A DNA stretch of 64,000 nucleotides from NCBI RefSeq assembly GCF_002160815.1, contig NZ_NFLH01000001.1, forward strand, positions 124,001 through 188,000, written 5' to 3'. The DNA comes from Massilimicrobiota sp. An134. Lineage in GTDB: Bacteria; Bacillota_I; Bacilli_A; Erysipelotrichales; Coprobacillaceae. Shown here in pieces: positions 1 through 64,000 of this stretch. A program made the translations under genes and the position numbers. Positions within the stretch are counted from its first letter, which is position 1, and the number at the start of each line of letters is the position of its first letter. The notes under the pieces are model-generated. The model saw only the letters and a program-made list of their open reading frames with translations, was not told the origin of the DNA and made no database searches.

Positions 1-2470
1 GCTTTTTGATTTCATCTTCCATCTTTTTCTTTTCTGCTTCCAAATCAATATAATCACCTAATTCAATAATCAAAGCATTACCACCTTTGATCATTTCTGT
101 TGCTACATTTGAAGATGTTTCAACATTATAACCAAAGCAACGCGCATGACAAAGTTTATAAATATATGGTGAAAGATTTTCAAGTAAGCTTTCAAGCTGA
201 GTATCCTGTGTTTGAATAGAATATGCAATTTCAATAGCATTTTTAATGACATATTGAGCTCTTAAATTTCTAATACCTTTAATGATATCAATTAAGTAAA
301 CAAATTGATCCTGAATTTGTTCATTATTGAATCTATCATTAATAGTAGGCCATTTCGCAATACAAATAGATTCTTCTATATGTGGAATAGATTGATAAAT
401 TTCTTCTGTCACAAAAGGCATAAATGGATGTAATAATCTTACAATTGCATTCAATACATAAACCAATGTATTTTGTGTTGCTTTCTTTTCAATGTCATTA
501 TCACTATTTAAATGAACCTTAGACAATTCAATATACCATGAACAGAAATCATCCCAAATAAAATTATAAAGTTCACTACCTACATTAACAAATTCAAATT
601 TATCCATGTTTTCATCAACAGAAGCAATCACTTCATTTAAACGATTGAGAATCCATTGATCAGCTAAATTTAAATGATCAAATGATAAATCCTGATATGA
701 CATATTTTCATCAATATTCATTAAAACAAATCTAGCAGAATTCCATATTTTATTAATAAAATTCCATGCAGCATCTAATTTTTCAGGAATATATCTTAAA
801 TCCATACCAGGTGCAGAATTTGTTGTTAAAAAGAATCTTAATGTATCAGCACCATATTGGTCAATAACATCCATAGGATCAACACCATTACCTAAAGATT
901 TAGACATCTTTCTTCCTTGCTCATCACGAATCAAACCATGAATCAGAACATTTTTAAATGGTCTTTGGCCAGTAAATTCTAATGATTGGAAAATCATACG
1001 AGATACCCAGAAAAAGATAATGTCATAACCTGTGACTAATGTGTCAGTTGGGAAATAACGTTGATAGAGTTCACTCTCTTTATTTGGCCAACCCATTGTT
1101 GAAAATGGCCATAAAGCACTTGAAAACCATGTATCAAGAACATCTTCATCCTGTTTCCAGTTTTCAATATCTGCAGGTGGATTTTTACCCACATAGATTT
1201 CTCCTGTTTCTTTATGATACCATGCAGGAATCTGATGTCCCCACCATAATTGACGTGAAATACACCAATCTTCAATATTTTCCATCCATTGTTTAAATGT
1301 TTTTTCAAAACGAGGTGGCACAAAAGAAACCTTAGAATCTTTTAATTGATTCTCTAATGCCGCATTAGCAAGTGGTTTCATCTTGACAAACCATTGTTTT
1401 GATAAGTATGGCTCAACAATAGCATGACTACGTTCAGAATGTCCAACCTGATGCATATGTTTTTCAATATGATCAACAACACCTCTTGCTTCAAAATCTT
1501 TGACTAAAGCTTCACGGCATTCAAAACGGTCCATCCCTTGATATTGACCACATAATTCATTCATTGTACCATCATCATTCATACATTTTGGCATCGCTAA
1601 ATGGTATTTTTTTGCTAAAGCAAAGTCATTAGGGTCATGAGCTGGTGTACATTTCATAACAGCTGTTCCAAAACTCATGTCAATGTAGCTGTCTGCCATA
1701 ATTGGTAAAGATTCACCATTCGCAGGATTAATTGCATGTTTTCCAACCAAATGCTGATATCTTTCATCATCTGGATGAACAAAAATCGCTTGATCGGCAA
1801 ACATTGTTTCAGGACGTGTTGTCGCAATAATCAATTTTTCACCTGTTTCAACAACTTCATAATTGAAATAATACATATGTCCTTCAATTTCTTTATGGAT
1901 AACTTCAATATTTGATAAAGCTGTACGTTGAACTGGATCCCAGTTAATAATACGTTCTCCCTGATAAATATAACCTTTTTCATATAGCGTTACAAAAACA
2001 GTTTTAACCGCTTCGCTTAATCCTTCATCCAAAGTAAAACGTTCTTTTGTATAATCTAATGATAATCCTAATTTTTCCCATTGGCTACGAATAATAGAAG
2101 CATATTCTTCTTTCCATGACCAAGCTTTTTCTAAGAATTTTTCTCTGCCCAAATCATAGCGAGAAACACCTTCTTCTCTTAAACGTGCTTCTACTTTTGC
2201 TTGTGTTGCAATACCCGCATGATCCATACCAGGCAACCATAATGCATCATAACCTTGCATTCTTTTATAACGAATAATCATATCTTGTAAAGTTGTATCC
2301 CAAGCATGACCTAAATGAAGTTTCCCCGTTACATTAGGTGGTGGAATAACAATACTATATGGTTTCTTAGAAGTATCTCCCGCTTCAAAATAGTGATGAT
2401 CTAACCACGTTTTGTATTTTCCTTCTTCTACACTTTTATGATTATATTTCGTCGCTAATTCTTTTTTCAT
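1..2470 (-). CDS. valS: Valyl-tRNA synthetase (C-terminal end outside window)
   Basis: Charges tRNA-Val with valine in the cytoplasm. About 823 codons are present; the C-terminal coiled-coil tail (perhaps 60 residues) lies beyond base 1. The class I signature HLGH is encoded near 2300-2310 and KMSKS near 890-910. The start ATG at 2470 reads [10 protein letters not shown] and has a GGGAGATG ribosome-binding site; it lies inside the last codons of the upstream DUF4375-like gene (29-base overlap), so the two are translationally coupled and both sit downstream of the valine T-box. Identity is secure. Confidence 0.97.
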
Positions 2471-3125
2471 CGATTTCATCTCCCTCTTTATCTTCGTCAG
2501 GAATATCTGTATCATAAAAATCTTCTTTATGATCTAAAACATATTGTGTTAACTTTTCTCCTAGGTTTGTGGTACTGACAAGTGTCACAAATTCATTTGT
2601 AAAATCTGAAAAATTATATCTTGAATAATCTCCCATTTCTGGATCATCTTCATCATCTTCTTCATCATTCTCAATAATTTCTGCAAAACGTCTTGCTGCT
2701 TTCATTAAATCAGCAATTTCATGTGCACCAACTCTTTCAAAAATATCAACTACCATTGGTACATATGGTTGACTCGCTGGACTTAAAAAGAAACTATGTA
2801 AAGATGCATTACGACCTTCTAAAGAAGATGTAATCATATAAATACCATAAACAGTTCTCTCACTTTCATTCATTTTTTCAAAATAATGATCAAAATCATC
2901 ATTTTCTTTTCTCATACAATGAAACAATGCTGCCGCAGTTACATCTTCTCTTGGACATGTTTCTAAGACTCCAGGTCTTAAATATGAATATCTCTCTTTT
3001 TTAGCTTCATATTCCATCGCAGCTTTTTGACGATGTGCCCTATTTTCATTAACTCTTTTTTTAAAGAAAAAACCTAAAAAGCAAAGTGCAAAAATAAATA
3101 ATCCCCAGACAATATAATTAGCCAT
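2442..3125 (-). CDS. Membrane-anchored DUF4375 (DMP19-like) protein, T-box controlled
   Basis: A 227-residue protein with one N-terminal membrane segment (residues about 4-21, followed by KKR), then a soluble region. Residues about 90-150 ([19 protein letters not shown]...SFFLSP...[13 protein letters not shown]) resemble the DUF4375/DMP19 fold, in which a 'NGGFxQFF' element precedes an 'IGAxE' helix; this is a judgement from motif shape. An acidic stretch ([12 protein letters not shown]) follows. The ATG at 3125 is preceded by AAAGGAGGAG; in-frame starts further upstream lie inside the T-box terminator and are rejected. It is the first gene after the T-box and overlaps valS. Function unknown. 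Confidence 0.85.
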
Positions 3126-3140
3126 TTCTTCTCCTCCTTT

Positions 3141-3360
3141 AATAAAAAAGAACATTCGCATAAGGACGAATGTTCGTGGTACCACCTTAATTCATATACA
3201 ATCTGTATACCTCATAAACCTTAACGCAGTTATACGTGTTTACCTACTTCAATATTCAGAAAACAAACTCCAAGGCTACCTTCCATTTCTTCTTCTATCT
3301 CTTCACACCAACCAGAGATTCTCTTTAAGAATACAAAATGTACTCCTCCTCTTCAACGTC
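3141..3360 (-). promoter_or_regulatory. T-box riboswitch, predicted valine specific (GUA specifier)
   Basis: Leader RNA that reads uncharged tRNA. On the minus strand it contains the T-box sequence AAGGTGGTACCACGA (3188..3174) and then a terminator hairpin GAACATTCG/CGAATGTTC (3150-3175) followed by U6. The T-box can pair into the competing antiterminator. Upstream, a Stem I-like region carries the candidate specifier GTA (3247..3245) in the context GAAGTAGGTA. GUA is a valine codon, matching valS two genes downstream. Stem I ends are approximate. Confidence 0.93.
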
Positions 3361-3366
3361 TATTAT

Positions 3367-3395
3367 ATTCTAACAAACCTGACTATCAAAGTCAA
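3367..3395 (-). promoter_or_regulatory. Sigma-A promoter of the T-box/valS operon
   Basis: TTGACT (3395..3390), 17-base spacer, TAGAAT (3372..3367) with an extended TGn element. It abuts the ysxE stop codon and would start transcription near 3360, at the beginning of the T-box leader. Confidence 0.8.
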
Positions 3396-4301
3396 TTATA
3401 ACTGTGTAATAAAATCATGAATTGAATCTAAATAATATAATAAGCGTGAAAGCTTAATAATGTTATCAATTTCGTCATGTTCTAATTGAATAATAGGCAC
3501 AATATTCATTAAACAGCAAAGTAATAATTTTTCTTCTTCTCTTAATTCAAACTTTTTCAAATAGGATTGACTCAAACAATCCAAATCAAAAAGAATATCT
3601 GGTATTTTTTGATACATATCAAATATATCATAAATGGGTAAATCCATTTCCAGATAATCAAGTGATATTAAACATTTAGATTTCAGTGAAATATGTTGAT
3701 AATCAAAATTTTTATATGTGATACAAATACGAATGGATCGACAATTTTGAACACAATTCATATACTGTGATAAATATTGACGTGCTAAACATAGCGCATC
3801 ATAGATACGATAATAATTCATAACAAGCAGCCATTGACTAGGTGAACGGTAAAGCTCATTTTCATAATTGGTAATCATCTGTTCATAATAAGCCATACGT
3901 TCCTGAATCACTTTTAAAACATCATTTTCAAGTGTATGAAAATATTGCTGATTGACTTTCATATCATAAAAACTATGACCATGGAGATAAGCCAGTGTTT
4001 CAAAATAAAATTGAATTTTCATTTCCTTAAGATGTTGTGAACCACTTTCAATAAACGGCATAAGATAAAGATATTGTTGCTGATAGGAAGTCAGATATTC
4101 ATGATGATCATTCGGTATGATATGAACAAAACAGGATAAATTCAATGTTTCAATAGAATCATACATATTCTGTAATGATTTCTGTGATGTGATTTTTGCA
4201 ACATAATATCCTTCTTCACATTTTAATTTAAAAACATGTGAACTTAACTTAATTTCACCAATAACATGAAGTCCATAGTTTTTTAAAATAATTTCCTTCA
4301 T
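3396..4301 (-). CDS. ysxE: YsxE/CotS-like spore coat protein (degenerate kinase fold)
   Basis: 301 residues. The order spoVID-ysxE-valS is the Bacillus order, and the protein has the CotS/aminoglycoside-phosphotransferase outline: an N-terminal beta region with an ATP-site-like lysine (YYVAKI, about residue 35), a helical middle, and a C-terminal ISLDYLEMDLPIYDI segment where APH kinases have the metal-binding Asp. The usual HGDxHxxN catalytic loop is replaced by YKNFDYQHISLK, so activity is doubtful (inference). The start ATG overlaps the spoVID stop by four bases. In Bacillus, YsxE acts in encasement of the forespore by coat proteins with SpoVID. Confidence 0.8.
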   Translation of the reverse strand: MKEIILKNYGLHVIGEIKLSSHVFKLKCEEGYYVAKITSQKSLQNMYDSIETLNLSCFVHIIPNDHHEYLTSYQQQYLYLMPFIESGSQHLKEMKIQFYFETLAYLHGHSFYDMKVNQQYFHTLENDVLKVIQERMAYYEQMITNYENELYRSPSQWLLVMNYYRIYDALCLARQYLSQYMNCVQNCRSIRICITYKNFDYQHISLKSKCLISLDYLEMDLPIYDIFDMYQKIPDILFDLDCLSQSYLKKFELREEEKLLLCCLMNIVPIIQLEHDEIDNIIKLSRLLYYLDSIHDFITQL

Positions 4302-4981
4302 ATCATATATGGAATAATAATGATTGTTCCCTGGGTTAAAGAACGCTCATGATTGTACTGCTTAAGAGCATACTCATCTACTTTATAATGTCTAGCGATA
4401 GTTTCATAGCTATCACCGTCTTGAACAACATAAAAATAATATGTGCCTAAATCTTCATCACTATTGACATCTTCACTTTCTTGAACAGGCATATCAACTT
4501 GTTTATCTTCCAATGGCCTTGTCTGTTGAATTGTCACTTCCTTTGTTTCAGGAATAACATCCACAATTTTTTCTTCTTCACGTAAAAGCTTCTCAATCTC
4601 TTCTGCAGGATCCACTTCTTCATTTCTCGTCACTGTATCAACAACACGATCTTCATCATCCAATACCCCATATACATAAGCCTGTATAACCAATGACAAA
4701 TTACCATCAACAAGATGATAATCAAAATCTTCTACTTTCACATGAAAATCTCTTTTATCTGTAATCTTTTCAAATAATGCGAAAATATCTAAATCTATCG
4801 TTTCATGAAATTGATGTTTTTCCTGTGTATCTTTATATTCACCATTAATCATAATACTACCAACCGCACGCATTCCATTTGTTTCCATCTTATAACGAAT
4901 AGATTCATCAACAGATATTGAAATTAATTCATGAAGCTGATGATTCAAATCAACCATTTTTTTAAAATATATCTTTTGCAT
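4298..4981 (-). CDS. spoVID: SpoVID-like spore morphogenesis protein with C-terminal LysM
   Basis: 227 residues, shorter than Bacillus SpoVID (about 575). Residues 1-125 form a beta-rich domain similar to the SpoVID N-terminal region (pattern I-EGxF... HETIDLDI, LVIQAYVYGV). An acidic linker follows (about 130-180), and then a LysM domain (about 183-227: YYFYVVQDGDSYETIARHYK ... IIIIPYMI). SpoVID drives encasement of the developing spore by coat layers. Identity rests on domain order plus synteny with ysxE-valS. It is preceded by GGAGGGATT and by a sigma-E-type promoter, so mother-cell expression is expected. Confidence 0.85.
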   Translation of the reverse strand: MQKIYFKKMVDLNHQLHELISISVDESIRYKMETNGMRAVGSIMINGEYKDTQEKHQFHETIDLDIFALFEKITDKRDFHVKVEDFDYHLVDGNLSLVIQAYVYGVLDDEDRVVDTVTRNEEVDPAEEIEKLLREEEKIVDVIPETKEVTIQQTRPLEDKQVDMPVQESEDVNSDEDLGTYYFYVVQDGDSYETIARHYKVDEYALKQYNHERSLTQGTIIIIPYMI

Positions 4982-4998
4982 ACAATCCCTCCTATCAA

Positions 4999-5026
4999 AC
5001 TGTATGCATAAAATTGAAGAATATGA
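4999..5026 (-). promoter_or_regulatory. Sigma-E (mother-cell) type promoter for spoVID
   Basis: On the minus strand, TCATATT (5026..5020) matches the sigma-E -35 consensus KMATATT at all seven positions, then 13 bases, then CATACAGT (5006..4999), matching CATACAMT at seven of eight. It is about 20 bases upstream of the spoVID start. B. subtilis spoVID is known to be sigma-E dependent. Confidence 0.85.
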
Positions 5027-5046
5027 ATAAGAGAAACTTTGACAAT

Positions 5047-5072
5047 AAAAAAAGTAGAGCTTTTCTCTCTAC
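5047..5072 (-). terminator. Terminator after the PTS IIB gene
   Basis: Minus-strand stem GTAGAG/CTCTAC followed by a run of T (5047-5053), five bases after the IIB stop codon. It insulates the downstream spoVID promoter. Confidence 0.85.
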
Positions 5073-5076
5073 TTCA

Positions 5077-5385
5077 TTATTGATTCTTTTCAAGTATTGC
5101 TAATGCCTGTTTTAAAACAGATTGACCATTCATCATTCCATAATCTTTCATATCTATATGAGCAACTGGAACCCCAGGTGCTTCAGATTCAATTTTACGT
5201 TGAGCATAACGTACTTGAGGTCCTAATAAAATAATATCTGTTCGATTGGCATTAGCTTTCACCTCATTAGCACCAACAGCCCAAATTTCTGCCTCTATAC
5301 CTTGTTCTAAAGCTGCTTTCTTCATCTTTTCAACAAGTAAACTTGTAGACATACCAGAAGCACAGCATAACATAATACGTATCAT
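5077..5385 (-). CDS. PTS lactose/cellobiose-family IIB component (orphan)
   Basis: 102-residue cytoplasmic phosphocarrier of the lactose/cellobiose PTS family. The P-loop-like N-terminus MIRIMLCCASGMSTS carries the phospho-accepting cysteine (Cys8 by alignment with CelA/ChbB), followed by ILLGPQVRYAQ and a Gly/Met-rich C-terminus typical of IIB. No IIA, IIC or glycosidase gene is nearby, and the gene has its own promoter and terminator, so it either serves a transporter encoded elsewhere or acts as a regulatory phosphoacceptor. Start ATG has GGAGGGGG upstream. Confidence 0.92.
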   Translation of the reverse strand: MIRIMLCCASGMSTSLLVEKMKKAALEQGIEAEIWAVGANEVKANANRTDIILLGPQVRYAQRKIESEAPGVPVAHIDMKDYGMMNGQSVLKQALAILEKNQ

Positions 5386-5408
5386 TTTTCTTCCCCCTCC
5401 CTATATCT

Positions 5409-5437
5409 ATTATACAAAAAATGAAAAGATTTGTTAA
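5409..5437 (-). promoter_or_regulatory. Sigma-A promoter of the PTS IIB gene
   Basis: TTAACA (5437..5432), 17-base spacer, TATAAT (5414..5409), about 24 bases upstream of the start codon. Confidence 0.8.
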
Positions 5438-5547
5438 GAGCGAGATTATTTGTTATAGCATATGAAAAAATAGGTATTATTGTGTAAAGTTTATTCCTTG
5501 CCTCTTTCACCACTTAATTTTAAAATAATTATTTTCAATCAATATTT

Positions 5548-6138
5548 TTAGAGTTCACATAGTTGAAAAATAGATTGCCATAATTCGTCAATTCCAACTT
5601 TATTTAGACTTGAAAAACGAACAAACAGATCCCCTTCTTGAAAATCCAAAGTTTCTTTAATACGTTTTTCATTTTTCTTTAAATCATTTCGTTTTAACTT
5701 ATCTTCCTTAGTCGCCACAACAATAACAGGAATCTGATAATACTTAGCATACTGATACATTTGAACATCATCATGAGTCGGCTTATGTCGATAATCCACA
5801 ATTAAAATTAAGCCTTTTAACAAATCACGTTCTCTTAAATATGTATCAATCATATCCGCAAAGCTTTCTTTTATAGCATCACTGACTTTCGCATAGCCAT
5901 AACCAGGAACATCTACCAAACAGATTTCATCATTAATATTAAAGAAATTTAAAGTACGTGTTTTACCCGGTGTTGAAGAAACTTTTGCTAATTTTTGATG
6001 ATTCGTCAATGTATTAATTAAGCTTGATTTACCGACATTACTGCGTCCGGCTAAACAAACTTCTGGCAATTGATGATCTGGCCATTGTGATTTCCATGCT
6101 GCACAGAGCAAAAACTGTGCTTTGTTTACCTTATACAT
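5548..6138 (-). CDS. engB: Ribosome-biogenesis GTPase EngB/YsxC
   Basis: 196 residues, standard length. TrmE-Era-EngA-YihA GTPase: G1 GRSNVGKSS (about residues 31-39), G2 region STPGKTR, G3 DVPGYGYA, G4 ATKEDK. It promotes late assembly of the 50S subunit. It follows lonA, as in Bacillus (lonA-ysxC), separated by 43 bases containing a hairpin with a T-run, so some transcription probably stops between them. The 110 bases between this gene and the PTS promoter hold only weak AT-rich hairpins. Confidence 0.97.
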   Translation of the reverse strand: MYKVNKAQFLLCAAWKSQWPDHQLPEVCLAGRSNVGKSSLINTLTNHQKLAKVSSTPGKTRTLNFFNINDEICLVDVPGYGYAKVSDAIKESFADMIDTYLRERDLLKGLILIVDYRHKPTHDDVQMYQYAKYYQIPVIVVATKEDKLKRNDLKKNEKRIKETLDFQEGDLFVRFSSLNKVGIDELWQSIFQLCEL

Positions 6139-6152
6139 ATCTTTCTCCTTTC

Positions 6153-6184
6153 AAAAAAAGCTACTGATTCAATCAGCAGCTTTA
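6153..6184 (-). terminator. Hairpin terminator/attenuator between lonA and engB
   Basis: The minus strand forms AAAGCTGCTGAT with ATCAGTAGCTTT (one G-U pair, 3-base loop) followed by T7. It overlaps the lonA stop codon and lies immediately before the engB ribosome-binding site. No separate engB promoter is evident, so partial read-through is likely. Confidence 0.75.
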
Positions 6185-8509
6185 TTGTTTCACTAAAGCA
6201 TTTTCTAAAACAGTATCAATATTATCTGCTAATATAATATTCAAATCATTTTGAACTGATTCAGGAATATCATCAATATCCTTTTCATTATCTTTAGGAA
6301 TAATGATTGTACGAATACCACTACGATGTGCAGAAATTGATTTTTCTTTAAGTCCACCAATTGGTAATACTTGTCCTCTTAATGTAATTTCACCTGTCAT
6401 AGCAACGTCATCACGAACAGGACGATTGCTAAAGGCAGATAAGATTGCTGTTGTTAAAGTCACACCAGCACTTGGTCCATCTTTTTTGACTGCTCCCTCT
6501 GGAACATGAATATGAATATCTTGCTTATCAAAAGCAATGTTTTCTAATCCATATTTTTGAGAATTTGCTTTCATGTAATCTAATGCAATAGATGCAGATT
6601 CTTTCATAACATCACCAAGCTGTCCAGTAATAATAAATTTACCACTACCAGCAAAATGATTAACTTCAATTGGTAAAATATCTCCACCATATTGCGTATA
6701 TGCCATTCCAGTAACAACACCTACTTGTGGCTTATCTAATTTTTTAGTATGTTCAAATGGTGCTTTACCAAGATATTCTTCTAAATCTTCAACATTTAAT
6801 GTAAGCATTAAAGACTGATCTTTTAAGATTTTTAAAACAGCTTTTCGACAGATTTTAGCAATTAAACGTTCTAATTGTCTAACTCCTGCTTCACGTGTAT
6901 AATGACGAATCACATACATGAATGCATCATCTGATATATGAAGCTGTTCATCTTTTAAACCATGAACTTTACATTCTTTTTTCAATAAATGTCTTTTAGC
7001 AATTTCTAATTTTTCTTGTTCTGTATATGAAGATATCTCAATGATTTCAAGTCTATCTCTTAATGGATCAGGAATACTTCCAAGATCATTTGCAGTTGCG
7101 ATGAATAAAACTTTTGATAAATCATAAGGTTCTTCTAAATAATTATCAGAGAAGAATTGGTTTTGTTCTGGATCAAGAACTTCAAGCATTGCACTTGTTG
7201 GATCACCTTTATAATCACTAGACATTTTATCAATTTCATCTAATAAGAAAACTGGGTTCACAACACCTGCTTTTTTCATTCCTTGAATAATTCTTCCTGG
7301 CATAGAACCTAAATAAGTTCTACGATGTCCTCTAATTTCAGCTTCATCTCTTACTCCACCTAATGAAGCTTTTACAAATTTTCTACCTAATGCTCTTGCA
7401 ATAGATTTAGAAATAGAAGTTTTCCCTACTCCTGGAGGACCAACCAAACAAATAATTGGAGCATTTAAAGACTGAGTCATTTGTTTAACAGCTAAGTGTT
7501 CCACAATTCTTTCTTTTGGTTTTTCTAATCCAAAATGATCTTCATCAAGAATTCTTTCTACTTCATTGATATCTTGTGTATCTTCAGTTTCTTGATACCA
7601 AGGTGTTTTCATAACCCAATCAATATAAGTTCTCACAACATTGGCTTCAGAAGAAGCAGGTGGCATCATATCATATCGTTTTAATTCTTCTTCAATCTTA
7701 TCTTTGATATGTTGAGGATAAGGTTTTGATTGAATTTCTTCACGAATATAATCTGTATCATCTTCTTTACTAGGTGTATCACCAAGTTCTTCTTTAATTG
7801 CACGTAATTTTTCTCTTAAATAATATTCTCTTTGATTTTCATCAATACTTTCTTTGACTTTAAGATTAATTTTTTCTTCTATTTCATTAATTGTCTTTTC
7901 TTCTTCCATGCTTGCAAGAACTAATAATAAACGTTTATTAATATCACATTCAGCTAAAATAGCTTGTTTTGTTTTTAATTCGACATTAATATATTGTCCT
8001 ATTGTATCAGCTAATGCACTTGCACTCATGCCCTGTGACAAACTTGCAAAAACTTCACGAGGGAAAACCTGAAGATTTTTATGCATTGTCTGCATCTGAT
8101 CTGTTAATTTTCTAACTAACGCAATTTCTTCAGCACGGTCACCATGAATATCTTCAAGATATTTTGTTTTTGCAAAAAGACAACCATCTCTTTCTTCAAG
8201 ATTTAAAATTTCTATTCTTTTTTGACCTTCAACAGTCAATTTGATTGTTCCATGATTATCTCTTTTGATTCTTCTTTTAATTTTGCATAATGTTCCATAA
8301 TGATAAACATGATCAAAATCTGTATTTTCATCAAGTGGATTTGTTTGAGAAATAAAAACAACGTTTTCATCAAATTCATTCACACTTAATTCAATTGCTT
8401 TAAGGCTAAAACTTCTTCCTACATCTAAAGAAATTTCATGAGAGGGAAAAACAACCATCCCTCTAGTACAAATGACAGGTAAATCAACGACAATATCTAA
8501 TTCATCCAT
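6182..8509 (-). CDS. lonA: ATP-dependent protease LonA
   Basis: 775 residues, same length as Bacillus LonA. Domains: N-terminal substrate-binding domain (about 8-205), coiled region, AAA+ module with Walker A GPPGVGKTS (about 355) and Walker B VFLLDEID, and the C-terminal protease domain with catalytic Ser in KDGPSAGVT (about 678) and Lys in GGLKEKSIS (about 721). Degrades misfolded and regulatory proteins in the cytosol. It sits directly after tig; clpX and lonB, which separate tig from lonA in Bacillus, are absent here. Ribosome-binding site AAGGAGGT. Confidence 0.98.
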   Translation of the reverse strand: MDELDIVVDLPVICTRGMVVFPSHEISLDVGRSFSLKAIELSVNEFDENVVFISQTNPLDENTDFDHVYHYGTLCKIKRRIKRDNHGTIKLTVEGQKRIEILNLEERDGCLFAKTKYLEDIHGDRAEEIALVRKLTDQMQTMHKNLQVFPREVFASLSQGMSASALADTIGQYINVELKTKQAILAECDINKRLLLVLASMEEEKTINEIEEKINLKVKESIDENQREYYLREKLRAIKEELGDTPSKEDDTDYIREEIQSKPYPQHIKDKIEEELKRYDMMPPASSEANVVRTYIDWVMKTPWYQETEDTQDINEVERILDEDHFGLEKPKERIVEHLAVKQMTQSLNAPIICLVGPPGVGKTSISKSIARALGRKFVKASLGGVRDEAEIRGHRRTYLGSMPGRIIQGMKKAGVVNPVFLLDEIDKMSSDYKGDPTSAMLEVLDPEQNQFFSDNYLEEPYDLSKVLFIATANDLGSIPDPLRDRLEIIEISSYTEQEKLEIAKRHLLKKECKVHGLKDEQLHISDDAFMYVIRHYTREAGVRQLERLIAKICRKAVLKILKDQSLMLTLNVEDLEEYLGKAPFEHTKKLDKPQVGVVTGMAYTQYGGDILPIEVNHFAGSGKFIITGQLGDVMKESASIALDYMKANSQKYGLENIAFDKQDIHIHVPEGAVKKDGPSAGVTLTTAILSAFSNRPVRDDVAMTGEITLRGQVLPIGGLKEKSISAHRSGIRTIIIPKDNEKDIDDIPESVQNDLNIILADNIDTVLENALVKQ

Positions 8510-8537
8510 AATTCATGACCTCCTTTGTATTTTCATT

Positions 8538-8566
8538 ATTATATATAATAATGAGTCACTTGTCTA
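8538..8566 (-). promoter_or_regulatory. Sigma-A promoter of lonA
   Basis: TAGACA (8566..8561), 17-base spacer, TATAAT (8543..8538). No CIRCE or other heat-shock operator is visible around it. Confidence 0.78.
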
Positions 8567-8582
8567 TTCATTTGTTTTAATA

Positions 8583-8608
8583 AAACAAGACGCTTGAAGC
8601 GTCTTATT
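8583..8608 (-). terminator. Terminator after tig
   Basis: Minus-strand stem AAGACGC/GCGTCTT with a short TTCAA loop, followed by a T-rich tail; it starts at the tig stop codon. Confidence 0.85.
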
Positions 8609-9884
8609 TTACATTATCTTTAATCAATTGAACAGCTTTACGAGTAGCTAAATCATTTCTAATTTGTCCTAACTGTCCTTCAAAGAGTTTTTTCACTTCG
8701 TCGAATTCTCTTCCATAGTAAGTTGCAATTTCTTTGATTTCGTCATCAACTTCATCATCGCTTACTTCGATATTTTCAGCTTTAACAATTTCAGATAAAA
8801 TCAAATTAAATTTCACACGTTTTTCAGCTTGTTCTCTCATTTCAGCTTTCATATCATCAAGAGTTTTACCAGTTAATTGTTGGAATAAATCCATTGTTAA
8901 ACCTTGTTGAGATAAATTTTGTTCAACTTCTCTTAACATTTGTTGAAGTTCTGTTTCAATCATTGCATCAGGAACTTCAAGTGGTGTATTTTCAATAACG
9001 GCATTGAAAATATCATCACTGAATTTTGCTTCAGCTTCATTTTGTTTTCTGTTTTTGATTTGTTCTTTTGTGTAAGTTTCTAAATCAGCTAAAGTTTCAA
9101 TACCATCAACATTAACATCTTTTGCTAATTCATCATCAATTTCAGGTAAAACTTTTGATTTAATTTCATGAACTTTAACTTTGAAAGTTGCTTTTTGTCC
9201 AGCTAAATCAGCAGCCTGATAATTTTCTGGGAAAGTGACTTCAATTTCTTTTTCTTCACCAACACCCATACCAATTAATTGTTCTTCGAAACCAGGAATG
9301 AATGATCCTGAACCAATTTCTAATGGATGGTTTTCACCTTTTCCACCTTCAAAAGCAACACCATCTTTAAATCCTTCAAAGTCAATAACAGCTGTATCAC
9401 CGTTTTCAACTTGGCCATCTTCTTTTATAACTAATTCAGCAAATTGATTTTGATAATTCTTTAATTCAGCTTCAATTTCTTTCTTTGTAACTTTAACTTG
9501 TGTCTTTTTCACTTCTAAACCTTTGTACTGACCTAATTGTACTTCTGGAGCAACTGGTGCAGTTACAGTTAATTTAAGAACATCTTCTGAAATTTCATCA
9601 ATTTTCACTTCAGGTTGTCCTACTGGACGAATATCATTATCCAATAAAATACCTGAATAATTTTGTTGTAAAATCATATCAGTTGCTTCTTCTAAAATAG
9701 TTCCTTTTCCAAGTCTTGCTTTAACCATTTGTTTAGGTACATGACCTTTTCTAAAACCATCAATCTTAACTTGTTTTGCTAATTTGTCTAATGCTTTTTC
9801 TTGAGCTTTTTTCCATTCTTCAGTTGTGAAAGTCACTTTAACTTCCATCATAGATTTTTCAAGTTTATTACAAACTGTTTCCAT
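8604..9884 (-). CDS. tig: Trigger factor (ribosome-associated chaperone)
   Basis: 426 residues. The N-terminal ribosome-binding domain carries the signature GFRKGHVPKQMV (about residues 43-54, GFRxGxxP). The FKBP-type prolyl isomerase domain spans about 150-240 (GDTAVIDFEGFKDG ... IPGFEEQLIGM). The C-terminal helical chaperone region is complete. It shields nascent chains at the ribosome exit. It has its own promoter and terminator, with a TPR gene upstream and lonA downstream, close to the Bacillus ysoA-tig arrangement. Confidence 0.98.
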   Translation of the reverse strand: METVCNKLEKSMMEVKVTFTTEEWKKAQEKALDKLAKQVKIDGFRKGHVPKQMVKARLGKGTILEEATDMILQQNYSGILLDNDIRPVGQPEVKIDEISEDVLKLTVTAPVAPEVQLGQYKGLEVKKTQVKVTKKEIEAELKNYQNQFAELVIKEDGQVENGDTAVIDFEGFKDGVAFEGGKGENHPLEIGSGSFIPGFEEQLIGMGVGEEKEIEVTFPENYQAADLAGQKATFKVKVHEIKSKVLPEIDDELAKDVNVDGIETLADLETYTKEQIKNRKQNEAEAKFSDDIFNAVIENTPLEVPDAMIETELQQMLREVEQNLSQQGLTMDLFQQLTGKTLDDMKAEMREQAEKRVKFNLILSEIVKAENIEVSDDEVDDEIKEIATYYGREFDEVKKLFEGQLGQIRNDLATRKAVQLIKDNVK

Positions 9885-9914
9885 TTATACTTCCTCCATT
9901 ATTTCAACACGCTT

Positions 9915-9943
9915 ATTATACATGAAACAATTACATAATGCAA
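9915..9943 (-). promoter_or_regulatory. Sigma-A promoter of tig
   Basis: TTGCAT (9943..9938), 17-base spacer, TATAAT (9920..9915), about 30 bases upstream of the tig start; the -35 box lies just after the stop codon of the preceding gene. Confidence 0.82.
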
Positions 9944-9948
9944 CTATT

Positions 9949-10872
9949 TTAACACTCAACTTGTTTGAGTGCTAAAATTTGTTCTTCAATTGCTTCTAAA
10001 TCACAATAATATAAAATTTCTAATTCTGACAAGTCAACATCTATAGAGAGTAATGTTGCCACATAATAATGAATTGAGGCTGCCCAGACATTATAATCCA
10101 TTTCATCAATTTCCTGTGGATAGAAAGAATACAGTAAATATTCCAAATATTCCTGACACTGTTCAAAAAGTGAAGGATTATCACTTTCCAATGCATTTTC
10201 AAGATACTTTAAAATACCTGTATAAGCAAGCTGATCTAATACCATTGGCATATAGCTTGGATTAAAACTATAAATCCGACCAAACTTCTCAACTTCCATT
10301 TCTTCATCAACCTGCTGATCAATCATAATTTCCATTAATAAAGTCTTTGCAAAAAAATGTTTATTTGGATCCATCAAATAAGTTTTAATTGTAGGAATAA
10401 TCATACGAACATTCAATTGCTGTAATTGATCAAGTGCCATATACAACAAATCTTCATTACAATCTTTTTTGTTTAACAATTGATTAATTTCTTCTATTGA
10501 AAAAATTTGATTTTTATTTTCAACTTCATATCGAGCTTCCTGCTTTTCAAGCAAAATTTCGTCATAAGCCGTATTAAACAAAGTTTCATATTGATAAGGT
10601 ATATAAGGCATAGATAATTCTTCAATTAATAAATCTATTGCTTCTTCATATTCACCCAATTCTTTTAATGCCATGATGTACATAGATATAACATCATAAT
10701 ATGTTTCTTTTGCCAAAGCCTTTGCATGAGCGCCTTCATATTTTGCTTTTTCAAATTCACCCAACCCAATGAAACAAACGAGTCTTAAATATCTTGTTTT
10801 TTCATCATTCATATCATGAAGCTGATTTAAAGCTTGAAGATATTCACCATTTTCAATCAACTCTTCAATCAA
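9949..10872 (-). CDS. TPR-repeat protein, YsoA-like
   Basis: 307-residue helical, acidic soluble protein. The first 100 residues show TPR-like repeats (YLQALNQLHDM, EFEKAKYEGAHAKAL, EYEEAIDLLIEELS). The rest is helical with a conserved-looking middle (EEINQLLNKKDCNEDLLYMALDQLQQ). Adjacent position upstream of tig matches Bacillus ysoA, itself an uncharacterised TPR protein; the link is synteny plus architecture. No enzymatic motif. The start ATG at 10872 has an AAAGGAGGGATAAA ribosome-binding site. Confidence 0.82.
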   Translation of the reverse strand: MIEELIENGEYLQALNQLHDMNDEKTRYLRLVCFIGLGEFEKAKYEGAHAKALAKETYYDVISMYIMALKELGEYEEAIDLLIEELSMPYIPYQYETLFNTAYDEILLEKQEARYEVENKNQIFSIEEINQLLNKKDCNEDLLYMALDQLQQLNVRMIIPTIKTYLMDPNKHFFAKTLLMEIMIDQQVDEEMEVEKFGRIYSFNPSYMPMVLDQLAYTGILKYLENALESDNPSLFEQCQEYLEYLLYSFYPQEIDEMDYNVWAASIHYYVATLLSIDVDLSELEILYYCDLEAIEEQILALKQVEC

Positions 10873-10959
10873 TTTTATCCCTCCTTTTGACTTGTACGAG
10901 ATATTCTATCAAAATTTAAATATTTAAGCAAATTATTTTTACATATTTTATCATTCTAC

Positions 10960-10991
10960 AAAAAACTGTTATACACAAACATGTATAACAG
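10960..10991 (-). terminator. Terminator after pfkA
   Basis: Ten-base-pair stem CTGTTATACA/TGTATAACAG with a 6-base loop and T6 on the minus strand, nine bases after the pfkA stop. Confidence 0.9.
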
Positions 10992-10999
10992 CCCTTATG

Positions 11000-12118
11000 T
11001 TATTCATCACCAAAGCAAACACCAACAGCTTTAGCAGCACGAACCAATTCACCATTTGGATCGACACGTTTTTGTTTACCGAATTTAGCATCACCAATAA
11101 CTTCTTCTAGTGATGTATAATCCATATTTTCTCCATGAAGAGTCACAACATTACCAAATAGTCCTTCATCAATCAATTCACATGCTTTAACTCCAAAACG
11201 AATAGATAAAATACGATCATAAGGAGTAATATCTCCACCACGGATAATATGTCCTGGATTAACAGAACGCACTTCATGATTTGGAATCACTTTTTCTAAA
11301 TCATCCGCTACTTTTGCAGCCAAACCACTATAACGTACTGGATCAGGTGAATCTTCTACAATTTTACCAATGACTTTTGTACCATCAGCATATTTTGCTC
11401 CTTCAGCTACTGCAATAACAGTATAAGGCAATCCCTGTTCATCACGTTTAGCAATATGTTTAGCAATATTTTCAATCGTAAATGGAATTTCTGGAATTAA
11501 ACAAACACCAGCATTTCCAGCAAGTCCTGCATATAAAGCAATCCAACCTGCATCTCTTCCCATTAATTCACAGCAAATAACACGATGATGAGATTTAGCA
11601 GTTGTCTGTAAACGATCAATAAATTCAGTTCCTACACTCATTGCACTGATGAAACCATATGTAAGGTCTGTACTAGATAAATCATTATCCATAGTTTTAG
11701 GAACTCCAATAACATTAACACCTTTTCTTGAAAAATCTCTAGCACTTGTTAGCGTTCCATCTCCACCTAAAACAACAAGAACATCAACACCCGCTTTTTT
11801 CAAGTTTTCTACACCAACATCACTGACATCTTTTTTAACTTTTCCACCTTTTCCATCATCTACCAAATAGTCAAAAAGATTATCTTTATTAGAACTATAT
11901 AAAATAGTTCCACCTTCCTTATAGATGTTTTCAACTTTTTCTTCTGTTAATTCAATATAGTTATTGTTATATAAACCACGGTATCCATAAACATAACCTA
12001 TAACTTCCCATCCATATTTATGAATAGCTGTTTTTGTAATTGTTCTAATTACTGCATTTAATCCTGGACAGTCACCACCACCAGAAAGTAATGCTATTCT
12101 TTTCACTTTCTTTTCCAT
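11000..12118 (-). CDS. pfkA: 6-phosphofructokinase
   Basis: 372 residues, longer than the 319-residue Bacillus enzyme. Phosphorylates fructose 6-phosphate in glycolysis. Motifs: LSGGGDCPGLNAVIR (nucleotide loop), VVLGGDGTLT, PKTMDNDL (catalytic TxDND), ELMGRDAGWIA, AEGA, and GHIIRGG. The phosphoryl-donor positions are mixed: Gly in GGDGT (typical of ATP enzymes) with Lys in PKTMDND (typical of the PPi/group III lineage), so the donor is likely ATP but not certain. The ATG at 12118 is chosen because GGAGG lies eight bases upstream; the in-frame GTG at 12133 overlaps that site. Monocistronic; no pyk nearby. Confidence 0.96.
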   Translation of the reverse strand: MEKKVKRIALLSGGGDCPGLNAVIRTITKTAIHKYGWEVIGYVYGYRGLYNNNYIELTEEKVENIYKEGGTILYSSNKDNLFDYLVDDGKGGKVKKDVSDVGVENLKKAGVDVLVVLGGDGTLTSARDFSRKGVNVIGVPKTMDNDLSSTDLTYGFISAMSVGTEFIDRLQTTAKSHHRVICCELMGRDAGWIALYAGLAGNAGVCLIPEIPFTIENIAKHIAKRDEQGLPYTVIAVAEGAKYADGTKVIGKIVEDSPDPVRYSGLAAKVADDLEKVIPNHEVRSVNPGHIIRGGDITPYDRILSIRFGVKACELIDEGLFGNVVTLHGENMDYTSLEEVIGDAKFGKQKRVDPNGELVRAAKAVGVCFGDE

Positions 12119-12151
12119 ATCATTATCCTCCACATTTATTTTCCATTCTTC

Positions 12152-12180
12152 ATTATAATAAAAATCATCACAGAAAACAA
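12152..12180 (-). promoter_or_regulatory. Sigma-A promoter of pfkA
   Basis: TTGTTT (12180..12175), 17-base spacer, TATAAT (12157..12152). The -10 box is perfect and the -35 box is weak. Confidence 0.7.
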
Positions 12181-12221
12181 CAAAAAATGAATCCGTTTAC
12201 AAAATTTCGTATAAAATAAAA

Positions 12222-12259
12222 AGTTAAAGATGTTTTCATTGTTTTAAACATTCTTTAAC
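12222..12259 (-). terminator. Probable terminator at the end of maf
   Basis: Minus-strand arms GTTAAAG and CTTTAAC (12259..12253 and 12229..12223) with partial inner pairing, followed by TTTTT; it includes the last codons of maf. Confidence 0.65.
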
Positions 12260-12784
12260 TTTTGTTATAGGTAAACCAATGACATTATCACGATCACCAA
12301 CAATATAATCAACAAATACACTAGCTTTCCCCTGAATACCATAAGCGCCTGCTTTTCCCATCCATTCATTGGAATCTAAATAATCATCAATCATCGCAGT
12401 AATATCTTTAAAGAAGACTTGTGTTTTTTCACAAAATGTTTTTAAATCATTTCCCATATATATGGCAACTCCTGTATAAACATCATGACGATGATGAGAT
12501 AGACGCATCAATATTTCATAAGCTTCCTGACGATCATGTGGTTTACCAATGACACAATGATCAAAATAAACCACTGTGTCTGCAGCAATAACAATATCGT
12601 GAGGATATTTTTGATGAATAGGATATGCTTTACGCATCGCTAAATCACATAAACGTTTTTCAATAGGTAATGAATCATCTAATGTTTCATCAATAAAAGA
12701 AGCATCAACTTTAAAGTCAATGCCTTCTCTTTCAAGCAATTCTTTTCTCCTAGGAGAAGTGCTTGCTAAAATAATTTTACTCAT
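12236..12784 (-). CDS. maf: Maf nucleoside-triphosphate pyrophosphatase
   Basis: 182 residues. Maf/HAM1-fold house-cleaning pyrophosphatase that hydrolyses dTTP/UTP or modified nucleotides. Signature [12 protein letters not shown] at residues 6-17, acidic AADTVVYFD, and [13 protein letters not shown]. The true start is the ATG at 12784 overlapping the pnp stop by eight bases (reading [11 protein letters not shown]); the longer frame into pnp is rejected. Co-transcribed with pnp by overlap. In Bacillus, maf lies next to cell-shape genes, so the pnp pairing differs. Confidence 0.95.
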
Positions 12785-14909
12785 GGTCTTTCTTTTCTTC
12801 TTTATGTATTGGTTTAGGAAGCAATGCTTTACGAGAAACATTGACACCCTTATCAGTAATCTTAGTTACTTTGACTTTAATGATATCACCTATTTTTAAA
12901 ACATCAGAAGCTTTATTGATACGTTCATGAGCAATATCTCCAACATGTAAGAAACCATTTGTTCCTTCAAATAATTCTACAAAAGCAAATTTATCTTCAA
13001 CACGAACAACTTTTCCATCATAAATTTCCCCAACTTCTGCTCTTCTTACAATATTTTCAATAAGTTTAGCAGCAGTTTCAATAGCTTCCTGATCATAATG
13101 ATAAATTGTTACACGACCATCTTGTTCGATATCAATTTTAACATCATTAGATTTTTCAATGATTTCATTAATTGTTTTACCACCAGTTCCAATAACATCT
13201 TTAATTTGATCTGGTTCAATTTTCATCATATAGACTTTTGGTGCATATGGACTCAAATGATCTCTTGGTTCACTAATAGCATTCATCATACATTCCATAA
13301 TCTGCTGACGTCCTACTTTCGCTTGCGCTAAGGCTTCTTGTAAGATTTCTTTTGTGATTCCATCAATCTTGATATCCATCTGTAAAGCACAGATACCATT
13401 TTTTGTTCCAGCGACTTTAAAATCCATATCTCCTAAATGATCTTCCATTCCCTGAATATCTGTTAAGATTGTATAATCATCACCTTTTTTCACAAGTCCC
13501 ATTGCAACACCACTAACCGGATTACTAATTGGAACACCAGCAGCCATTAATGCCATAGATGATGCACAAATAGAAGCTTGTGATGAAGAACCATTAGATT
13601 CTAAAACTTCAGAAACAACACGAATTGTATATGGGAATTCTTCTTCGCTTGGAATAACCTGAGCTAAGGCTCTTTCACCTAAAGCACCGTGTCCAATTTC
13701 ACGACGACCAGGCGCACCCATTCTACCTGTTTCACCAACAGAATATGGTGGGAAATTATAGTGATGCATAAAACGTTTTTGATCTTCTAAACCTAAACCA
13801 TCAATTTTTTGATGTTCTCCTAAAGCACCTAATGTACATACAGAAAGCACTTGTGTTTCACCACGTGTAAACAAAGCAGAACCATGTACTCTAGGAAGTA
13901 AATCAACTTGTGCATCCAATGGACGAACTTCATCAATTTTACGTCCATCAGGTCGAATCTTATCTTCTGTGATTAATCTTCTTACTTCATCTTTTTCTAA
14001 ATCATGTAAAACGATTTTAACCTGTTTAATAACAGCTTCCTGTTCTTTTGAATCAGCATATTCTCTAGCTTCAAATAAAGCGACAACTTCATCATTGATT
14101 TCATCAATAGCTCCATATCTTTCTAATTTACCAGGAATAGAAACTGCCTGAATCATTCTCTCTTTAGCTAAAGATTCTACTTCTTTTACAATATTTTCAT
14201 CTAATTCAAACAAAGGAATTTCAATTTTTTCCTTACCATATAAAGCCACAATTTCTTCTTCAAAAGCAATTAACTGCTTAATAGCTTCATGACCAAATAA
14301 TAATGCATTTAACATTGTTTCTTCATCAACTTCTTTAGCATCAGCTTCAACCATGTTAATAGCTTCTTTAGTCCCAGCAACTTCTAGATTAATTAAACTT
14401 CTTTCCATCTCTTCAGGACCAGCATTGATTGTAAACTGTCCATCAATCAAACCAACATTCACACCTGCAATTGGTCCATTGAATGGAATATCAGATAAAC
14501 ATAAAGCTAGTGATGCTCCAAGCATCGCTGCCATTTCTGGTGACGCATTCTGATCCACTGATAAAACAGTATTCACAACTTGAACTTCATTTCTAAATCC
14601 ATCAGCAAATAATGGACGAATAGGACGATCAATCATACGTGCCGTTAATGTTCCATGTTCACTAGGACGCCCTTCTCTCTTTAAAAATCCTCCTGGGATT
14701 TTCCCAACTGAATATAATTTTTCTTCATATGTTACTGTTAATGGAAAAAAGTCTACGTCTTTAGGCTCTTTTCCAGCCACTGCAGTAGATAAAATCACTG
14801 TATCATCATATCTTACTAAAACAGAACCATTAGCCTGCTTAGCAAGTTCACCTGTTTCAACAGTTATTGTTTTCCCATAAAACTCTAAACTCATTACATG
14901 TTTTGACAT
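12777..14909 (-). CDS. pnp: Polyribonucleotide nucleotidyltransferase (PNPase)
   Basis: 710 residues. Phosphorolytic 3'-5' exoribonuclease of the RNA degradosome. Two RNase PH domains (about 10-230 and 310-540, the second with [10 protein letters not shown]-like [11 protein letters not shown] and [10 protein letters not shown]), a KH domain (about 555-615, [12 protein letters not shown]), and an S1 domain (about 622-695, [20 protein letters not shown]). Own promoter. rpsO, the usual immediate neighbour, is separated from it by a coiled-coil gene and two terminators, so the rpsO-pnp read-through seen in other bacteria looks weakened here. Confidence 0.98.
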
Positions 14910-14942
14910 ATTATATTTTTCACCTCATTCATTATCTTTGTC

Positions 14943-14970
14943 ATTATAGCATATTTTACAGTAATAACAA
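14943..14970 (-). promoter_or_regulatory. Extended -10 sigma-A promoter of pnp
   Basis: TTGTTA (14970..14965), 16-base spacer ending in TGC, TATAAT (14948..14943); about 33 bases upstream of the pnp start. Confidence 0.8.
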
Positions 14971-15004
14971 ATCATTTCTTTATCATATTTTACACAGATA
15001 TCCA

Positions 15005-15034
15005 TAAAAAAAAAGATGACCGAAGTCATCTTTT
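15005..15034 (-). terminator. Terminator after the coiled-coil gene
   Basis: Minus-strand AAAAGATGAC, UUCG tetraloop, GTCATCTTTT, then a long T run: a very stable intrinsic terminator three bases after the stop codon. Confidence 0.92.
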
Positions 15035-15036
15035 CA

Positions 15037-15408
15037 CTATTTATGCTTTGATAATTCCTTATCCTTCATTTCTTTAACCATTTTCGTCAGACGTTCTTTT
15101 TCACTTTGAAGTTGTCCATACATTTCTTGTGTGTCCATCTTCTGATGAGATGGAATATGTTTATTTGTATTTTCATGAAATGTCTTTTCATAAGATTCCT
15201 CAGCTTTTTCATGAATACAATGACGTAAAGCTTCTAAAGTTTTATGTTTTTGTTCTTCTTTTTCTTTCATTTCCTGAATTTCTTTTTTTAATTCAGTCTG
15301 ATTGAAAATAACTTCATTTTCTTCATCCTGACTATTTCTTTTTTCCTGATCTTTAAATACCTTTTGATAAGCGCCTTTTGCTTCTTGAATAATATCTTCC
15401 TTACTCAT
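15037..15408 (-). CDS. Small charged coiled-coil protein, unknown function
   Basis: 123 residues, no membrane segment or known motif that I recognise. Extremely rich in Lys and Glu, with heptad-like helices (ELKKEIQEMKEKEEQKHKTL and QLQSEKERLTKMVKEMKDKE) and one cysteine. The start ATG at 15408 has GGAGG eight bases upstream; the longer reading begins before that site. It lies between rpsO and pnp but has a terminator on each side, so it is a separate unit. Possibly a spore or RNA-associated helper, but nothing in the sequence proves it. Confidence 0.75.
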   Translation of the reverse strand: MSKEDIIQEAKGAYQKVFKDQEKRNSQDEENEVIFNQTELKKEIQEMKEKEEQKHKTLEALRHCIHEKAEESYEKTFHENTNKHIPSHQKMDTQEMYGQLQSEKERLTKMVKEMKDKELSKHK

Positions 15409-15544
15409 ATTGTCGTCCTCCTTCATTTGACGAACTTATTATAGAATGATTGATTTCAAAAAAACATAGACGCTCAACATTTGATTACATGATTAACAAA
15501 ATTTATGATTGAAAATGATATTTCTGTTATTTTTATTTACAAAA

Positions 15545-15570
15545 AGAAAAGATATTCATTTCGAATATCC
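15545..15570 (-). terminator. Terminator after rpsO
   Basis: Minus-strand GATATTC/GAATATC stem with a GAAAT loop followed by TTTTCTTTTT, directly after the rpsO stop. Confidence 0.8.
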
Positions 15571-15837
15571 TTATCTTCTTAATCCTAATTTGTCAACTAA
15601 TGCTGTGTATCTATCAAGATCTTTATTTTTTAAATATTTTAATAAATCTCTTCTTCTACCGATTTTCTTTAAAAGACCTCTGTTTGAATGATAATCTTTT
15701 TTATGAACTTTAAAGTGTTCATTTAATTTGTTGATATCAGCAGTTAATACAGCGATTTGTACTTCTGGAGAACCTGTATCTCCTTCTTTAGTTGCGTATT
15801 CTTTCATAATAGCAGTTTTTTCTTCTTTAGTTAACAT
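15571..15837 (-). CDS. rpsO: Ribosomal protein S15
   Basis: 88 residues, standard length. Binds 16S rRNA helices 20-22 in the 30S platform. Characteristic [12 protein letters not shown], the [20 protein letters not shown] rRNA-binding stretch, and C-terminal [17 protein letters not shown]. Preceded by AAAGGAGGAATAACA and a structured leader that probably mediates autoregulation. Confidence 0.99.
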
Positions 15838-15863
15838 TGTTATTCCTCCTTTTATTTGACTTA

Positions 15864-15912
15864 GCTATGTCCAAGAAATAGGTCGAGGACTCTTATATCC
15901 TAGATATAGCCG
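15864..15912 (-). promoter_or_regulatory. Candidate S15 autoregulatory leader RNA
   Basis: The rpsO 5' leader has several mutually exclusive pairings on the minus strand: TATATC/GATATA (15908..15903 with 15899..15894), GTCC/GGAC (15890..15887 with 15872..15869), and an outer GCTAT/ATAGC (15910..15906 with 15868..15864) that shares bases with the first stem. Competing stems next to the ribosome-binding site are typical of S15 leaders, which mimic the rRNA site. Assignment is inferred from position and pairing. Confidence 0.65.
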
Positions 15913-15920
15913 CATTTGTA

Positions 15921-15948
15921 ATTATAAAGAAAGCATAGGAAAAGTCAA
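15921..15948 (-). promoter_or_regulatory. Sigma-A promoter of rpsO
   Basis: TTGACT (15948..15943), 16-base spacer, TATAAT (15926..15921). Transcription would begin near 15914, at the start of the leader structure. Confidence 0.85.
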
Positions 15949-15956
15949 GTTATTTA

Positions 15957-15985
15957 TTGATTTTCATGAAAAGAATTTATAAAAT
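15957..15985 (+). promoter_or_regulatory. Sigma-A promoter of the dehydrogenase gene
   Basis: TTGATT (15957-15962), 17-base spacer, TAAAAT (15980-15985), about 20 bases before the start codon and back-to-back with the rpsO promoter. Confidence 0.7.
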
Positions 15986-16005
15986 ATTTCAAAGGAGGAT
16001 ATTTC

Positions 16006-16857
16006 ATGAATAAAATAGCATTTATTGGTGTTGGCGTTATGGGTAAACCTATGGTTCAACATCTTACTAGCGCTGGATATGATGTAACAATCTATACACG
16101 TACTAAAAGCAAGGTACAAGATTTAATAGATCTTGGTATTACCTGGAAAGACAGTGTTTATGACTGTATACAAAATCAAGACATAATTATGACAATGGTA
16201 GGCTACCCTCATGATGTTAAAGATATTTATTATGGTCCAAAAGGAATCATAAACAATGCAAAGCCAGGAGCTATTCTTATAGATTTGACAACATCATCGC
16301 CAAAACTTGCAAAAGCAATTTATAACGATGCCAAAGCACATCAGTTAGAAAGTTTAGATGCTCCCGTATCTGGAGGAGATTTAGGAGCCAAAAATGCAAC
16401 ACTCTCTATTATGGTTGGTGGAGACTATACAACTTTTCAAAAAGTTCAAAAAATATTAGATATCCTAGGTACAAGTCTATATGTAGGAACAAGCGGTATG
16501 GGACAACATACCAAAATGGCTAATCAGATAGTGATTGCTGGAACCATTGCAGGTGTCAGTGAAGCCATTCACTATGCCAAAGAACATCAATTAGATATGG
16601 ATATATTGATGCAATGTATCACCAAAGGTGCCGCTGCCAGCTGGCAGTTAGAACATAATGGACAAGCGATGATTGATGAACAGTTTCAGCCAGGGTTTTA
16701 TATCAAGCATTTTATCAAAGATTTAAAAATTGCTAAAGAGGAAATGGATCATCAAGAACTTCCTGTCTTAAATACTGTCTTACAAATGTATCAAAGTCTT
16801 CAAGAAGACAATCTAGGAACACAGGCTCTCATACACTATTACGAAGAAAACTCATGA
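16006..16857 (+). CDS. 3-hydroxyisobutyrate dehydrogenase-family oxidoreductase
   Basis: 283 residues. NAD(P)-dependent beta-hydroxyacid dehydrogenase (MmsB/GarR/GlxR family). Rossmann loop FIGVGVMGKPM at the N-terminus, substrate-binding DAPVSGGDLGAKNATL (about 121-136), catalytic lysine in GMGQHTKMANQ (about residue 171), and the all-alpha C-terminal domain. The substrate cannot be read from sequence: 3-hydroxyisobutyrate, tartronate semialdehyde or a related hydroxyacid are all possible. Start has AAAGGAGGATATTTC upstream. It converges on the EamA gene with stop codons overlapping by six bases. Confidence 0.92.
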   Translation: MNKIAFIGVGVMGKPMVQHLTSAGYDVTIYTRTKSKVQDLIDLGITWKDSVYDCIQNQDIIMTMVGYPHDVKDIYYGPKGIINNAKPGAILIDLTTSSPKLAKAIYNDAKAHQLESLDAPVSGGDLGAKNATLSIMVGGDYTTFQKVQKILDILGTSLYVGTSGMGQHTKMANQIVIAGTIAGVSEAIHYAKEHQLDMDILMQCITKGAAASWQLEHNGQAMIDEQFQPGFYIKHFIKDLKIAKEEMDHQELPVLNTVLQMYQSLQEDNLGTQALIHYYEENS

Positions 16858-17706
16858 AGTTTTCTTTTTTTGTATCATAATCAAAGAAAGCATTAATAAT
16901 AAAAAACTGATAAAATGCATCAAATCAAAACTTTCATTTAAAAATATTAAGGATTCTATATAAGTAAACACAGGATTTAAACTTAAAAAGAAACTTGTTT
17001 GAACAGCACCGATTTGTTGAATAGCTTTCATATAAGTGATTTGTATAAAAGCAAACCCTAGACCAGAAATAATCAAAAATAAAATCCAGTCCCATATATT
17101 TAACGAACTTAACTGATAAAATCTCAATTGTCCATCTAACAAACAATGTCCAAGTAAAAAAAGAGAGCCAAATAATAATTCAAAAAAAGTAAAACTTATA
17201 CTATGAGAAATATTCCATTTTTGAATAAGAATATTACCAGAAATATAGAGAATCATACCAAGCAGAAGATAAAAGAATCCAATCTGTATTGAAAAAATCT
17301 GAAAATGAATAGATAGTAAAAAGGCAAATAATGATAAAAACATAGCTATCCATTCTTTAAATGTATAATGATTTCTTAAAAAAAGAAATGATAATAAGAA
17401 AGTTACTGTTGGAGATAAAGCATTCATAAATGCATTATCTACCCCTTTTACTTGATTCATACCCAAGAAAGTAAAATAGAAGTTTAAATATATAGATAGA
17501 AGTGCAATAATGATTAATTTCTTCTTATTTGGACAATGTAAAGGAATATGAGTAAAACAAATATATAAACCTAAAAATAAAAAAGATAATAAGACTCTTA
17601 AAAATGCTAAAAATAAAAAAGGAAGCTGATTCAGCAATAATTTCATAACAATAACATTACTTCCCCAAAAAAAGCTTGCTAAAAAAAGTTGAAAATAAAT
17701 GGACAT
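16852..17706 (-). CDS. EamA/DMT-family transporter
   Basis: About 284 residues with ten predicted membrane helices in two EamA repeats (first WGSNVIVMKLLL ... SIYLNFYFTFLGM; second ILYISGNILIQKW ... SLNPVFTYIESLIFL). Drug/metabolite superfamily exporter; substrate unknown. The start is taken as the ATG at 17706, which has GGTGA five bases upstream; an upstream in-frame start at 17748 has no ribosome-binding site. It follows pyrD closely and is probably the last gene of the ftsW-ylb-pyr transcription unit. Confidence 0.88.
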   Translation of the reverse strand: MSIYFQLFLASFFWGSNVIVMKLLLNQLPFLFLAFLRVLLSFLFLGLYICFTHIPLHCPNKKKLIIIALLSIYLNFYFTFLGMNQVKGVDNAFMNALSPTVTFLLSFLFLRNHYTFKEWIAMFLSLFAFLLSIHFQIFSIQIGFFYLLLGMILYISGNILIQKWNISHSISFTFFELLFGSLFLLGHCLLDGQLRFYQLSSLNIWDWILFLIISGLGFAFIQITYMKAIQQIGAVQTSFFLSLNPVFTYIESLIFLNESFDLMHFISFLLLMLSLIMIQKKKTS

Positions 17707-17751
17707 ACTATTCACCATTTCTAGTATGCCCATTTTCATATATTTCAATCA

Positions 17752-18672
17752 TTATTTATATTGATGTGATTTTCCAATAATCTCATGAATATCTTCAATA
17801 CCCATGTCATCCAAAATATCATTCATTTCCTGAATGATTTTAGGACAAGCATAAGGATCAACAAGGTTTTGACAACCTACAGCCACTGCACTAGCTCCTG
17901 CTATCATCATTTCAATGGCATCCTTACCAGTGGCAATCCCACCCATTCCAATAACAGGAATAGATACTGCCTGAGTCACTTGATAAACCATACGTAAAGC
18001 TACTGGAAAAATAGCTGGTCCACTATATCCACCTGTTTTATTTGCAATAATTGGTCTTCCTGTTTTGATATCAAAACGCATTCCTATCATTGTATTAATC
18101 ATTGTAATTCCATCTGCTCCAGCTGCTTCAACTGCTTTTGCCATAGCAACTATATCAGTGACATTTGGAGAAAGTTTTACATAAACAGGTTTTTGACTCA
18201 CTGCTTTTACAGCCTTTGTTACTGCGGCAGCCATGTCCGGATGAGTTCCAAATTGAATTCCTCCCGCATGTACGTTAGGACAAGAAATATTAAGTTCTAA
18301 TGCCCCTACCATATCATGTTTAGATAGACGTTTAGCAGTTTCAACATAATCATCAATAGCACTACCCCCAATATTAGCAATAACTTTATCATTGTATAAT
18401 GGACGTAATTTTTCTAATTCTTCATGTATCACTGCATCCACACCTGGATTTTGTAAACCAATAGCATTTAACATTCCACTTGGTCCCTCTGCGATTCTTG
18501 GTAAAGGATTTCCATAACGTGGTTCTAAAGTTGTTCCTTTTAACATCATCGAACCTAAACAGTTGATATCATAAAATTTTGTAAACTCATATCCAAAACC
18601 AAATGTTCCACTTGCTGGAATAACTGGATTTTTCATGTTTAATCCAGGTAATTCAACTCTTAAATTAGCCAT
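17752..18672 (-). CDS. pyrD: Dihydroorotate dehydrogenase, class 1B catalytic subunit
   Basis: 306 residues. Oxidises dihydroorotate to orotate using FMN and passes electrons to the PyrK subunit, NAD-linked. Motifs: [13 protein letters not shown], the catalytic-Cys loop [23 protein letters not shown], and [22 protein letters not shown]. The ATG at 18672 follows AGGTGA; the two-codon-longer TTG start is rejected. Overlaps the pyrK stop by eight bases. Confidence 0.97.
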
Positions 18673-19423
18673 TGACAATCACCTCACTTGACATTAACAC
18701 TGGTCCTTCAACACAAATACGTTTATATGGTTTTGTCTTGACTTTACATGAACATCCCATACAAGCACCAAAACCACATCCCATACGCGCTTCAAATGAA
18801 AGATAACCATTTTCAGGATATGTTAAAACCAAAGCATCGAGCATTTTTTCAGGTCCACAAGCATAATATTTATCAAATTCAATATGATTTTCTTTTAAAG
18901 CATCAATAACAGTCCCTTTAACGCCAACACTTCCATCCATAGTTGCTATATATGTAGGACAAATGTCCATAAATTCCTTTTGATAGAAAATATCATTTTG
19001 ACTATTAAATCCAAGTACAGCCTGAACTTCAACACCATGATTTTTTAAAGTTTTTGCTAAATTATACATTGGTGGCACACCTAATCCCCCACCAATCACA
19101 ACTGCCTTTTGAGCCTGAAAATCTAAAAAGCCATTTCCAAGTCCTGTTAAACAGTCTAAAGTATCACCAATATTTTTCTGTGAAAGAATCTGTGTTCCTT
19201 CCCCAACAACTTTAAAAATAATAGTTATATGATTTTCATCATAATCACAAATACTCATGGGTCTTCTTAAATAAGGCTGTAATGAATCATTAATTTTGAC
19301 ATTAATAAATTGTCCTGGTGTTTGAATGAACTTTGCAGCTTCACCTTCTAAAACCATTTCATATACATCTTTGACAAGTTCTTTTTTAGAAACAATTGTC
19401 ATTATTCCTTGATAGTTTTCCAT
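18665..19423 (-). CDS. pyrK: Dihydroorotate dehydrogenase electron-transfer subunit
   Basis: 252 residues. FAD/[2Fe-2S] subunit of class 1B dihydroorotate dehydrogenase. FAD-binding [14 protein letters not shown]-binding [14 protein letters not shown], and a C-terminal cysteine cluster [16 protein letters not shown] with a further Cys in KRICVEGP (ligands of the 2Fe-2S centre). It pairs with the following pyrD by overlap, showing the NAD-dependent heterotetrameric enzyme is used. Confidence 0.97.
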
Positions 19424-20701
19424 TTATTTTTCCTCCAAATTTATAAATTCACCATTCAAAATATTAGCAAAAATACGACCATAACATGTTGTTCCTAAAA
19501 ATGGTGTGTTGGCTGATTTTGATTTCAAGTCCTTTTCTTCTATCGTAAAAGATTGATCAAGGTCAAAAATACATAAATTAGCTAAAGAACCAGTTTGAAC
19601 TTGACAGTCAAAATGTAAAACTTGAGCTGGTCCAACTGTTAAAGCATCTAGAATTGTTTCTAAAGAAACCAGATTTTTCTTAACTAAATAAGTATATAAT
19701 AATGGAAATGCATGTTGTAAACCTATAATACCAAACGGTGCATTTTGAATAGATGTATTCTTTTCATCTCTAGCGTGTGGCGCATGATCAGTAGCAATAA
19801 CTGTGATTGTACGATCATTGAGTCCTTGAATAAGTGCCTGATGATCTTCTTGACTTCTAAGTGGTGGATTCATCTTAAAATTAGGATGACAATCTTGAAT
19901 ATTGTCTTCTGTTAAAATTAAATGATGTGGTGAAGCTTCACCTGATACAGATAAACCTTCTTTTTGAGCTTCATTTAATAAAGCTACAGTTTCTTTTGTA
20001 GAAATATGACAAACATGATAACGATTGTGATATTGCCTAACTATCTCTAAATCTCTTGCTACCTGCTTATACTCTGAAGCACTATTAATACCTATTAAAT
20101 GATGTTCTTTAGCATAACGTCCTTCATGTATACAACCACCATGCAGCTCACTTTCATCTTCACAATGAGCGACAATAATAGAATCTAAATTACTTGCCAA
20201 CTGCATAGCTAATTCCATCATCTCATCACTTTGAACACCTTTACCATCATCAGAAAAACCTACGACTATATCTTCATCAATAAGACGTGCCATATCTACT
20301 AATTTCTGACCTTGAAGATTTTGAGTGATTGCACTATATGTATAGATGTTAACACAACCATCTTGTTCAACCCTATGTTTGAAATCTAAAACTGTTTCAA
20401 TATCATCCATACATGGATTTGTGTTCGCCATAGCTACAATTGTACCATATCCACCATACAATGCACTTAAACTTCCTGTATGAATTGTTTCTTTATGTTC
20501 AAATCCTGGTTCTCTTAAATGTGTATGTATATCTATAAAATTATGTGAAACCAACTTACCTTGTAAATCAATGACAGGCATATCACCGTTTTCGATATTT
20601 GAAGATATCTCTTCAATATAACCATCTTTGACTAAAATATCTGTTTTTTGAAAAATACCCTGATTATATAAATAAGCGTTTTTTAATAAGTAATTATTCA
20701 T
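19424..20701 (-). CDS. pyrC: Dihydroorotase (class I)
   Basis: 425 residues. Zinc amidohydrolase that cyclises carbamoyl aspartate to dihydroorotate. Metal-binding DIHTHLREPGFEHKE (about 58-72), VAHCEDESE, HICHIS-like YHVCHISTK, substrate-binding MNPPLR, and ATDHAPHARDEK with the catalytic Asp. Overlaps pyrB by eight bases upstream and abuts pyrK downstream. Confidence 0.97.
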   Translation of the reverse strand: MNNYLLKNAYLYNQGIFQKTDILVKDGYIEEISSNIENGDMPVIDLQGKLVSHNFIDIHTHLREPGFEHKETIHTGSLSALYGGYGTIVAMANTNPCMDDIETVLDFKHRVEQDGCVNIYTYSAITQNLQGQKLVDMARLIDEDIVVGFSDDGKGVQSDEMMELAMQLASNLDSIIVAHCEDESELHGGCIHEGRYAKEHHLIGINSASEYKQVARDLEIVRQYHNRYHVCHISTKETVALLNEAQKEGLSVSGEASPHHLILTEDNIQDCHPNFKMNPPLRSQEDHQALIQGLNDRTITVIATDHAPHARDEKNTSIQNAPFGIIGLQHAFPLLYTYLVKKNLVSLETILDALTVGPAQVLHFDCQVQTGSLANLCIFDLDQSFTIEEKDLKSKSANTPFLGTTCYGRIFANILNGEFINLEEK

Positions 20702-21566
20702 TTTCTAATACCTTATGAAGCATTGCCATTCTTACAAAAACACCATTTTGCATTTGTGTAAAAATACGACTCTTCTCACTTTCTACCAATTCGTCTTTAA
20801 TTTCTACATCACGATTAATAGGAGCAGGATGCATAATAATAGCTGTTTCCTTTAAACGTTGATATCTTTCTAAAGATAATCCATAAATCTGATGATATTT
20901 TTCTTTAGAAAAATTTTCATCTCCAACATGACGTTCATGTTGAACTCTTAAAAGCATAACAATGTCCATGTCTTCAATAACATCATCAAAATCAACATAG
21001 TTGTAGCCTTCCTGTTTATATTCCAATGGTCCAGAAGTATATACATTCATACCAAGTCTTTGCATAACATGATAATTAGAATGAGCGACACGTGAATGTA
21101 AAATATCACCCACAATAACAACATTTAATCCTTCAAAATGTCCAAATTCTTCTTTAATAGTCATTAAATCAAGTAAAGATTGTGAAGGATGATTTCCTTT
21201 ACCATCACCAGCATTTAAAATAGGAACATTAAGCTTTTCTAGCTGTTTAAAATAATCTTCTTCAGGATGACGAATAACTAAAGCATCACAACCGATACTT
21301 TCAAATAATTTACAAGTATCATACAAAGTTTCACCTTTCTTTAAACTTGAATTACTAGCCTCAAAATTTTGAGTACGGCAGCCTAAATTACCAGCAGCCA
21401 TATCAAAACTATAATGAGTTCTTGTTGATGGCTCAAAAAAAAGATTGGCAACAACTTTCTTTTGGTGATAATCAATCACTTTACCATTTTTAAAAGCAAT
21501 AGCCTCATCAATAATATTTTGAATCTGTTCTAAAGACAGTTCATTTAAATCAACAATTCTTTTCAT
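20694..21566 (-). CDS. pyrB: Aspartate carbamoyltransferase catalytic subunit
   Basis: 290 residues. Condenses carbamoyl phosphate with aspartate, the first committed step of pyrimidine synthesis. Carbamoyl-phosphate loop FFEPSTRTHYSFD, NAGDGKGNHPSQSLLD, and HPAPINRDVEI. The ATG at 21566 has GGGAGG just upstream; the longer frame starting within coaD is rejected. No regulatory pyrI follows, and neither a pyrR gene nor a PyrR-type attenuator is visible in the 19 bases after coaD. Confidence 0.97.
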   Translation of the reverse strand: MKRIVDLNELSLEQIQNIIDEAIAFKNGKVIDYHQKKVVANLFFEPSTRTHYSFDMAAGNLGCRTQNFEASNSSLKKGETLYDTCKLFESIGCDALVIRHPEEDYFKQLEKLNVPILNAGDGKGNHPSQSLLDLMTIKEEFGHFEGLNVVIVGDILHSRVAHSNYHVMQRLGMNVYTSGPLEYKQEGYNYVDFDDVIEDMDIVMLLRVQHERHVGDENFSKEKYHQIYGLSLERYQRLKETAIIMHPAPINRDVEIKDELVESEKSRIFTQMQNGVFVRMAMLHKVLENE

Positions 21567-21585
21567 AGATCCTCCCTTATTTATA

Positions 21586-22059
21586 TTACCCAAATTTTTC
21601 ATGTAATGCTTTTTCCACAATCGGTGGTACCAAGCCTGTTACACAACGATGGTGTGAAGCAATTTCTTTGACTGATGAAGAAGAAATATAAGAATGATTA
21701 GGCCTCGTCATTAAAAAAATCATATCCACACTATCATCTAAATATTGATTTGAAAAGGCCAACTGTAATTCATATTCAAAATCCATCGTTGCACGTAAAC
21801 CTCGTACCAGTATGGGTGCATTCATTTTTTTAGCATAAGATACTGCTAAATCATCACTAAAATCCACACGAACATTAGCGTAAGTTTTTGTCACCTCTTT
21901 TAAAAGCGCCAAACGTTCTTCAAGAGAAAACAATGTTGTTTTTTGCGGATTGACAAATATAGTGACATACAAAACATCATACATCTTACTTGCACGTTCA
22001 ATAATATCCAAATGACCACATGTAACCGGATCAAATGTTCCAGCATATACTGCATTCAT
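21586..22059 (-). CDS. coaD: Phosphopantetheine adenylyltransferase
   Basis: 157 residues. Transfers AMP from ATP to 4'-phosphopantetheine, the penultimate step of CoA synthesis. Nucleotidyltransferase motif GTFDPVTCGHLD at the N-terminus, VRGLRATMDFEYELQ, and YISSSSVKEIA. The start overlaps the rsmD stop by four bases, the usual rsmD-coaD pairing. A GGTGGTACC at 21623-21631 is coding and not a T-box. Confidence 0.98.
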   Translation of the reverse strand: MNAVYAGTFDPVTCGHLDIIERASKMYDVLYVTIFVNPQKTTLFSLEERLALLKEVTKTYANVRVDFSDDLAVSYAKKMNAPILVRGLRATMDFEYELQLAFSNQYLDDSVDMIFLMTRPNHSYISSSSVKEIASHHRCVTGLVPPIVEKALHEKFG

Positions 22060-22616
22060 GATTTATTCTCCTTATATATTAATATTTGTAATGATGTAAT
22101 CCCATAAATTTGTTGTTTCTTTAATATAAATGGTTCTTTAACATCAATGGCTTCTTCTTTTAAATCTTCTATAACAATAATACAACCATCATTCAACATA
22201 TGATTTTCAACCAGAAAATCCAATATTTTCTGATGAACTTTCATACTATAAGGTGGATCAAGTAAAACCAAATCAAAGCAAATATTCTCCTGAGCAAACT
22301 TTAATAAAGCTTTCCAATAATCCATCTTATAAATATGAACAACATCTTCAATCTTTAATGCTTTTACATTGTCTTTCACTGTTAAAAAAGCACGATATTG
22401 TTTATCAACACTATACAATTGATCCATACCTCGACTAATAGCCTCAATTCCAAGTCCACCACTACCAGCGAACAAATCTAAACATGTACCACCTTGAAAA
22501 TAAGGACCTATCATATTGAATAAATTTTCTTTGTTTTTATCTGTTGTAGGTCGTGTTAATTTAGAATCAACACTTTTAAGTTGACGACTCTTTAATTTTC
22601 CTGCAATGACTCTCAT
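22056..22616 (-). CDS. rsmD: 16S rRNA (guanine-N2)-methyltransferase RsmD
   Basis: 186 residues. Methylates G966 (E. coli numbering) of 16S rRNA. SAM-binding LDLFAGSGGLGIEA (about 44-57) and catalytic LLDPPYS (about 122-128). The N-terminal RPTTDKNKENLFNMI is typical of the family. Followed by coaD with a four-base overlap, as in many Firmicutes. Confidence 0.97.
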   Translation of the reverse strand: MRVIAGKLKSRQLKSVDSKLTRPTTDKNKENLFNMIGPYFQGGTCLDLFAGSGGLGIEAISRGMDQLYSVDKQYRAFLTVKDNVKALKIEDVVHIYKMDYWKALLKFAQENICFDLVLLDPPYSMKVHQKILDFLVENHMLNDGCIIVIEDLKEEAIDVKEPFILKKQQIYGITSLQILIYKENKS

Positions 22617-22626
22617 GAATTATACC

Positions 22627-22974
22627 TCACAACTGAAAACGTTCTATTTGTAAATCATCACTTATATTCTTAAAAACAATACATGTGACTTCTTCTAACA
22701 AGTCATTCAATTGATCATAAGCCTGATAATAATTCTGAATAAAAGAATTTTGACTCATCTCATATTGAACTTGCTGTAATTCTTTTTTTAATGACTGTTG
22801 CCCAATATCTCCAGGATAGTCTTTTATTTTTAAATAATCTTCCTTCAAACTTTGATACCTCGATAATAATGCAACAGTCTGATCATGATACAAATGACAT
22901 TGTGCCTGATTATATTTTTCAAATTCTTCTGTTTTAAAAATAGCATCCATTAGTTCATCAATCATTTCATACAT
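22627..22974 (-). CDS. ylbF: YlbF/RicF-family regulatory protein
   Basis: 115-residue all-helical protein of the YlbF/YmcA family; in Bacillus YlbF (RicF) works with YmcA and YaaT on RNase Y specificity and in competence, biofilm and sporulation decisions. Position between ylbE and rsmD matches Bacillus (ylbD-ylbE-ylbF-ylbG-rsmD-coaD), with ylbG missing. The ATG at 22974 is preceded by GTAGGTG; the GTG at 22983 belongs to that ribosome-binding site. No YmcA or YaaT gene is in the window. Confidence 0.87.
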   Translation of the reverse strand: MYEMIDELMDAIFKTEEFEKYNQAQCHLYHDQTVALLSRYQSLKEDYLKIKDYPGDIGQQSLKKELQQVQYEMSQNSFIQNYYQAYDQLNDLLEEVTCIVFKNISDDLQIERFQL

Positions 22975-22983
22975 ATTTTTCAC

Positions 22984-23166
22984 CTACAATAACATATCTA
23001 ACATCTGTAATAAAGTTCCTACTCTTTCAATACGGTCAGCAAAAGTCATTTTATTTTCTACTTTATATTGTCGTAAAAGTGTTGGAAACTCTTGAGGATA
23101 GCGTGATAAAATCAAATACCATTTTGGGTGCATTCTTAAATATTGACGCAACTCCTCATTAATCAT
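22984..23166 (-). CDS. ylbE: YlbE-like small protein
   Basis: 60 residues. Matches the YlbE family pattern: an N-terminal helix, 'HPKWYLILSRYPQEF' (the family has a W-Y-R-L-S-R-x-P core), and a C-terminal 'ERVGTLLQMLDMLL'. Function unknown. Starts inside the ylbD stop region (ATGATTAA overlap) and is followed ten bases later by ylbF. The longer frame into ylbD lacks a ribosome-binding site. Confidence 0.82.
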   Translation of the reverse strand: MINEELRQYLRMHPKWYLILSRYPQEFPTLLRQYKVENKMTFADRIERVGTLLQMLDMLL

Positions 23167-23467
23167 CGTACCACTGCCTATTTTGAGACTTTGGTTGTTC
23201 TTTAACAACAAAAGTGCTAACAAGATCTAAGATTTTTTGCAACCCCTCAAAACTTTTTGAAAGAGCATCTAAATCAACATTTTTTAAAATATCTAACAAC
23301 CCAGTCAAGTCTGTCCTATTATGTTTATAAGGTTCCCACATTTTGTCATCTTCACCATATAAAACATAAAATTCATAAAGTTGCTGCCAGGTATAACGTC
23401 CTTTTACAACTTCTTCGCGAATAGCTGGTATTGTTTTCACAAAAGCTTTAAAATCATCAATTTGCAT
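23159..23467 (-). CDS. ylbD: YlbD-like putative coat protein
   Basis: 102 residues. N-terminal FKAFVKTIPAIREEVVKGRYTWQQLYEFYVLYGEDDKMW follows the YlbD pattern (hydrophobic helix, 'TWQxxYExxxLxGExDxxW'). YlbD is annotated as a coat protein family in Bacillus, without known activity. The C-terminal half is amphipathic. Start ATG with GGTGAGA upstream. First of the ylbD-ylbE-ylbF trio. Confidence 0.83.
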   Translation of the reverse strand: MQIDDFKAFVKTIPAIREEVVKGRYTWQQLYEFYVLYGEDDKMWEPYKHNRTDLTGLLDILKNVDLDALSKSFEGLQKILDLVSTFVVKEQPKSQNRQWYDD

Positions 23468-23495
23468 ATTCTCACCATTAATAACATATGCAATT

Positions 23496-24710
23496 TTATT
23501 CCATTTGTTCTTTTAAAAGATCACGATTATATTTTGCAATGATAGATTGAGCAATTCCTAATCCCATCATAGCTGCCAAAGTTGAAGAACCCCCTGAAGA
23601 AATCAATAACAATGGAACTCCTGTCATAGGGATAAAGCCAGAAACTCCTCCAACATTCACTAATAAATGAGTAAAGAAATATAATCCTACTCCATAAAGA
23701 ATTAATTTACTTTTTGTATCCTTAATTCTTAATGCATAATGAAACATCTTATATATAATAATCACATAAGGAATTAAAAACAGCATGAAACCAACCAAAC
23801 CTAATTCCTCATAAATAATGGCCACAATAAAGTCATTATGTGATTCAGGTATATAGCCATACTTTTGAGTTGATGATCCAAACCCTTTTCCAAATAAACC
23901 ACCTGTTGCAAAAGCAATCAATGCATTCGTTAATTGCCAGCCATCACCTTCAATATCACCCAAAGGATTTAACCAGGTATAAATACGACCTAACTGATAT
24001 GGTTTTAATATGAAAGTTGCACTTAACAATATAAGAATAAAACCAATAACCAGTAAAATCAAAGCAAGTTTTTTATATTTGGTATAGTATGGACGTGGTG
24101 TAATAAAAAACAACATCATACAGATAAACGCCATAATTAAAGAGCTTCCCATATCCTTTTGTAAAAAGACACCAACAAAAAAGGCAATAAAAATAGCTAA
24201 AATAGGTCTAAGTATACAATACCATAATTTTCTTTTTTGAAGTTCTTCCTTTTTTTGTCTTGTGATATTTCGAGGAATCTGACAATATTCTTCGATTTCT
24301 CCAAAATGGAAAGACAGAAAAAGGATCATAATAACTTTCATAAACTCAGCAGGCTGTATAGTAAATGAGCCAATACGAATCCAGGCATGTGAACCTTTTC
24401 CATCTTCAAAAAATAAACAAGCTAACATTAAAACTAAACCCATAGCATAAAAGATCCATGTTGAATTGGCATTCACCCAGCTCTTTTTAAAACAACGTGT
24501 CAAAAAAATCATCGCTGCAAAACCACCCAACACAAAAATAGCTTGTTTAATCATATTCATGGAAGCATACATAGGTCCCATCTTCGCTGATTGACCAACT
24601 GAAGCACTTCCAATCATCACAATACCATATATGGTTAAAATAACTACACAAAAGTAAACTGTCTTATCAACTCCACGTCTTTTAAAAATTCTTTTCAATA
24701 AATTTATCAT
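23496..24710 (-). CDS. ftsW: FtsW/RodA/SpoVE-family peptidoglycan polymerase
   Basis: 404 residues with about ten membrane helices. SEDS-family glycosyltransferase that polymerises lipid II with a partner penicillin-binding protein. Family signatures: AWIRIGSFTIQPAEFMK, LQKDMGSSL, GLFGKGFGSS, the YIPESHNDFIVAIIYEELG loop, and GMIPMTG-like GFIPMTGVPLLLISSGGSS. A basic insertion (about 145-160, RNITRQKKEELQKRK) is in a cytoplasmic loop. FtsW versus RodA or SpoVE cannot be separated with certainty; proximity to the ylb cluster favours FtsW. Overlaps the UPF0223 gene by four bases. Confidence 0.9.
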   Translation of the reverse strand: MINLLKRIFKRRGVDKTVYFCVVILTIYGIVMIGSASVGQSAKMGPMYASMNMIKQAIFVLGGFAAMIFLTRCFKKSWVNANSTWIFYAMGLVLMLACLFFEDGKGSHAWIRIGSFTIQPAEFMKVIMILFLSFHFGEIEEYCQIPRNITRQKKEELQKRKLWYCILRPILAIFIAFFVGVFLQKDMGSSLIMAFICMMLFFITPRPYYTKYKKLALILLVIGFILILLSATFILKPYQLGRIYTWLNPLGDIEGDGWQLTNALIAFATGGLFGKGFGSSTQKYGYIPESHNDFIVAIIYEELGLVGFMLFLIPYVIIIYKMFHYALRIKDTKSKLILYGVGLYFFTHLLVNVGGVSGFIPMTGVPLLLISSGGSSTLAAMMGLGIAQSIIAKYNRDLLKEQME

Positions 24711-24967
24711 CGCATGTCAATCCAATCATTGTCTTTAGCTTTTTGAAAAACTTTATATATTGAATAATGTGAAACCTTTTCAAAAGCAGCATCAATTTGT
24801 TTTTGTTCACTTTTTGAATCAACAACTTTTATATATCGACGATAACATGTCATAAATTCATCTTTTGAAATACCTTCTTCATAAGCTTTTTCAACAGCAT
24901 TATATAAAGACATTACATCAATAATATCTTGGGTATCCCAAAATGGACTCAACGGATAATCGTACAT
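24707..24967 (-). CDS. UPF0223 (YktA-like) protein
   Basis: 86 residues. Conserved small Firmicute protein family: N-terminal 'YDYPLSPFWDTQDIIDVMSLYNAVEKAYEEGI', then 'FMTCYRRYIKVVDSKSEQKQID' and 'FEKVSHYSIYKVFQKAK', matching the UPF0223 pattern. No function is established. The ATG at 24967 is chosen (AGGAAG ten bases upstream); a GTG three codons earlier overlaps the ribosome-binding site. Likely first gene of the long ftsW-ylb-pyr unit. Confidence 0.88.
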   Translation of the reverse strand: MYDYPLSPFWDTQDIIDVMSLYNAVEKAYEEGISKDEFMTCYRRYIKVVDSKSEQKQIDAAFEKVSHYSIYKVFQKAKDNDWIDMR

Positions 24968-25089
24968 TTTCTTCACTTCCTATCTTTTCATATTATACAT
25001 GATATGAATTAAAAATAAAACAGGAATTGGGTAGAAACACTAGCAAATTTGTAAATAAAGAATAGTTTAAAGTGAAAGGAGGGATTTCA

Positions 25090-25302
25090 ATGAACTCTTG
25101 TTATAATTACGGAGGATGTGGATGCAATAGCTTCATGCCAACATTTGGATTTAATCCATTTGGATGTGGTGGCTGCAACAGTTTTCCAGTCATGACAACA
25201 AGTTGTGGTGGATTTAGCTGCAATAATGGATGCACTTGGTTTGCTATTGTCTTAGTTGTCTTCTTATTGCTTATTATCTGTGGTTGCACAAAAATTTGTT
25301 AA
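25090..25302 (+). CDS. YjcZ-like Gly/Cys-rich sporulation miniprotein
   Basis: 70 residues: a Cys/Gly/Asn-rich N-terminal two-thirds (eleven cysteines, many as GGCGCN or CGGCN) and a single C-terminal membrane helix WFAIVLVVFLLLIICGC. This is the layout of YjcZ/YhfM-type spore proteins, which have a Gly/Tyr-rich head and a hydrophobic tail. Assignment is by shape only. AAAGGAGGG precedes the ATG at 25090. It is monocistronic with its own terminator. No sporulation promoter could be read with confidence. Confidence 0.75.
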   Translation: MNSCYNYGGCGCNSFMPTFGFNPFGCGGCNSFPVMTTSCGGFSCNNGCTWFAIVLVVFLLLIICGCTKIC

Positions 25303-25306
25303 TCCA

Positions 25307-25338
25307 AAAAATATGCTAGATTTCTAGCATATTTTTTT
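25307..25338 (+). terminator. Terminator after the YjcZ-like gene
   Basis: ATATGCTAGA, TT loop, TCTAGCATAT followed by T7. Confidence 0.9.
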
Positions 25339-25375
25339 CGTTTATGATACAATACATGGCGAGGTGATTAACAAC

Positions 25376-25945
25376 ATGATTTTAATGAAAGATATTATTG
25401 ATGATCATCATCCTTTGATTCGTGAGATTTCTCAACCTGTAGAGATGCCTCTTAGCCAGGAAGACGAACAATTATTATTAGATATGCATGAATTTCTTGT
25501 GAATTCACAAGATGAAGAGCTTTCTGAAAAATATCAATTACGTCCTGCCGTTGGAATCGCAGCAGTACAATTAGGTATTTTAAAAAGAATGTGTGCTATT
25601 CATGTTTTGACATACGATCAGGATGGAAATATAAAAAAAGCCGATGACTATGCTCTTGTTAATCCTAAAATTGTTTCTTATACAGAAAAACAATCTTATT
25701 TAAAAGATGGTGAAGGATGTTTAAGTGTCAATGAGGAAAAAGATGGATATGTTCCTAGACATGCAAAAGTAACTGTCAAAGGATATGATGTTTTAACACA
25801 TCAAGATGTCACTATTGTCGCAAGAGGATTTTTATCTATTTGTTTACAACATGAACTCGATCATTTTGACGGTGTTCTTTTCTATGATCATTTCAATAAA
25901 AACAATCCTAAGGCACCTTTGCCTAATGCTATGATTGTTGAATAA
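25376..25945 (+). CDS. def: Peptide deformylase
   Basis: 189 residues. Metalloenzyme that removes formyl from N-terminal Met. The three family motifs are present: VGIAAVQLG (G-x-G-x-A-A-x-Q type), EGCLSV with the metal-binding Cys, and QHELDHFDG with the two His ligands and catalytic Glu. It is the longer type 2 form with an insertion before motif I, as in Bacillus YkrB/Def-type enzymes of Gram-positives. The ATG at 25376 is used because AGGTGA is eight bases upstream; the in-frame GTG at 25364 is part of that site. Monocistronic rather than beside fmt. Confidence 0.97.
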   Translation: MILMKDIIDDHHPLIREISQPVEMPLSQEDEQLLLDMHEFLVNSQDEELSEKYQLRPAVGIAAVQLGILKRMCAIHVLTYDQDGNIKKADDYALVNPKIVSYTEKQSYLKDGEGCLSVNEEKDGYVPRHAKVTVKGYDVLTHQDVTIVARGFLSICLQHELDHFDGVLFYDHFNKNNPKAPLPNAMIVE

Positions 25946-25948
25946 AGA

Positions 25949-25982
25949 AGCCCTATGAAATTTATTTCATAAGGCTTTTTTA
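25949..25982. terminator. Bidirectional terminator between def and metY
   Basis: AAGCCCTATGAAA and TTTCATAAGGCTT arms with a TTTA loop, followed by T6 on plus and A/T-rich on the reverse; it separates two convergent genes. Confidence 0.85.
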
Positions 25983-25986
25983 TTGA

Positions 25987-27261
25987 TTAAATTTGATCAA
26001 ATGCTTGATTTAAATCAGCAATCAGATCATCAACGTTCTCTAATCCTACAGAAATACGAATTGTTCCTTGTTGCACTCCTCCAGCTAATCTTTCTTCTTC
26101 ACTCATTTGAGCATGTGTTGTTGATGCAGGATGTGTGAGTAGACTTCTAGAATCAGCAAAATTTGTAACATGAGTAAAAAGTTGAATATGATTAATAACT
26201 GATTTTCCAGCTTCTAAACCACCCTTTACTCCAAAAGTAAACAATCCTCCAAAACCTTTTGGAAAATATTTCTGACATAAATCATATGATGAATGGCCTT
26301 TTAACTCAGCATAGCTTACCCATTCCACTTTTTCATGATTTTGTAAAAACTCAGCAATCTTTCTTGAATTTTCAACATGTTTATCCATACGTAAAGATAA
26401 TGTTTCTAATCCAAGTAAAGTCATATACGCATTAAATGGCGACATACATCCACCTAAATCTCGCAATGTTTTCGCAACAGCTTTTGTACAAAAAGCCTCT
26501 TGTCCTAAATCTGCATAAACAATATCATGGTAAGCTTTATCAGGTGTTGTCATCAATGGGTATCTTTCATTATGCCAATCAAAACGGCCACTATCCACAA
26601 TGATTCCTCCCATAACATTTCCATGTCCAGCAATATATTTTGTCGTAGAATAAACAACCAAATCAGCACCATGTTCAATAGGTCTAAATAAATAAGGCGT
26701 TGGAGTTGTATTATCTACGACAAATAATAAACCATGACGATGGCAAATTTCACTAATCGCATCAAAATCCAACATATCACCATTAGGATTACCCACTGAT
26801 TCAACAAATATCATTTTTGTTTTCTCATTAATTAAGTTCTCCATAGTATCCAAATCACGTGGATTAACAAAATGAGAAGTAAATCCCATTCCCTGCATTG
26901 TTCCTGATAATGAACCAATTGTTCCACCATATAAATTATTTGCAGCAATAATTTCATCACCACTTTGACAAACAGTCATAATCAATCCCATGATAGCTGC
27001 TGTCCCAGAGGCAAAAGCTACCGCTCCTACACCACCATCTAAAGCAGCCATTCTTTGTTGTAGAACATCTACCGTTGGATTAGATAAACGTGAATAAAAA
27101 TAGCCACCTTCTTCTAAGGCAAAAATATTTTTTGCCTGATCAGCACTATCAAATGTAAAAGCATTAGATAAATAAAGTGGTACACCTGTTGCTTTTGTTA
27201 CAGGATCAGGTTTTTGTCCTGCATGTATCTGCAATGTTTCAAATTGATATTTCTTTGACAT
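25987..27261 (-). CDS. metY: O-acetylhomoserine sulfhydrylase (homocysteine synthase)
   Basis: 424 residues. PLP-dependent Cys/Met-metabolism enzyme making homocysteine from O-acetylhomoserine and sulfide. YSRLSNPTVDVLQQRMAALDGG, FASGTAAI, VDNTTPTPYLFRP, and the PLP lysine in VYSTTKYIAGHGNVMGG (about residue 209). The family-typical C-terminal SRSLLTHPASTTHAQMSEEE is complete. Length and the long insertion favour MetY over MetB/MetC. Upstream is a short leader with an extended -10 TGATACAAT; no SAM or methionine T-box riboswitch fits in it. Confidence 0.94.
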   Translation of the reverse strand: MSKKYQFETLQIHAGQKPDPVTKATGVPLYLSNAFTFDSADQAKNIFALEEGGYFYSRLSNPTVDVLQQRMAALDGGVGAVAFASGTAAIMGLIMTVCQSGDEIIAANNLYGGTIGSLSGTMQGMGFTSHFVNPRDLDTMENLINEKTKMIFVESVGNPNGDMLDFDAISEICHRHGLLFVVDNTTPTPYLFRPIEHGADLVVYSTTKYIAGHGNVMGGIIVDSGRFDWHNERYPLMTTPDKAYHDIVYADLGQEAFCTKAVAKTLRDLGGCMSPFNAYMTLLGLETLSLRMDKHVENSRKIAEFLQNHEKVEWVSYAELKGHSSYDLCQKYFPKGFGGLFTFGVKGGLEAGKSVINHIQLFTHVTNFADSRSLLTHPASTTHAQMSEEERLAGGVQQGTIRISVGLENVDDLIADLNQAFDQI

Positions 27262-27308
27262 TCATATTCCCCCTTTTATGAAAGATATTGTATCACAAAT
27301 AAAATACA

Positions 27309-27333
27309 AAAAAAAGCTATTCCATAGATAGCT
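27309..27333 (-). terminator. Terminator after the flavodoxin-like gene
   Basis: Minus-strand AGCTATC/GAATAGCT stem followed by T8, at the stop codon of the flavodoxin-like gene. Confidence 0.82.
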
Positions 27334-27758
27334 CAATAATAATGATTACAAATATTTACCATATCTTCAATATATACACGACCACCAGAGATGATATCAT
27401 CATCTAAATGATGTTTTGTTTTAAATGACTTCTTACAAGAATATGTTTCTCTCATTAATGGTAAGTCTTGTTTTAAACATAATTGAATGATTTTTTCCAT
27501 TTCTTTGCTTTTAAAACAAAATAAGTTAAATAATGCCAGATTACGAATATGTTGACGAGATAGCTGACATATAAAATTTTCTAATTCTTTATCTTTTAAA
27601 CATGGATATTCTTCAAATCCAATAACCAGAAGATCAATGTCTTCCTGAAAAGAAAAATCTGTTATTGGTTTGGCATAAGTTCGTGCATATCTTGCCATGT
27701 CTTCTGCTAAAAGTTTTGCATCTTTGCAATGCGTTGTATAAACAACTTGAACTTTCAT
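27333..27758 (-). CDS. Flavodoxin-like small protein
   Basis: 141 residues. N-terminus MKVQVVYTTHCKDAKLLAEDMARYA resembles the beta1-P-loop-alpha1 of flavodoxins (usual T/S-x-T-G-x-T-x-x-x-A), but the loop has 'TTHCKDAKLLA' instead. IDLLVIGFEEYPCLKD fits beta3, NLALFNLFCFKSK fits beta4. Seven cysteines, ending in VNICNHYY. Likely a flavodoxin-fold domain protein of unknown partner; FMN binding is uncertain. The ATG at 27758 has AAAGGTGG upstream; the GTG at 27770 lies inside that site. Confidence 0.7.
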   Translation of the reverse strand: MKVQVVYTTHCKDAKLLAEDMARYARTYAKPITDFSFQEDIDLLVIGFEEYPCLKDKELENFICQLSRQHIRNLALFNLFCFKSKEMEKIIQLCLKQDLPLMRETYSCKKSFKTKHHLDDDIISGGRVYIEDMVNICNHYY

Positions 27759-27870
27759 AAAACCAGCCACCTTTCTATTTTATTATAAAAACAAAATATG
27801 AACTGAAAATAAACATGTGTCCTTATCGTTTCATAAATCAAATCATATGTTATGATGGAAGGAGGTTTAT

Positions 27871-28296
27871 ATGAATATTTTTCAAGAAGATAAAAACTGT
27901 TTTTCACCATTTTATATGTCAAATCAAACAAGACAATGTCAACCTGTTCTTTTTGATCCACAGGAAGCTATTTCATTAGGTAATTTATTTAAAGATCTCT
28001 ATATGTCTTATCAGGGATTTTCTAATTATTGTCTACAACCTGAAAATGCACGTCAACAAGCGTTACTAGAAGTTCAGATGTATTATTTTGTAGCACATGA
28101 AATCAATCTCTATTTAGATATGCATCCTCATGATGAAAAAATGATTCAATTATATGAACAATATATTCAAAAGGCAAAACAAAGCCAAGATGTATTTGAA
28201 AAGAGATATGGTCCTTTAGAAGTACAAAACACTCAAAATAAAATCCCATTTGAATGGATACAAGGTCCTTGGCCTTGGGAATATCAAAAAGATTAA
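27871..28296 (+). CDS. CotJA-CotJB-like fused spore coat protein
   Basis: 141 residues. Residues about 22-50 (QCQPVLFDPQEAISLGNLFKDLYMSY) match the CotJA core (the 'xEALxxGTLWxxLYxPY' pattern), and residues about 58-141 match CotJB (LLEVQMYYFVAHEINLYLDMHPHDEKMIQLY ... FEKRYGPL ... IPFEWIQGPWPWE, ending in the typical PWPW). Bacillus and Clostridia encode these as two proteins, so this appears to be a fusion. GGAAGGAGGT precedes the ATG. It is followed 12 bases later by cotJC. Expected mother-cell expression and inner spore coat location. Confidence 0.85.
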   Translation: MNIFQEDKNCFSPFYMSNQTRQCQPVLFDPQEAISLGNLFKDLYMSYQGFSNYCLQPENARQQALLEVQMYYFVAHEINLYLDMHPHDEKMIQLYEQYIQKAKQSQDVFEKRYGPLEVQNTQNKIPFEWIQGPWPWEYQKD

Positions 28297-28308
28297 GGAG
28301 GTTTAAAA

Positions 28309-28890
28309 ATGTGGATTTATAGTAAGAAATTACAATATCCTATTTCCATTAAAAATAAAGATTTATCTATGGCCAAATTCATCATTACACAATTTGGTGG
28401 ACCTAATGGTGAACTTGCTGCTTCAACACGTTATATTACACAACGTTATACAATGCCTGATGAAAAAGGAAAAGCTTTATTAACCGATATCGGTACTGAA
28501 GAACTTGGACATATGGAAATGGTATCAACAATGGTTTATCAATTAACACAGGGAGCAACAATGGAAGAAATTAAAGCTGCTGGTTTACAAAGTTATTATA
28601 CTGAGCATGGCTGTGCTTTATTCCCTAATGATGCCAATGGTGTTCCATTTAATGCTATGGTCTTTTCATCAACTGGTGATCCTGTTGCTGATTTAGCGGA
28701 AGATTGTGCCGCTGAACAAAAAGCCAGAGCCGTTTATGAAAACTTGATGAACCAAACACGTGATCCTGATTTACTTGCTCCATTATCTTTCTTACGACAA
28801 CGTGAAATTGTTCATTATGAAAGATTTAGAGAACTTTATGAAGAATATGTTCAAAAATATTATCAACCTGATTTTCCTTCAAAATGTTAA
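28309..28890 (+). CDS. cotJC: CotJC, manganese-catalase-like spore coat protein
   Basis: 193 residues, full length. Near-family-identical opening MWIYSKKLQYP, then GGPNGELAASTRYITQRYTMPD, LTDIGTEELGHMEMVSTMV (E and H ligands of the di-manganese site), DLAEDCAAEQKARAVYENL and FLRQREIVHYERFRE (second ligand set). CotJC is a Mn-catalase homologue in the spore coat and may remove peroxide. Preceded by AAGGAGGT. Co-transcribed with the CotJA-CotJB-like gene. Confidence 0.96.
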   Translation: MWIYSKKLQYPISIKNKDLSMAKFIITQFGGPNGELAASTRYITQRYTMPDEKGKALLTDIGTEELGHMEMVSTMVYQLTQGATMEEIKAAGLQSYYTEHGCALFPNDANGVPFNAMVFSSTGDPVADLAEDCAAEQKARAVYENLMNQTRDPDLLAPLSFLRQREIVHYERFRELYEEYVQKYYQPDFPSKC

Positions 28891-28913
28891 AAACCCGAAA
28901 AATTCGGGTTTTT
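28889..28913. terminator. Bidirectional terminator between cotJC and a convergent gene
   Basis: AAAACCCGAA / TTCGGGTTTT arms with T run on both strands, starting at the cotJC stop codon and touching the stop of the minus-strand membrane-protein gene. Confidence 0.9.
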
Positions 28914-29388
28914 ACTTTGCTGAAGCATAAGCAATAAATAATCCAATAAGTGCAACAACTGTTGTAAACAAATCTCCTACAAACAGTGAACGAACACTTA
29001 AAGTGAAAATATCTAACAATGATATAAATTGCATACCCATACCTGCTTCATGTAAAGGAAGATAGATCATAGTCATTTCTCCCACGACATAACAGATAAC
29101 AGTTAAAATCACACTTAAAATAGCCATTTGTGATGAATGAATTTGTGATATTTTAGTCACTGCTCCAGCAACAACCAAAGCACATATAATATAAAATAAT
29201 GATGAAGTAATATGTAAAGAGTGAATCACAATTCCTAGTACTACACCACTCGCAATGGCAGTCAATAATCCTAAACCAATAACTTTACTCCATTGTGCAG
29301 AATTTAAAAACTGATCATTATTAGAACGAAAATATTTCTTTGCTTCTTGTCTTTCTTTATATTCTTTGTATTTATCCTGAAATGACAT
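28912..29388 (-). CDS. Four-helix membrane protein, unknown function
   Basis: 158 residues. A charged N-terminal 20 residues (KYKEYKERQEAKKYF), then four hydrophobic segments (about 36-55, 62-80, 88-112, 136-156) with small loops. No recognised catalytic motif. GGAGGTAAGTT precedes the ATG at 29388. It is 13 bases after the rhomboid gene, so both are probably co-expressed with the DprA-like gene upstream. Confidence 0.72.
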   Translation of the reverse strand: MSFQDKYKEYKERQEAKKYFRSNNDQFLNSAQWSKVIGLGLLTAIASGVVLGIVIHSLHITSSLFYIICALVVAGAVTKISQIHSSQMAILSVILTVICYVVGEMTMIYLPLHEAGMGMQFISLLDIFTLSVRSLFVGDLFTTVVALIGLFIAYASAK

Positions 29389-29401
29389 AACTTACCTCCA
29401 A

Positions 29402-30046
29402 TTAATGAATAACATGTTTTTGATGTTTAAACATCAATAAAATATATGTACAAATAAATCCACTCACTAAACCAGCTAAATGTCCTGATAATGAAATGGA
29501 TGGAATAACAAATGAAATAACCAACATCAAAATAACATTAGGTGCTAATTGTTTGAAAATATCCATATAAATATAGTGATAATGTAAAGCTAAAGCTCCT
29601 AAAGCTCCAATCAATCCAAAAATAACACCACTAATTCCACCACTTACAACATTAGCCCCATATCCAGTAAACAGATAAAAAATATAAGGCAGTCCAGTTG
29701 TCATAAAAGCAGTGACAATAATTAAAATAAGATATTTTTTAAAATCCAGTGATTTTTCAATAAACATCCCCAAACCATAAAGAGAATAACAGTTCACAGC
29801 TAAATGAAGAAAACCAAAATGAATGAAATTAGCTGTAAAAAGACGATAATATTCATGCGTTACCATTACATATACAGGATTATAACCACCAAAAAATAGG
29901 CCCTCATAAGCTGTCATTTCTTCACCAAACAGAAAAAAACTTAAAATATAAACAATAATACATATACCAATCAGAGAAACTGTAATTGGAGCTTTCTTAA
30001 ATTGCCATATCAACCTATTTAACATATTATTCATCCAAGAACTCAT
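29402..30046 (-). CDS. Rhomboid-family intramembrane serine protease
   Basis: 214 residues with six membrane helices. Rhomboid signatures: HFGFLHLAVNCYSLYGLG (the His/Asn region), catalytic Ser in SGGISGVIFGLIGA (GxSG), and catalytic His in SLSGHLAGLVSGF. Cleaves membrane proteins within the bilayer; substrate unknown. The start at 30046 overlaps the DprA-like gene by 20 bases; an alternative ATG at 30025, after that gene's stop with a GGATGA upstream, is also reasonable. Confidence 0.92.
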   Translation of the reverse strand: MSSWMNNMLNRLIWQFKKAPITVSLIGICIIVYILSFFLFGEEMTAYEGLFFGGYNPVYVMVTHEYYRLFTANFIHFGFLHLAVNCYSLYGLGMFIEKSLDFKKYLILIIVTAFMTTGLPYIFYLFTGYGANVVSGGISGVIFGLIGALGALALHYHYIYMDIFKQLAPNVILMLVISFVIPSISLSGHLAGLVSGFICTYILLMFKHQKHVIH

Positions 30047-31022
30047 AGATAGACATTTGATCTACAAGAACTTCTTCCTCCTCCTTTACAACTTCATTTT
30101 TTTCAATAATCTGATCAAGTGTTAACAATGACAAAACATCATCATAACTCATTTTTATAGCTCCCATTTCCAACAAACGAATATTACCACCATAACGATT
30201 ATCATCAAGAACCATTTGTTTAGTCCAATGATAATGAAAATTTTGAATCGTCGTAAACCATACTGCACCACTATTAATATGTGTAGCTGTAATAATTTGT
30301 ATATCACTTAAACCACAAACGTAAATATTTCGATCTAAAGCATTCGTTACATTGAAATATGCAAATGGATCAACTGCACTCATGAGTAACATACGTCCAT
30401 CTTTGATATATCGAGAATAAGTTTTCTTTTTATCAAACATATGATCACTTACAAAACAGATTGCATTTCCACCTAAATTTAAAAATGTTTTCAATGCATA
30501 TGCATCTGTTCCCTTTGTTCCATTAGCAACCAATACTTTTTGCTCATCATAAACTTTTGTGACAATATTTTTTGTATAAGTATTTAACCTCTTTTCAAGT
30601 TCCTGTGGTCCTACAACAGATACCATATGATTTTGAGTCAAAGACATATCACCAACATAATATAAATACAAAGGTGCTCGTTTTTTTAGAGTTGTCGTTA
30701 AAACAGTAGGATAATTATCTTCGTATTTTGTAGTAATGGAAATGCCCTCATTTTCAAGATTAGACAAAGCAAATAACAATTCATTAATTGTTGATAATCT
30801 TGCAATCATCTTATAAGCAATATATTCTTCAATACCTAAAATATCTATCAATGTATCTTTATTCATACCAAATAATTTAGATGGCGTTTTTTTAGTAGAA
30901 CTTTTCAATTTACGTTCTACATTATACCATTCATCTTGAGAAAGAGCGGCTGTATTATCAACAACCAAATCTCCACAAAATAAAAGAACAGCCAAGCTAT
31001 CTAAATTTAACTGTATTTTCAT
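30027..31022 (-). CDS. Divergent DprA/Smf-like protein
   Basis: 331 residues. Middle region resembles the DprA Rossmann domain: YPTVLTTTLKKRAPLYLYYVGDMSL (DprA 'YPxxLxxxxxxPxxLYxxG'), then VVGPQELEKRLNTY where DprA has VGSRxxSxYG, VLVANGTKGTDAYALKTFLNLGG where it has SGxAxGIDxxAH, and AICFVSDHM. The DNA-binding motifs are therefore degenerate. The N-terminal helical half has a SAM-like IDILGIEEYIAYKMIARL. A DNA-processing role is not supported by the altered motifs; function open. SD AGGTGG before the ATG. Confidence 0.78.
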   Translation of the reverse strand: MKIQLNLDSLAVLLFCGDLVVDNTAALSQDEWYNVERKLKSSTKKTPSKLFGMNKDTLIDILGIEEYIAYKMIARLSTINELLFALSNLENEGISITTKYEDNYPTVLTTTLKKRAPLYLYYVGDMSLTQNHMVSVVGPQELEKRLNTYTKNIVTKVYDEQKVLVANGTKGTDAYALKTFLNLGGNAICFVSDHMFDKKKTYSRYIKDGRMLLMSAVDPFAYFNVTNALDRNIYVCGLSDIQIITATHINSGAVWFTTIQNFHYHWTKQMVLDDNRYGGNIRLLEMGAIKMSYDDVLSLLTLDQIIEKNEVVKEEEEVLVDQMSIYEFLDE

Positions 31023-31075
31023 AAAACCACCTGCACTTTGCCATTATTATATCATAGTTGGATAAATCCGTCGAT

Positions 31076-31108
31076 AAAAAAAGGTATGATAATGCATCAT
31101 ACCCTTTG
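31076..31108 (-). terminator. Terminator after ppdK
   Basis: Minus-strand GGTATGATGCATTATCATACC hairpin followed by T7, nine bases after the ppdK stop. Confidence 0.9.
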
Positions 31109-31116
31109 TATTTCAA

Positions 31117-33753
31117 TTATTCAATTCCCATTTTTTCTTTAACAGCAGCTTGTGCAGCAGCTAAACGTGCTAATGGTACACGGAATGGAGAACATGAAAC
31201 ATATGTTAATCCTAATTTATGGCAGAATTCAACAGTGCTTGCTTCTCCACCATGTTCACCACAGATTCCAAGTTTGATATCAGGACGAGTTTTCTTACCT
31301 TTTTCAATAGCAATTCTCATTAATTCTCCGACACCTTCTTGGTCTACTTTAGCAAATGGATCTGATTCAAAGATTTGTTTACCATAGTAATCACCTAAGA
31401 ATTTAGCAGCATCATCACGGCTGAATCCATAAGTCATCTGAGTTAAGTCATTTGTTCCAAAGCTAAAGAATTCAGCTTCTTCAGCAATTTTATCAGCAGT
31501 TAAAGCAGCTCTTGGGATTTCAATCATAGTACCAACTTTATATGGTAATTCTACACCAGCTTCTTTAATAATCTTATCTGCTGTATCACAAACAACTTTC
31601 TTAACATATTTTAATTCATGAACATCTCCAACAAGAGGAATCATGATTTCAGGAACAACATTTTGTCCTTCTCTATTGACTGCAATAGCTGCTTCAATAA
31701 CAGCTCTTGTTTGCATTTCAGCAATTTCTGGATAAGTCACTGCCAAACGGCATCCTCTATGACCCATCATTGGGTTGAATTCTTTTAATGATTCAACACG
31801 AGCTTTTAAAGCATCAAAAGTCATACCTAAGCTTTCAGCAAGTGGACGAATTTCTTCATCAGTATGAGGTAAGAATTCATGTAAAGGTGGATCCAAGAAA
31901 CGAATAGTTACTGGATAAATTTCCATAGCTTTAAACAATTCTTTAAAGTCACTTCTTTGATAAGGTAAGATTTTTTCAAGTGCTTCTCTTCTTGCTTCTT
32001 CAGTTTCAGCAGTAATCATACGTCTGAAGTTGAAAATTCTTTCTTCTTCAAAGAACATATGTTCTGTTCTACAAAGACCAATACCTTCTGCACCAAATTT
32101 ACGTGCCTGTAAAGCATCTCTAGGTGTATCAGCATTTGTACGAACTTGTAATTTACGTACTTCGTCAGCCCATTCCATGAATGTTTCGAAATCACCACTA
32201 ATTTCTGGTTCAACAGTTTTAATTTGTTCACCATAAACATTACCAGTGCTTCCATCTAATGACATATAATCACCTTCATGATATTGTTTACCATCAGGTG
32301 TAGTTAAAATTTTATTTTCTTCGTCAATCTTTAATGAACCACATCCACAAACGCAGCAAGTTCCCATACCTCTGGCAACAACTGCAGCATGTGATGTCAT
32401 ACCACCACGAATTGTCAAGATACCATGAGCAATATTCATACCTTCAATATCTTCAGGTGAAGTTTCAAGACGAACTAATAAGATATCTTGAACACCATTC
32501 TTTGATGCTTCAATAACATCTTCAGCAGTAAAATAGATACGACCAGTAGCGGCACCTGGAGAAGCAGCTAAACCAGTAGCTACAACTTGTGCACAACGTA
32601 ATGATACATCATCAAAGTTTGGATGTAATAATTGATCTAATTGTTTAGGTTCAACTTTTAATAAAGCTTCTTCCTTAGTAATCATACTTTCATTAACAAG
32701 ATCAACAGCAATCTTTAAAGCAGCAGCAGCTGTTCTTTTTCCATTACGTGTTTGAAGCATGAATAATTTACCATCTTCAATTGTAAATTCCATATCTTGC
32801 ATATCTTTGTAATGATCTTCAAGGATTTTATTAATTTTTACAAATTGATCATAGCAATCTGGCATAACTTCTTTTAATGTATCAATTGTTTGAGGTGTAC
32901 GAATACCAGCAACAACGTCTTCACCTTGAGCGTTCATTAAGTATTCACCATATAATTTCTTTTCACCAGTAGCAGGGTTTCTTGTAAAGGCAACACCTGT
33001 ACCAGAAGTTTCACCACGGTTACCATAAACCATTTCTTGAACGTTTACAGCTGTTCCCCAGCTTCCTGGGATATCATTTAAACGTCTATAAGTAATTGCA
33101 CGATCATTATTCCATGATCTAAACACGGCTTTAATAGCTTCCATCATTTGTACTTTAGGATCTTGAGGGAAATCTACACCAGCATGTTTTTTATATTCTT
33201 CTTTATAGATTTCTACAACTTCTTTTAAATCATCAGCTGTTAAATCTGTATCAAATTCAACACCTTTTTCTTCCTTAACTTTATCAAACATATGTTCAAA
33301 TGAACTTTTTGGGAATCCCATAACAACATCAGCGAACATTTGAATAAAACGACGATAGCTATCATAAACAAAACGAGGATTTTGAGTCGCTTCAGTAAAT
33401 CCTTTAGCCACTTCATCGTTCATTCCTAAATTTAAAACTGTATCCATCATACCAGGCATAGAAGCTCTTGCCCCAGAACGTACAGAAACAAGTAATGGAT
33501 TATGTGCATCCCCCATTGTTTTTCCTGTAATTTTTTCTAATTCAGCAAGTTTTTCATAAACTTGGTCTTCGATTTCTTTAGCAATCACTTTCCCGTCTTC
33601 ATAATATCTAGTGCAGGCTTCAGTTGTAACAGTAAATCCTTGAGGTACAGGCAAACCAATATTTGTCATTTCAGCTAAGTTAGCCCCTTTACCACCAAGT
33701 AAGTTACGCATGTCTTTATTTCCTTCACTAAATAAGTAGACATATTTTTTCAT
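31117..33753 (-). CDS. ppdK: Pyruvate, phosphate dikinase
   Basis: 878 residues. Interconverts PEP + AMP + PPi with pyruvate + ATP + Pi. N-terminal ATP-grasp domain (GGKGANLAEMTNIGLPVPQGF, SVRSGARASMPGMMDT), the swivelling phosphohistidine domain with catalytic His in GGMTSHAAVVARGMG, and the C-terminal TIM barrel with GTNDLTQMTYGFSRDDA and GICGEHGG plus the Cys acid. The ATG at 33753 has AAAGGAGGAAG upstream; a longer frame is rejected. In such fermenters it acts glycolytically or in PEP recovery. Confidence 0.98.
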   Translation of the reverse strand: MKKYVYLFSEGNKDMRNLLGGKGANLAEMTNIGLPVPQGFTVTTEACTRYYEDGKVIAKEIEDQVYEKLAELEKITGKTMGDAHNPLLVSVRSGARASMPGMMDTVLNLGMNDEVAKGFTEATQNPRFVYDSYRRFIQMFADVVMGFPKSSFEHMFDKVKEEKGVEFDTDLTADDLKEVVEIYKEEYKKHAGVDFPQDPKVQMMEAIKAVFRSWNNDRAITYRRLNDIPGSWGTAVNVQEMVYGNRGETSGTGVAFTRNPATGEKKLYGEYLMNAQGEDVVAGIRTPQTIDTLKEVMPDCYDQFVKINKILEDHYKDMQDMEFTIEDGKLFMLQTRNGKRTAAAALKIAVDLVNESMITKEEALLKVEPKQLDQLLHPNFDDVSLRCAQVVATGLAASPGAATGRIYFTAEDVIEASKNGVQDILLVRLETSPEDIEGMNIAHGILTIRGGMTSHAAVVARGMGTCCVCGCGSLKIDEENKILTTPDGKQYHEGDYMSLDGSTGNVYGEQIKTVEPEISGDFETFMEWADEVRKLQVRTNADTPRDALQARKFGAEGIGLCRTEHMFFEEERIFNFRRMITAETEEARREALEKILPYQRSDFKELFKAMEIYPVTIRFLDPPLHEFLPHTDEEIRPLAESLGMTFDALKARVESLKEFNPMMGHRGCRLAVTYPEIAEMQTRAVIEAAIAVNREGQNVVPEIMIPLVGDVHELKYVKKVVCDTADKIIKEAGVELPYKVGTMIEIPRAALTADKIAEEAEFFSFGTNDLTQMTYGFSRDDAAKFLGDYYGKQIFESDPFAKVDQEGVGELMRIAIEKGKKTRPDIKLGICGEHGGEASTVEFCHKLGLTYVSCSPFRVPLARLAAAQAAVKEKMGIE

Positions 33754-33783
33754 ATAACTTCCTCCTTTGTTACTACTTTTCAT

Positions 33784-33813
33784 ATTATACACTATGTGAG
33801 TGCTTACATTCAA
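33784..33813 (-). promoter_or_regulatory. ppdK promoter with a cre-like palindrome in its spacer
   Basis: TTGAAT (33813..33808), 18-base spacer, TATAAT (33789..33784). The spacer holds TGTGAGTGCTTACA (33795-33808), matching the CcpA cre consensus TGWAANCGNTNWCA at all but two constrained positions. Repressor binding there would block RNA polymerase; the cre call is tentative. Confidence 0.6.
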
Positions 33814-33833
33814 TAAAAAAATGACGGAATTTA

Positions 33834-33872
33834 AAAAAAGTGAATGAATCTTTTTTCAAAATTCATTCACTC
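33834..33872 (-). terminator. Terminator after the DEAD-box helicase
   Basis: Minus-strand eleven-base-pair stem AGTGAATGAAT/ATTCATTCACT followed by T6. Confidence 0.9.
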
Positions 33873-33905
33873 TCTTTTAAATTTATTTGAGCCATTCGTT
33901 GTTTT

Positions 33906-35468
33906 TTATTCGTCCTGTGCTAATTCTATACGAACACGTCTTCCTTTAATTTTTTGATTATAACAATAGTCAAGAACCTTTTGAGCAGCCCCTGGACTTA
34001 GATTAACAAAAGTAAACTTTCTTTTGATTGTGATATCTCCAATTTCTCTTTTTGGAATATCTGCATAGCGTACAAAAAAATCAATAATATCTTTGACATT
34101 AACTTTATCCATTGAACCTACTGTCATAAAAATACGCTGTTCTTCTTTATTCATCTCATTAAGACTTTGATAATCATATCCAACTCTTTGAGAATAACAC
34201 ATAGCAAGTAATGCTGCAATCACATCGTTTTTCATATGCTGTGGAATATCTTTTACAATCTTTTGAAAAGGTTTCATATTTCCTTTAAGCATGATTTCCT
34301 GTACATCAAACAATAATTCTTTAACTTTTTGATCAAAGATATCTTCAATAGCCGGAATATCTAATTTTTCAATATGACTATGTGTATGTTTTTCAATAGC
34401 TTTTAAGAAATTTCTCTCACGTGATGTCACAATAGAATAGGCTTCACCTTTTTTATTGGCACGACCAGTTCTTCCAATACGATGAATATACAATTCTTCA
34501 TCTTGAGGCAATTCATAATTAATCACATGTGAAATATTGTCCACATCAATTCCTCTTGCTGCAACATCTGTCGCAACCAGATATTGAATTTGTCCAGTTT
34601 TAAATCTTCTTAACGTATTCATTCTTTGGTTTTGTGATAAATCTCCATGCATAGCTTCAACATTATAATGCTTTTGTTGCATAGCTGCGACAACTTCATC
34701 AACAGAACGCTTTGTTTTACAGAATATAATCGCATTATCCATTTCTCGAGAATCTAAAATACGGCATAGAACTTCAAAACGACGATTGACTTTCGTTTCA
34801 AAATAATATTGAGAAACTGTAGAAGCTGTCATTGTTTTGGCTTTGATTTGAATATGCTGATAATCTTCATGCATATAAAAACTTGCTATTTTCTTGATAT
34901 CACTTGGCATTGTAGCTGAGAATAAAACTGTATGTCTGTCTTCAGGAACGGTTTGTAAAATCGTTTCAATATCATCAATAAATCCCATATTCAGCATTTC
35001 ATCCGCTTCATCAAGAACGAGCCATTCAACACAATCTAATTTTAATGCTTTACGACGCATTAAATCTAAAACGCGTCCAGGTGTTCCAACAACAATATCT
35101 GCACCTTTTTTTAAAGAACGAATCTGTTTTTCTATTTCACTTCCACCAAAAACACTGACAATAGATAAACTCGTATACTTACCAATACGTCGAAGTTCTT
35201 CATCAATCTGTAATGCAAGCTCACGGGTTGGTGATAATACTAAAGCTTTTACTCCATCATCCTTTTTGTTAATGCTAGACAATAAAACACTTCCAAAAGC
35301 CAAAGTCTTTCCTGTTCCAGTCTGAGCCTGTCCAATAATATCCTTTCCTTCCAATAATACAGGAATAGCTTTTTCCTGAATAGGAGAAGGGAGCACATAC
35401 CCCATCATTTCAATACCTTGTAAAACTTGTTTTGATAAACCTAAATCATAAAAAGTGACTTGTTGCAT
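33906..35468 (-). CDS. DEAD-box RNA helicase (CshA/DeaD-like) with RNA-binding domain
   Basis: 520 residues. N-terminal helicase core with Q-motif TFYDLGLSKQ, Walker A AQTGTGKT, PTRELA, DEAD box VLDEADEML, SAT motif, and HRIGRTGRANK. The C-terminus (about 440-520) is a DbpA-type RNA-binding domain (KVNVKDIIDFFVRYA ... KRKFTFVNLSPGAAQKVLDY), as in DeaD/CsdA. Acts in ribosome assembly and cold adaptation. The ATG at 35468 has GAGAGG upstream. Between CshA and DeaD I cannot decide. Confidence 0.93.
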   Translation of the reverse strand: MQQVTFYDLGLSKQVLQGIEMMGYVLPSPIQEKAIPVLLEGKDIIGQAQTGTGKTLAFGSVLLSSINKKDDGVKALVLSPTRELALQIDEELRRIGKYTSLSIVSVFGGSEIEKQIRSLKKGADIVVGTPGRVLDLMRRKALKLDCVEWLVLDEADEMLNMGFIDDIETILQTVPEDRHTVLFSATMPSDIKKIASFYMHEDYQHIQIKAKTMTASTVSQYYFETKVNRRFEVLCRILDSREMDNAIIFCKTKRSVDEVVAAMQQKHYNVEAMHGDLSQNQRMNTLRRFKTGQIQYLVATDVAARGIDVDNISHVINYELPQDEELYIHRIGRTGRANKKGEAYSIVTSRERNFLKAIEKHTHSHIEKLDIPAIEDIFDQKVKELLFDVQEIMLKGNMKPFQKIVKDIPQHMKNDVIAALLAMCYSQRVGYDYQSLNEMNKEEQRIFMTVGSMDKVNVKDIIDFFVRYADIPKREIGDITIKRKFTFVNLSPGAAQKVLDYCYNQKIKGRRVRIELAQDE

Positions 35469-35542
35469 ATATAACCTCTCTTTCATCTACATTCACCTTG
35501 TATCCGACAAAATCAAGGCAAACGTCATACAAATCATTCAAA

Positions 35543-35573
35543 ATAAAAGTCAGGAAAAGATTTTTCCCGACTT
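35543..35573 (-). terminator. Terminator after the GNAT-FolC gene
   Basis: Minus-strand AAGTCGGG/CCTGACTT stem with a T-rich tail (TTTTATTTTG), about 50 bases after the folC stop; an A/T-rich tract is also present on the other strand. Confidence 0.75.
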
Positions 35574-35626
35574 ACTTTTTTCTTTTCTATGCGATAATAT
35601 CATACTCTCTACAAAAACACAACTCT

Positions 35627-37237
35627 TTATTTATTTTTTTGATGTTCTAAAATATAAGGCCTTACCTGTGCTAAAAAATAAAGTGATCCCGTTACAAAAA
35701 CAACACCTTCATGTAAAAATGCCTGATCAATGGCTTTATGCCAATCTTTTTCAATTTTAACAGGAAAGTTTTCTGCCAATTTTTCAACGGTTTGTGCTCG
35801 ATAAAAATCAAATTCACAAACAGTAATATCATCTGTTAGTTTTAACAACATTTCCATCATAGCGTGCGTATCTTTATCTTTTAAAGCACTAAAAATAATT
35901 TTTATATGCGAATATTTTTTAGCTGACTGATAAAAAGCTTCTATACCTTCCTTATTATGAGCTCCATCAATAATAATAAGCGGATGCTGACATACAGTTT
36001 CAAAGCGCCCTGCCCAGGCTGCTTCTAATAAGCCATTTAAGAGCTGTTCATCAGTATAGGTTAAATATTCATACTCTTTTAAATATTCCAATATTTCTAT
36101 GGCTAACGCACTATTTTGGCATTGATAAATGGCCGATGTATTTAATCTTACATGATAATGACGATAATCATAGGTTAAATAATAACCATGATCTTGAATA
36201 TTTTCTATATGTCTTGTTTGTATAAGTGGGCTATGCAATTTGTCACATATATTCTGAAAAACATTTAAACATTCACTCTTCTTTTCACCTGTTACATAGG
36301 GAATCCCTTCTTTAACAATACCAGCTTTTGTACGTGCAATCTGTTCATATGTATTTCCTAAATATTCAACATGGTCTAAACCGATATTGGTATTGGCACA
36401 AATCATTGGATAGATAATATTTGTTGCATCCAAGTCACCACCCAATCCAACTTCAAAAACTGCAAAATCAACACGATGTTTAATAAAAAACATAATCGCA
36501 ATAAAAACTTCTATTTCAAACATAGAAAGTTCATATTCCAAACATAAATCCATATAACGATTTGCATAGGTAATAATTTCATCTTCTTGAATGTGCTGAT
36601 TATTAATACGCATAATTTCTAAACGTGTTACTAAAACAGGTGATGTAAAAGTTGCCACTTTATAACCTGCATTTTGTAATACAGAACGTATATAATTCGT
36701 TGTTGAACCTTTTCCATTTGTTCCACCAATATGAATAGATTTCAATAAAATTTGAGGATTCCCCATATCTTTCATAAAACATTTGAAATTATCCAGGGCA
36801 TAAACACGTTGCTTTTGACTGGCAATAAAATCATGAACTTGCTGATAATGAGTAAAACGTTTTTGAATTTGATGGCGATAAACAAGTTTTTGTTCTGTTA
36901 ATTGATCTTCGAGAATTTCAAAGCCCAATTGTTTATATAAAGGCTCTAATGTTTGAGAAACAGTCACATATAAATCATCACAAGATAATTGTATAGCTTT
37001 ACGTATCAAATCACTGGCAATGCCTTGATGACGATAACTTTCTAAAACGCATAAATATTTGATGTGTTGAAATTCATAAATCCCAATAACCCCTACCAGT
37101 TTCTTTTCAAAAGCTCCAATAAAAAATAGCTTCTTTTGGCGAGAAAGAGTGAGTATTTCTAATAAGGATTGCTGGTCATTATAAAAAAGTTGCGCTGCTT
37201 CTTTAATTTCATGTCCTCTTAAAATTCTTAATTCCAC
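35627..37237 (-). CDS. folC: GNAT acetyltransferase fused to folylpolyglutamate synthase (FolC)
   Basis: 536 residues from a GTG start at 37237, with AAAGGAG six bases upstream. Residues 1-about 120 form a GNAT domain (FYNDQQSLLEIL, VGVIGIYEF, VLESYRHQGIASDLIRKAI acetyl-CoA loop, LYKQLGFEIL). Residues about 125-536 are a complete FolC/FPGS: HIGGTNGKGSTTNYI P-loop, TSPVLVTRLEIMRIN, FEVGLGGDLDATN, GLDHVEYLG, and IIDGAHNKEG. FolC adds glutamate to dihydrofolate/tetrahydrofolate. The fusion is unusual; the GNAT substrate is unknown. Confidence 0.93.
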   Translation of the reverse strand: MELRILRGHEIKEAAQLFYNDQQSLLEILTLSRQKKLFFIGAFEKKLVGVIGIYEFQHIKYLCVLESYRHQGIASDLIRKAIQLSCDDLYVTVSQTLEPLYKQLGFEILEDQLTEQKLVYRHQIQKRFTHYQQVHDFIASQKQRVYALDNFKCFMKDMGNPQILLKSIHIGGTNGKGSTTNYIRSVLQNAGYKVATFTSPVLVTRLEIMRINNQHIQEDEIITYANRYMDLCLEYELSMFEIEVFIAIMFFIKHRVDFAVFEVGLGGDLDATNIIYPMICANTNIGLDHVEYLGNTYEQIARTKAGIVKEGIPYVTGEKKSECLNVFQNICDKLHSPLIQTRHIENIQDHGYYLTYDYRHYHVRLNTSAIYQCQNSALAIEILEYLKEYEYLTYTDEQLLNGLLEAAWAGRFETVCQHPLIIIDGAHNKEGIEAFYQSAKKYSHIKIIFSALKDKDTHAMMEMLLKLTDDITVCEFDFYRAQTVEKLAENFPVKIEKDWHKAIDQAFLHEGVVFVTGSLYFLAQVRPYILEHQKNK

Positions 37238-37254
37238 AATATTCTCCTTTACAA

Positions 37255-37280
37255 ACAAAAAACAGCTTAAGCTGTTTTTT
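37255..37280 (-). terminator. Hairpin between darA and GNAT-folC
   Basis: AAAAAACAGC/GCTGTTTTTT perfect inverted repeat with U6 after the darA stop; symmetric, so it could also act on the plus strand. Confidence 0.8.
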
Positions 37281-37605
37281 AAATTTTTTCAAAACGATCT
37301 ACGTCTACTACAAAGACAGTTGCTCCACCAACTAAGACATCCACCATGATAGGTGTAAAAAATTCTCCCATTTCAGTAGGTGGAACCGTAGGTTCCTTTT
37401 CTACACGCTTTCTAGCATGAGCTTTTATAATCTCAAGTGCTGGATCCACTTTATCATCATTTGTTCCGATAAAGAAAGTTGTATTTCCTTTCTTTAAAAA
37501 ACCACCAGATGTTGCTAACTTCGTAACAAAGAAACCACCTTCAGTCAATGCTGTCTGAACAGCATTACTATCATCATTATTTACAATTGCAATTATGAGT
37601 TTCAT
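37279..37605 (-). CDS. darA: Cyclic-di-AMP receptor DarA (PstA), PII-like
   Basis: 108 residues, exact family length. PII-like signalling protein that binds c-di-AMP. Family motifs: MKLIIAIVNNDDSNAV, FFVTKLATSGGFLKKGNTTFFIG (ligand-binding T-x-x-S-G-G-F loop), DPALEIIKAH, and C-terminal VLVGGATVFVVDVDRFEKI. Its location next to dgt and folC differs from Bacillus, where it is near tmk and holB. No c-di-AMP synthase or phosphodiesterase in the window. Confidence 0.96.
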   Translation of the reverse strand: MKLIIAIVNNDDSNAVQTALTEGGFFVTKLATSGGFLKKGNTTFFIGTNDDKVDPALEIIKAHARKRVEKEPTVPPTEMGEFFTPIMVDVLVGGATVFVVDVDRFEKI

Positions 37606-37662
37606 AGTCTGACTCCTTTCTTTCTTTTATCTTATCACTTTTTTAAGATAAGTACAATTTTT

Positions 37663-38850
37663 TTAATAGTCTTCTATCATTTCCCCATGTTGTCGTGGTA
37701 AGAAACGTTCTTCATAAAAACGCAAAGCATAGCTATCTGTCATTCCAGATAAATAATCACTGACAATCAACTCACCAGGAGATTGCTGATAAGTTTCTGT
37801 CATTTTTGAAACATGAGCACATATACCCTTTTGAGGATAATGACGGTATATGAAATCATCATATAAAATATCATATAATTCTTTCACCATTCGTGTTAAT
37901 TTTTCGTTTTCTTTCAATATTGTGGGATGATGATGAATATGTGTTGAAATAAATGTAAAGAGAATTTCTAAGGCATGAAAGACTTCTTTTGAAAATTCTA
38001 AATATGGTTTATGATAACTATGAATAACCAAATCACCAATCAAACGATTAATAATGGCTTTATTATCTTTACCTAATACTTGAACCACTTCTAATGGTAA
38101 ATCATCTATAGAAATAATACCTACCTTAATTGCATCTTCAATGTCTTTACCAACATATGAAATAACATCGGAAATACGAACAACACATCCTTCTAATGTC
38201 ATTGGCAAAATCTTAAAAGAATAATCTTTCTCATGCCAACATTTTTCATATTCTTCCCAAAACTGTTCAATTGTTTTATGACTATCTGGTTTATATATAG
38301 GTGAAAGAATCTCACCATTATGGCATAAGATTCCATCTAAGACCTGTAAAGATACATTATATCCGATTCCATTTCTTTCTATAAACAGTAAATTTCTAAC
38401 ACTATTCGCATTATGCGTAAAATAGCCAAATCCTCTTTCTTCTAAACAATCATTAATAGCTTTTTCACCTACATGTCCATATGGCGCATGACCTAAATCA
38501 TGTCCTAATGCAATAGCTTCAATTAAATCTAAATTCAGATTTAAACCTCTACCAATCTGTCTTGCTATACGTGATACCCACTGGACATGTAAAGAACGCT
38601 TAGTAATGTGAACATTACTAAAAAAGGATAATGCCTGTGTCTTGTCGACATAACGGCTATAACTTTTAGAATATAAAACACGATCAATATCTTCTTCAAA
38701 AGGCCAGCGAATATCAAATTCTTTGGCTTTCTTTTTTGTATTCTTCACTTTAATACAATCACTATTACATGTTGCATAAGGAGACAATCTTTCATCTGCT
38801 AATTTTGTTTCTCTTAAAGAATCATGAATAATTTGATCTTGAGCTTTCAT
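37663..38850 (-). CDS. dgt: HD-domain dNTP triphosphohydrolase (dGTPase-like)
   Basis: 395 residues. HD-superfamily dNTPase that cleaves dNTPs to nucleoside and tripolyphosphate. Metal site: His in ITKRSLHVQWVSRIARQIG, HD in ALGHDLGHAPYGHVGE, and a late Asp in VVRISDVISYVGKDIEDA. N-terminal EEDIDRVLYSKSYSRYVDKTQ fits the family entry helix. The ATG at 38850 is fine with AAGGATG; the promoter overlaps that of mutY. Which dNTP is preferred cannot be seen. Confidence 0.93.
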   Translation of the reverse strand: MKAQDQIIHDSLRETKLADERLSPYATCNSDCIKVKNTKKKAKEFDIRWPFEEDIDRVLYSKSYSRYVDKTQALSFFSNVHITKRSLHVQWVSRIARQIGRGLNLNLDLIEAIALGHDLGHAPYGHVGEKAINDCLEERGFGYFTHNANSVRNLLFIERNGIGYNVSLQVLDGILCHNGEILSPIYKPDSHKTIEQFWEEYEKCWHEKDYSFKILPMTLEGCVVRISDVISYVGKDIEDAIKVGIISIDDLPLEVVQVLGKDNKAIINRLIGDLVIHSYHKPYLEFSKEVFHALEILFTFISTHIHHHPTILKENEKLTRMVKELYDILYDDFIYRHYPQKGICAHVSKMTETYQQSPGELIVSDYLSGMTDSYALRFYEERFLPRQHGEMIEDY

Positions 38851-38884
38851 GAAATCACATCCTTTTTCTTTTTTTATTTTTTAT

Positions 38885-38913
38885 AGTATAATACTTATGG
38901 TGATTTGATGCAA
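38885..38913 (-). promoter_or_regulatory. Divergent overlapping promoters of dgt and mutY
   Basis: Minus strand: TTGCAT (38913..38908), 17-base spacer, TATACT (38890..38885) for dgt. Plus strand: TATAAT (38887-38892) for mutY shares four positions with that -10 and would give a transcript with a leader under ten bases. The mutY start codon forms part of the dgt -35 box. Confidence 0.65.
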
Positions 38914-39936
38914 AATAATATACAAAATAATTTAATTTCATGGTATAACCACAACCATCGCCAATTTCCATGGCGAGAAACCACAAATCCTTACTATATA
39001 TGGATTAGTGAAATTATGTTACAACAAACAACAACCGAAGCAGTCATTCCCTATTATAAACGTTTTATTCAAACGTTTGATACTATTGATAAATTGGCTA
39101 GTGCCTCTTTAGAAGAAGTTTATAAATTATGGGAAGGTCTTGGTTATTATCGTCGAGCTAAACATATTCATGAAACTGCACAACTGATTTGCGAAAAATA
39201 TGACGGACAGTTTCCTGACACCTATGAAGATATCTTAAAACTCAAAGGGATTGGTCCTTATACTGCTGGAGCTATTTGTTCTATTGCTTATGGATTGTCT
39301 ACTCCTGCCATTGACGGCAATGTGTTAAGAATTATCTCACGATTATATGCCTTAACTGAAAATATTGCCTTACCAAAGGCCCAAAAGAATATTTTTCATA
39401 TTGTGAACGATTTATTGATTGGTTATGATGCTTCTGCCTTTAATCAAGGTTTAATGGATCTTGGTGCCACTATTTGTCGTCCTTTAAATCCACAATGTGA
39501 AATTTGTCCTATTGCCCCCTTTTGTAAAGCCAGACAATCTGGACAACAGAAAGTATTACCTATTTCTATAAAAAATATCAAACATAAAGAACTCAATTAC
39601 ATAACTGGCATTATTACTTATCAAAATCAATATGTCATGATTCAAAATCCTGCCGGATTATTAGAAAATTTATATGGTTTTATTCAATACGAGTTGGAAA
39701 GCCCCTATCGCTTTATTGAAGAATTTGAAAAACAGTATCATATATCATTATCTCTTGTTTCATATCATGGTCAGGTTAAACATGTTTTTACGCATCGTAC
39801 ATGGCATATGCATATCTATCATTTTACAATTTCCAAACCATTGTCATCATTATATAGTTTAAATGATATTTCACAGCTTCCTGTTTCAACGGCACATTTA
39901 AAAGTTTTAAAGCATTATTTAAAAACAATCGAATAA
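38908..39936 (+). CDS. mutY: A/G-specific adenine glycosylase
   Basis: 342 residues. Removes adenine mispaired with 8-oxoguanine. Catalytic Glu in SEIMLQQT (about residue 36), helix-hairpin-helix LKGIGPYTAGAI, catalytic Asp in AIDGNVLRI, 4Fe-4S cluster CRPLNPQCEICPIAPFC, and a C-terminal NUDIX-like 8-oxoG recognition domain. The ATG at 38908 has GGTGA four bases upstream; a preceding TTG is rejected. Confidence 0.97.
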   Translation: MQNNIQNNLISWYNHNHRQFPWRETTNPYYIWISEIMLQQTTTEAVIPYYKRFIQTFDTIDKLASASLEEVYKLWEGLGYYRRAKHIHETAQLICEKYDGQFPDTYEDILKLKGIGPYTAGAICSIAYGLSTPAIDGNVLRIISRLYALTENIALPKAQKNIFHIVNDLLIGYDASAFNQGLMDLGATICRPLNPQCEICPIAPFCKARQSGQQKVLPISIKNIKHKELNYITGIITYQNQYVMIQNPAGLLENLYGFIQYELESPYRFIEEFEKQYHISLSLVSYHGQVKHVFTHRTWHMHIYHFTISKPLSSLYSLNDISQLPVSTAHLKVLKHYLKTIE

Positions 39937-39941
39937 GCAAT

Positions 39942-39972
39942 AAAAAGTGGTACAATGTGTGAACCACTTTTT
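39942..39972. terminator. Bidirectional terminator between mutY and phoH
   Basis: AAAAAGTGG/CCACTTTTT arms around a 13-base loop with T tract on both strands, between convergent genes. Confidence 0.85.
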
Positions 39973-40004
39973 ATTATAGGATAACTACTGATTTTCATCA
40001 GTAT

Positions 40005-40973
40005 TTAATTGATATTTTCACTTTTTTCATCTTCTTCATAACGTTCTATAATTCTCTGCACAACAGGATGTCTAACAACATCTAAGGCTGTCAAATAGAC
40101 AAAACGAATACCTTTGACATCTTTTAAAATATGCAAAGCTTTTTTCAATCCACTACCTACACCTTTTGGTAAGTCTATTTGCGTAATATCACCTGTAATG
40201 ATCATCTTAGAACGGAAACCAAGTCTAGTTAAAAACATTTTCATCTGTGCATCAGTCGTATTTTGTGCTTCATCCAAAATCACATAGGCATCTTCCAAAG
40301 TACGTCCACGCATATAAGCAAGTGGTGCAATCTCAATAATGCCTTTTTCAATAAAGCGTTCTGTCTTTTCACGACCTAACATATCATATAAAGCATCGTA
40401 AAGAGGTCTTAAATATGGATCCACCTTTTCTTTTAAATCCCCTGGTAAAAATCCCAGACTCTCACCCGCCTCCACTGCCGGTCTTGTCAGAACAATTTTT
40501 TGAACTTCGTTATTCTTTAATGCCTGAACAGCAAAAACAACTGCCATATATGTTTTTCCTGTCCCTGCTGGACCAATCGCAAAAACAACATCATTACGCT
40601 TTAAAGCATTATAATATTCTTTCTGACCTAAAGTTTTTGGATAAATCAATTTTCCATTTGTTGTCCTTGCTATTTTTGTCTGATAAAGTTCATCAATCAT
40701 ATTCAACTGATGATTTTTAGCTAAATTCAAAGAATAGATAATATCACGTTGACTGATTGTTTTTCCTTGCTTAACTAAAGTCAGTAAAGTACGAATCATA
40801 TCTTCAACTTCCTGATTTTTGATTTCTGTATCATTTAAAACAATCTCATCACCACGAACAATCATTTCACATTGCATGGCTTCTTCTAATAAATGTATAT
40901 TTTCTTCCTGCTGACCTAAAAGTCTTGATATTTCATCCATTGTGCATGTTTCTAGCTTTAAGATTTTCTTCAT
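40005..40973 (-). CDS. phoH: PhoH-family ATPase
   Basis: 322 residues. P-loop ATPase of the PhoH/PhoL family: N-terminal KH-like region, Walker A AIGPAGTGKTYMA, LTRPAVEAGESLGFLPGDLKEKVDPY, Walker B YVILDEAQNTT, and TGDITQIDLP. PhoL-type proteins are linked to ribosome/RNA maturation with YbeY. The ATG at 40973 has AAAGGAG six bases upstream and lies inside the yqfD 3' end (41-base overlap), matching the Bacillus order yqfC-yqfD-phoH. ybeY does not follow. Confidence 0.95.
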   Translation of the reverse strand: MKKILKLETCTMDEISRLLGQQEENIHLLEEAMQCEMIVRGDEIVLNDTEIKNQEVEDMIRTLLTLVKQGKTISQRDIIYSLNLAKNHQLNMIDELYQTKIARTTNGKLIYPKTLGQKEYYNALKRNDVVFAIGPAGTGKTYMAVVFAVQALKNNEVQKIVLTRPAVEAGESLGFLPGDLKEKVDPYLRPLYDALYDMLGREKTERFIEKGIIEIAPLAYMRGRTLEDAYVILDEAQNTTDAQMKMFLTRLGFRSKMIITGDITQIDLPKGVGSGLKKALHILKDVKGIRFVYLTALDVVRHPVVQRIIERYEEDEKSENIN

Positions 40974-41898
40974 TGTCTTCTCCTTTGACTGCAATATCTT
41001 CAATAAGAGTATAATGCATCTTTAACGTTATTTTACTACGTGTACTTGTCATTTGTAAAACATTTTCTTTATCAATAACAGCTTCTGTTGGTATCTGAGC
41101 ACGAATATTTAATAAAAGCTGATAAAAGGCTTCTCCGTAATCTTGTTTTTTATTAGGCAGACTCGCTTCATACTGATGAAAAGTATAAGCATAAACATGC
41201 CCTTCTACCGGAATAATCTTTGTTTTATTTTGGGTTGAAATGATTGTGTTTTCAACAAGCAAATCACCTTTTTTAACATAATCATTTTTCTTGACAAGAA
41301 TATGACCACTTTTAACATCTAACGATTGAATCATGCCATCTTCTTTGGCATATAAATTACGATAATCATCTTTTTTGACTGTTTCTTGTCGACGTTTCGT
41401 ATATTCAATATGAAAAACACTACCTGTCTGATAGATATTCATATATTCAATTTTCTCTTTATATATATCTTTAAATTGCAGCAATAAATCATTTAATTTC
41501 TCATAGCTTTGAAGCGGTTTTAACAAATCTATATTTTCTTTTTGTAAAGTTTTCATCATGCTCTTATTGACCTCAGGTAATGTTCCTTCAATTTGGATAT
41601 CAAAAATAAGATAAGATGAAACAAAAATACTGATGAAGAAAAAAAGCACTCCAATAAAATTTAAATGCTGTCGTGATAAGAAAAAGATATATTTCAATAA
41701 GCCAATGGTCTCAATATACTGATATGGATAATCCCATCTTTTTAAAATATATCTTTGATAAACAGGAAGATAAAATAGAAATTGAGAGTCCTTTTTTTGT
41801 AAATGTATTAATTTTAATTTTTTGTCTCTAGCATAAATCAATAATGAATAAATTAATGACTCATCTACACTATATTTATCATACCCTATTTTCATCAT
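40933..41898 (-). CDS. yqfD: YqfD sporulation protein
   Basis: 321 residues. One or two membrane segments (about 70-100, FIGVLFFFISIFVSSYLIFDI) followed by an extracytoplasmic region with a barrel-sandwich-like stretch (AKEDGMIQSLDVKSGHILVKKNDYVKKGDLLVE). YqfD belongs to the sigma-E regulon and is needed for efficient sporulation in Bacillus. The ATG at 41898 or the next codon is used; the TTG further up has no ribosome-binding site. Overlaps yqfC and phoH. Confidence 0.9.
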   Translation of the reverse strand: MMKIGYDKYSVDESLIYSLLIYARDKKLKLIHLQKKDSQFLFYLPVYQRYILKRWDYPYQYIETIGLLKYIFFLSRQHLNFIGVLFFFISIFVSSYLIFDIQIEGTLPEVNKSMMKTLQKENIDLLKPLQSYEKLNDLLLQFKDIYKEKIEYMNIYQTGSVFHIEYTKRRQETVKKDDYRNLYAKEDGMIQSLDVKSGHILVKKNDYVKKGDLLVENTIISTQNKTKIIPVEGHVYAYTFHQYEASLPNKKQDYGEAFYQLLLNIRAQIPTEAVIDKENVLQMTSTRSKITLKMHYTLIEDIAVKGEDNEENLKARNMHNG

Positions 41899-42082
41899 AT
41901 TCAATCACTTTCACATGACCATGAAGTCGAATTTCCTTTTGATCATAATATTCAATCTGTAGATTTTCTCCTCTAATAATCAAATTGTAATCGGGCATCT
42001 GAATTTTAAAAAAATGTATATCCATCATCAAAACTTCATGATAATCATAAATACAAAGACGTTCCTTATCAATCATCAGCAT
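41879..42082 (-). CDS. yqfC: YqfC (YabP/YqfC family) sporulation protein
   Basis: 67 residues. Small beta-rich YabP-like protein (LCIYDYHEVLMMDIHFFKIQMPDYNLIIRGENLQIEYYDQKEIRLHGHVKVIEY). First of yqfC-yqfD-phoH. GAGGTGG precedes the ATG. A sigma-E-like -10 CATATATT is upstream after the rpsU terminator, but the matching -35 is poor, so I do not annotate it. Confidence 0.9.
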   Translation of the reverse strand: MLMIDKERLCIYDYHEVLMMDIHFFKIQMPDYNLIIRGENLQIEYYDQKEIRLHGHVKVIEYDENRV

Positions 42083-42116
42083 GATACCACCTCAGTGGAA
42101 TATATGATACAAAACA

Positions 42117-42142
42117 AAAAAGAAGAACCAAAAGTTCTTCTT
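42117..42142 (-). terminator. Terminator after rpsU
   Basis: Minus-strand AAGAAGAAC, TTTT loop, GTTCTTCTT with T6; it includes the rpsU stop codon and separates rpsU from the sporulation genes. Confidence 0.88.
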
Positions 42143-42323
42143 ATCTTTGTTTACCTTTATTTTTTCTAGCAGCTTCTGATTTCATTTTACGTTTTAAACC
42201 AGGCTTAACATAAAATTCTCTTTTACGAGCTTCTGCAAGGGTACCTGTTCTAGAAACTTGTCTTTTGAAACGACGTAATGCATCATCTAATGATTCATTT
42301 TCTCTTACTACAGTTTTTGCCAT
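42141..42323 (-). CDS. rpsU: Ribosomal protein S21
   Basis: 60 residues. Basic 30S protein: [41 protein letters not shown] and a [17 protein letters not shown] tail. The ATG at 42323 has a GGGGGGAAG ribosome-binding site; upstream in-frame codons are in the leader. Own promoter and terminator. Confidence 0.98.
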
Positions 42324-42363
42324 ATTGAACTTCCCCCCTTTACTAATACCAAATACATGCGTT

Positions 42364-42392
42364 ATTATACATTGATAATAACAGAAAATCAA
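42364..42392 (-). promoter_or_regulatory. Sigma-A promoter of rpsU
   Basis: TTGATT (42392..42387), 17-base spacer, TATAAT (42369..42364), about 40 bases upstream of the rpsU start. Confidence 0.85.
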
Positions 42393-42438
42393 GTTTTTTT
42401 ATATAATTCCCACTTGATATTTTCATTTTTTTCATTTA

Positions 42439-43089
42439 TTACTGTTTCATCAACGAAACTCCTGATGAAGTTCCAATACGTGTTGCTCCAGCATCAATCA
42501 TATCTTGCATATCCTGATAAGTTTTCACTCCACCACTTGCTTTGACTTCACATTGTTCACCAACTGTCTGTTTCATCAATGCAACATCATGAACAGTGGC
42601 TCCTCCAGTTGAGAATCCTGTTGATGTTTTGACAAAAGTTGCTTTTGCTTTCATAGCCTGTTGACAAGCTAAAACTTTTTCTTCATCAGTTAATAAACAA
42701 GTTTCAATAATCACTTTTACACAACGTCCCTGGCTGGCATCAACAACAGCCTGAATATCTTTATATACAGTTTCAATATCACCAGCTTTTAACGCCCCAA
42801 TATTAATAACCATATCAATTTCATCACTACCATTTTCAATAGCATTTTTTGCTTCAAATGCTTTCACTTCTGAAGTATTAGCTCCTAGTGGAAATCCAAT
42901 AACTGTACAGATTTTCACATCGCAATCTGCTAAGTATTTTGCACAATAAGATACCCATACTGGATTAACACATACTGAAGCAAAATCATATTGTTTTGCT
43001 TCATCACACAAATGCGTAATTTCATCTTTTGTTGCATTCGCTTTTAATAATGTGTGATCAATAAATTTGTTCCATTTCTTTTCCATCAT
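42439..43089 (-). CDS. deoC: Deoxyribose-phosphate aldolase
   Basis: 216 residues. Splits 2-deoxyribose 5-phosphate into glyceraldehyde 3-phosphate and acetaldehyde. [58 protein letters not shown], the Schiff-base lysine in [14 protein letters not shown], and VKASGGVKT. The start lies inside the murE-like gene (32-base overlap; AAAGGAG upstream), so it is co-transcribed with it, without other nucleoside-catabolism genes nearby. Confidence 0.97.
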
Positions 43090-44539
43090 CTTCTTCTCCT
43101 TTAAAGATTTTATGAATTGCCTCTAAAGCAACATATTTATCTCCAGGATAAGGATCATTACCAATTGCAGAAGCCATAAATTGTTCATGTCCTTTCCCTA
43201 GAATCAAAATAATATCATCACGATTTGCAATTTCAATTGCCTGTTCAATAGCAATGCGACGATCTTCAATAATAACACTTACAGGTTTTTCAATATATTT
43301 TTGAATATCTAAGCAGATATCCTGAATATCTTCATCTCGATTATCTTCAGCCGTCAAAATAACCTGATCACAGTATTGATTCGCTAATTTCCCTATTTTT
43401 TGCCTTTTATTATAATTCTTCTTTCCTGGTGCTCCAAAAACAGCAATAATTCTTCCGTTTTTCTTCACTTGTTGAGCAAACTGAAATACCTTTTCATAAC
43501 TTTTCGCATGTTGACAATAGTCCACAATAACATGGAAAGGATATGGATGACTTAATAATTCCATACGTCCATCAACACCTTGAATATGTTCAATCATATC
43601 AATAATTTGCATAATCGGCATTTCTAGCGCTAATAAAGATGTTACAACAGCCAGAATATTCGATATATTAAAACGAGCTAAAACAGGAACTGAGACATGA
43701 TGTAATTCATCATGAACCTGTAAATCAAATTCACTATGATCAATAAATAACTCTATATTTCTAGCCATGACATCTGCTCTATGTTCAATACCATAAGTCA
43801 GAACATGACTTTTGATAGAGTCTTTGACAAGAGTGTAAAAGCGAACTTCATCTGTATTTAAAATAGCATAACCTTTTTCATCTAACAAGGAAAAAAGCTT
43901 AGCTTTAGAAGCCATCAGATTCTCTATCGTCCCATGAAAATCCAAATGTTCTTCATAAACATTTGTAAAAACAGCAATATCAAAATGAACACTATCAACT
44001 CTTTTCAAAGCCAAACCATGACTTGATACTTCTAATGTTACACCTTTAACATCTTTTTTCACCATATCATTTAAATGTCTTTGTAAAAAAATAGTTTCTG
44101 GTGTTGTATATGGGCACTGTTCAATAATACCTGCATATTCAATATTATTTGTCCCAATATATCCCATTTTTAAAAATTGTGATAAAGCATTTTTAATCAT
44201 CAAGGCAACAATTGTTTTTCCACTTGAACCAGTTATACCAATCACCGTCATTTTATAACTAGGATGATCATAAAATAAATCAGCAACTCTGTTCAATTCA
44301 TCTAAAACATTATCAACCTTGATATATAAAATATCCTTATGCTTAAATGTTAAAGGTTTAGAGTAAACAATGCATTTTGCCCCTTGAAATATAGCATCTT
44401 CAATATATTTATGTCCATCTACACTTAAACCATCAATACAAAAGAAAATAGAATCTCTTCCTACATAGCGTGAATCACTATGAATGGAACGAATCTTAAA
44501 ATCTTCTTCAACATCAAATAATTCATTAATTTTCTTCAC
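43058..44539 (-). CDS. murE: MurE-like UDP-MurNAc-tripeptide ligase with unusual recognition motif
   Basis: 493 residues. Mur ligase with the MurE plan: N-terminal UMAG-binding domain ([26 protein letters not shown]), P-loop ITGSSGKT (usually GTNGKT), [39 protein letters not shown] with the carbamylated Lys, [18 protein letters not shown], and LGKGHEQFM. The third-residue recognition motif, DNPR in DAP enzymes, reads TAEDNRDED. Adds the third stem-peptide amino acid, probably Lys or another residue. Located outside any dcw cluster. Confidence 0.88.
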
Positions 44540-45833
44540 TCACAACACTTCCTATCAATTCTGTATCTTGACATTCTTCAATAAAAACAGGATAGATATG
44601 TCCTACTGAATCCAATGGTAACTTCGTTTTAACTTTCAAATAATTAGAAGCATGACCAATCATATAATCCCCATCAGCTTCTTCAATTAAAACATTCAAA
44701 GTCTGTCCAATCTGTTGGCTGGCAAACTCATGAAGGAGCTGATGCGATAAATCCATCAACGCTTTCACTCTTTGATGTTTAACATTTCCATCTACCTGAT
44801 CTTTCATTTTGGCAGCCGGTGTCCCTTGACGAGGTGAATATGGGAAAACATGCAATTGGTTAAAATGCATGTCTTTAATCCACTGATATGTGGATTCAAA
44901 ATCTTCATCAGTTTCACCAGGAAAACCAACAATAACATCAGTTGTTATAGATAAGGTTGGTAATTTTTCTTTTAATTCTTTCATCTTTGATGCAAATTCA
45001 TCAGTCGTATAATGACGATTCATTTTTTTCAAGATTTTATCGCATCCAGACTGAATAGGAATATGAAGATGATCAACGATAATAGGTGATGTAGCAATCA
45101 GATCTATAATTTCATGAGTGATTTGACTCATTTCAATTGAAGAAATTCTTAATCGCTTTAAACCATTCACTTTTGTTGTTAAATCTACCAATAAGTCATA
45201 AAAGCTGTAATTATCAAAATCTTGTCCATATCCTGCCGTATGAATTCCTGTCAGAACAATTTCTACAAAACCATGATCAACTAATTTTTGAGCCTGTTTT
45301 AAAACGCTATCCTTATCTCTTGAACGAATACGTCCTCTCGCGTATGGGATAATGCAATATGTACAAAAATTATTACATCCATCCTGAATTTTCAAAAAGG
45401 CTCTTGTGTTTTTCGTAAATTCATCAATATCCAGATCTTCAAAACGAGATAATTTCATAACATCAGCAACATGAATAACAGTCTGATGCGTTTTTTGGTA
45501 TTCTTCAACAAATTCCACAATTCGATTTCTAAACTGAGTTCCTAAAACAACTCCAACACCTTCAATTTTTCCAACTTCTTGGCTTGCAACCTGACTATAA
45601 CATCCTACAACACATACTGTAGCTTGAGGATTTTGACGAATAGCTTTACGAATCATCTGACGAGATTTAGAATCTCCAGTGTTTGTAACAGTACATGTAT
45701 TAATGACATAAACATCTGCCTGTTCTTTAAAATCTACACTTTCATATCCCGCATCACAAAAAAGCTTCAGCATCGCTTCTGATTCATAAGTATTCACTTT
45801 ACAACCCAATGTTAAAAAAGCAACTTTTTTCAT
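44526..45833 (-). CDS. mtaB: tRNA t6A37 methylthiotransferase MtaB
   Basis: 435 residues. Radical-SAM enzyme that turns t6A37 into ms2t6A in tRNAs. N-terminal UPF0004 domain with cluster cysteines (LGCKVNTYESE, INTCTVT, VVGCYSQ), radical-SAM CNNFCTYC (about 148-155), and a C-terminal TRAM domain. Overlaps the murE-like gene by 14 bases. Follows rsmE in Bacillus too (yqeU-yqeV), here with a hypothetical gene inserted. Confidence 0.97.
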   Translation of the reverse strand: MKKVAFLTLGCKVNTYESEAMLKLFCDAGYESVDFKEQADVYVINTCTVTNTGDSKSRQMIRKAIRQNPQATVCVVGCYSQVASQEVGKIEGVGVVLGTQFRNRIVEFVEEYQKTHQTVIHVADVMKLSRFEDLDIDEFTKNTRAFLKIQDGCNNFCTYCIIPYARGRIRSRDKDSVLKQAQKLVDHGFVEIVLTGIHTAGYGQDFDNYSFYDLLVDLTTKVNGLKRLRISSIEMSQITHEIIDLIATSPIIVDHLHIPIQSGCDKILKKMNRHYTTDEFASKMKELKEKLPTLSITTDVIVGFPGETDEDFESTYQWIKDMHFNQLHVFPYSPRQGTPAAKMKDQVDGNVKHQRVKALMDLSHQLLHEFASQQIGQTLNVLIEEADGDYMIGHASNYLKVKTKLPLDSVGHIYPVFIEECQDTELIGSVVSEEN

Positions 45834-45844
45834 AAAAATCCTTT

Positions 45845-46615
45845 CTATTTATATTTTTTTATAATTTTTTTATAATTCTTTAAAGAAATATATTCTAAAT
45901 CCTTCAATGTTTCTAAACAATCGAGATACAAATAATTTTCAATATCATATGCAATCTTTTGAATATCTTCAATACGAACTTCACATTGAGCTTTATCGTC
46001 TTGAATAATAACTTTATTCAAAAATTCATGATTATCTTTTTTAAAGATATAAATGGTTTTAAGCGGATCAAAATAAAAGCAAACATGTCTTTGATCTTCG
46101 TATACATTCTCCAAAGAAGAAAAACCTGTACGAAAGATAGAATAACCATACATATCAATTGGTGTATGAAGATTCACTTTAAAATTTTGTATATATTCAC
46201 GATGTTGTTTTAATAGCAACATTTGATAATCATGAGTATAACGCTGATTGACAAATGGTTCTAAATAAGGAATATAAATCATGACTTGACTCTGTAAATC
46301 CTGGAAATGAGGAGCCGTTTCTAAAACTCCAGCAATATCATTATTAAACATCTTTTGTTTTTCATCATAATTTAAATAATCCAATAAATCATAATGTTGA
46401 TTTAAAAATCCCTCATAAATATTTTCAATCTGATTTTGCGTTAATAAACCTCGATATATAATTTCATATGAAAGCAAATCAAAATCAGTCTTGATCTTTG
46501 AAGATAAGCCCATCTTTTCAAAAAAAGAACGATGACTTTCTATTTCTTGATATAATTGTGTTTTAGCAAGAGGAATTTCCACCCCTATTTTATTTAAACT
46601 TTCTATAAATCCCAT
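45845..46615 (-). CDS. Hypothetical protein between rsmE and mtaB
   Basis: 256 residues, soluble, rich in Tyr, Ile and Lys; no motif I recognise. The N-terminal half is helical (FIESLNKIGVEIPLAKTQLYQEIESHRSFFEKMG), the centre has PIDMYGYSIFRTGFSSLENVYEDQRHVCFYFDPLKTIYIFK, and the C-terminus is again helical and basic. Overlaps rsmE by 13 bases, so it is translated with it. In Bacillus, rsmE and mtaB are adjacent, so this is an insertion relative to that order. Confidence 0.78.
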   Translation of the reverse strand: MGFIESLNKIGVEIPLAKTQLYQEIESHRSFFEKMGLSSKIKTDFDLLSYEIIYRGLLTQNQIENIYEGFLNQHYDLLDYLNYDEKQKMFNNDIAGVLETAPHFQDLQSQVMIYIPYLEPFVNQRYTHDYQMLLLKQHREYIQNFKVNLHTPIDMYGYSIFRTGFSSLENVYEDQRHVCFYFDPLKTIYIFKKDNHEFLNKVIIQDDKAQCEVRIEDIQKIAYDIENYLYLDCLETLKDLEYISLKNYKKIIKKYK

Positions 46616-47349
46616 GATGACATCAACTCCCTACTAAATCCAATAACACTTAACATATATAACGGGGCTGTTTCGCTACGTAAAATTCTTTTTCCTAACG
46701 AGCAGGCCTGAACACCTAGCTCTTTCATCTTTTGAATTTCACTTTCATCAAAACCACCTTCAGGTCCTACAATAATTGTTATAGTGTGATAATCTTTTTG
46801 AAGCGTTTTTGCTAAAAGTGATTTTTCACCATTTCTGCTTTCTTCTTCATAGGCAACTAAATTGACATCGCCTAAATATTTCTCTAACTGTGATATTTTC
46901 ATAAGTGAAGTCAACTCAGGTATTGTCTGACGACAAGATTGTTCACTTGCCTCTTTTAAAATACGAGTATAACGTTCTCTTTTCTTTTCAAAAGATTTTT
47001 CATCCGTTTTAATAATACTTCTTTGTGATAGAAAAGGAACAATTCTATGAACACCTAATTCCGTAGCCTTTTGAAGAACCCATTCAAATTTATCATTTTT
47101 AGGTAAGCCATAGATTAAAGTCACTTCAACATCCAGTTCATTATTTTCTATGAGCTCTTCTTTTTGTTGAAGTATTCCTTTTTCAATATCTATAATTTCA
47201 TATATATAAACATGATGATCTGGTAAAATACAAATCACTCGATCACCTTGATGATATCGCATGACACGTTGCATATGTTTATGATTATAAGGGTCAATAT
47301 GTATGAATGATCCCTCTATATTTTGAGCATCTATAAAATATCTTTGCAT
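46603..47349 (-). CDS. rsmE: 16S rRNA (uracil1498-N3)-methyltransferase RsmE
   Basis: 248 residues. SPOUT-fold methyltransferase. N-terminal PUA-like domain, then VTLIYGLPKNDKFEWVLQKATELGV, RSIIKT and the knot motif IVGPEGGFDESE ... SLGKRILRSETAPLYML. AGGAGGAAGTT precedes the ATG. First gene of the rsmE-hypothetical-mtaB-murE-deoC unit. Confidence 0.97.
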   Translation of the reverse strand: MQRYFIDAQNIEGSFIHIDPYNHKHMQRVMRYHQGDRVICILPDHHVYIYEIIDIEKGILQQKEELIENNELDVEVTLIYGLPKNDKFEWVLQKATELGVHRIVPFLSQRSIIKTDEKSFEKKRERYTRILKEASEQSCRQTIPELTSLMKISQLEKYLGDVNLVAYEEESRNGEKSLLAKTLQKDYHTITIIVGPEGGFDESEIQKMKELGVQACSLGKRILRSETAPLYMLSVIGFSRELMSSWDL

Positions 47350-47396
47350 AACTTCCTCCTTTGGCTATTCTATCACATTTTGTTGAATATAAAAAG

Positions 47397-47431
47397 AAAA
47401 AAAGATTAGTAAAGTCAATCCTCTACTAACC
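47397..47431 (-). terminator. Terminator after clpB
   Basis: Minus-strand GGTTAGTA/TACTAATC stem (one G-U) followed by T7 CTTTTT, shortly after the clpB stop. Confidence 0.82.
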
Positions 47432-47440
47432 TTCTCACTC

Positions 47441-50011
47441 TTATGACTTTCTAATCATAAATTGTTGATTTTGATAATCAATCGTAATGTTATCATCTTT
47501 TTGAATAGAACCTTTAATCATTTCTTTGGCAACTAAAGTTTCAATATGTCCCTGAATGAAACGTTTAAGTGGTCTCGCTCCAAAAGTAGGATCAAAACCT
47601 TCTCTTGCGATTTCTTCTTTAGCCCCGTCACTCACTTGAACTGATATATTTTGTTGTTCTAGACGTTTAGAAAGCTGAGCAATAAATTTATCAATAATCT
47701 TATAAACAACTTGATTATCTAATGAATTGAACATGACAATTTCATCAATACGATTCAAGAATTCTGGTTTAAAATGAGCTTTTAATTCCATTTCAACTTC
47801 ATGTCTTGTTTCTTCATTATTACCTTGTAATAAATATTGTGAGCCAATATTAGATGTCATAATAATGATTGTATTTTTGAAGCTAACAACATTGCCTTTA
47901 GAATCAGTAATACGACCATCATCTAAGACTTGAAGCAAAACATTAAAGACTTCAGGATGGGCTTTTTCAATTTCATCCAATAAAACAATGCTATAAGGCG
48001 CACGTCTAACAGCTTCCGTTAATTGGCCACCTTCTTCATATCCAACATAACCTGGAGGAGCTCCTAACAAACGAGAAACACTGAATTTTTCCATATATTC
48101 ACTCATGTCAATACGGACAATATTCTTTTCACTATCGAATAATTGTTCTGCTAAACTCTTTGCAACTTCTGTTTTTCCTACTCCAGTTGGCCCAAGGAAC
48201 ATAAATGAACCAATTGGACGGTTTTCATCATTGATTCCAGCACGTGATCTTAAAATAGCATCACAGATTTTTTCAATCGCTTCATCCTGTCCAATAACTC
48301 TTTTTCTTAAAATATCATCAAGATGTAATAATTTTTCTCTTTCAGATTCCATCAATTTATGAATAGGAATACCTGTCCATCTAGCAATAACTTCACTGAC
48401 TGTATCAACTGTTACTTTTTCCTGTAATAAAGCATCATCAGACTCTTGTGATTGATAATTAGCAATTTCTTTATTAATACGAGGTAATGTTTCATATTTG
48501 ATTTTTGAAGCTTCTTCTAAATTACCTTCAGTTTCATATTTATCTTTAAGGGCTTCATATCTCACTTTTTGATCTTTTAATTCTTTAATATGATCTAAAG
48601 CTTTCTTTTCTTCTTTCCATTTATCTGTTAAACCTGTTACTTGTTCATCTAATGAAGCAATACGACTCTTAATTTCATCTAGACGTTTTTCATTATCTGC
48701 ATTTTTATCTTCTTTTTCAATAGAAATACGTTCCATTTCCAAACGATTCTTTTCTCTTGTGATAACATCTAATTCTTCTGGTAAAGAATCAATTTCCATA
48801 CGTACAGATGCACATGCTTCATCAATCAAATCAATAGCCTTATCTGGCAAGAAACGATCAGTAATATAACGTTCACTCATATTCACAGCTGCCACAATGG
48901 CACTATCTGTAATCTGAACACCATGATGAGATTCAAAGCTATCTTTTAAACCACGTAAAATCGCAATTGTATCGTCACTATCTGGTTCATCAACTTGAAC
49001 TTTTTGGAAACGTCTTTCTAAAGCAGCATCTTTTTCAATGTACATACGATACTCATCTAGCGTTGTTGCTCCAATACAGTGAAGTTCACCACGTGCTAAC
49101 ATTGGTTTTAATAAGTTAGCTGCATCCATAGCACCATCTGTTTTTCCAGCTCCAACAAGCTGATGAATCTCATCAATGAATAAAATGATATTTCCTTCAG
49201 ATTTTTTAATTTCATTTAATACAGCTTTTAATCTTTCTTCAAATTCACCACGATATTTAGCACCTGCTACCAAAGCTCCTAAATCAAGTTCATAAAGAGT
49301 CTTATTTTGCAAGCTGACAGGCACGTCATTTTTAAAAATACGCCATGCCAATCCTTCAACAATAGCAGTCTTTCCAACACCTGGTTCACCTATCAAAATA
49401 GGATTATTTTTTGTTTTACGTGATAAGATTTGAATAACACGTCTAATTTCTTCATCACGACCAATAACAGGATCTAATTTTCCATCCTTAACATCTTGAA
49501 TAAGATCTCTACCATATTTTGTTAAAACTTCATATTGATTTTCTGGTTGTGGATTATTAACCATATTTCCACCTCGCATTTCCTGAATAATCTTTTCTAA
49601 TTCTTTTTTATTTAAATGATATTGTCTAATCAAATCTTGAATAAATGTTGATTGCACTTCAAACATTGCCATAATCAAATGTTCAACACTTGTATATTCA
49701 TCTTTATAATCACTCATCACTTTTTGAGCCTTTATTAACAATTGATTCAAATCATATGATATTCTTAATTGACTTTCATCAACACCATTGACTCTTGGTT
49801 TTTGTTGTTGTTTATTTCTTAAAAATGTTTCTAACTGTTGAATATTGACATTTGCTTTTGATAGCACACGATATAAAATACCACTTGTATCTTCCAATAA
49901 TGCTAATAAAAAATCTTCAACATCAACAACCTGACAAGACATTCCTAAAGTCTGTTGCATGGCCTTTTGCATAGCTTCCTGCATAGCTGTTGTCCATTTT
50001 TCTATATTCAT
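47441..50011 (-). CDS. clpB: ATP-dependent disaggregase ClpB
   Basis: 856 residues. Hsp104-type chaperone that resolves aggregates with DnaK. Clp N-domain (about 1-145), AAA+ 1 with [15 protein letters not shown], the long coiled-coil M-domain (about 400-525), and AAA+ 2 with [16 protein letters not shown] and [12 protein letters not shown]; no ClpP-binding loop is evident. The ATG at 50011 has AAAGGAG eight bases upstream; earlier in-frame ATGs are too close to that site or inside the CIRCE element. Regulation by HrcA is expected from two CIRCE boxes. Confidence 0.97.
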
Positions 50012-50024
50012 CTTCATCACTCCT

Positions 50025-50051
50025 TTAGCACTCATTATACCCAAGTGCTAA
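50025..50051 (-). promoter_or_regulatory. CIRCE operator, promoter-proximal to the clpB start
   Basis: TTAGCACTC-N9-AAGTGCTAA on the plus strand, a 9-9-9 HrcA-binding inverted repeat with one mismatch between arms. It lies at the transcription start, just downstream of the -10 box and ahead of the ribosome-binding site. Confidence 0.95.
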
Positions 50052-50055
50052 TTAT

Positions 50056-50083
50056 AGTATACCATGTTTTTTAGCACTGTCAA
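50056..50083 (-). promoter_or_regulatory. clpB promoter between the two CIRCE elements
   Basis: TTGACA (50083..50078), 16-base spacer, TATACT (50061..50056) with an extended TGG immediately before it. The -35 box lies inside the upstream CIRCE element. Confidence 0.88.
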
Positions 50084-50097
50084 CCCCGAAGTGCTAA
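50071..50097 (-). promoter_or_regulatory. Second CIRCE operator, overlapping the clpB -35 box
   Basis: TTAGCACTG-N9-AAGTGCTAA, 9-9-9, with one mismatch between arms. Centre-to-centre distance to the first CIRCE is 46 bases. It covers the -35 hexamer. Confidence 0.93.
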
Positions 50098-50156
50098 AAT
50101 GTTTATTAAAATTCAAATATTGTTTTTATAATGAATAACCTAGCTTATTCAAATAA

Positions 50157-50183
50157 AAAATCTTTAGGATTTCTCCTAAAGAT
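50157..50183 (-). terminator. Terminator after degV
   Basis: Minus-strand ATCTTTAGGA/TCCTAAAGAT stem followed by T6; it includes the degV stop codon. Confidence 0.9.
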
Positions 50184-51072
50184 CATATTTTTTTAAAATA
50201 CCCACACCAATTGGATATGGTCCCGTATGCACACCAATTGTAGCGCCAATTTGTTGAATTAAAATAGGTTCATGGAAGTCTGGATAAGCTTGTAACATCA
50301 CCTCTTGCAAGCTTTCTTTAAACTTTTCTCCTTCTTGTTGATCATAGCCATACCCAACACAAAAACGATAATCATTTGGTGAAAGCTGGTTATCTTTAAA
50401 ATATTTTACAGTATGGTCAAGAACTTTCTTTTTAGATTTTTCACGTCCACGTGTAACACCCATTGCAAATATTTCACCATCATGAAGTACAATTAAAGGT
50501 CTAATTCCTAATGTTTTCGCTGCAACTCCAGCAACTTTACCAATTCGTCCACCATGAATGAGATATTCAAAATTTCCAACCGTAAAGAAAATACGTCCTG
50601 ACGATTTGATATTTTCAATTTTTTGAATCACTTCGTCATATTGATAGCCAGCTTCTTTCATTTGGGCAGCCTCAATAACCAGTAAACCTTGTAAAACAGT
50701 ATTCACAGTAGCATCAATAATCATAATTTGACGTTCAGGATATTTTTCCTCTAATATCATTTTCGCATTCATGGCACTGTTATAGGAACCAGAAAATTTA
50801 GTCGTAATACATATACATATAATATCTTCCTGATTTTCCAGGATAGGTGTAAAAGTTTTTATATAATCTTCAATAGAAGGCATCGAAGTTTTAGGAAAAA
50901 CATCTTTATGATCAACCATAAATTGATAAAATTCATGCACTTCTAAATCTTCTTTTTCTTTTTGATAGTGTTCATTATCTGTTGTTATATAAAATGGAAC
51001 AACATGAATATGAAACTGATTCATCAATGACTGATCTAAATCACATGAACCATCTGAAACTATCTGATACAT
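50176..51072 (-). CDS. DegV-family fatty-acid-binding protein
   Basis: 298 residues. DegV/FakB family: binds a fatty acid for the FakA kinase. N-terminal IVSDGSCDL, FPKTSMPSIEDY, ITTKFSGSYNSA, FFTVGNFEYLIHGGRIGK, and C-terminal GATIGVHTGPYPIGVG are the family hallmarks. No fakA gene is in the window, so it may pair with a distant kinase. Last gene of the priA-degV run. Confidence 0.93.
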   Translation of the reverse strand: MYQIVSDGSCDLDQSLMNQFHIHVVPFYITTDNEHYQKEKEDLEVHEFYQFMVDHKDVFPKTSMPSIEDYIKTFTPILENQEDIICICITTKFSGSYNSAMNAKMILEEKYPERQIMIIDATVNTVLQGLLVIEAAQMKEAGYQYDEVIQKIENIKSSGRIFFTVGNFEYLIHGGRIGKVAGVAAKTLGIRPLIVLHDGEIFAMGVTRGREKSKKKVLDHTVKYFKDNQLSPNDYRFCVGYGYDQQEGEKFKESLQEVMLQAYPDFHEPILIQQIGATIGVHTGPYPIGVGILKKYDL

Positions 51073-51090
51073 TCTTATTCCTCTTTTCCA

Positions 51091-51684
51091 TTATGATATT
51101 GATTGAATACAGAGTACAGGTTGTGAATTTTCCACAATCGCATATTCTTCATTCATTTGATTGGATACACACAGAGGATCATTTCTTTTTAAGATGTAAT
51201 GATCCAATGGATAATGACAATCTTTTAATGTCACGACGCTCTCATCAAAAGCAAATATTGAAAAATAATGATATTGATCTTTAGCAAGATAATGTTGACC
51301 TGGTTTTAAAACAAATATCTTGTTCCATTCATCATAGATCGTGATAGAGATATCCTGATATTTTTCTAACAAACATAGTACTGCCATAAAATGATCAATA
51401 CGGCGATGTGTCACACCATATAAATCAATGGCATCATAACCCTTTTGAATAGCATATTGTATTGCCAATGCTGTATCAGTGTCATCTTTAATACTCGAAT
51501 AACGCTGAATATTGATATCTTGAAGAATCTGCTCATTTTCAATAGAATCCATATCTCCAATAGCTATCACAGGTGTAATTCCCTGCTGGTATAAATGATA
51601 AACACCCTGATCGACACCAATATATTCAATTGTTGAATCTTTCACAGATCCAACATTGATTCCACTATAAATGCCTATTTTCAT
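51091..51684 (-). CDS. thiN: Thiamine pyrophosphokinase
   Basis: 197 residues. Transfers pyrophosphate from ATP to thiamine. GDMDSIEN metal site, KDDTDTALAIQYAI, YGVTHRRIDHFMAVL, and a C-terminal beta domain (thiamine-binding) with LKDCHYPLDHYIL. Same neighbour as in Bacillus (rpe-thiN). Overlaps rpe by four bases. Confidence 0.95.
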   Translation of the reverse strand: MKIGIYSGINVGSVKDSTIEYIGVDQGVYHLYQQGITPVIAIGDMDSIENEQILQDINIQRYSSIKDDTDTALAIQYAIQKGYDAIDLYGVTHRRIDHFMAVLCLLEKYQDISITIYDEWNKIFVLKPGQHYLAKDQYHYFSIFAFDESVVTLKDCHYPLDHYILKRNDPLCVSNQMNEEYAIVENSQPVLCIQSIS

Positions 51685-52325
51685 TTTAAAGAATCAATAG
51701 CTTCCTTTCTATTTTCAGCATTAAAAACATAACTTCCAGCAACCAGCACATCCACACCTGCTTCTCGACATAATTGACCTGTCGTAGCATTAATGCCACC
51801 ATCCACTTCAATCAAATAATGACGATTCTGTTTTAACTGACAAAGTTCCTGTATCTTAGAAAGCGCCTGCTCTTGAAACGTTTGTCCGCCAAATCCAGGT
51901 TCAACACTCATAACTAATACTAAATCAAGATCATCTAAATATTGTTGAATTGATGAAATAGGTGTGTTTGGCTTTACACTTAGTCCTACATGTACGCCTT
52001 GATCATGAACATACTGTATAAATGTTTTCACTTCCTGTTCGTGATGAAAAGCCTCAATATGCGCTGTTATTAATGAAGCATGTGATTTTATAAATGCATC
52101 TACATATTGCATTGGTTTTTCAATCATTAAATGAACATCAAGATATAAGTCACTCACTTTTGCAATATCATTTAAAATACTATAACCAAATGAAATATTA
52201 GGTACAAAATGTCCATCCATTACATCATAATGAATCCAGTCTGCCCCACATTCACGAATAGAATCCAAATCTTTCTTGAGCTCAGCAAAATTAGCTGATA
52301 AAACTGACGGTGCAACTTTAACCAT
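51681..52325 (-). CDS. rpe: Ribulose-phosphate 3-epimerase
   Basis: 214 residues. TIM-barrel pentose-phosphate enzyme. SVLSANF, HYDVMDGHFVPNISFG, DVHLMIEKPMQYV, VMSVEPGFGGQTF, and VDGGINATTG with the metal-binding His/Asp residues. Overlaps the rsgA gene by eight bases. Confidence 0.98.
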   Translation of the reverse strand: MVKVAPSVLSANFAELKKDLDSIRECGADWIHYDVMDGHFVPNISFGYSILNDIAKVSDLYLDVHLMIEKPMQYVDAFIKSHASLITAHIEAFHHEQEVKTFIQYVHDQGVHVGLSVKPNTPISSIQQYLDDLDLVLVMSVEPGFGGQTFQEQALSKIQELCQLKQNRHYLIEVDGGINATTGQLCREAGVDVLVAGSYVFNAENRKEAIDSLK

Positions 52326-53193
52326 ATTTTTTCTCCTTCAATAACTTGCTTTCTTTTAAAAACATTAAATAATGTTCATATCTTTGAGATGATATTTCCC
52401 CTTGTTCAACAGCATTTTTCACTGCACAATGTGGTTCACTTTCATGTAAACATCCTCTAAACTTGCATTGTTTAGAAAATTCATGAAAGTCATGATAACT
52501 TATGGCCAGATCCACTGGTTCAATATTTAATTCCAACGATGAAAAACCTGGTGTATCTGCAACATAACCACCATACATCTCAATAAGTTCAACATGTCTG
52601 GTTGTATGTTTTCCACGTCCTAAAGCTTTTGAAATTTCATTTGTATCAATCTGCAAATGAATATCCAAAGCATTTAATAAACTTGATTTTCCAACACCAC
52701 TTTGTCCAGTAACAACTGTTACTTTATCTTTAAAAATATTCTTAACAGCCTCTATCCCCTGTTCTTGTTTAGAACTCACATATAGAACCTGATATCCTGC
52801 ATCTTCATAAGGTTTCATTTGATGATATATCAAACTTGAATCCACAAGATCCATTTTTGATATACAAATAATCGGTTGAATCTGAAGATGTTCAATTAAA
52901 ATCAAAAAACGATCTAACAGTAATAAATTCATATCTGGTTCTTTAGCAGAAAAAACAAGTAAAGCCTGATCGACATTACAGATTGGAGGTCGAATAAGAC
53001 TGTTCTTTCTTGGTAACAGGGATAAAATGTATCCTTCAGTTTGATTTTCAATAGAGAATTCACAATAATCTCCAACCAATGGTTTTAAAGAATCTTTTCT
53101 AAATTTCCCACGGGCACGACATTGATAAACTTGTCCCTGTGACTTGACATAATAGAATCCTGCCAAAGCTTTAATAATTTGTCCTTTTTGCAT
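52318..53193 (-). CDS. rsgA: Ribosome small-subunit GTPase RsgA
   Basis: 291 residues. Circularly permuted GTPase in late 30S maturation. N-terminal OB domain, then G4 SKMDL, G1 VTGQSGVGKSSLLN, G3 DTPGFSSL, and a C-terminal zinc site CKFRGCLHESEPHCAV. Directly follows prkC, as in Bacillus, where PrkC phosphorylates it. Confidence 0.97.
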   Translation of the reverse strand: MQKGQIIKALAGFYYVKSQGQVYQCRARGKFRKDSLKPLVGDYCEFSIENQTEGYILSLLPRKNSLIRPPICNVDQALLVFSAKEPDMNLLLLDRFLILIEHLQIQPIICISKMDLVDSSLIYHQMKPYEDAGYQVLYVSSKQEQGIEAVKNIFKDKVTVVTGQSGVGKSSLLNALDIHLQIDTNEISKALGRGKHTTRHVELIEMYGGYVADTPGFSSLELNIEPVDLAISYHDFHEFSKQCKFRGCLHESEPHCAVKNAVEQGEISSQRYEHYLMFLKESKLLKEKKYG

Positions 53194-53207
53194 TGTTTTT
53201 CTCTACC

Positions 53208-55025
53208 TCATTGTTGTCCTGTTATCTGATTTGTTCCTGTTACTTGTGAAGAAGACGGAGTATCAGTACTTGGTGTCGTTGTATTATTATTTTCGTTTTC
53301 TGCAGGAGTTTCAGGAGTTTCAGGAATTTCTGGTTTTTTATCATAATAATACAAAACAATTTTTTCACCTTTTTTATAAACTGTTGTAAAAGCAGCAAGT
53401 GACTGTTCTTCTACAACATTGATTTTCATAGTTTTAATCTCTTCGACTGATGTTGGTGGTTCTAATACACTTAGCTCTACAGTAAATCCTGCTTCTGTCA
53501 AAATGCTTTTAGCTTTTTGAATATCTTGACCATAAACATTTGGAACCTCAGCACTGTATCCTTGTGAAACTGTCAATGTTATTGTTTTATTGTTACTATT
53601 TGGATCAATTTTCTCTCCTGCATCCAAAGATTGTTCTAAAATAGTTCCTTTTGAAGCTTCATCAATTCTATCTTCTTTATTGACTTTAAAGCCTAATTCC
53701 TCAAGTTGATCTGCAATAGTATCATAATCTTTACCGACATAATCTTCAATGACGATATATTGTCCAGAAGAAACAACCAAATGAACCTCATCACCTTTTT
53801 TAACATTTGCTTTTGCAAGAGGATCACTTTCAATCACTTTTCCTTCTTCAACATCATCGCTCAATTCATAAGTGACATGACCTTTAACTTCCAAACCTCT
53901 ATCTTCTAACAAAGTGATAGCTTCAGCTTCTGTCAAATTCACTACATCAGGCATTTCAAATGATTGTGAAGGTCGAAAAAGCAGAAAATAGACTGCAATT
54001 AAAATTGCTAATGCTGCGACAACACTACCACCAATAATCATCAGCATCTTTTTATGTGAACGTTTTGTTTCTTCTTCTGTTTCTTCTTCAATTGGTAAAT
54101 GTGTCTGCGACTGTGTAAAAAAGTCTTTATCTTCAGCAACAATTGTTGCTAATTCATCATCTTCCTCATAATCAAATGTTATTTTTTCATCATTGATATG
54201 GGCTGCTTCCAAACAATGATTCAAATCTTCCAACATTTCAGAAGCACTTGCATAACGATCTTTTATATTTTTAGCAGTTGCCTTAATAATAATATTTTCA
54301 ACCGATTGAGGGATAGATGGATTAAAAGCACAAACAGAAGGGATTTCATCACGCATATGTTTTAAAGCAATATTAACTGGAGATTCCCCATTAAATGGAA
54401 CTTCACCACGAAGCAACTCATAAAAGACAATTCCTAAAGCATAAATATCACTTTGTGCAGTTGCTTTCTCTCCACGGGCAATTTCAGGTGCCAAATAATG
54501 TAAAGAACCCATAATTGTATCTGTTTGTGTCACCTGTGATAATGATTGAATAGATGCAATTCCAAAATCACCAATTTTGACAACCCCACTATCAGTAACC
54601 ATAATATTTTGAGGTTTTAAATCACGATGTATAATACCAATAGAATGTGCTTTAGCAGTAGCACTAACAACCTGCTTCATAACATCAACAGCTTCTACAT
54701 AATGTAAAGCACCACGTTTATGAATCAATTCTTTTAAAGTTTGACCTGGTACATATTCCATGACAATATAATAGTCATCTTTTTCATCACCAACATCATA
54801 AATTTCAACAATATTTTTATGTGACAAAGCCGCAGCCGCACTGGCTTCACGATGAAAACGTGTCACATAAACCGGATCCCCAGTTAATGATGAACGCATA
54901 ATTTTAACAGCCACTGTTCTTTTTAAAATTAAATCTTCAGCCTCATAAACATCAGCCATTCCACCTTGTCCAATTAATCTTTTCAATTGATAACGTCCAG
55001 CAATCGTTTTATTGATTGAACTCAT
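53208..55025 (-). CDS. prkC: Membrane Ser/Thr kinase PrkC with three PASTA domains
   Basis: 605 residues. Cytoplasmic Hanks-type kinase (about 11-270: GQGGMADVYEA, VAVKIM, HRDLKPQNIM, DFGIA, APE), an acidic linker, one membrane helix (about 328-350, MLMIIGGSVVAALAILIAVYFLL), then three PASTA repeats (about 355-560) that bind muropeptides or lipid II, and a Pro/Thr/Asn-rich tail with PETPETP repeats. PrkC senses peptidoglycan fragments, for example in germination. Overlaps prpC by four bases. Confidence 0.96.
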   Translation of the reverse strand: MSSINKTIAGRYQLKRLIGQGGMADVYEAEDLILKRTVAVKIMRSSLTGDPVYVTRFHREASAAAALSHKNIVEIYDVGDEKDDYYIVMEYVPGQTLKELIHKRGALHYVEAVDVMKQVVSATAKAHSIGIIHRDLKPQNIMVTDSGVVKIGDFGIASIQSLSQVTQTDTIMGSLHYLAPEIARGEKATAQSDIYALGIVFYELLRGEVPFNGESPVNIALKHMRDEIPSVCAFNPSIPQSVENIIIKATAKNIKDRYASASEMLEDLNHCLEAAHINDEKITFDYEEDDELATIVAEDKDFFTQSQTHLPIEEETEEETKRSHKKMLMIIGGSVVAALAILIAVYFLLFRPSQSFEMPDVVNLTEAEAITLLEDRGLEVKGHVTYELSDDVEEGKVIESDPLAKANVKKGDEVHLVVSSGQYIVIEDYVGKDYDTIADQLEELGFKVNKEDRIDEASKGTILEQSLDAGEKIDPNSNNKTITLTVSQGYSAEVPNVYGQDIQKAKSILTEAGFTVELSVLEPPTSVEEIKTMKINVVEEQSLAAFTTVYKKGEKIVLYYYDKKPEIPETPETPAENENNNTTTPSTDTPSSSQVTGTNQITGQQ

Positions 55026-55762
55026 AAATTAACAACTCCTTTTGTCAAAATAAGTGCAAAACTGATATTGTCTTGCCCACCATATGTATTGGCAGCATCC
55101 ATCAACTGACTAGCCCTCGTTTCAATATCTTCCTGAGCATGCAAAATATTCATCATCTGTTCATCACTCAGTGAATTATATAACCCATCTGAACAGACCA
55201 ATAAAAATCCATCATTGATTTGTTTTTCAAGAAAAGAAGGATTCAATGAATCGCTGACTCCTACAGCCTGTAATAAGATATTCTTTTGAGGATGAAATCT
55301 TGCTTCAGCTTGTGAAATTGTCCCCGAATCAACAAGAACATTCACCAAAGTATCATCTCTTGTTAATTGAATAAATTCATCAGTAACCCAATAAACTCTC
55401 GAATCACCAACATGAGAAATATAAATATTGTCATGAATACATAAAACAAGAACTATTGTTGTTCCCATACCTTCAAATTCTTGAGATTCATGGCTTTTTG
55501 ATTCAACAATCATATGAGCATGTTGAATAGCTGATAAAATCCAATCATGAATTTGACTTGTATCAGTTAAAGACTCTTGTTGCTGATAATTTTCAATAAT
55601 ATCATCGCAAGCCATTTGTGAAGCAATTTCACCTGCGTTATGTCCACCCATTCCATCACATAAAACAACCAAACATTCATGATCACTTTTTTGATAGCAA
55701 CGGACATAATCCTGATTCACTTTTCTCATGCGTCCAATATCACTTTTCATGATGACTTGCAT
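55022..55762 (-). CDS. prpC: PP2C-type phosphatase PrpC/Stp
   Basis: 246 residues. Metal-dependent Ser/Thr phosphatase that reverses PrkC phosphorylation. RKVNQDYV, LCDGMGGHNAGEIAS, ISHVGDSRVYWV, LVCSDGLYNSLSD and GGQDNISFALI. The ATG at 55762 is used (GGTGA five bases upstream); a GTG at 55771 is inside that site. Overlaps rlmN (23 bases) and prkC (4 bases). Confidence 0.96.
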   Translation of the reverse strand: MQVIMKSDIGRMRKVNQDYVRCYQKSDHECLVVLCDGMGGHNAGEIASQMACDDIIENYQQQESLTDTSQIHDWILSAIQHAHMIVESKSHESQEFEGMGTTIVLVLCIHDNIYISHVGDSRVYWVTDEFIQLTRDDTLVNVLVDSGTISQAEARFHPQKNILLQAVGVSDSLNPSFLEKQINDGFLLVCSDGLYNSLSDEQMMNILHAQEDIETRASQLMDAANTYGGQDNISFALILTKGVVNL

Positions 55763-56789
55763 GTTGTTCACCTACCTTCATGGCACGCAGTTGGCCACAT
55801 GCCCCATCTATATCACGTCCATGTTCTTTACGTAAAGTTACATTCATTTTTAGACGCAATAACTCACTTTTAAATGCCTCAACAGTTCCTTTATCTGACT
55901 GTTGATATCCATGTTCATCAACAGCATTATAAGGAATTAAATTGACATAGGCATTAAGCCCTCTGATGTAATGAGCTAACTGTCTGGCATGTTTTAATTC
56001 ATCATTAACTCCCTTTAAAAGAATATATTCAAAAGTCACACGACGATTCGTCTGTTGAATATAATTTTCAATAGATTGTCGTAACTGTTCCATTGGATAA
56101 CGCTTATTGATGGGCATTAATTGATCCCTAATTTCATTATTTGGTGCATGTAAAGAAATAGCTAAATTGCTTTGAATTCCTTCACTGGCATAACGTTCAA
56201 TCTGATGACATAAACCACAAGTAGAAATTGTGATATGTCTAGCACCAATAGCCAAACCTTTAGGATGATTAATAATACGAACAAAATCCATGACAGCATC
56301 ATAGTTATCAAAAGGTTCTCCCGTTCCCATGACAACGACATGACTGATTCTTTCCTGTGTATCTTGCATAACTGTCAGTACTTGATTGACCATTTCTCCA
56401 GCAGTCAGGTTTCTTTGTTTTTTTAATAAACCACTGGCACAAAAACGGCATCCCATATTGCACCCCAACTGACTTGTGACACATAAACTTCTTCCATAAT
56501 CATGAACCATTAATACCGTTTCAATAAAACCTCCATCTTCCAGTTGAAGAAGATATTTAATTGTTCCATCTTGAGAAACCTGTTTTGTTTCAATTTTCAT
56601 TGGTCCAATCTGATAGATTTGAGATAATTTTTCTCTTAAATCTAATGATAAGTTATTCATCTGTTCAAACGATTGTACATTTTGACGATATAGCCACTCA
56701 AAGACTTGTGTAGCTCTAAATTTCTTTTCTCCAAGTTCTTTAAATTCTTCAATCATCTGTTCTTGTGTATAATCATAAATTGATTTCAT
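55740..56789 (-). CDS. rlmN: Dual-specificity RNA methyltransferase RlmN
   Basis: 349 residues. Radical-SAM enzyme methylating A2503 of 23S rRNA (and A37 of some tRNAs). Cluster cysteines in CNMGCRFC (about 112-119), the second catalytic Cys in DIDGACGQL near the C-terminus, plus MGTGEPFDNYD and ISTCGL. In the rsmB-rlmN-prpC order typical of Gram-positives. Confidence 0.97.
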   Translation of the reverse strand: MKSIYDYTQEQMIEEFKELGEKKFRATQVFEWLYRQNVQSFEQMNNLSLDLREKLSQIYQIGPMKIETKQVSQDGTIKYLLQLEDGGFIETVLMVHDYGRSLCVTSQLGCNMGCRFCASGLLKKQRNLTAGEMVNQVLTVMQDTQERISHVVVMGTGEPFDNYDAVMDFVRIINHPKGLAIGARHITISTCGLCHQIERYASEGIQSNLAISLHAPNNEIRDQLMPINKRYPMEQLRQSIENYIQQTNRRVTFEYILLKGVNDELKHARQLAHYIRGLNAYVNLIPYNAVDEHGYQQSDKGTVEAFKSELLRLKMNVTLRKEHGRDIDGACGQLRAMKVGEQHASHHEK

Positions 56790-56793
56790 ATTT

Positions 56794-58041
56794 TCATTCC
56801 TTTTCTAATAGACACATATAAAAACCATCACTATGATACTGATATGGTAAAATTGTTAATTCTTTTCTTTTCTTCATATCAGGATACTTTGTCATGAATT
56901 TTTCTATTTGTTTTTCATTTTCTTTTTTATTGAGTGTACATGTACTATATACAATATTACCACCTTTTTTCAATAAAAAATATGCATTTTCTAATAATTT
57001 TTCTTGTATAGCTATCATTTCATCCATTGCCGAACTCTCATGATACTTAATTTCAGGTTTTCTGGCAAGAACTCCCAATCCACTACACGGTGCATCACAT
57101 AGAATTTTATCAAAAGACTCAGATGGATACACATCTTTAAGCAAAGTAGAGTCACCTACATGTGTATGCACATTTTTAACTTTAAGGCGTTGTATTTGCT
57201 GTTGAACCAGATCTATTTTATGCGCATATAAATCATAAGCTTCAATTGATCCCTGATTATTCATAAGCATCGCTAAATGCGTTGTCTTGCTGCCAGGCGC
57301 ACAACACATATCTAAAACATAATCACTTGCTTGAGGATTCAATAACCTGGCTACAAGTTGACTAGATTCATCCTGGATTGTCACATACCCCTTTATGAAA
57401 GCTTCATCAGAAGCAATATGATGTCCTGAATAATAAAGACCATCAGGTGACAGTTTTGCTTCTTGCCACTTTGAATCTTTCAACAAAGCCTCTTTTGAAG
57501 TAAGCAATGTATTCACTCTCGCACAATGATGAGGCACTTCTAAAAAAGCATGACAAATACGATTTGTTTCTTCATAGCCATATTGTTTATCAAACATTTT
57601 TACCAGCCATAATGGATGACTTGTTGCAATGGATATTCTTTCTAATGGTGGCAAATCATCCAACTGATAAGATGATTGAAAAGTCTTTTGTAAAATAGCA
57701 TGAATAAAACGTGCAGTTTTCATTCCTTTTTTCTTTTTGGATAATTCTACAGCTTCATTAATAATAGCATAATCTGGAATAGAATCCATCATTTCATGCT
57801 GATAAAGACTCATCAGTAAAAGCATCTTTTCATATGTTTTAACACGCATATGAAGATGTGGCTTTAATATATATTCCAATAACAACATATTTTGAACTGT
57901 TCCATAAACAACTCTTGTGATAAAATCTTTTTGTTGTCGTGTTAAATCATAACGATTAAAATAGGCATTAATGGTTAGATTTAAATAACTTTTATCTTGT
58001 TTAAATTTTAATAATATTTCTAATGCTATCTGTCTTTCCAT
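56794..58041 (-). CDS. rsmB: 16S rRNA m5C967 methyltransferase RsmB
   Basis: 415 residues. N-terminal NusB-like RNA-binding domain (about 1-125), C-terminal methyltransferase with SAM loop VLDMCCAPGSKTTHLA, catalytic Cys DAPCSGLGVL, and general Cys YSTCTLNKKENE. Ends immediately before rlmN and begins three bases after priA. fmt, normally next to it, is absent. Confidence 0.96.
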   Translation of the reverse strand: MERQIALEILLKFKQDKSYLNLTINAYFNRYDLTRQQKDFITRVVYGTVQNMLLLEYILKPHLHMRVKTYEKMLLLMSLYQHEMMDSIPDYAIINEAVELSKKKKGMKTARFIHAILQKTFQSSYQLDDLPPLERISIATSHPLWLVKMFDKQYGYEETNRICHAFLEVPHHCARVNTLLTSKEALLKDSKWQEAKLSPDGLYYSGHHIASDEAFIKGYVTIQDESSQLVARLLNPQASDYVLDMCCAPGSKTTHLAMLMNNQGSIEAYDLYAHKIDLVQQQIQRLKVKNVHTHVGDSTLLKDVYPSESFDKILCDAPCSGLGVLARKPEIKYHESSAMDEMIAIQEKLLENAYFLLKKGGNIVYSTCTLNKKENEKQIEKFMTKYPDMKKRKELTILPYQYHSDGFYMCLLEKE

Positions 58042-58043
58042 AA

Positions 58044-60230
58044 TTATATTTGTGAGTATGGATTAAAATCACAAACGATCCTTACCTTTCCTTTCTGTTG
58101 TTTATTATAATAATCATTCATAACGCATAAAGCCTCATAAATATCTTGTGAATGTAAAAATTTAACAAGTATACGTTCTCGATAAATATCCTGCATTTTA
58201 TAGATTGCACTTCTAGCCGGACCTAAAATAACGGTTTGTTGACTATGTGCCAATAAATAATTTTTAACATCTATCGCAACACTATGTATAAGTTCCTCAT
58301 GAGGCGATTGAATCAAAATGCTGACCATATGGCAATATGGCGGATATTTGGCTTTTTGACGATATTGCATTTCCTGGTGAAAGAAAGCAATATAATCATG
58401 TTTGGCAGCACAAGTAATGGCATAATGTTCTGGATTATATGTTTGAATAATAACATGTCCTTGTTTTTGCCCTCTTCCACTTCGCCCAGATACCTGACAC
58501 AAAAGCTGAAAAGTTCTCTCACTGGCACGAAAATCTGGAATATTCAAACTCAAATCAGCATTTAAAACACCAACAAATGTGACATCTTCAAAATCCAATC
58601 CTTTCGCAATCATTTGTGTGCCTAACAAAATATTTCCTTCCTTATTTCTGAATCTTTCAAGTAATTTCAAATGCCCATTTTTTTGACGGGTTGTATCCAC
58701 ATCATAACGAATCACTTTAGCTCCACAAAAAATCTTCTCTATTTCCTCTTCAATTTTCTGCGTTCCATAACCTACACTCTTTAAATGCGTTGAACCACAG
58801 TGAGGACAAACATGAGGATAATCTATCATATATTCACAATAATGACATTTTAATTTATGCTCACTGCGATGATCAGTTAAAGTGACATCACAGTGCGGGC
58901 ATTTTAATACTTCTCCACAATCCTGACATTGTACATAAGAAGCATAACCTCTTTTATTTAATAACAAAATAACCTGTTCACCTTTATCAATTGTCTGTTG
59001 AATACTTTGTTTCATTTTTCTGGAAAATAATGAATAATTACGCTGACGTGTTTCTTGAATCATATCCACTATTTCTACTTGTGGTAATGGTTTTTGATTA
59101 ATACGCTCAGGTAATTCATATAAATCATAAACTCCTTTTAAAGCTCTGGCATAGCTTTCCAAGGATGGAGTTGCACTTCCCAAAACAACACTGGCATGAT
59201 GCGTTTTCGCACGCATTTTAGCAATTTGTGAGGTTAAATAACGCGGCTTTGCTTCTTGTTTATAACTGGCATCATGCTCTTCATCTAGAATAATTATGCC
59301 TATATTTTCTAATGGAGCAAAAACTGCAGATCTGGCGCCCACAACTATTTTAACTTCCTGACGTTTGATGCGACGATACTCATCATATTTTTCACCTTGT
59401 GATAAACGGGAATGCAAAATCGCAACCTGATTACCAAAACGTTGTCTAAAAACTTCTACCATCATAGGCGTTAATGAAATTTCTGGAACCAGCATCATAA
59501 CAGACTTATTTTGTTGAATATAATGAGCAGCTAAAGCTAAATAAACTTCTGTTTTCCCAGATCCTGTAACACCGTGTAATAAAGCAACTCTCCCTTGATG
59601 AGCCAAAATCCCATCCACAACTTTTTGTTGCTGTGTTGTTAATTGAATATGTTTTGATTGATGTTCAATTGAAAATGGCTGACGATAAACTTCTTTTTCA
59701 ACAATTTCAATACATCCCTGTTTTTTTAAATTATCAAGCAAAGCTCGACTGTATGGAATATCCTTAACAGGAATATCTGGATGTTCTTGTAAAAAAGCCA
59801 TACATTCCTGTTGTTTGATTGTTTTGGCATAAGTTCCTTCAACAAGGTGAACAACCTGTTGTGTTTTGATACCTACTGTTTGGTGAGTACTCGGTTTTAA
59901 TTGCGTTGGCAACATCGCCTGCAAACATGATATACGTGGGGATAATGTCATACGTGATAACTGATTAGCCAATGTCTGTAACTCTTCATTTAGTAACGGT
60001 TCTTCATCAATAACATCTAAAATATATTGATAGCGAAAACCAGCACGTTGTTCTAATTCTGACTTTGAAAAATGTGTTTCTTCAACATTTTCAACATAAC
60101 CAATAATTTTTTGATAACCGAAACGAATCCATACACGTACACCTACAAGCAATGATTTTTCACTCAAATAATCAAATGTTGTATCCAGTGCATGTACAGG
60201 ATGTTCAACTAACACTTTGACAATATACAT
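58044..60230 (-). CDS. priA: Primosomal helicase PriA
   Basis: 728 residues. Replication-restart helicase. N-terminal 3'BD domain, Walker A LHGVTGSGKTEVYL, DEAH-type LDEEHDASYKQEAKP, zinc-binding cysteines (CQDCGEVLKCPHCDVTL ... CHYCEYMIDYPHVCPHCGS), helicase motifs in GTQMIAKGLDFEDV and QVSGRSGRGQKQG. GGTGAGGAT precedes the ATG. Opens the long priA-degV unit; its own promoter could not be defined. Confidence 0.97.
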   Translation of the reverse strand: MYIVKVLVEHPVHALDTTFDYLSEKSLLVGVRVWIRFGYQKIIGYVENVEETHFSKSELEQRAGFRYQYILDVIDEEPLLNEELQTLANQLSRMTLSPRISCLQAMLPTQLKPSTHQTVGIKTQQVVHLVEGTYAKTIKQQECMAFLQEHPDIPVKDIPYSRALLDNLKKQGCIEIVEKEVYRQPFSIEHQSKHIQLTTQQQKVVDGILAHQGRVALLHGVTGSGKTEVYLALAAHYIQQNKSVMMLVPEISLTPMMVEVFRQRFGNQVAILHSRLSQGEKYDEYRRIKRQEVKIVVGARSAVFAPLENIGIIILDEEHDASYKQEAKPRYLTSQIAKMRAKTHHASVVLGSATPSLESYARALKGVYDLYELPERINQKPLPQVEIVDMIQETRQRNYSLFSRKMKQSIQQTIDKGEQVILLLNKRGYASYVQCQDCGEVLKCPHCDVTLTDHRSEHKLKCHYCEYMIDYPHVCPHCGSTHLKSVGYGTQKIEEEIEKIFCGAKVIRYDVDTTRQKNGHLKLLERFRNKEGNILLGTQMIAKGLDFEDVTFVGVLNADLSLNIPDFRASERTFQLLCQVSGRSGRGQKQGHVIIQTYNPEHYAITCAAKHDYIAFFHQEMQYRQKAKYPPYCHMVSILIQSPHEELIHSVAIDVKNYLLAHSQQTVILGPARSAIYKMQDIYRERILVKFLHSQDIYEALCVMNDYYNKQQKGKVRIVCDFNPYSQI

Positions 60231-60305
60231 ATCCTCACCTGCCTATTGCACTATTCTATCATAAATTTACTTTTTTTAAAATAATTCCAAGTTCTTTTTC
60301 ATTTA

Positions 60306-60330
60306 TAAAGGACAGTCTTCATGACTGTCC
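60306..60330 (-). terminator. Terminator after the deaminase gene
   Basis: Minus-strand AGGACAGTC/GACTGTCCT nine-base-pair stem with an ATGAA loop and a T/A-rich tail, adjacent to the stop codon. Confidence 0.75.
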
Positions 60331-60761
60331 TATTGATTTCCATTTTGATATCTCTCTTCTCCCCACCATAAAGGCAAAAGTTCCTTTAAAGTCACAGTTT
60401 CTCTCGTATCAAAATCGACCATAATTTCCATATCCTGATTTTTTTCATTCAATTGCATAAAAAACTCACGACAAGCTCCACAAGGCATCCCACTCCCGCC
60501 TCCATATGGAGGACAATCACGAAAAGCAATCATTCTTTTCACAATAGTCTGTTGACTTTGCATATACATATTCAATGCTGCAACTCTTTCAGCACATAAA
60601 TCTAACACTCCACTACAGCTTTCTATACAAAATCCAGTATATATTTCACCATTTTCACTTTCCAAAGCACAAACGACATGATGTGCATAAATAAATGGTG
60701 AAACTTCATGAGGTTGATATTGTTCCTTAGCTTTCAAATACATTTTTTCCCAGATATCCAT
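60330..60761 (-). CDS. Cytidine-deaminase-like zinc protein, atypical
   Basis: 143 residues. CDA-fold: zinc motif LCAERVAAL and PCGACREFF give Cys-Glu and Cys-x2-Cys ligands with the catalytic Glu. However, the nucleoside-binding region that reads GCNxENA in cytidine deaminases is GFCIESCSG, so the substrate-contacting Asn is lost. C-terminus carries LKELLPLWWGEE, like the family's LxELLPxxF. It could be a blasticidin-S-deaminase-like or other base/nucleoside deaminase. Follows the zinc-ribbon gene by four bases. Confidence 0.85.
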   Translation of the reverse strand: MDIWEKMYLKAKEQYQPHEVSPFIYAHHVVCALESENGEIYTGFCIESCSGVLDLCAERVAALNMYMQSQQTIVKRMIAFRDCPPYGGGSGMPCGACREFFMQLNEKNQDMEIMVDFDTRETVTLKELLPLWWGEERYQNGNQ

Positions 60762-60764
60762 AAT

Positions 60765-60968
60765 TTACAGTTCCTCCATCTCTTTTAAATCATCATCACA
60801 GACATACGCTTCCACATAACCACATTTTTTACAAATATATTGTTCAACCTTTAGCTTACGATCATCAACAACAATATCCTGATAAGCATTACGTCTGAAA
60901 ACCCCTTTAGCTGGAACATAAAGAATATTCTGACTTTGACACTTAGGACAACACTGATTCTTTTTCAT
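60765..60968 (-). CDS. Small zinc-ribbon protein
   Basis: 67 residues. Two CxxC pairs (CPKCQSQNILYVP and CKKCGYVEAYV) make a probable zinc ribbon, with a basic middle (GVFRRNAYQDIVVDDRKLKVEQ) and acidic end. Nucleic acid or protein binding is likely, function unknown. The ATG at 60968 has TAGGAGGTATC; a longer reading is rejected. A candidate promoter, TTGACA (61026..61021), 18 bases, CATGAT (61002..60997), precedes it. Confidence 0.8.
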   Translation of the reverse strand: MKKNQCCPKCQSQNILYVPAKGVFRRNAYQDIVVDDRKLKVEQYICKKCGYVEAYVCDDDLKEMEEL

Positions 60969-61040
60969 AAGATACCTCCTATACATTCTTAAATATATCA
61001 TGTCATAAAAATGAAAACCCTGTCAATTCTTTTCTCAAAC

Positions 61041-61063
61041 AAAAAAACACCATAAGGTGCTTT
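61041..61063 (-). terminator. Terminator after gmk
   Basis: Minus-strand AGCACC, TTAT loop, GGTGTTTTTTT; a short but clear intrinsic terminator at the gmk stop. Confidence 0.8.
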
Positions 61064-61622
61064 ATAAATTTTCTTTAATAATTTTAGCAATTTTTTCTTT
61101 TGCAGCAACAACATCATCATTTTCAACAACATACTTATATTCGTCTTTTGTTGCAATTTCTTTTCTTGCTTTTGCAAGTCTTTCTTGAACGATACTTTCT
61201 TCTTCAGTACGACGTCCACGAATACGACGTTCCAATTCTTCAAGTGATGGGGGTACTAAGAAAATGGTTAAAGCATGAGGACATTTTGCCATCACCTGCA
61301 AAGCACCCTGAACTTCAATTTCCAATACAACGTTTTTCCCTTCACTTAATAATTGATCAACATAAAATTGAGGTGTCCCATAATAGTTTCCAACAAACTG
61401 AGCATATTCAAGCAATTCACCTTTTTCAATTTTCTCTTTGAATTCTTCTTCACTCACAAAGAAATAATCAATTCCCTCTTTTTCAGTTGGACGAGGTTTT
61501 CTTGTTGTCATAGATATAGAATAAGCTAAATTTAAACTCTCATCTTTAAAAAGTTCCTGACGAACTGTTCCTTTCCCAACACCACTTGGACCACTTAGAA
61601 TGATTAAAAGCCCCTTTTTCAA
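61062..61622 (-). CDS. gmk: Guanylate kinase
   Basis: 186 residues from a TTG start at 61622, giving MKKGLLIILSGPSGVGKGTV as usual for the family, with an AGGTGGTGGAG ribosome-binding region ahead; the longer frame from 61646 overlaps the -10 box. GMP + ATP to GDP + ADP. P-loop SGPSGVGKGT, the GMP-binding STMTTRKPRPTEKEGIDYFFV, and lid RIRGRRTEEES. rpoZ, which often follows, is absent. Confidence 0.96.
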   Translation of the reverse strand: MKKGLLIILSGPSGVGKGTVRQELFKDESLNLAYSISMTTRKPRPTEKEGIDYFFVSEEEFKEKIEKGELLEYAQFVGNYYGTPQFYVDQLLSEGKNVVLEIEVQGALQVMAKCPHALTIFLVPPSLEELERRIRGRRTEEESIVQERLAKARKEIATKDEYKYVVENDDVVAAKEKIAKIIKENL

Positions 61623-61645
61623 TCTCTCCACCACCTTTTGAAACA

Positions 61646-61674
61646 ATGTTACATGAATGAAACATTAATGTCAA
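61646..61674 (-). promoter_or_regulatory. Sigma-A promoter of gmk
   Basis: TTGACA (61674..61669), 17-base spacer, TAACAT (61651..61646). Confidence 0.78.
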
Positions 61675-61688
61675 TTCTTTTTGAAATA

Positions 61689-61697
61689 TGTTATACT
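61689..61697 (+). promoter_or_regulatory. Extended -10 promoter of rqcH
   Basis: TGTTATACT: TGn plus TATACT. No good -35 is visible, as tolerated by extended -10 promoters. It is back-to-back with the gmk promoter. Confidence 0.65.
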
Positions 61698-61715
61698 ATT
61701 TATCGGTGATGAAAT

Positions 61716-63356
61716 ATGGCTTATGACGGAATTATGCTATCTCGTGTTGTAGAACAACTACAAAATCAATTAACACGAGGAAAAATTAATAAAATCTATC
61801 AAATTTCTCAATATGAACTTTTATTTCATATTCGTTCACAAAGAGAAAATTTCAAATTATTGATTTCAATACATCCTGTATATGCAAGAATTCAATTAAC
61901 CCAATTATCTTATCCAACTCCAGCCAGCCCTAATGCTTTAACAATGCTTTTGAGAAAGCATCTGGAAGGAGCTTATATTGAAAAGATTTCTCAGATTCAA
62001 CTCGATCGTATTGTAGATATTGAACTGATTGGTGTAAATGAACTCAAAGATACTGTCAAATATCAGCTCTATCTAGAAATCATGGGTAAACATTCTAATG
62101 CAATCTTGACATATGACAACAATAAAATCATTGATTGTTTAAAACGTGTTTCTCCCGCTATGAGTGCTCGTATTTTACAGCCAGGAGCAACTTATAATCA
62201 ACCCCCTTTAATTGAAAAGAAAAATCCTTTTACAAGTGAATGGATGGAAACAGATAATCTGACAAAAACTTATCAAGGGTTTTCTCCTGAACTCTCAAAA
62301 GAAGTTCTTTATCGTATCCATCATGGAGAAACTTTTCAAGACATTATTCAATTATTACGACACTCACAAAATATCTATATCCACAAATATCAAGATAAGG
62401 AATATTTTCATATTATTCCTTTAACGCATCTACAGTGTAACGGAGAAATATATCCTCTATTTGATGGTTTAGATAAACACTATGATTTAATTGATGAAAA
62501 AGATCGTATCAAGCAACAGACATCTGATTTAGCAAAATTTATTCAAAATGAATATCAAAGAAACATCAATAAACTTAATAAATTAAAACAAACTCTTTTT
62601 GAATCACAAAACAGTGATGATTTACGCATTAAAGGTGATCTTTTATTTGCTAATCTCCATTTGATTTCTAAAGGACAAAAAGAAGTTACTGTTGAAAATT
62701 ATTATGATGGTAGTATGATGACTATCGCTTTAGATGAAAGATATGATGGTAAAACAAATGCAAATAAGTATTATGCAAAATATCAAAAAGCCAAAAAAGC
62801 TTTAACGCACCTTCAAGAACAGATAAATATTGTCGAAAATGAAATCCTTTATTTTGATAGTCTTATCACACTGATGGAAAATGCTTCCTATTATGATGCA
62901 TTAGAAATGAAAGAAGAATTAGAAAATTTAGGTTATTTGAAAAAGAAAAAAACCAAACAGGTGCATCGACCAAAAAAATTGCATATTGAACAATATCTTA
63001 CTAAAGACAATATACAAATCTATGTAGGTAAGAATAACCTGCAAAACGATTATCTTACCTTTAAGATGGCTTCTAAAAATGATATGTGGTTTCATGTCAA
63101 GGACATGCCTGGAAGCCATGTCATTGTGCATAGTCAGAATCTAGATGAATATACCATTCGTTTAGCAAGTCAAATAGCTGCTTATTTTTCCAAAGGTAAA
63201 CACAGTTCTTCAGTTCCTGTCAATTATACCTTGGTTAAAACGCTAAAAAAGCCACAGGGTGCTAAACCGGGACAAGTGATACTTTCACATTACTCAACGA
63301 TTTACATTGATCCTGATGAAACTATTTTTAACGACATGAGAAAGGTGAATTCATAG
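61716..63356 (+). CDS. rqcH: Ribosome quality-control factor RqcH (NFACT protein)
   Basis: 546 residues. Binds stalled 50S subunits and directs C-terminal alanine tailing of nascent chains. NFACT-N domain (MAYDGIMLSRVVEQLQ, LDRIVDIEL containing the conserved Asp-Arg, LEIMGKHSN), a coiled-coil middle (about 275-400), and the C-terminal NFACT-R domain (VGKNNLQNDYLTFKMA ... MWFHVKDMPGSHVIV). GGTGATGAAAT is the ribosome-binding region. Older annotations call this a fibronectin-binding protein. It fits the translation-quality theme of the window. Confidence 0.96.
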   Translation: MAYDGIMLSRVVEQLQNQLTRGKINKIYQISQYELLFHIRSQRENFKLLISIHPVYARIQLTQLSYPTPASPNALTMLLRKHLEGAYIEKISQIQLDRIVDIELIGVNELKDTVKYQLYLEIMGKHSNAILTYDNNKIIDCLKRVSPAMSARILQPGATYNQPPLIEKKNPFTSEWMETDNLTKTYQGFSPELSKEVLYRIHHGETFQDIIQLLRHSQNIYIHKYQDKEYFHIIPLTHLQCNGEIYPLFDGLDKHYDLIDEKDRIKQQTSDLAKFIQNEYQRNINKLNKLKQTLFESQNSDDLRIKGDLLFANLHLISKGQKEVTVENYYDGSMMTIALDERYDGKTNANKYYAKYQKAKKALTHLQEQINIVENEILYFDSLITLMENASYYDALEMKEELENLGYLKKKKTKQVHRPKKLHIEQYLTKDNIQIYVGKNNLQNDYLTFKMASKNDMWFHVKDMPGSHVIVHSQNLDEYTIRLASQIAAYFSKGKHSSSVPVNYTLVKTLKKPQGAKPGQVILSHYSTIYIDPDETIFNDMRKVNS

Positions 63357-63618
63357 AGTTCATATTTGGAGCATTGACAAATGTTTGCTCATAAACAGGA
63401 TAAAATACTGGATAATACATGCAATGGTTGACACGACGACATTCAATTGGACAAATCACAGGCTGAGCAACAGGTGTAATTTGATTTGTCACACAAACTC
63501 TTCTAGGAGCTACTAAAGGTTGTGGACGTGGACAACCATTGATACTTCCAAAATTCATTTGTTGTCCTTGACATGAACATGAATTCATATTTTGACAACC
63601 ACAAGATTGTTGAAACAT
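63328..63618 (-). CDS. CotD-like Cys/Pro-rich spore coat protein
   Basis: 96 residues. Starts MFQQSCGCQNMNSCSCQGQQ and is rich in Cys, Pro and Asn. The centre RRVCVTNQITPVAQPVICPIECRRVNHCMYYPVFYPVYEQTF follows the outline of CotD-family coat proteins (valine/proline, a His/Cys-rich stretch, then aromatic repeats); similarity is moderate. AAGGAGGGATTA precedes the ATG at 63618, and a sigma-K-type promoter is upstream. Convergent with rqcH, overlapping its 3' end by 29 bases. Confidence 0.75.
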   Translation of the reverse strand: MFQQSCGCQNMNSCSCQGQQMNFGSINGCPRPQPLVAPRRVCVTNQITPVAQPVICPIECRRVNHCMYYPVFYPVYEQTFVNAPNMNSMNSPFSCR

Positions 63619-63638
63619 AATTAATCCCTCCTTCACTT

Positions 63639-63666
63639 TAATGTATGTTATATTTTTAAAAGAGGT
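63639..63666 (-). promoter_or_regulatory. Sigma-K (late mother-cell) type promoter
   Basis: ACC (63666..63664), 16-base spacer, CATACATTA (63647..63639), matching the sigma-K -10 CATAnnnTA fully and the -35 AC core, about 20 bases upstream of the CotD-like start codon. Confidence 0.75.
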
Positions 63667-63690
63667 AGGGCAAATGAAAGGAGTTTTATA

Positions 63691-64000
63691 ATGAAATTCA
63701 TCAAATGGGATTGTTTTCATGAAATTGAAGCTTATACAACATGCAGTTATTGTAACGGAGAGCTCATGAATATGAGTTTCAATGGTATTGATGATCAACA
63801 GGTTTTAAAGAATCGAGAAAAATTAGCTCAAACTTTGCATACTGATTTAAATCATATGGTTGCAACACATCAACGACATACCACAAACTTTCTAAAAGTT
63901 CAACTTCAAGATGGAGGTAGAGGTATGTGGAGTCAAGAGGATGCATTTGACAATTATGATGCTTTGTATACACGTGATCGCCATTTATGGCTTTGGTCTT
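63691..64000 (+). CDS. YfiH/PgeF-family polyphenol oxidase-like protein (5' part)
   Basis: About 103 codons, running off the right edge. N-terminus MKFIKWDCFHEIEAYTTCSYC, then REKLAQTLHTDLNHMVATHQRHTTN (the family's 'HQxH' copper/zinc-like histidines) and GGRGMWSQEDAFDNYDALYTRD, as in YfiH/YlmD (PgeF, a peptidoglycan-editing factor or laccase-like enzyme). The conserved ADC catalytic motif would lie just beyond the window. AAAGGAG precedes the ATG. Confidence 0.85.
   Translation, partial: MKFIKWDCFHEIEAYTTCSYCNGELMNMSFNGIDDQQVLKNREKLAQTLHTDLNHMVATHQRHTTNFLKVQLQDGGRGMWSQEDAFDNYDALYTRDRHLWLWS

Follow-up and report, generated by a model that had tools for sequence, protein, structure and literature searches.

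The clpB promoter of Massilimicrobiota sp. An134 is, with high probability, a class I (HrcA/CIRCE) heat-shock promoter in which two operators are placed relative to the promoter. It was found in a stretch of 64,000 nucleotides that was analysed as a whole (the window). The gene lies on the minus strand (47441..50011, with its ATG start at 50011) and encodes a protein of 856 aa with the domains Clp_N, AAA, AAA_2 and ClpB_D2-small, that is, two AAA modules and a D2-small domain. It was identified as ClpB on account of this domain set and of TIGR03346 being the best family by far, with a score of 1223.9 bits that lies about 8 under the equivalog cut-off of 1232.1.

Ahead of clpB, the minus strand reads TTAGCACTTCGGGGTTGACAGTGCTAA - AAAACATGGTATACTATAA - TTAGCACTTGGGTATAATGAGTGCTAA - AGGAGTGATGAAG-ATG in 5' to 3' order. 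The first element is the upstream CIRCE operator (50071..50097, minus strand) and the third is the downstream one (50025..50051, minus strand). Scored against the consensus TTAGCACTC-N9-GAGTGCTAA, they show two mismatches and one mismatch, respectively, and when arm is set against arm each has one mispair (8/9). The original prediction of two 9-9-9 repeats, 46 bp apart from start to start and with one arm mispair each, was thus confirmed by the scan. With ≤3 mismatches allowed, three CIRCE sites were found in the 64-kb window against 0.02 expected, and 0 of 100 shuffles reached three. A chance origin of the pair was ruled out by the shuffles together with zero matches for the reversed pattern.

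The promoter is of the vegetative sigma-A type and overlaps the operator. Its -35 hexamer, TTGACA (50078..50083, minus strand), stands within the upstream operator and is kept in relatives; it is separated by a 16-nt spacer from an extended -10, TGG TATACT (50056..50064, minus strand; hexamer 50061-50056, TG 50064-50063). With 11/12 matches, TTGACA-16-TATACT plus TG is the top promoter-like site in 46500-50300, in agreement with the earlier claim of a strong extended -10 promoter flanked by the repeats. The downstream operator begins 4 nt past the -10, spans the predicted transcription start (at about 50049) and makes up most of the 5' UTR, and the Shine-Dalgarno sequence AGGAG (50020..50024, minus strand) directly adjoins it. 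As had been foreseen, one repeat covers the -35 and the other the predicted start; double repression, also suggested at the outset, is the natural reading, as two HrcA operators flank the promoter.

The right arm of the upstream operator is CAGTGCTAA and not GAGTGCTAA, because TTGACA ends in CA, bases that are common to the -35 and the operator. One of the two mismatches of this operator (position 19, G to C) is thereby forced by TTGACA, and the arm mismatch reflects the competing demands of two proteins rather than decay. On comparing 92 distinct dual elements collected from related genomes, it was found that positions 19-20 are CA in 78 of the upstream operators and GA in 84 of the downstream ones. 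All 92 carry TTGA[CT] in the upstream operator, and in 80 of them the -35 has the same register within that operator as at clpB. A gene could be assigned to 86 elements, which was always clpB, hrcA, htpG, hsp20 or groES and nothing else; the remaining six begin like htpG.

The genomes were searched for pairs with exact 7-bp arms lying 10-40 nt apart, a search that misses imperfect or wider pairs such as the one at hrcA of L. plantarum. Such a close pair is carried by 36 of the 43 genomes of the window's family, by 59/295 genomes of its order and by 39/296 of its class; the reversed pattern gave 0 in every genome listed in the order and class samples. Since the phylum-level sample consisted of the window's class, with no outgroup, the class of Lentilactobacillus (Bacilli proper) was searched separately, and no close exact-arm pair was found in its 250 genomes. 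Group names for the relatives' genomes were inferred; the class appears to hold Erysipelotrichia along with small, Mollicutes-like genomes in which clpB is read through TGA. Among named records, an uncultured Massilimicrobiota sp. is closest, with a ClpB that is 97% identical, and its clpB and hrcA elements are identical to those of a genome in the window's genus.

The Massilimicrobiota genome (2.56 Mb in 94 contigs, complete by marker count) holds one hrcA gene (TIGR00331 at 344 bits, cut-off 197; PF01628 once) in the order hrcA-grpE-dnaK-dnaJ. Every CIRCE found in the genome adjoins chaperone or protease genes, namely tig-lon, clpB, groESL, htpG, hrcA-grpE-dnaK and hsp20. Pairs are present at clpB (46 bp), htpG (47), hrcA-grpE-dnaK (46) and groESL (69, one weak), and single sites at tig-lon and hsp20. 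The idea that the double-operator layout is unique to clpB was rejected, as htpG and hrcA-grpE-dnaK of the same genome share it. It was also considered whether clpB had taken the dnaK promoter by duplication; the clpB and hrcA cassettes are identical at 55/73 positions, most of which are accounted for by the shared operators and hexamers. In the groESL pair (C1:205680 and C1:205749), one site is degenerate and the upstream operator lacks a -35, unlike at clpB, htpG and hrcA. The same hsp20 promoter with a composite CIRCE occurs twice, at C3:68859 and C20:15718, close to a contig end in one case and on another contig in the other; the hsp20 region may be duplicated, or the two contigs may overlap in the assembly. 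The single CIRCE upstream of tig and lon (9949..9975, minus strand; one mismatch) sits in the 3' end of an upstream ORF (9949-10872), with trigger factor at 8604-9884 and lon at 6182-8509; it would put tig-lon in the HrcA regulon, like the lon gene of Mycoplasma.

No CtsR box with ≤2 mismatches was found in the 400 bp upstream of clpB, as had been claimed, and the genome search for ctsR that had been suggested was run and gave no ctsR, the control genome of Lactococcus lactis being positive in the same test. CtsR was likewise not found in the 295 genomes of the order nor in the 296 of the class. A CIRCE with ≤4 mismatches stands upstream of 75/80 clpB genes of the class, compared with 4/1600 shuffled sequences; the promoters have a pair in 13 of the 80 and a single operator in 62. 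A few of the single matches, in one family, stand about 600 bp ahead of clpB, and the gene they serve may be a preceding one of the same operon. A second set of 80 clpB loci was drawn from named genomes across many phyla; 13 of these have a CIRCE, seven have a CtsR box by the scan that gave none at clpB of Massilimicrobiota, and none has both. Apart from one Massilimicrobiota locus, the CIRCE loci come mainly from Lachnospiraceae and further Clostridia, and several of them share the composite -35; the CtsR-box loci belong to Bacillus, Paenibacillus, Staphylococcus, Streptococcaceae, Lactobacillales, Lentilactobacillus and one Clostridiales. A single composite CIRCE/-35 of the form TTAGCACTC...CTTGACAGTGCTAA, without a CtsR box, was seen at clpB of a Clostridium sp. 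MAG and of Lachnospiraceae (L034, L047, L054-L056, L068).

From the 13/80 named-genome loci and the 75/80 clpB genes of the class, it follows that HrcA control of clpB is common. The original prediction had described clpB as usually being under CtsR in Firmicutes, which is correct for Bacilli but not elsewhere, given the CIRCE at clpB of Lachnospiraceae and other Clostridia. The further statement that HrcA took over from CtsR is not supported as a direction of change, CtsR not having been found in the order and class samples. Since HrcA control of clpB is common outside Bacilli, caution is advisable in calling it a takeover.

It is proposed, tentatively and with about as much reserve as conviction, that the cassette, with one CIRCE arm serving as the consensus -35 and another CIRCE beginning 4 nt past the -10, may have become the shared design of the chaperone promoters (clpB, hrcA-grpE-dnaK, htpG, hsp20, groES) in an Erysipelotrichia/Mollicutes lineage that is free of CtsR; HrcA would thereby shut these promoters off almost completely where CtsR is missing. 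A standardised composite -35/CIRCE double-operator cassette across the chaperone regulon of this lineage appears to be undescribed so far; in the open-licence literature, no paper was found that describes a composite double operator with fixed spacing as the design of a whole regulon.

By analogy with the HrcA family, clpB would be subject to HrcA binding, repression by two dimers, GroE titration and release by heat. At normal temperature, HrcA would sit on both operators, one dimer covering the -35 from the upstream site and the other covering the start site from the downstream one, and sigma-A RNA polymerase would thereby be kept from binding or starting. Unfolded protein that occupies GroE would cause HrcA to lose activity, and clpB would then be transcribed. 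The upstream arm mismatch would be the cost of carrying the consensus TTGACA. As the same cassette is present at hrcA-grpE-dnaK and htpG, ClpB would be made together with its DnaK partners, and during heat shock it would be induced along with DnaK and HtpG.

The geometry bears on the reason for having two sites. Where the -35 begins at operator position 14, the operators are 46 bp apart with a 16-nt spacer and 47 with a 17-nt spacer, and where it begins at position 12 (groES), they are 44 apart; a few other relatives have spacings of 51-57. The gap between the -10 and the downstream operator is exactly 4 nt in 80/92 dual elements. Since the spacing follows the promoter hexamers, the operators are fixed to the promoter and not to each other, and this promoter-locked geometry fits two dimers that occlude the -35 and the start site. 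Looping, which had been raised in the original prediction, or cooperative binding would make the interaction of two HrcA dimers the reason for paired sites, and it is true that two sites per promoter are kept for clpB in the family. However, a spacing that varies with promoter register (44/46/47) while the 4-nt gap stays makes this quite improbable. In addition, 46 bp corresponds to about 4.4 helical turns, and spacings of 44-57 bp do not keep to whole turns; the dimers would stand on different faces, and such short DNA should resist looping. A literature search on looping returned nothing. A second composite register, TTGACAGAGTGCTAA (L162, L164, L166-L168), was also observed: its CIRCE arm is complete, its -35 comes two bases sooner and its downstream operator is 51-57 bp away.

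The two mismatches of the upstream site, and the high share of clpB promoters with a single operator in the class (62/80), could be taken to mean that the near-consensus downstream operator alone is functional and that the upstream repeat has decayed, being kept since its arm doubles as the -35. Against this, both sites retain the 7-bp arms TTAGCAC/GTGCTAA unchanged at clpB, hrcA and htpG, and the same holds for many relatives. Moreover, 13 single-site clpB promoters of the class keep exactly the composite upstream type, as do several Lachnospiraceae clpB genes; the composite type is therefore under selection by itself, and a sole working downstream operator is considered unlikely. The downstream repeat may also be viewed as RNA, since it gives a 10-bp hairpin beside the Shine-Dalgarno sequence (-10.4 kcal/mol, z -2.78), and in B. 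subtilis a CIRCE effect at the mRNA level was reportedly once proposed. That this repeat mainly acts as a 5' UTR hairpin setting the stability or translation of clpB mRNA is nevertheless very improbable: a palindrome folds anyway, its sequence is conserved beyond pairing, and the upstream operator would be left unexplained. Repression from two operators, each placed on a part of the promoter, is thus the preferred reading.

The HrcA regulon of B. subtilis (dnaK and groE operons) has the same repressor, operator and GroE modulator as the system considered here. It has one CIRCE per promoter, and B. subtilis is not known to have a clpB. In Mycoplasma, as predicted for the window organism, clpB, dnaK and lon are under HrcA, clpB being so in both M. 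gallisepticum (PMC4245973) and M. pneumoniae (PMC7737663). The five CIRCE reported for the M. gallisepticum genome (clpB, dnaK, lon, dnaJ_2 and a dnaJ pseudogene) are not described as pairs (PMC4245973). Within the same broad lineage, clpB of Spiroplasma melliferum, whose clpB and dnaK promoters have been described, likewise has two CIRCE copies, one of them degenerate with three mutations (PMC5138195). The Spiroplasma copies are degenerate and were taken as a decaying system, whereas at clpB of Massilimicrobiota both match the consensus well and the arrangement is repeated at other genes of the regulon. The one heat experiment reported for S. melliferum showed no induction of its HrcA regulon (PMC5138195), which counts against the explanation given for clpB here; in its favour, HrcA-dependent promoters of Acholeplasma laidlawii rose about 100-fold with heat (PMC5138195). 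In Lactobacillus plantarum, clpB is likewise heat-shock repressed, but by CtsR, another repressor with another box; paired CIRCE also stand before a chaperone operon of that species, but two copies were reported at hrcA only (PMC3842655).

The clpB layout neatly illustrates a known kind of heat-shock control and is no new system. It shows how bacteria without CtsR may regulate ClpB in the same way as DnaK, with one repressor and one promoter design for all their chaperones, and its fixed geometry offers a clean testable case of an operator and a promoter using the same bases. The cassette further provides a signature by which chaperone promoters can be recognised from sequence in a lineage that has been little studied experimentally.

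Downstream of clpB, an intrinsic terminator (47399..47436, minus strand; 16 pairs with a T-rich tail) was found, so that clpB is probably transcribed on its own. The segment 44526-50011 of the window holds clpB and then rsmE, an ORF and mtaB, with the terminator parting clpB from rsmE. The genes rsmE and mtaB, which in B. subtilis come last in the dnaK operon, are here separated from dnaK and sited behind clpB. The ORF between them (45845-46615, 256 aa) gave no Pfam or NCBIfam match.
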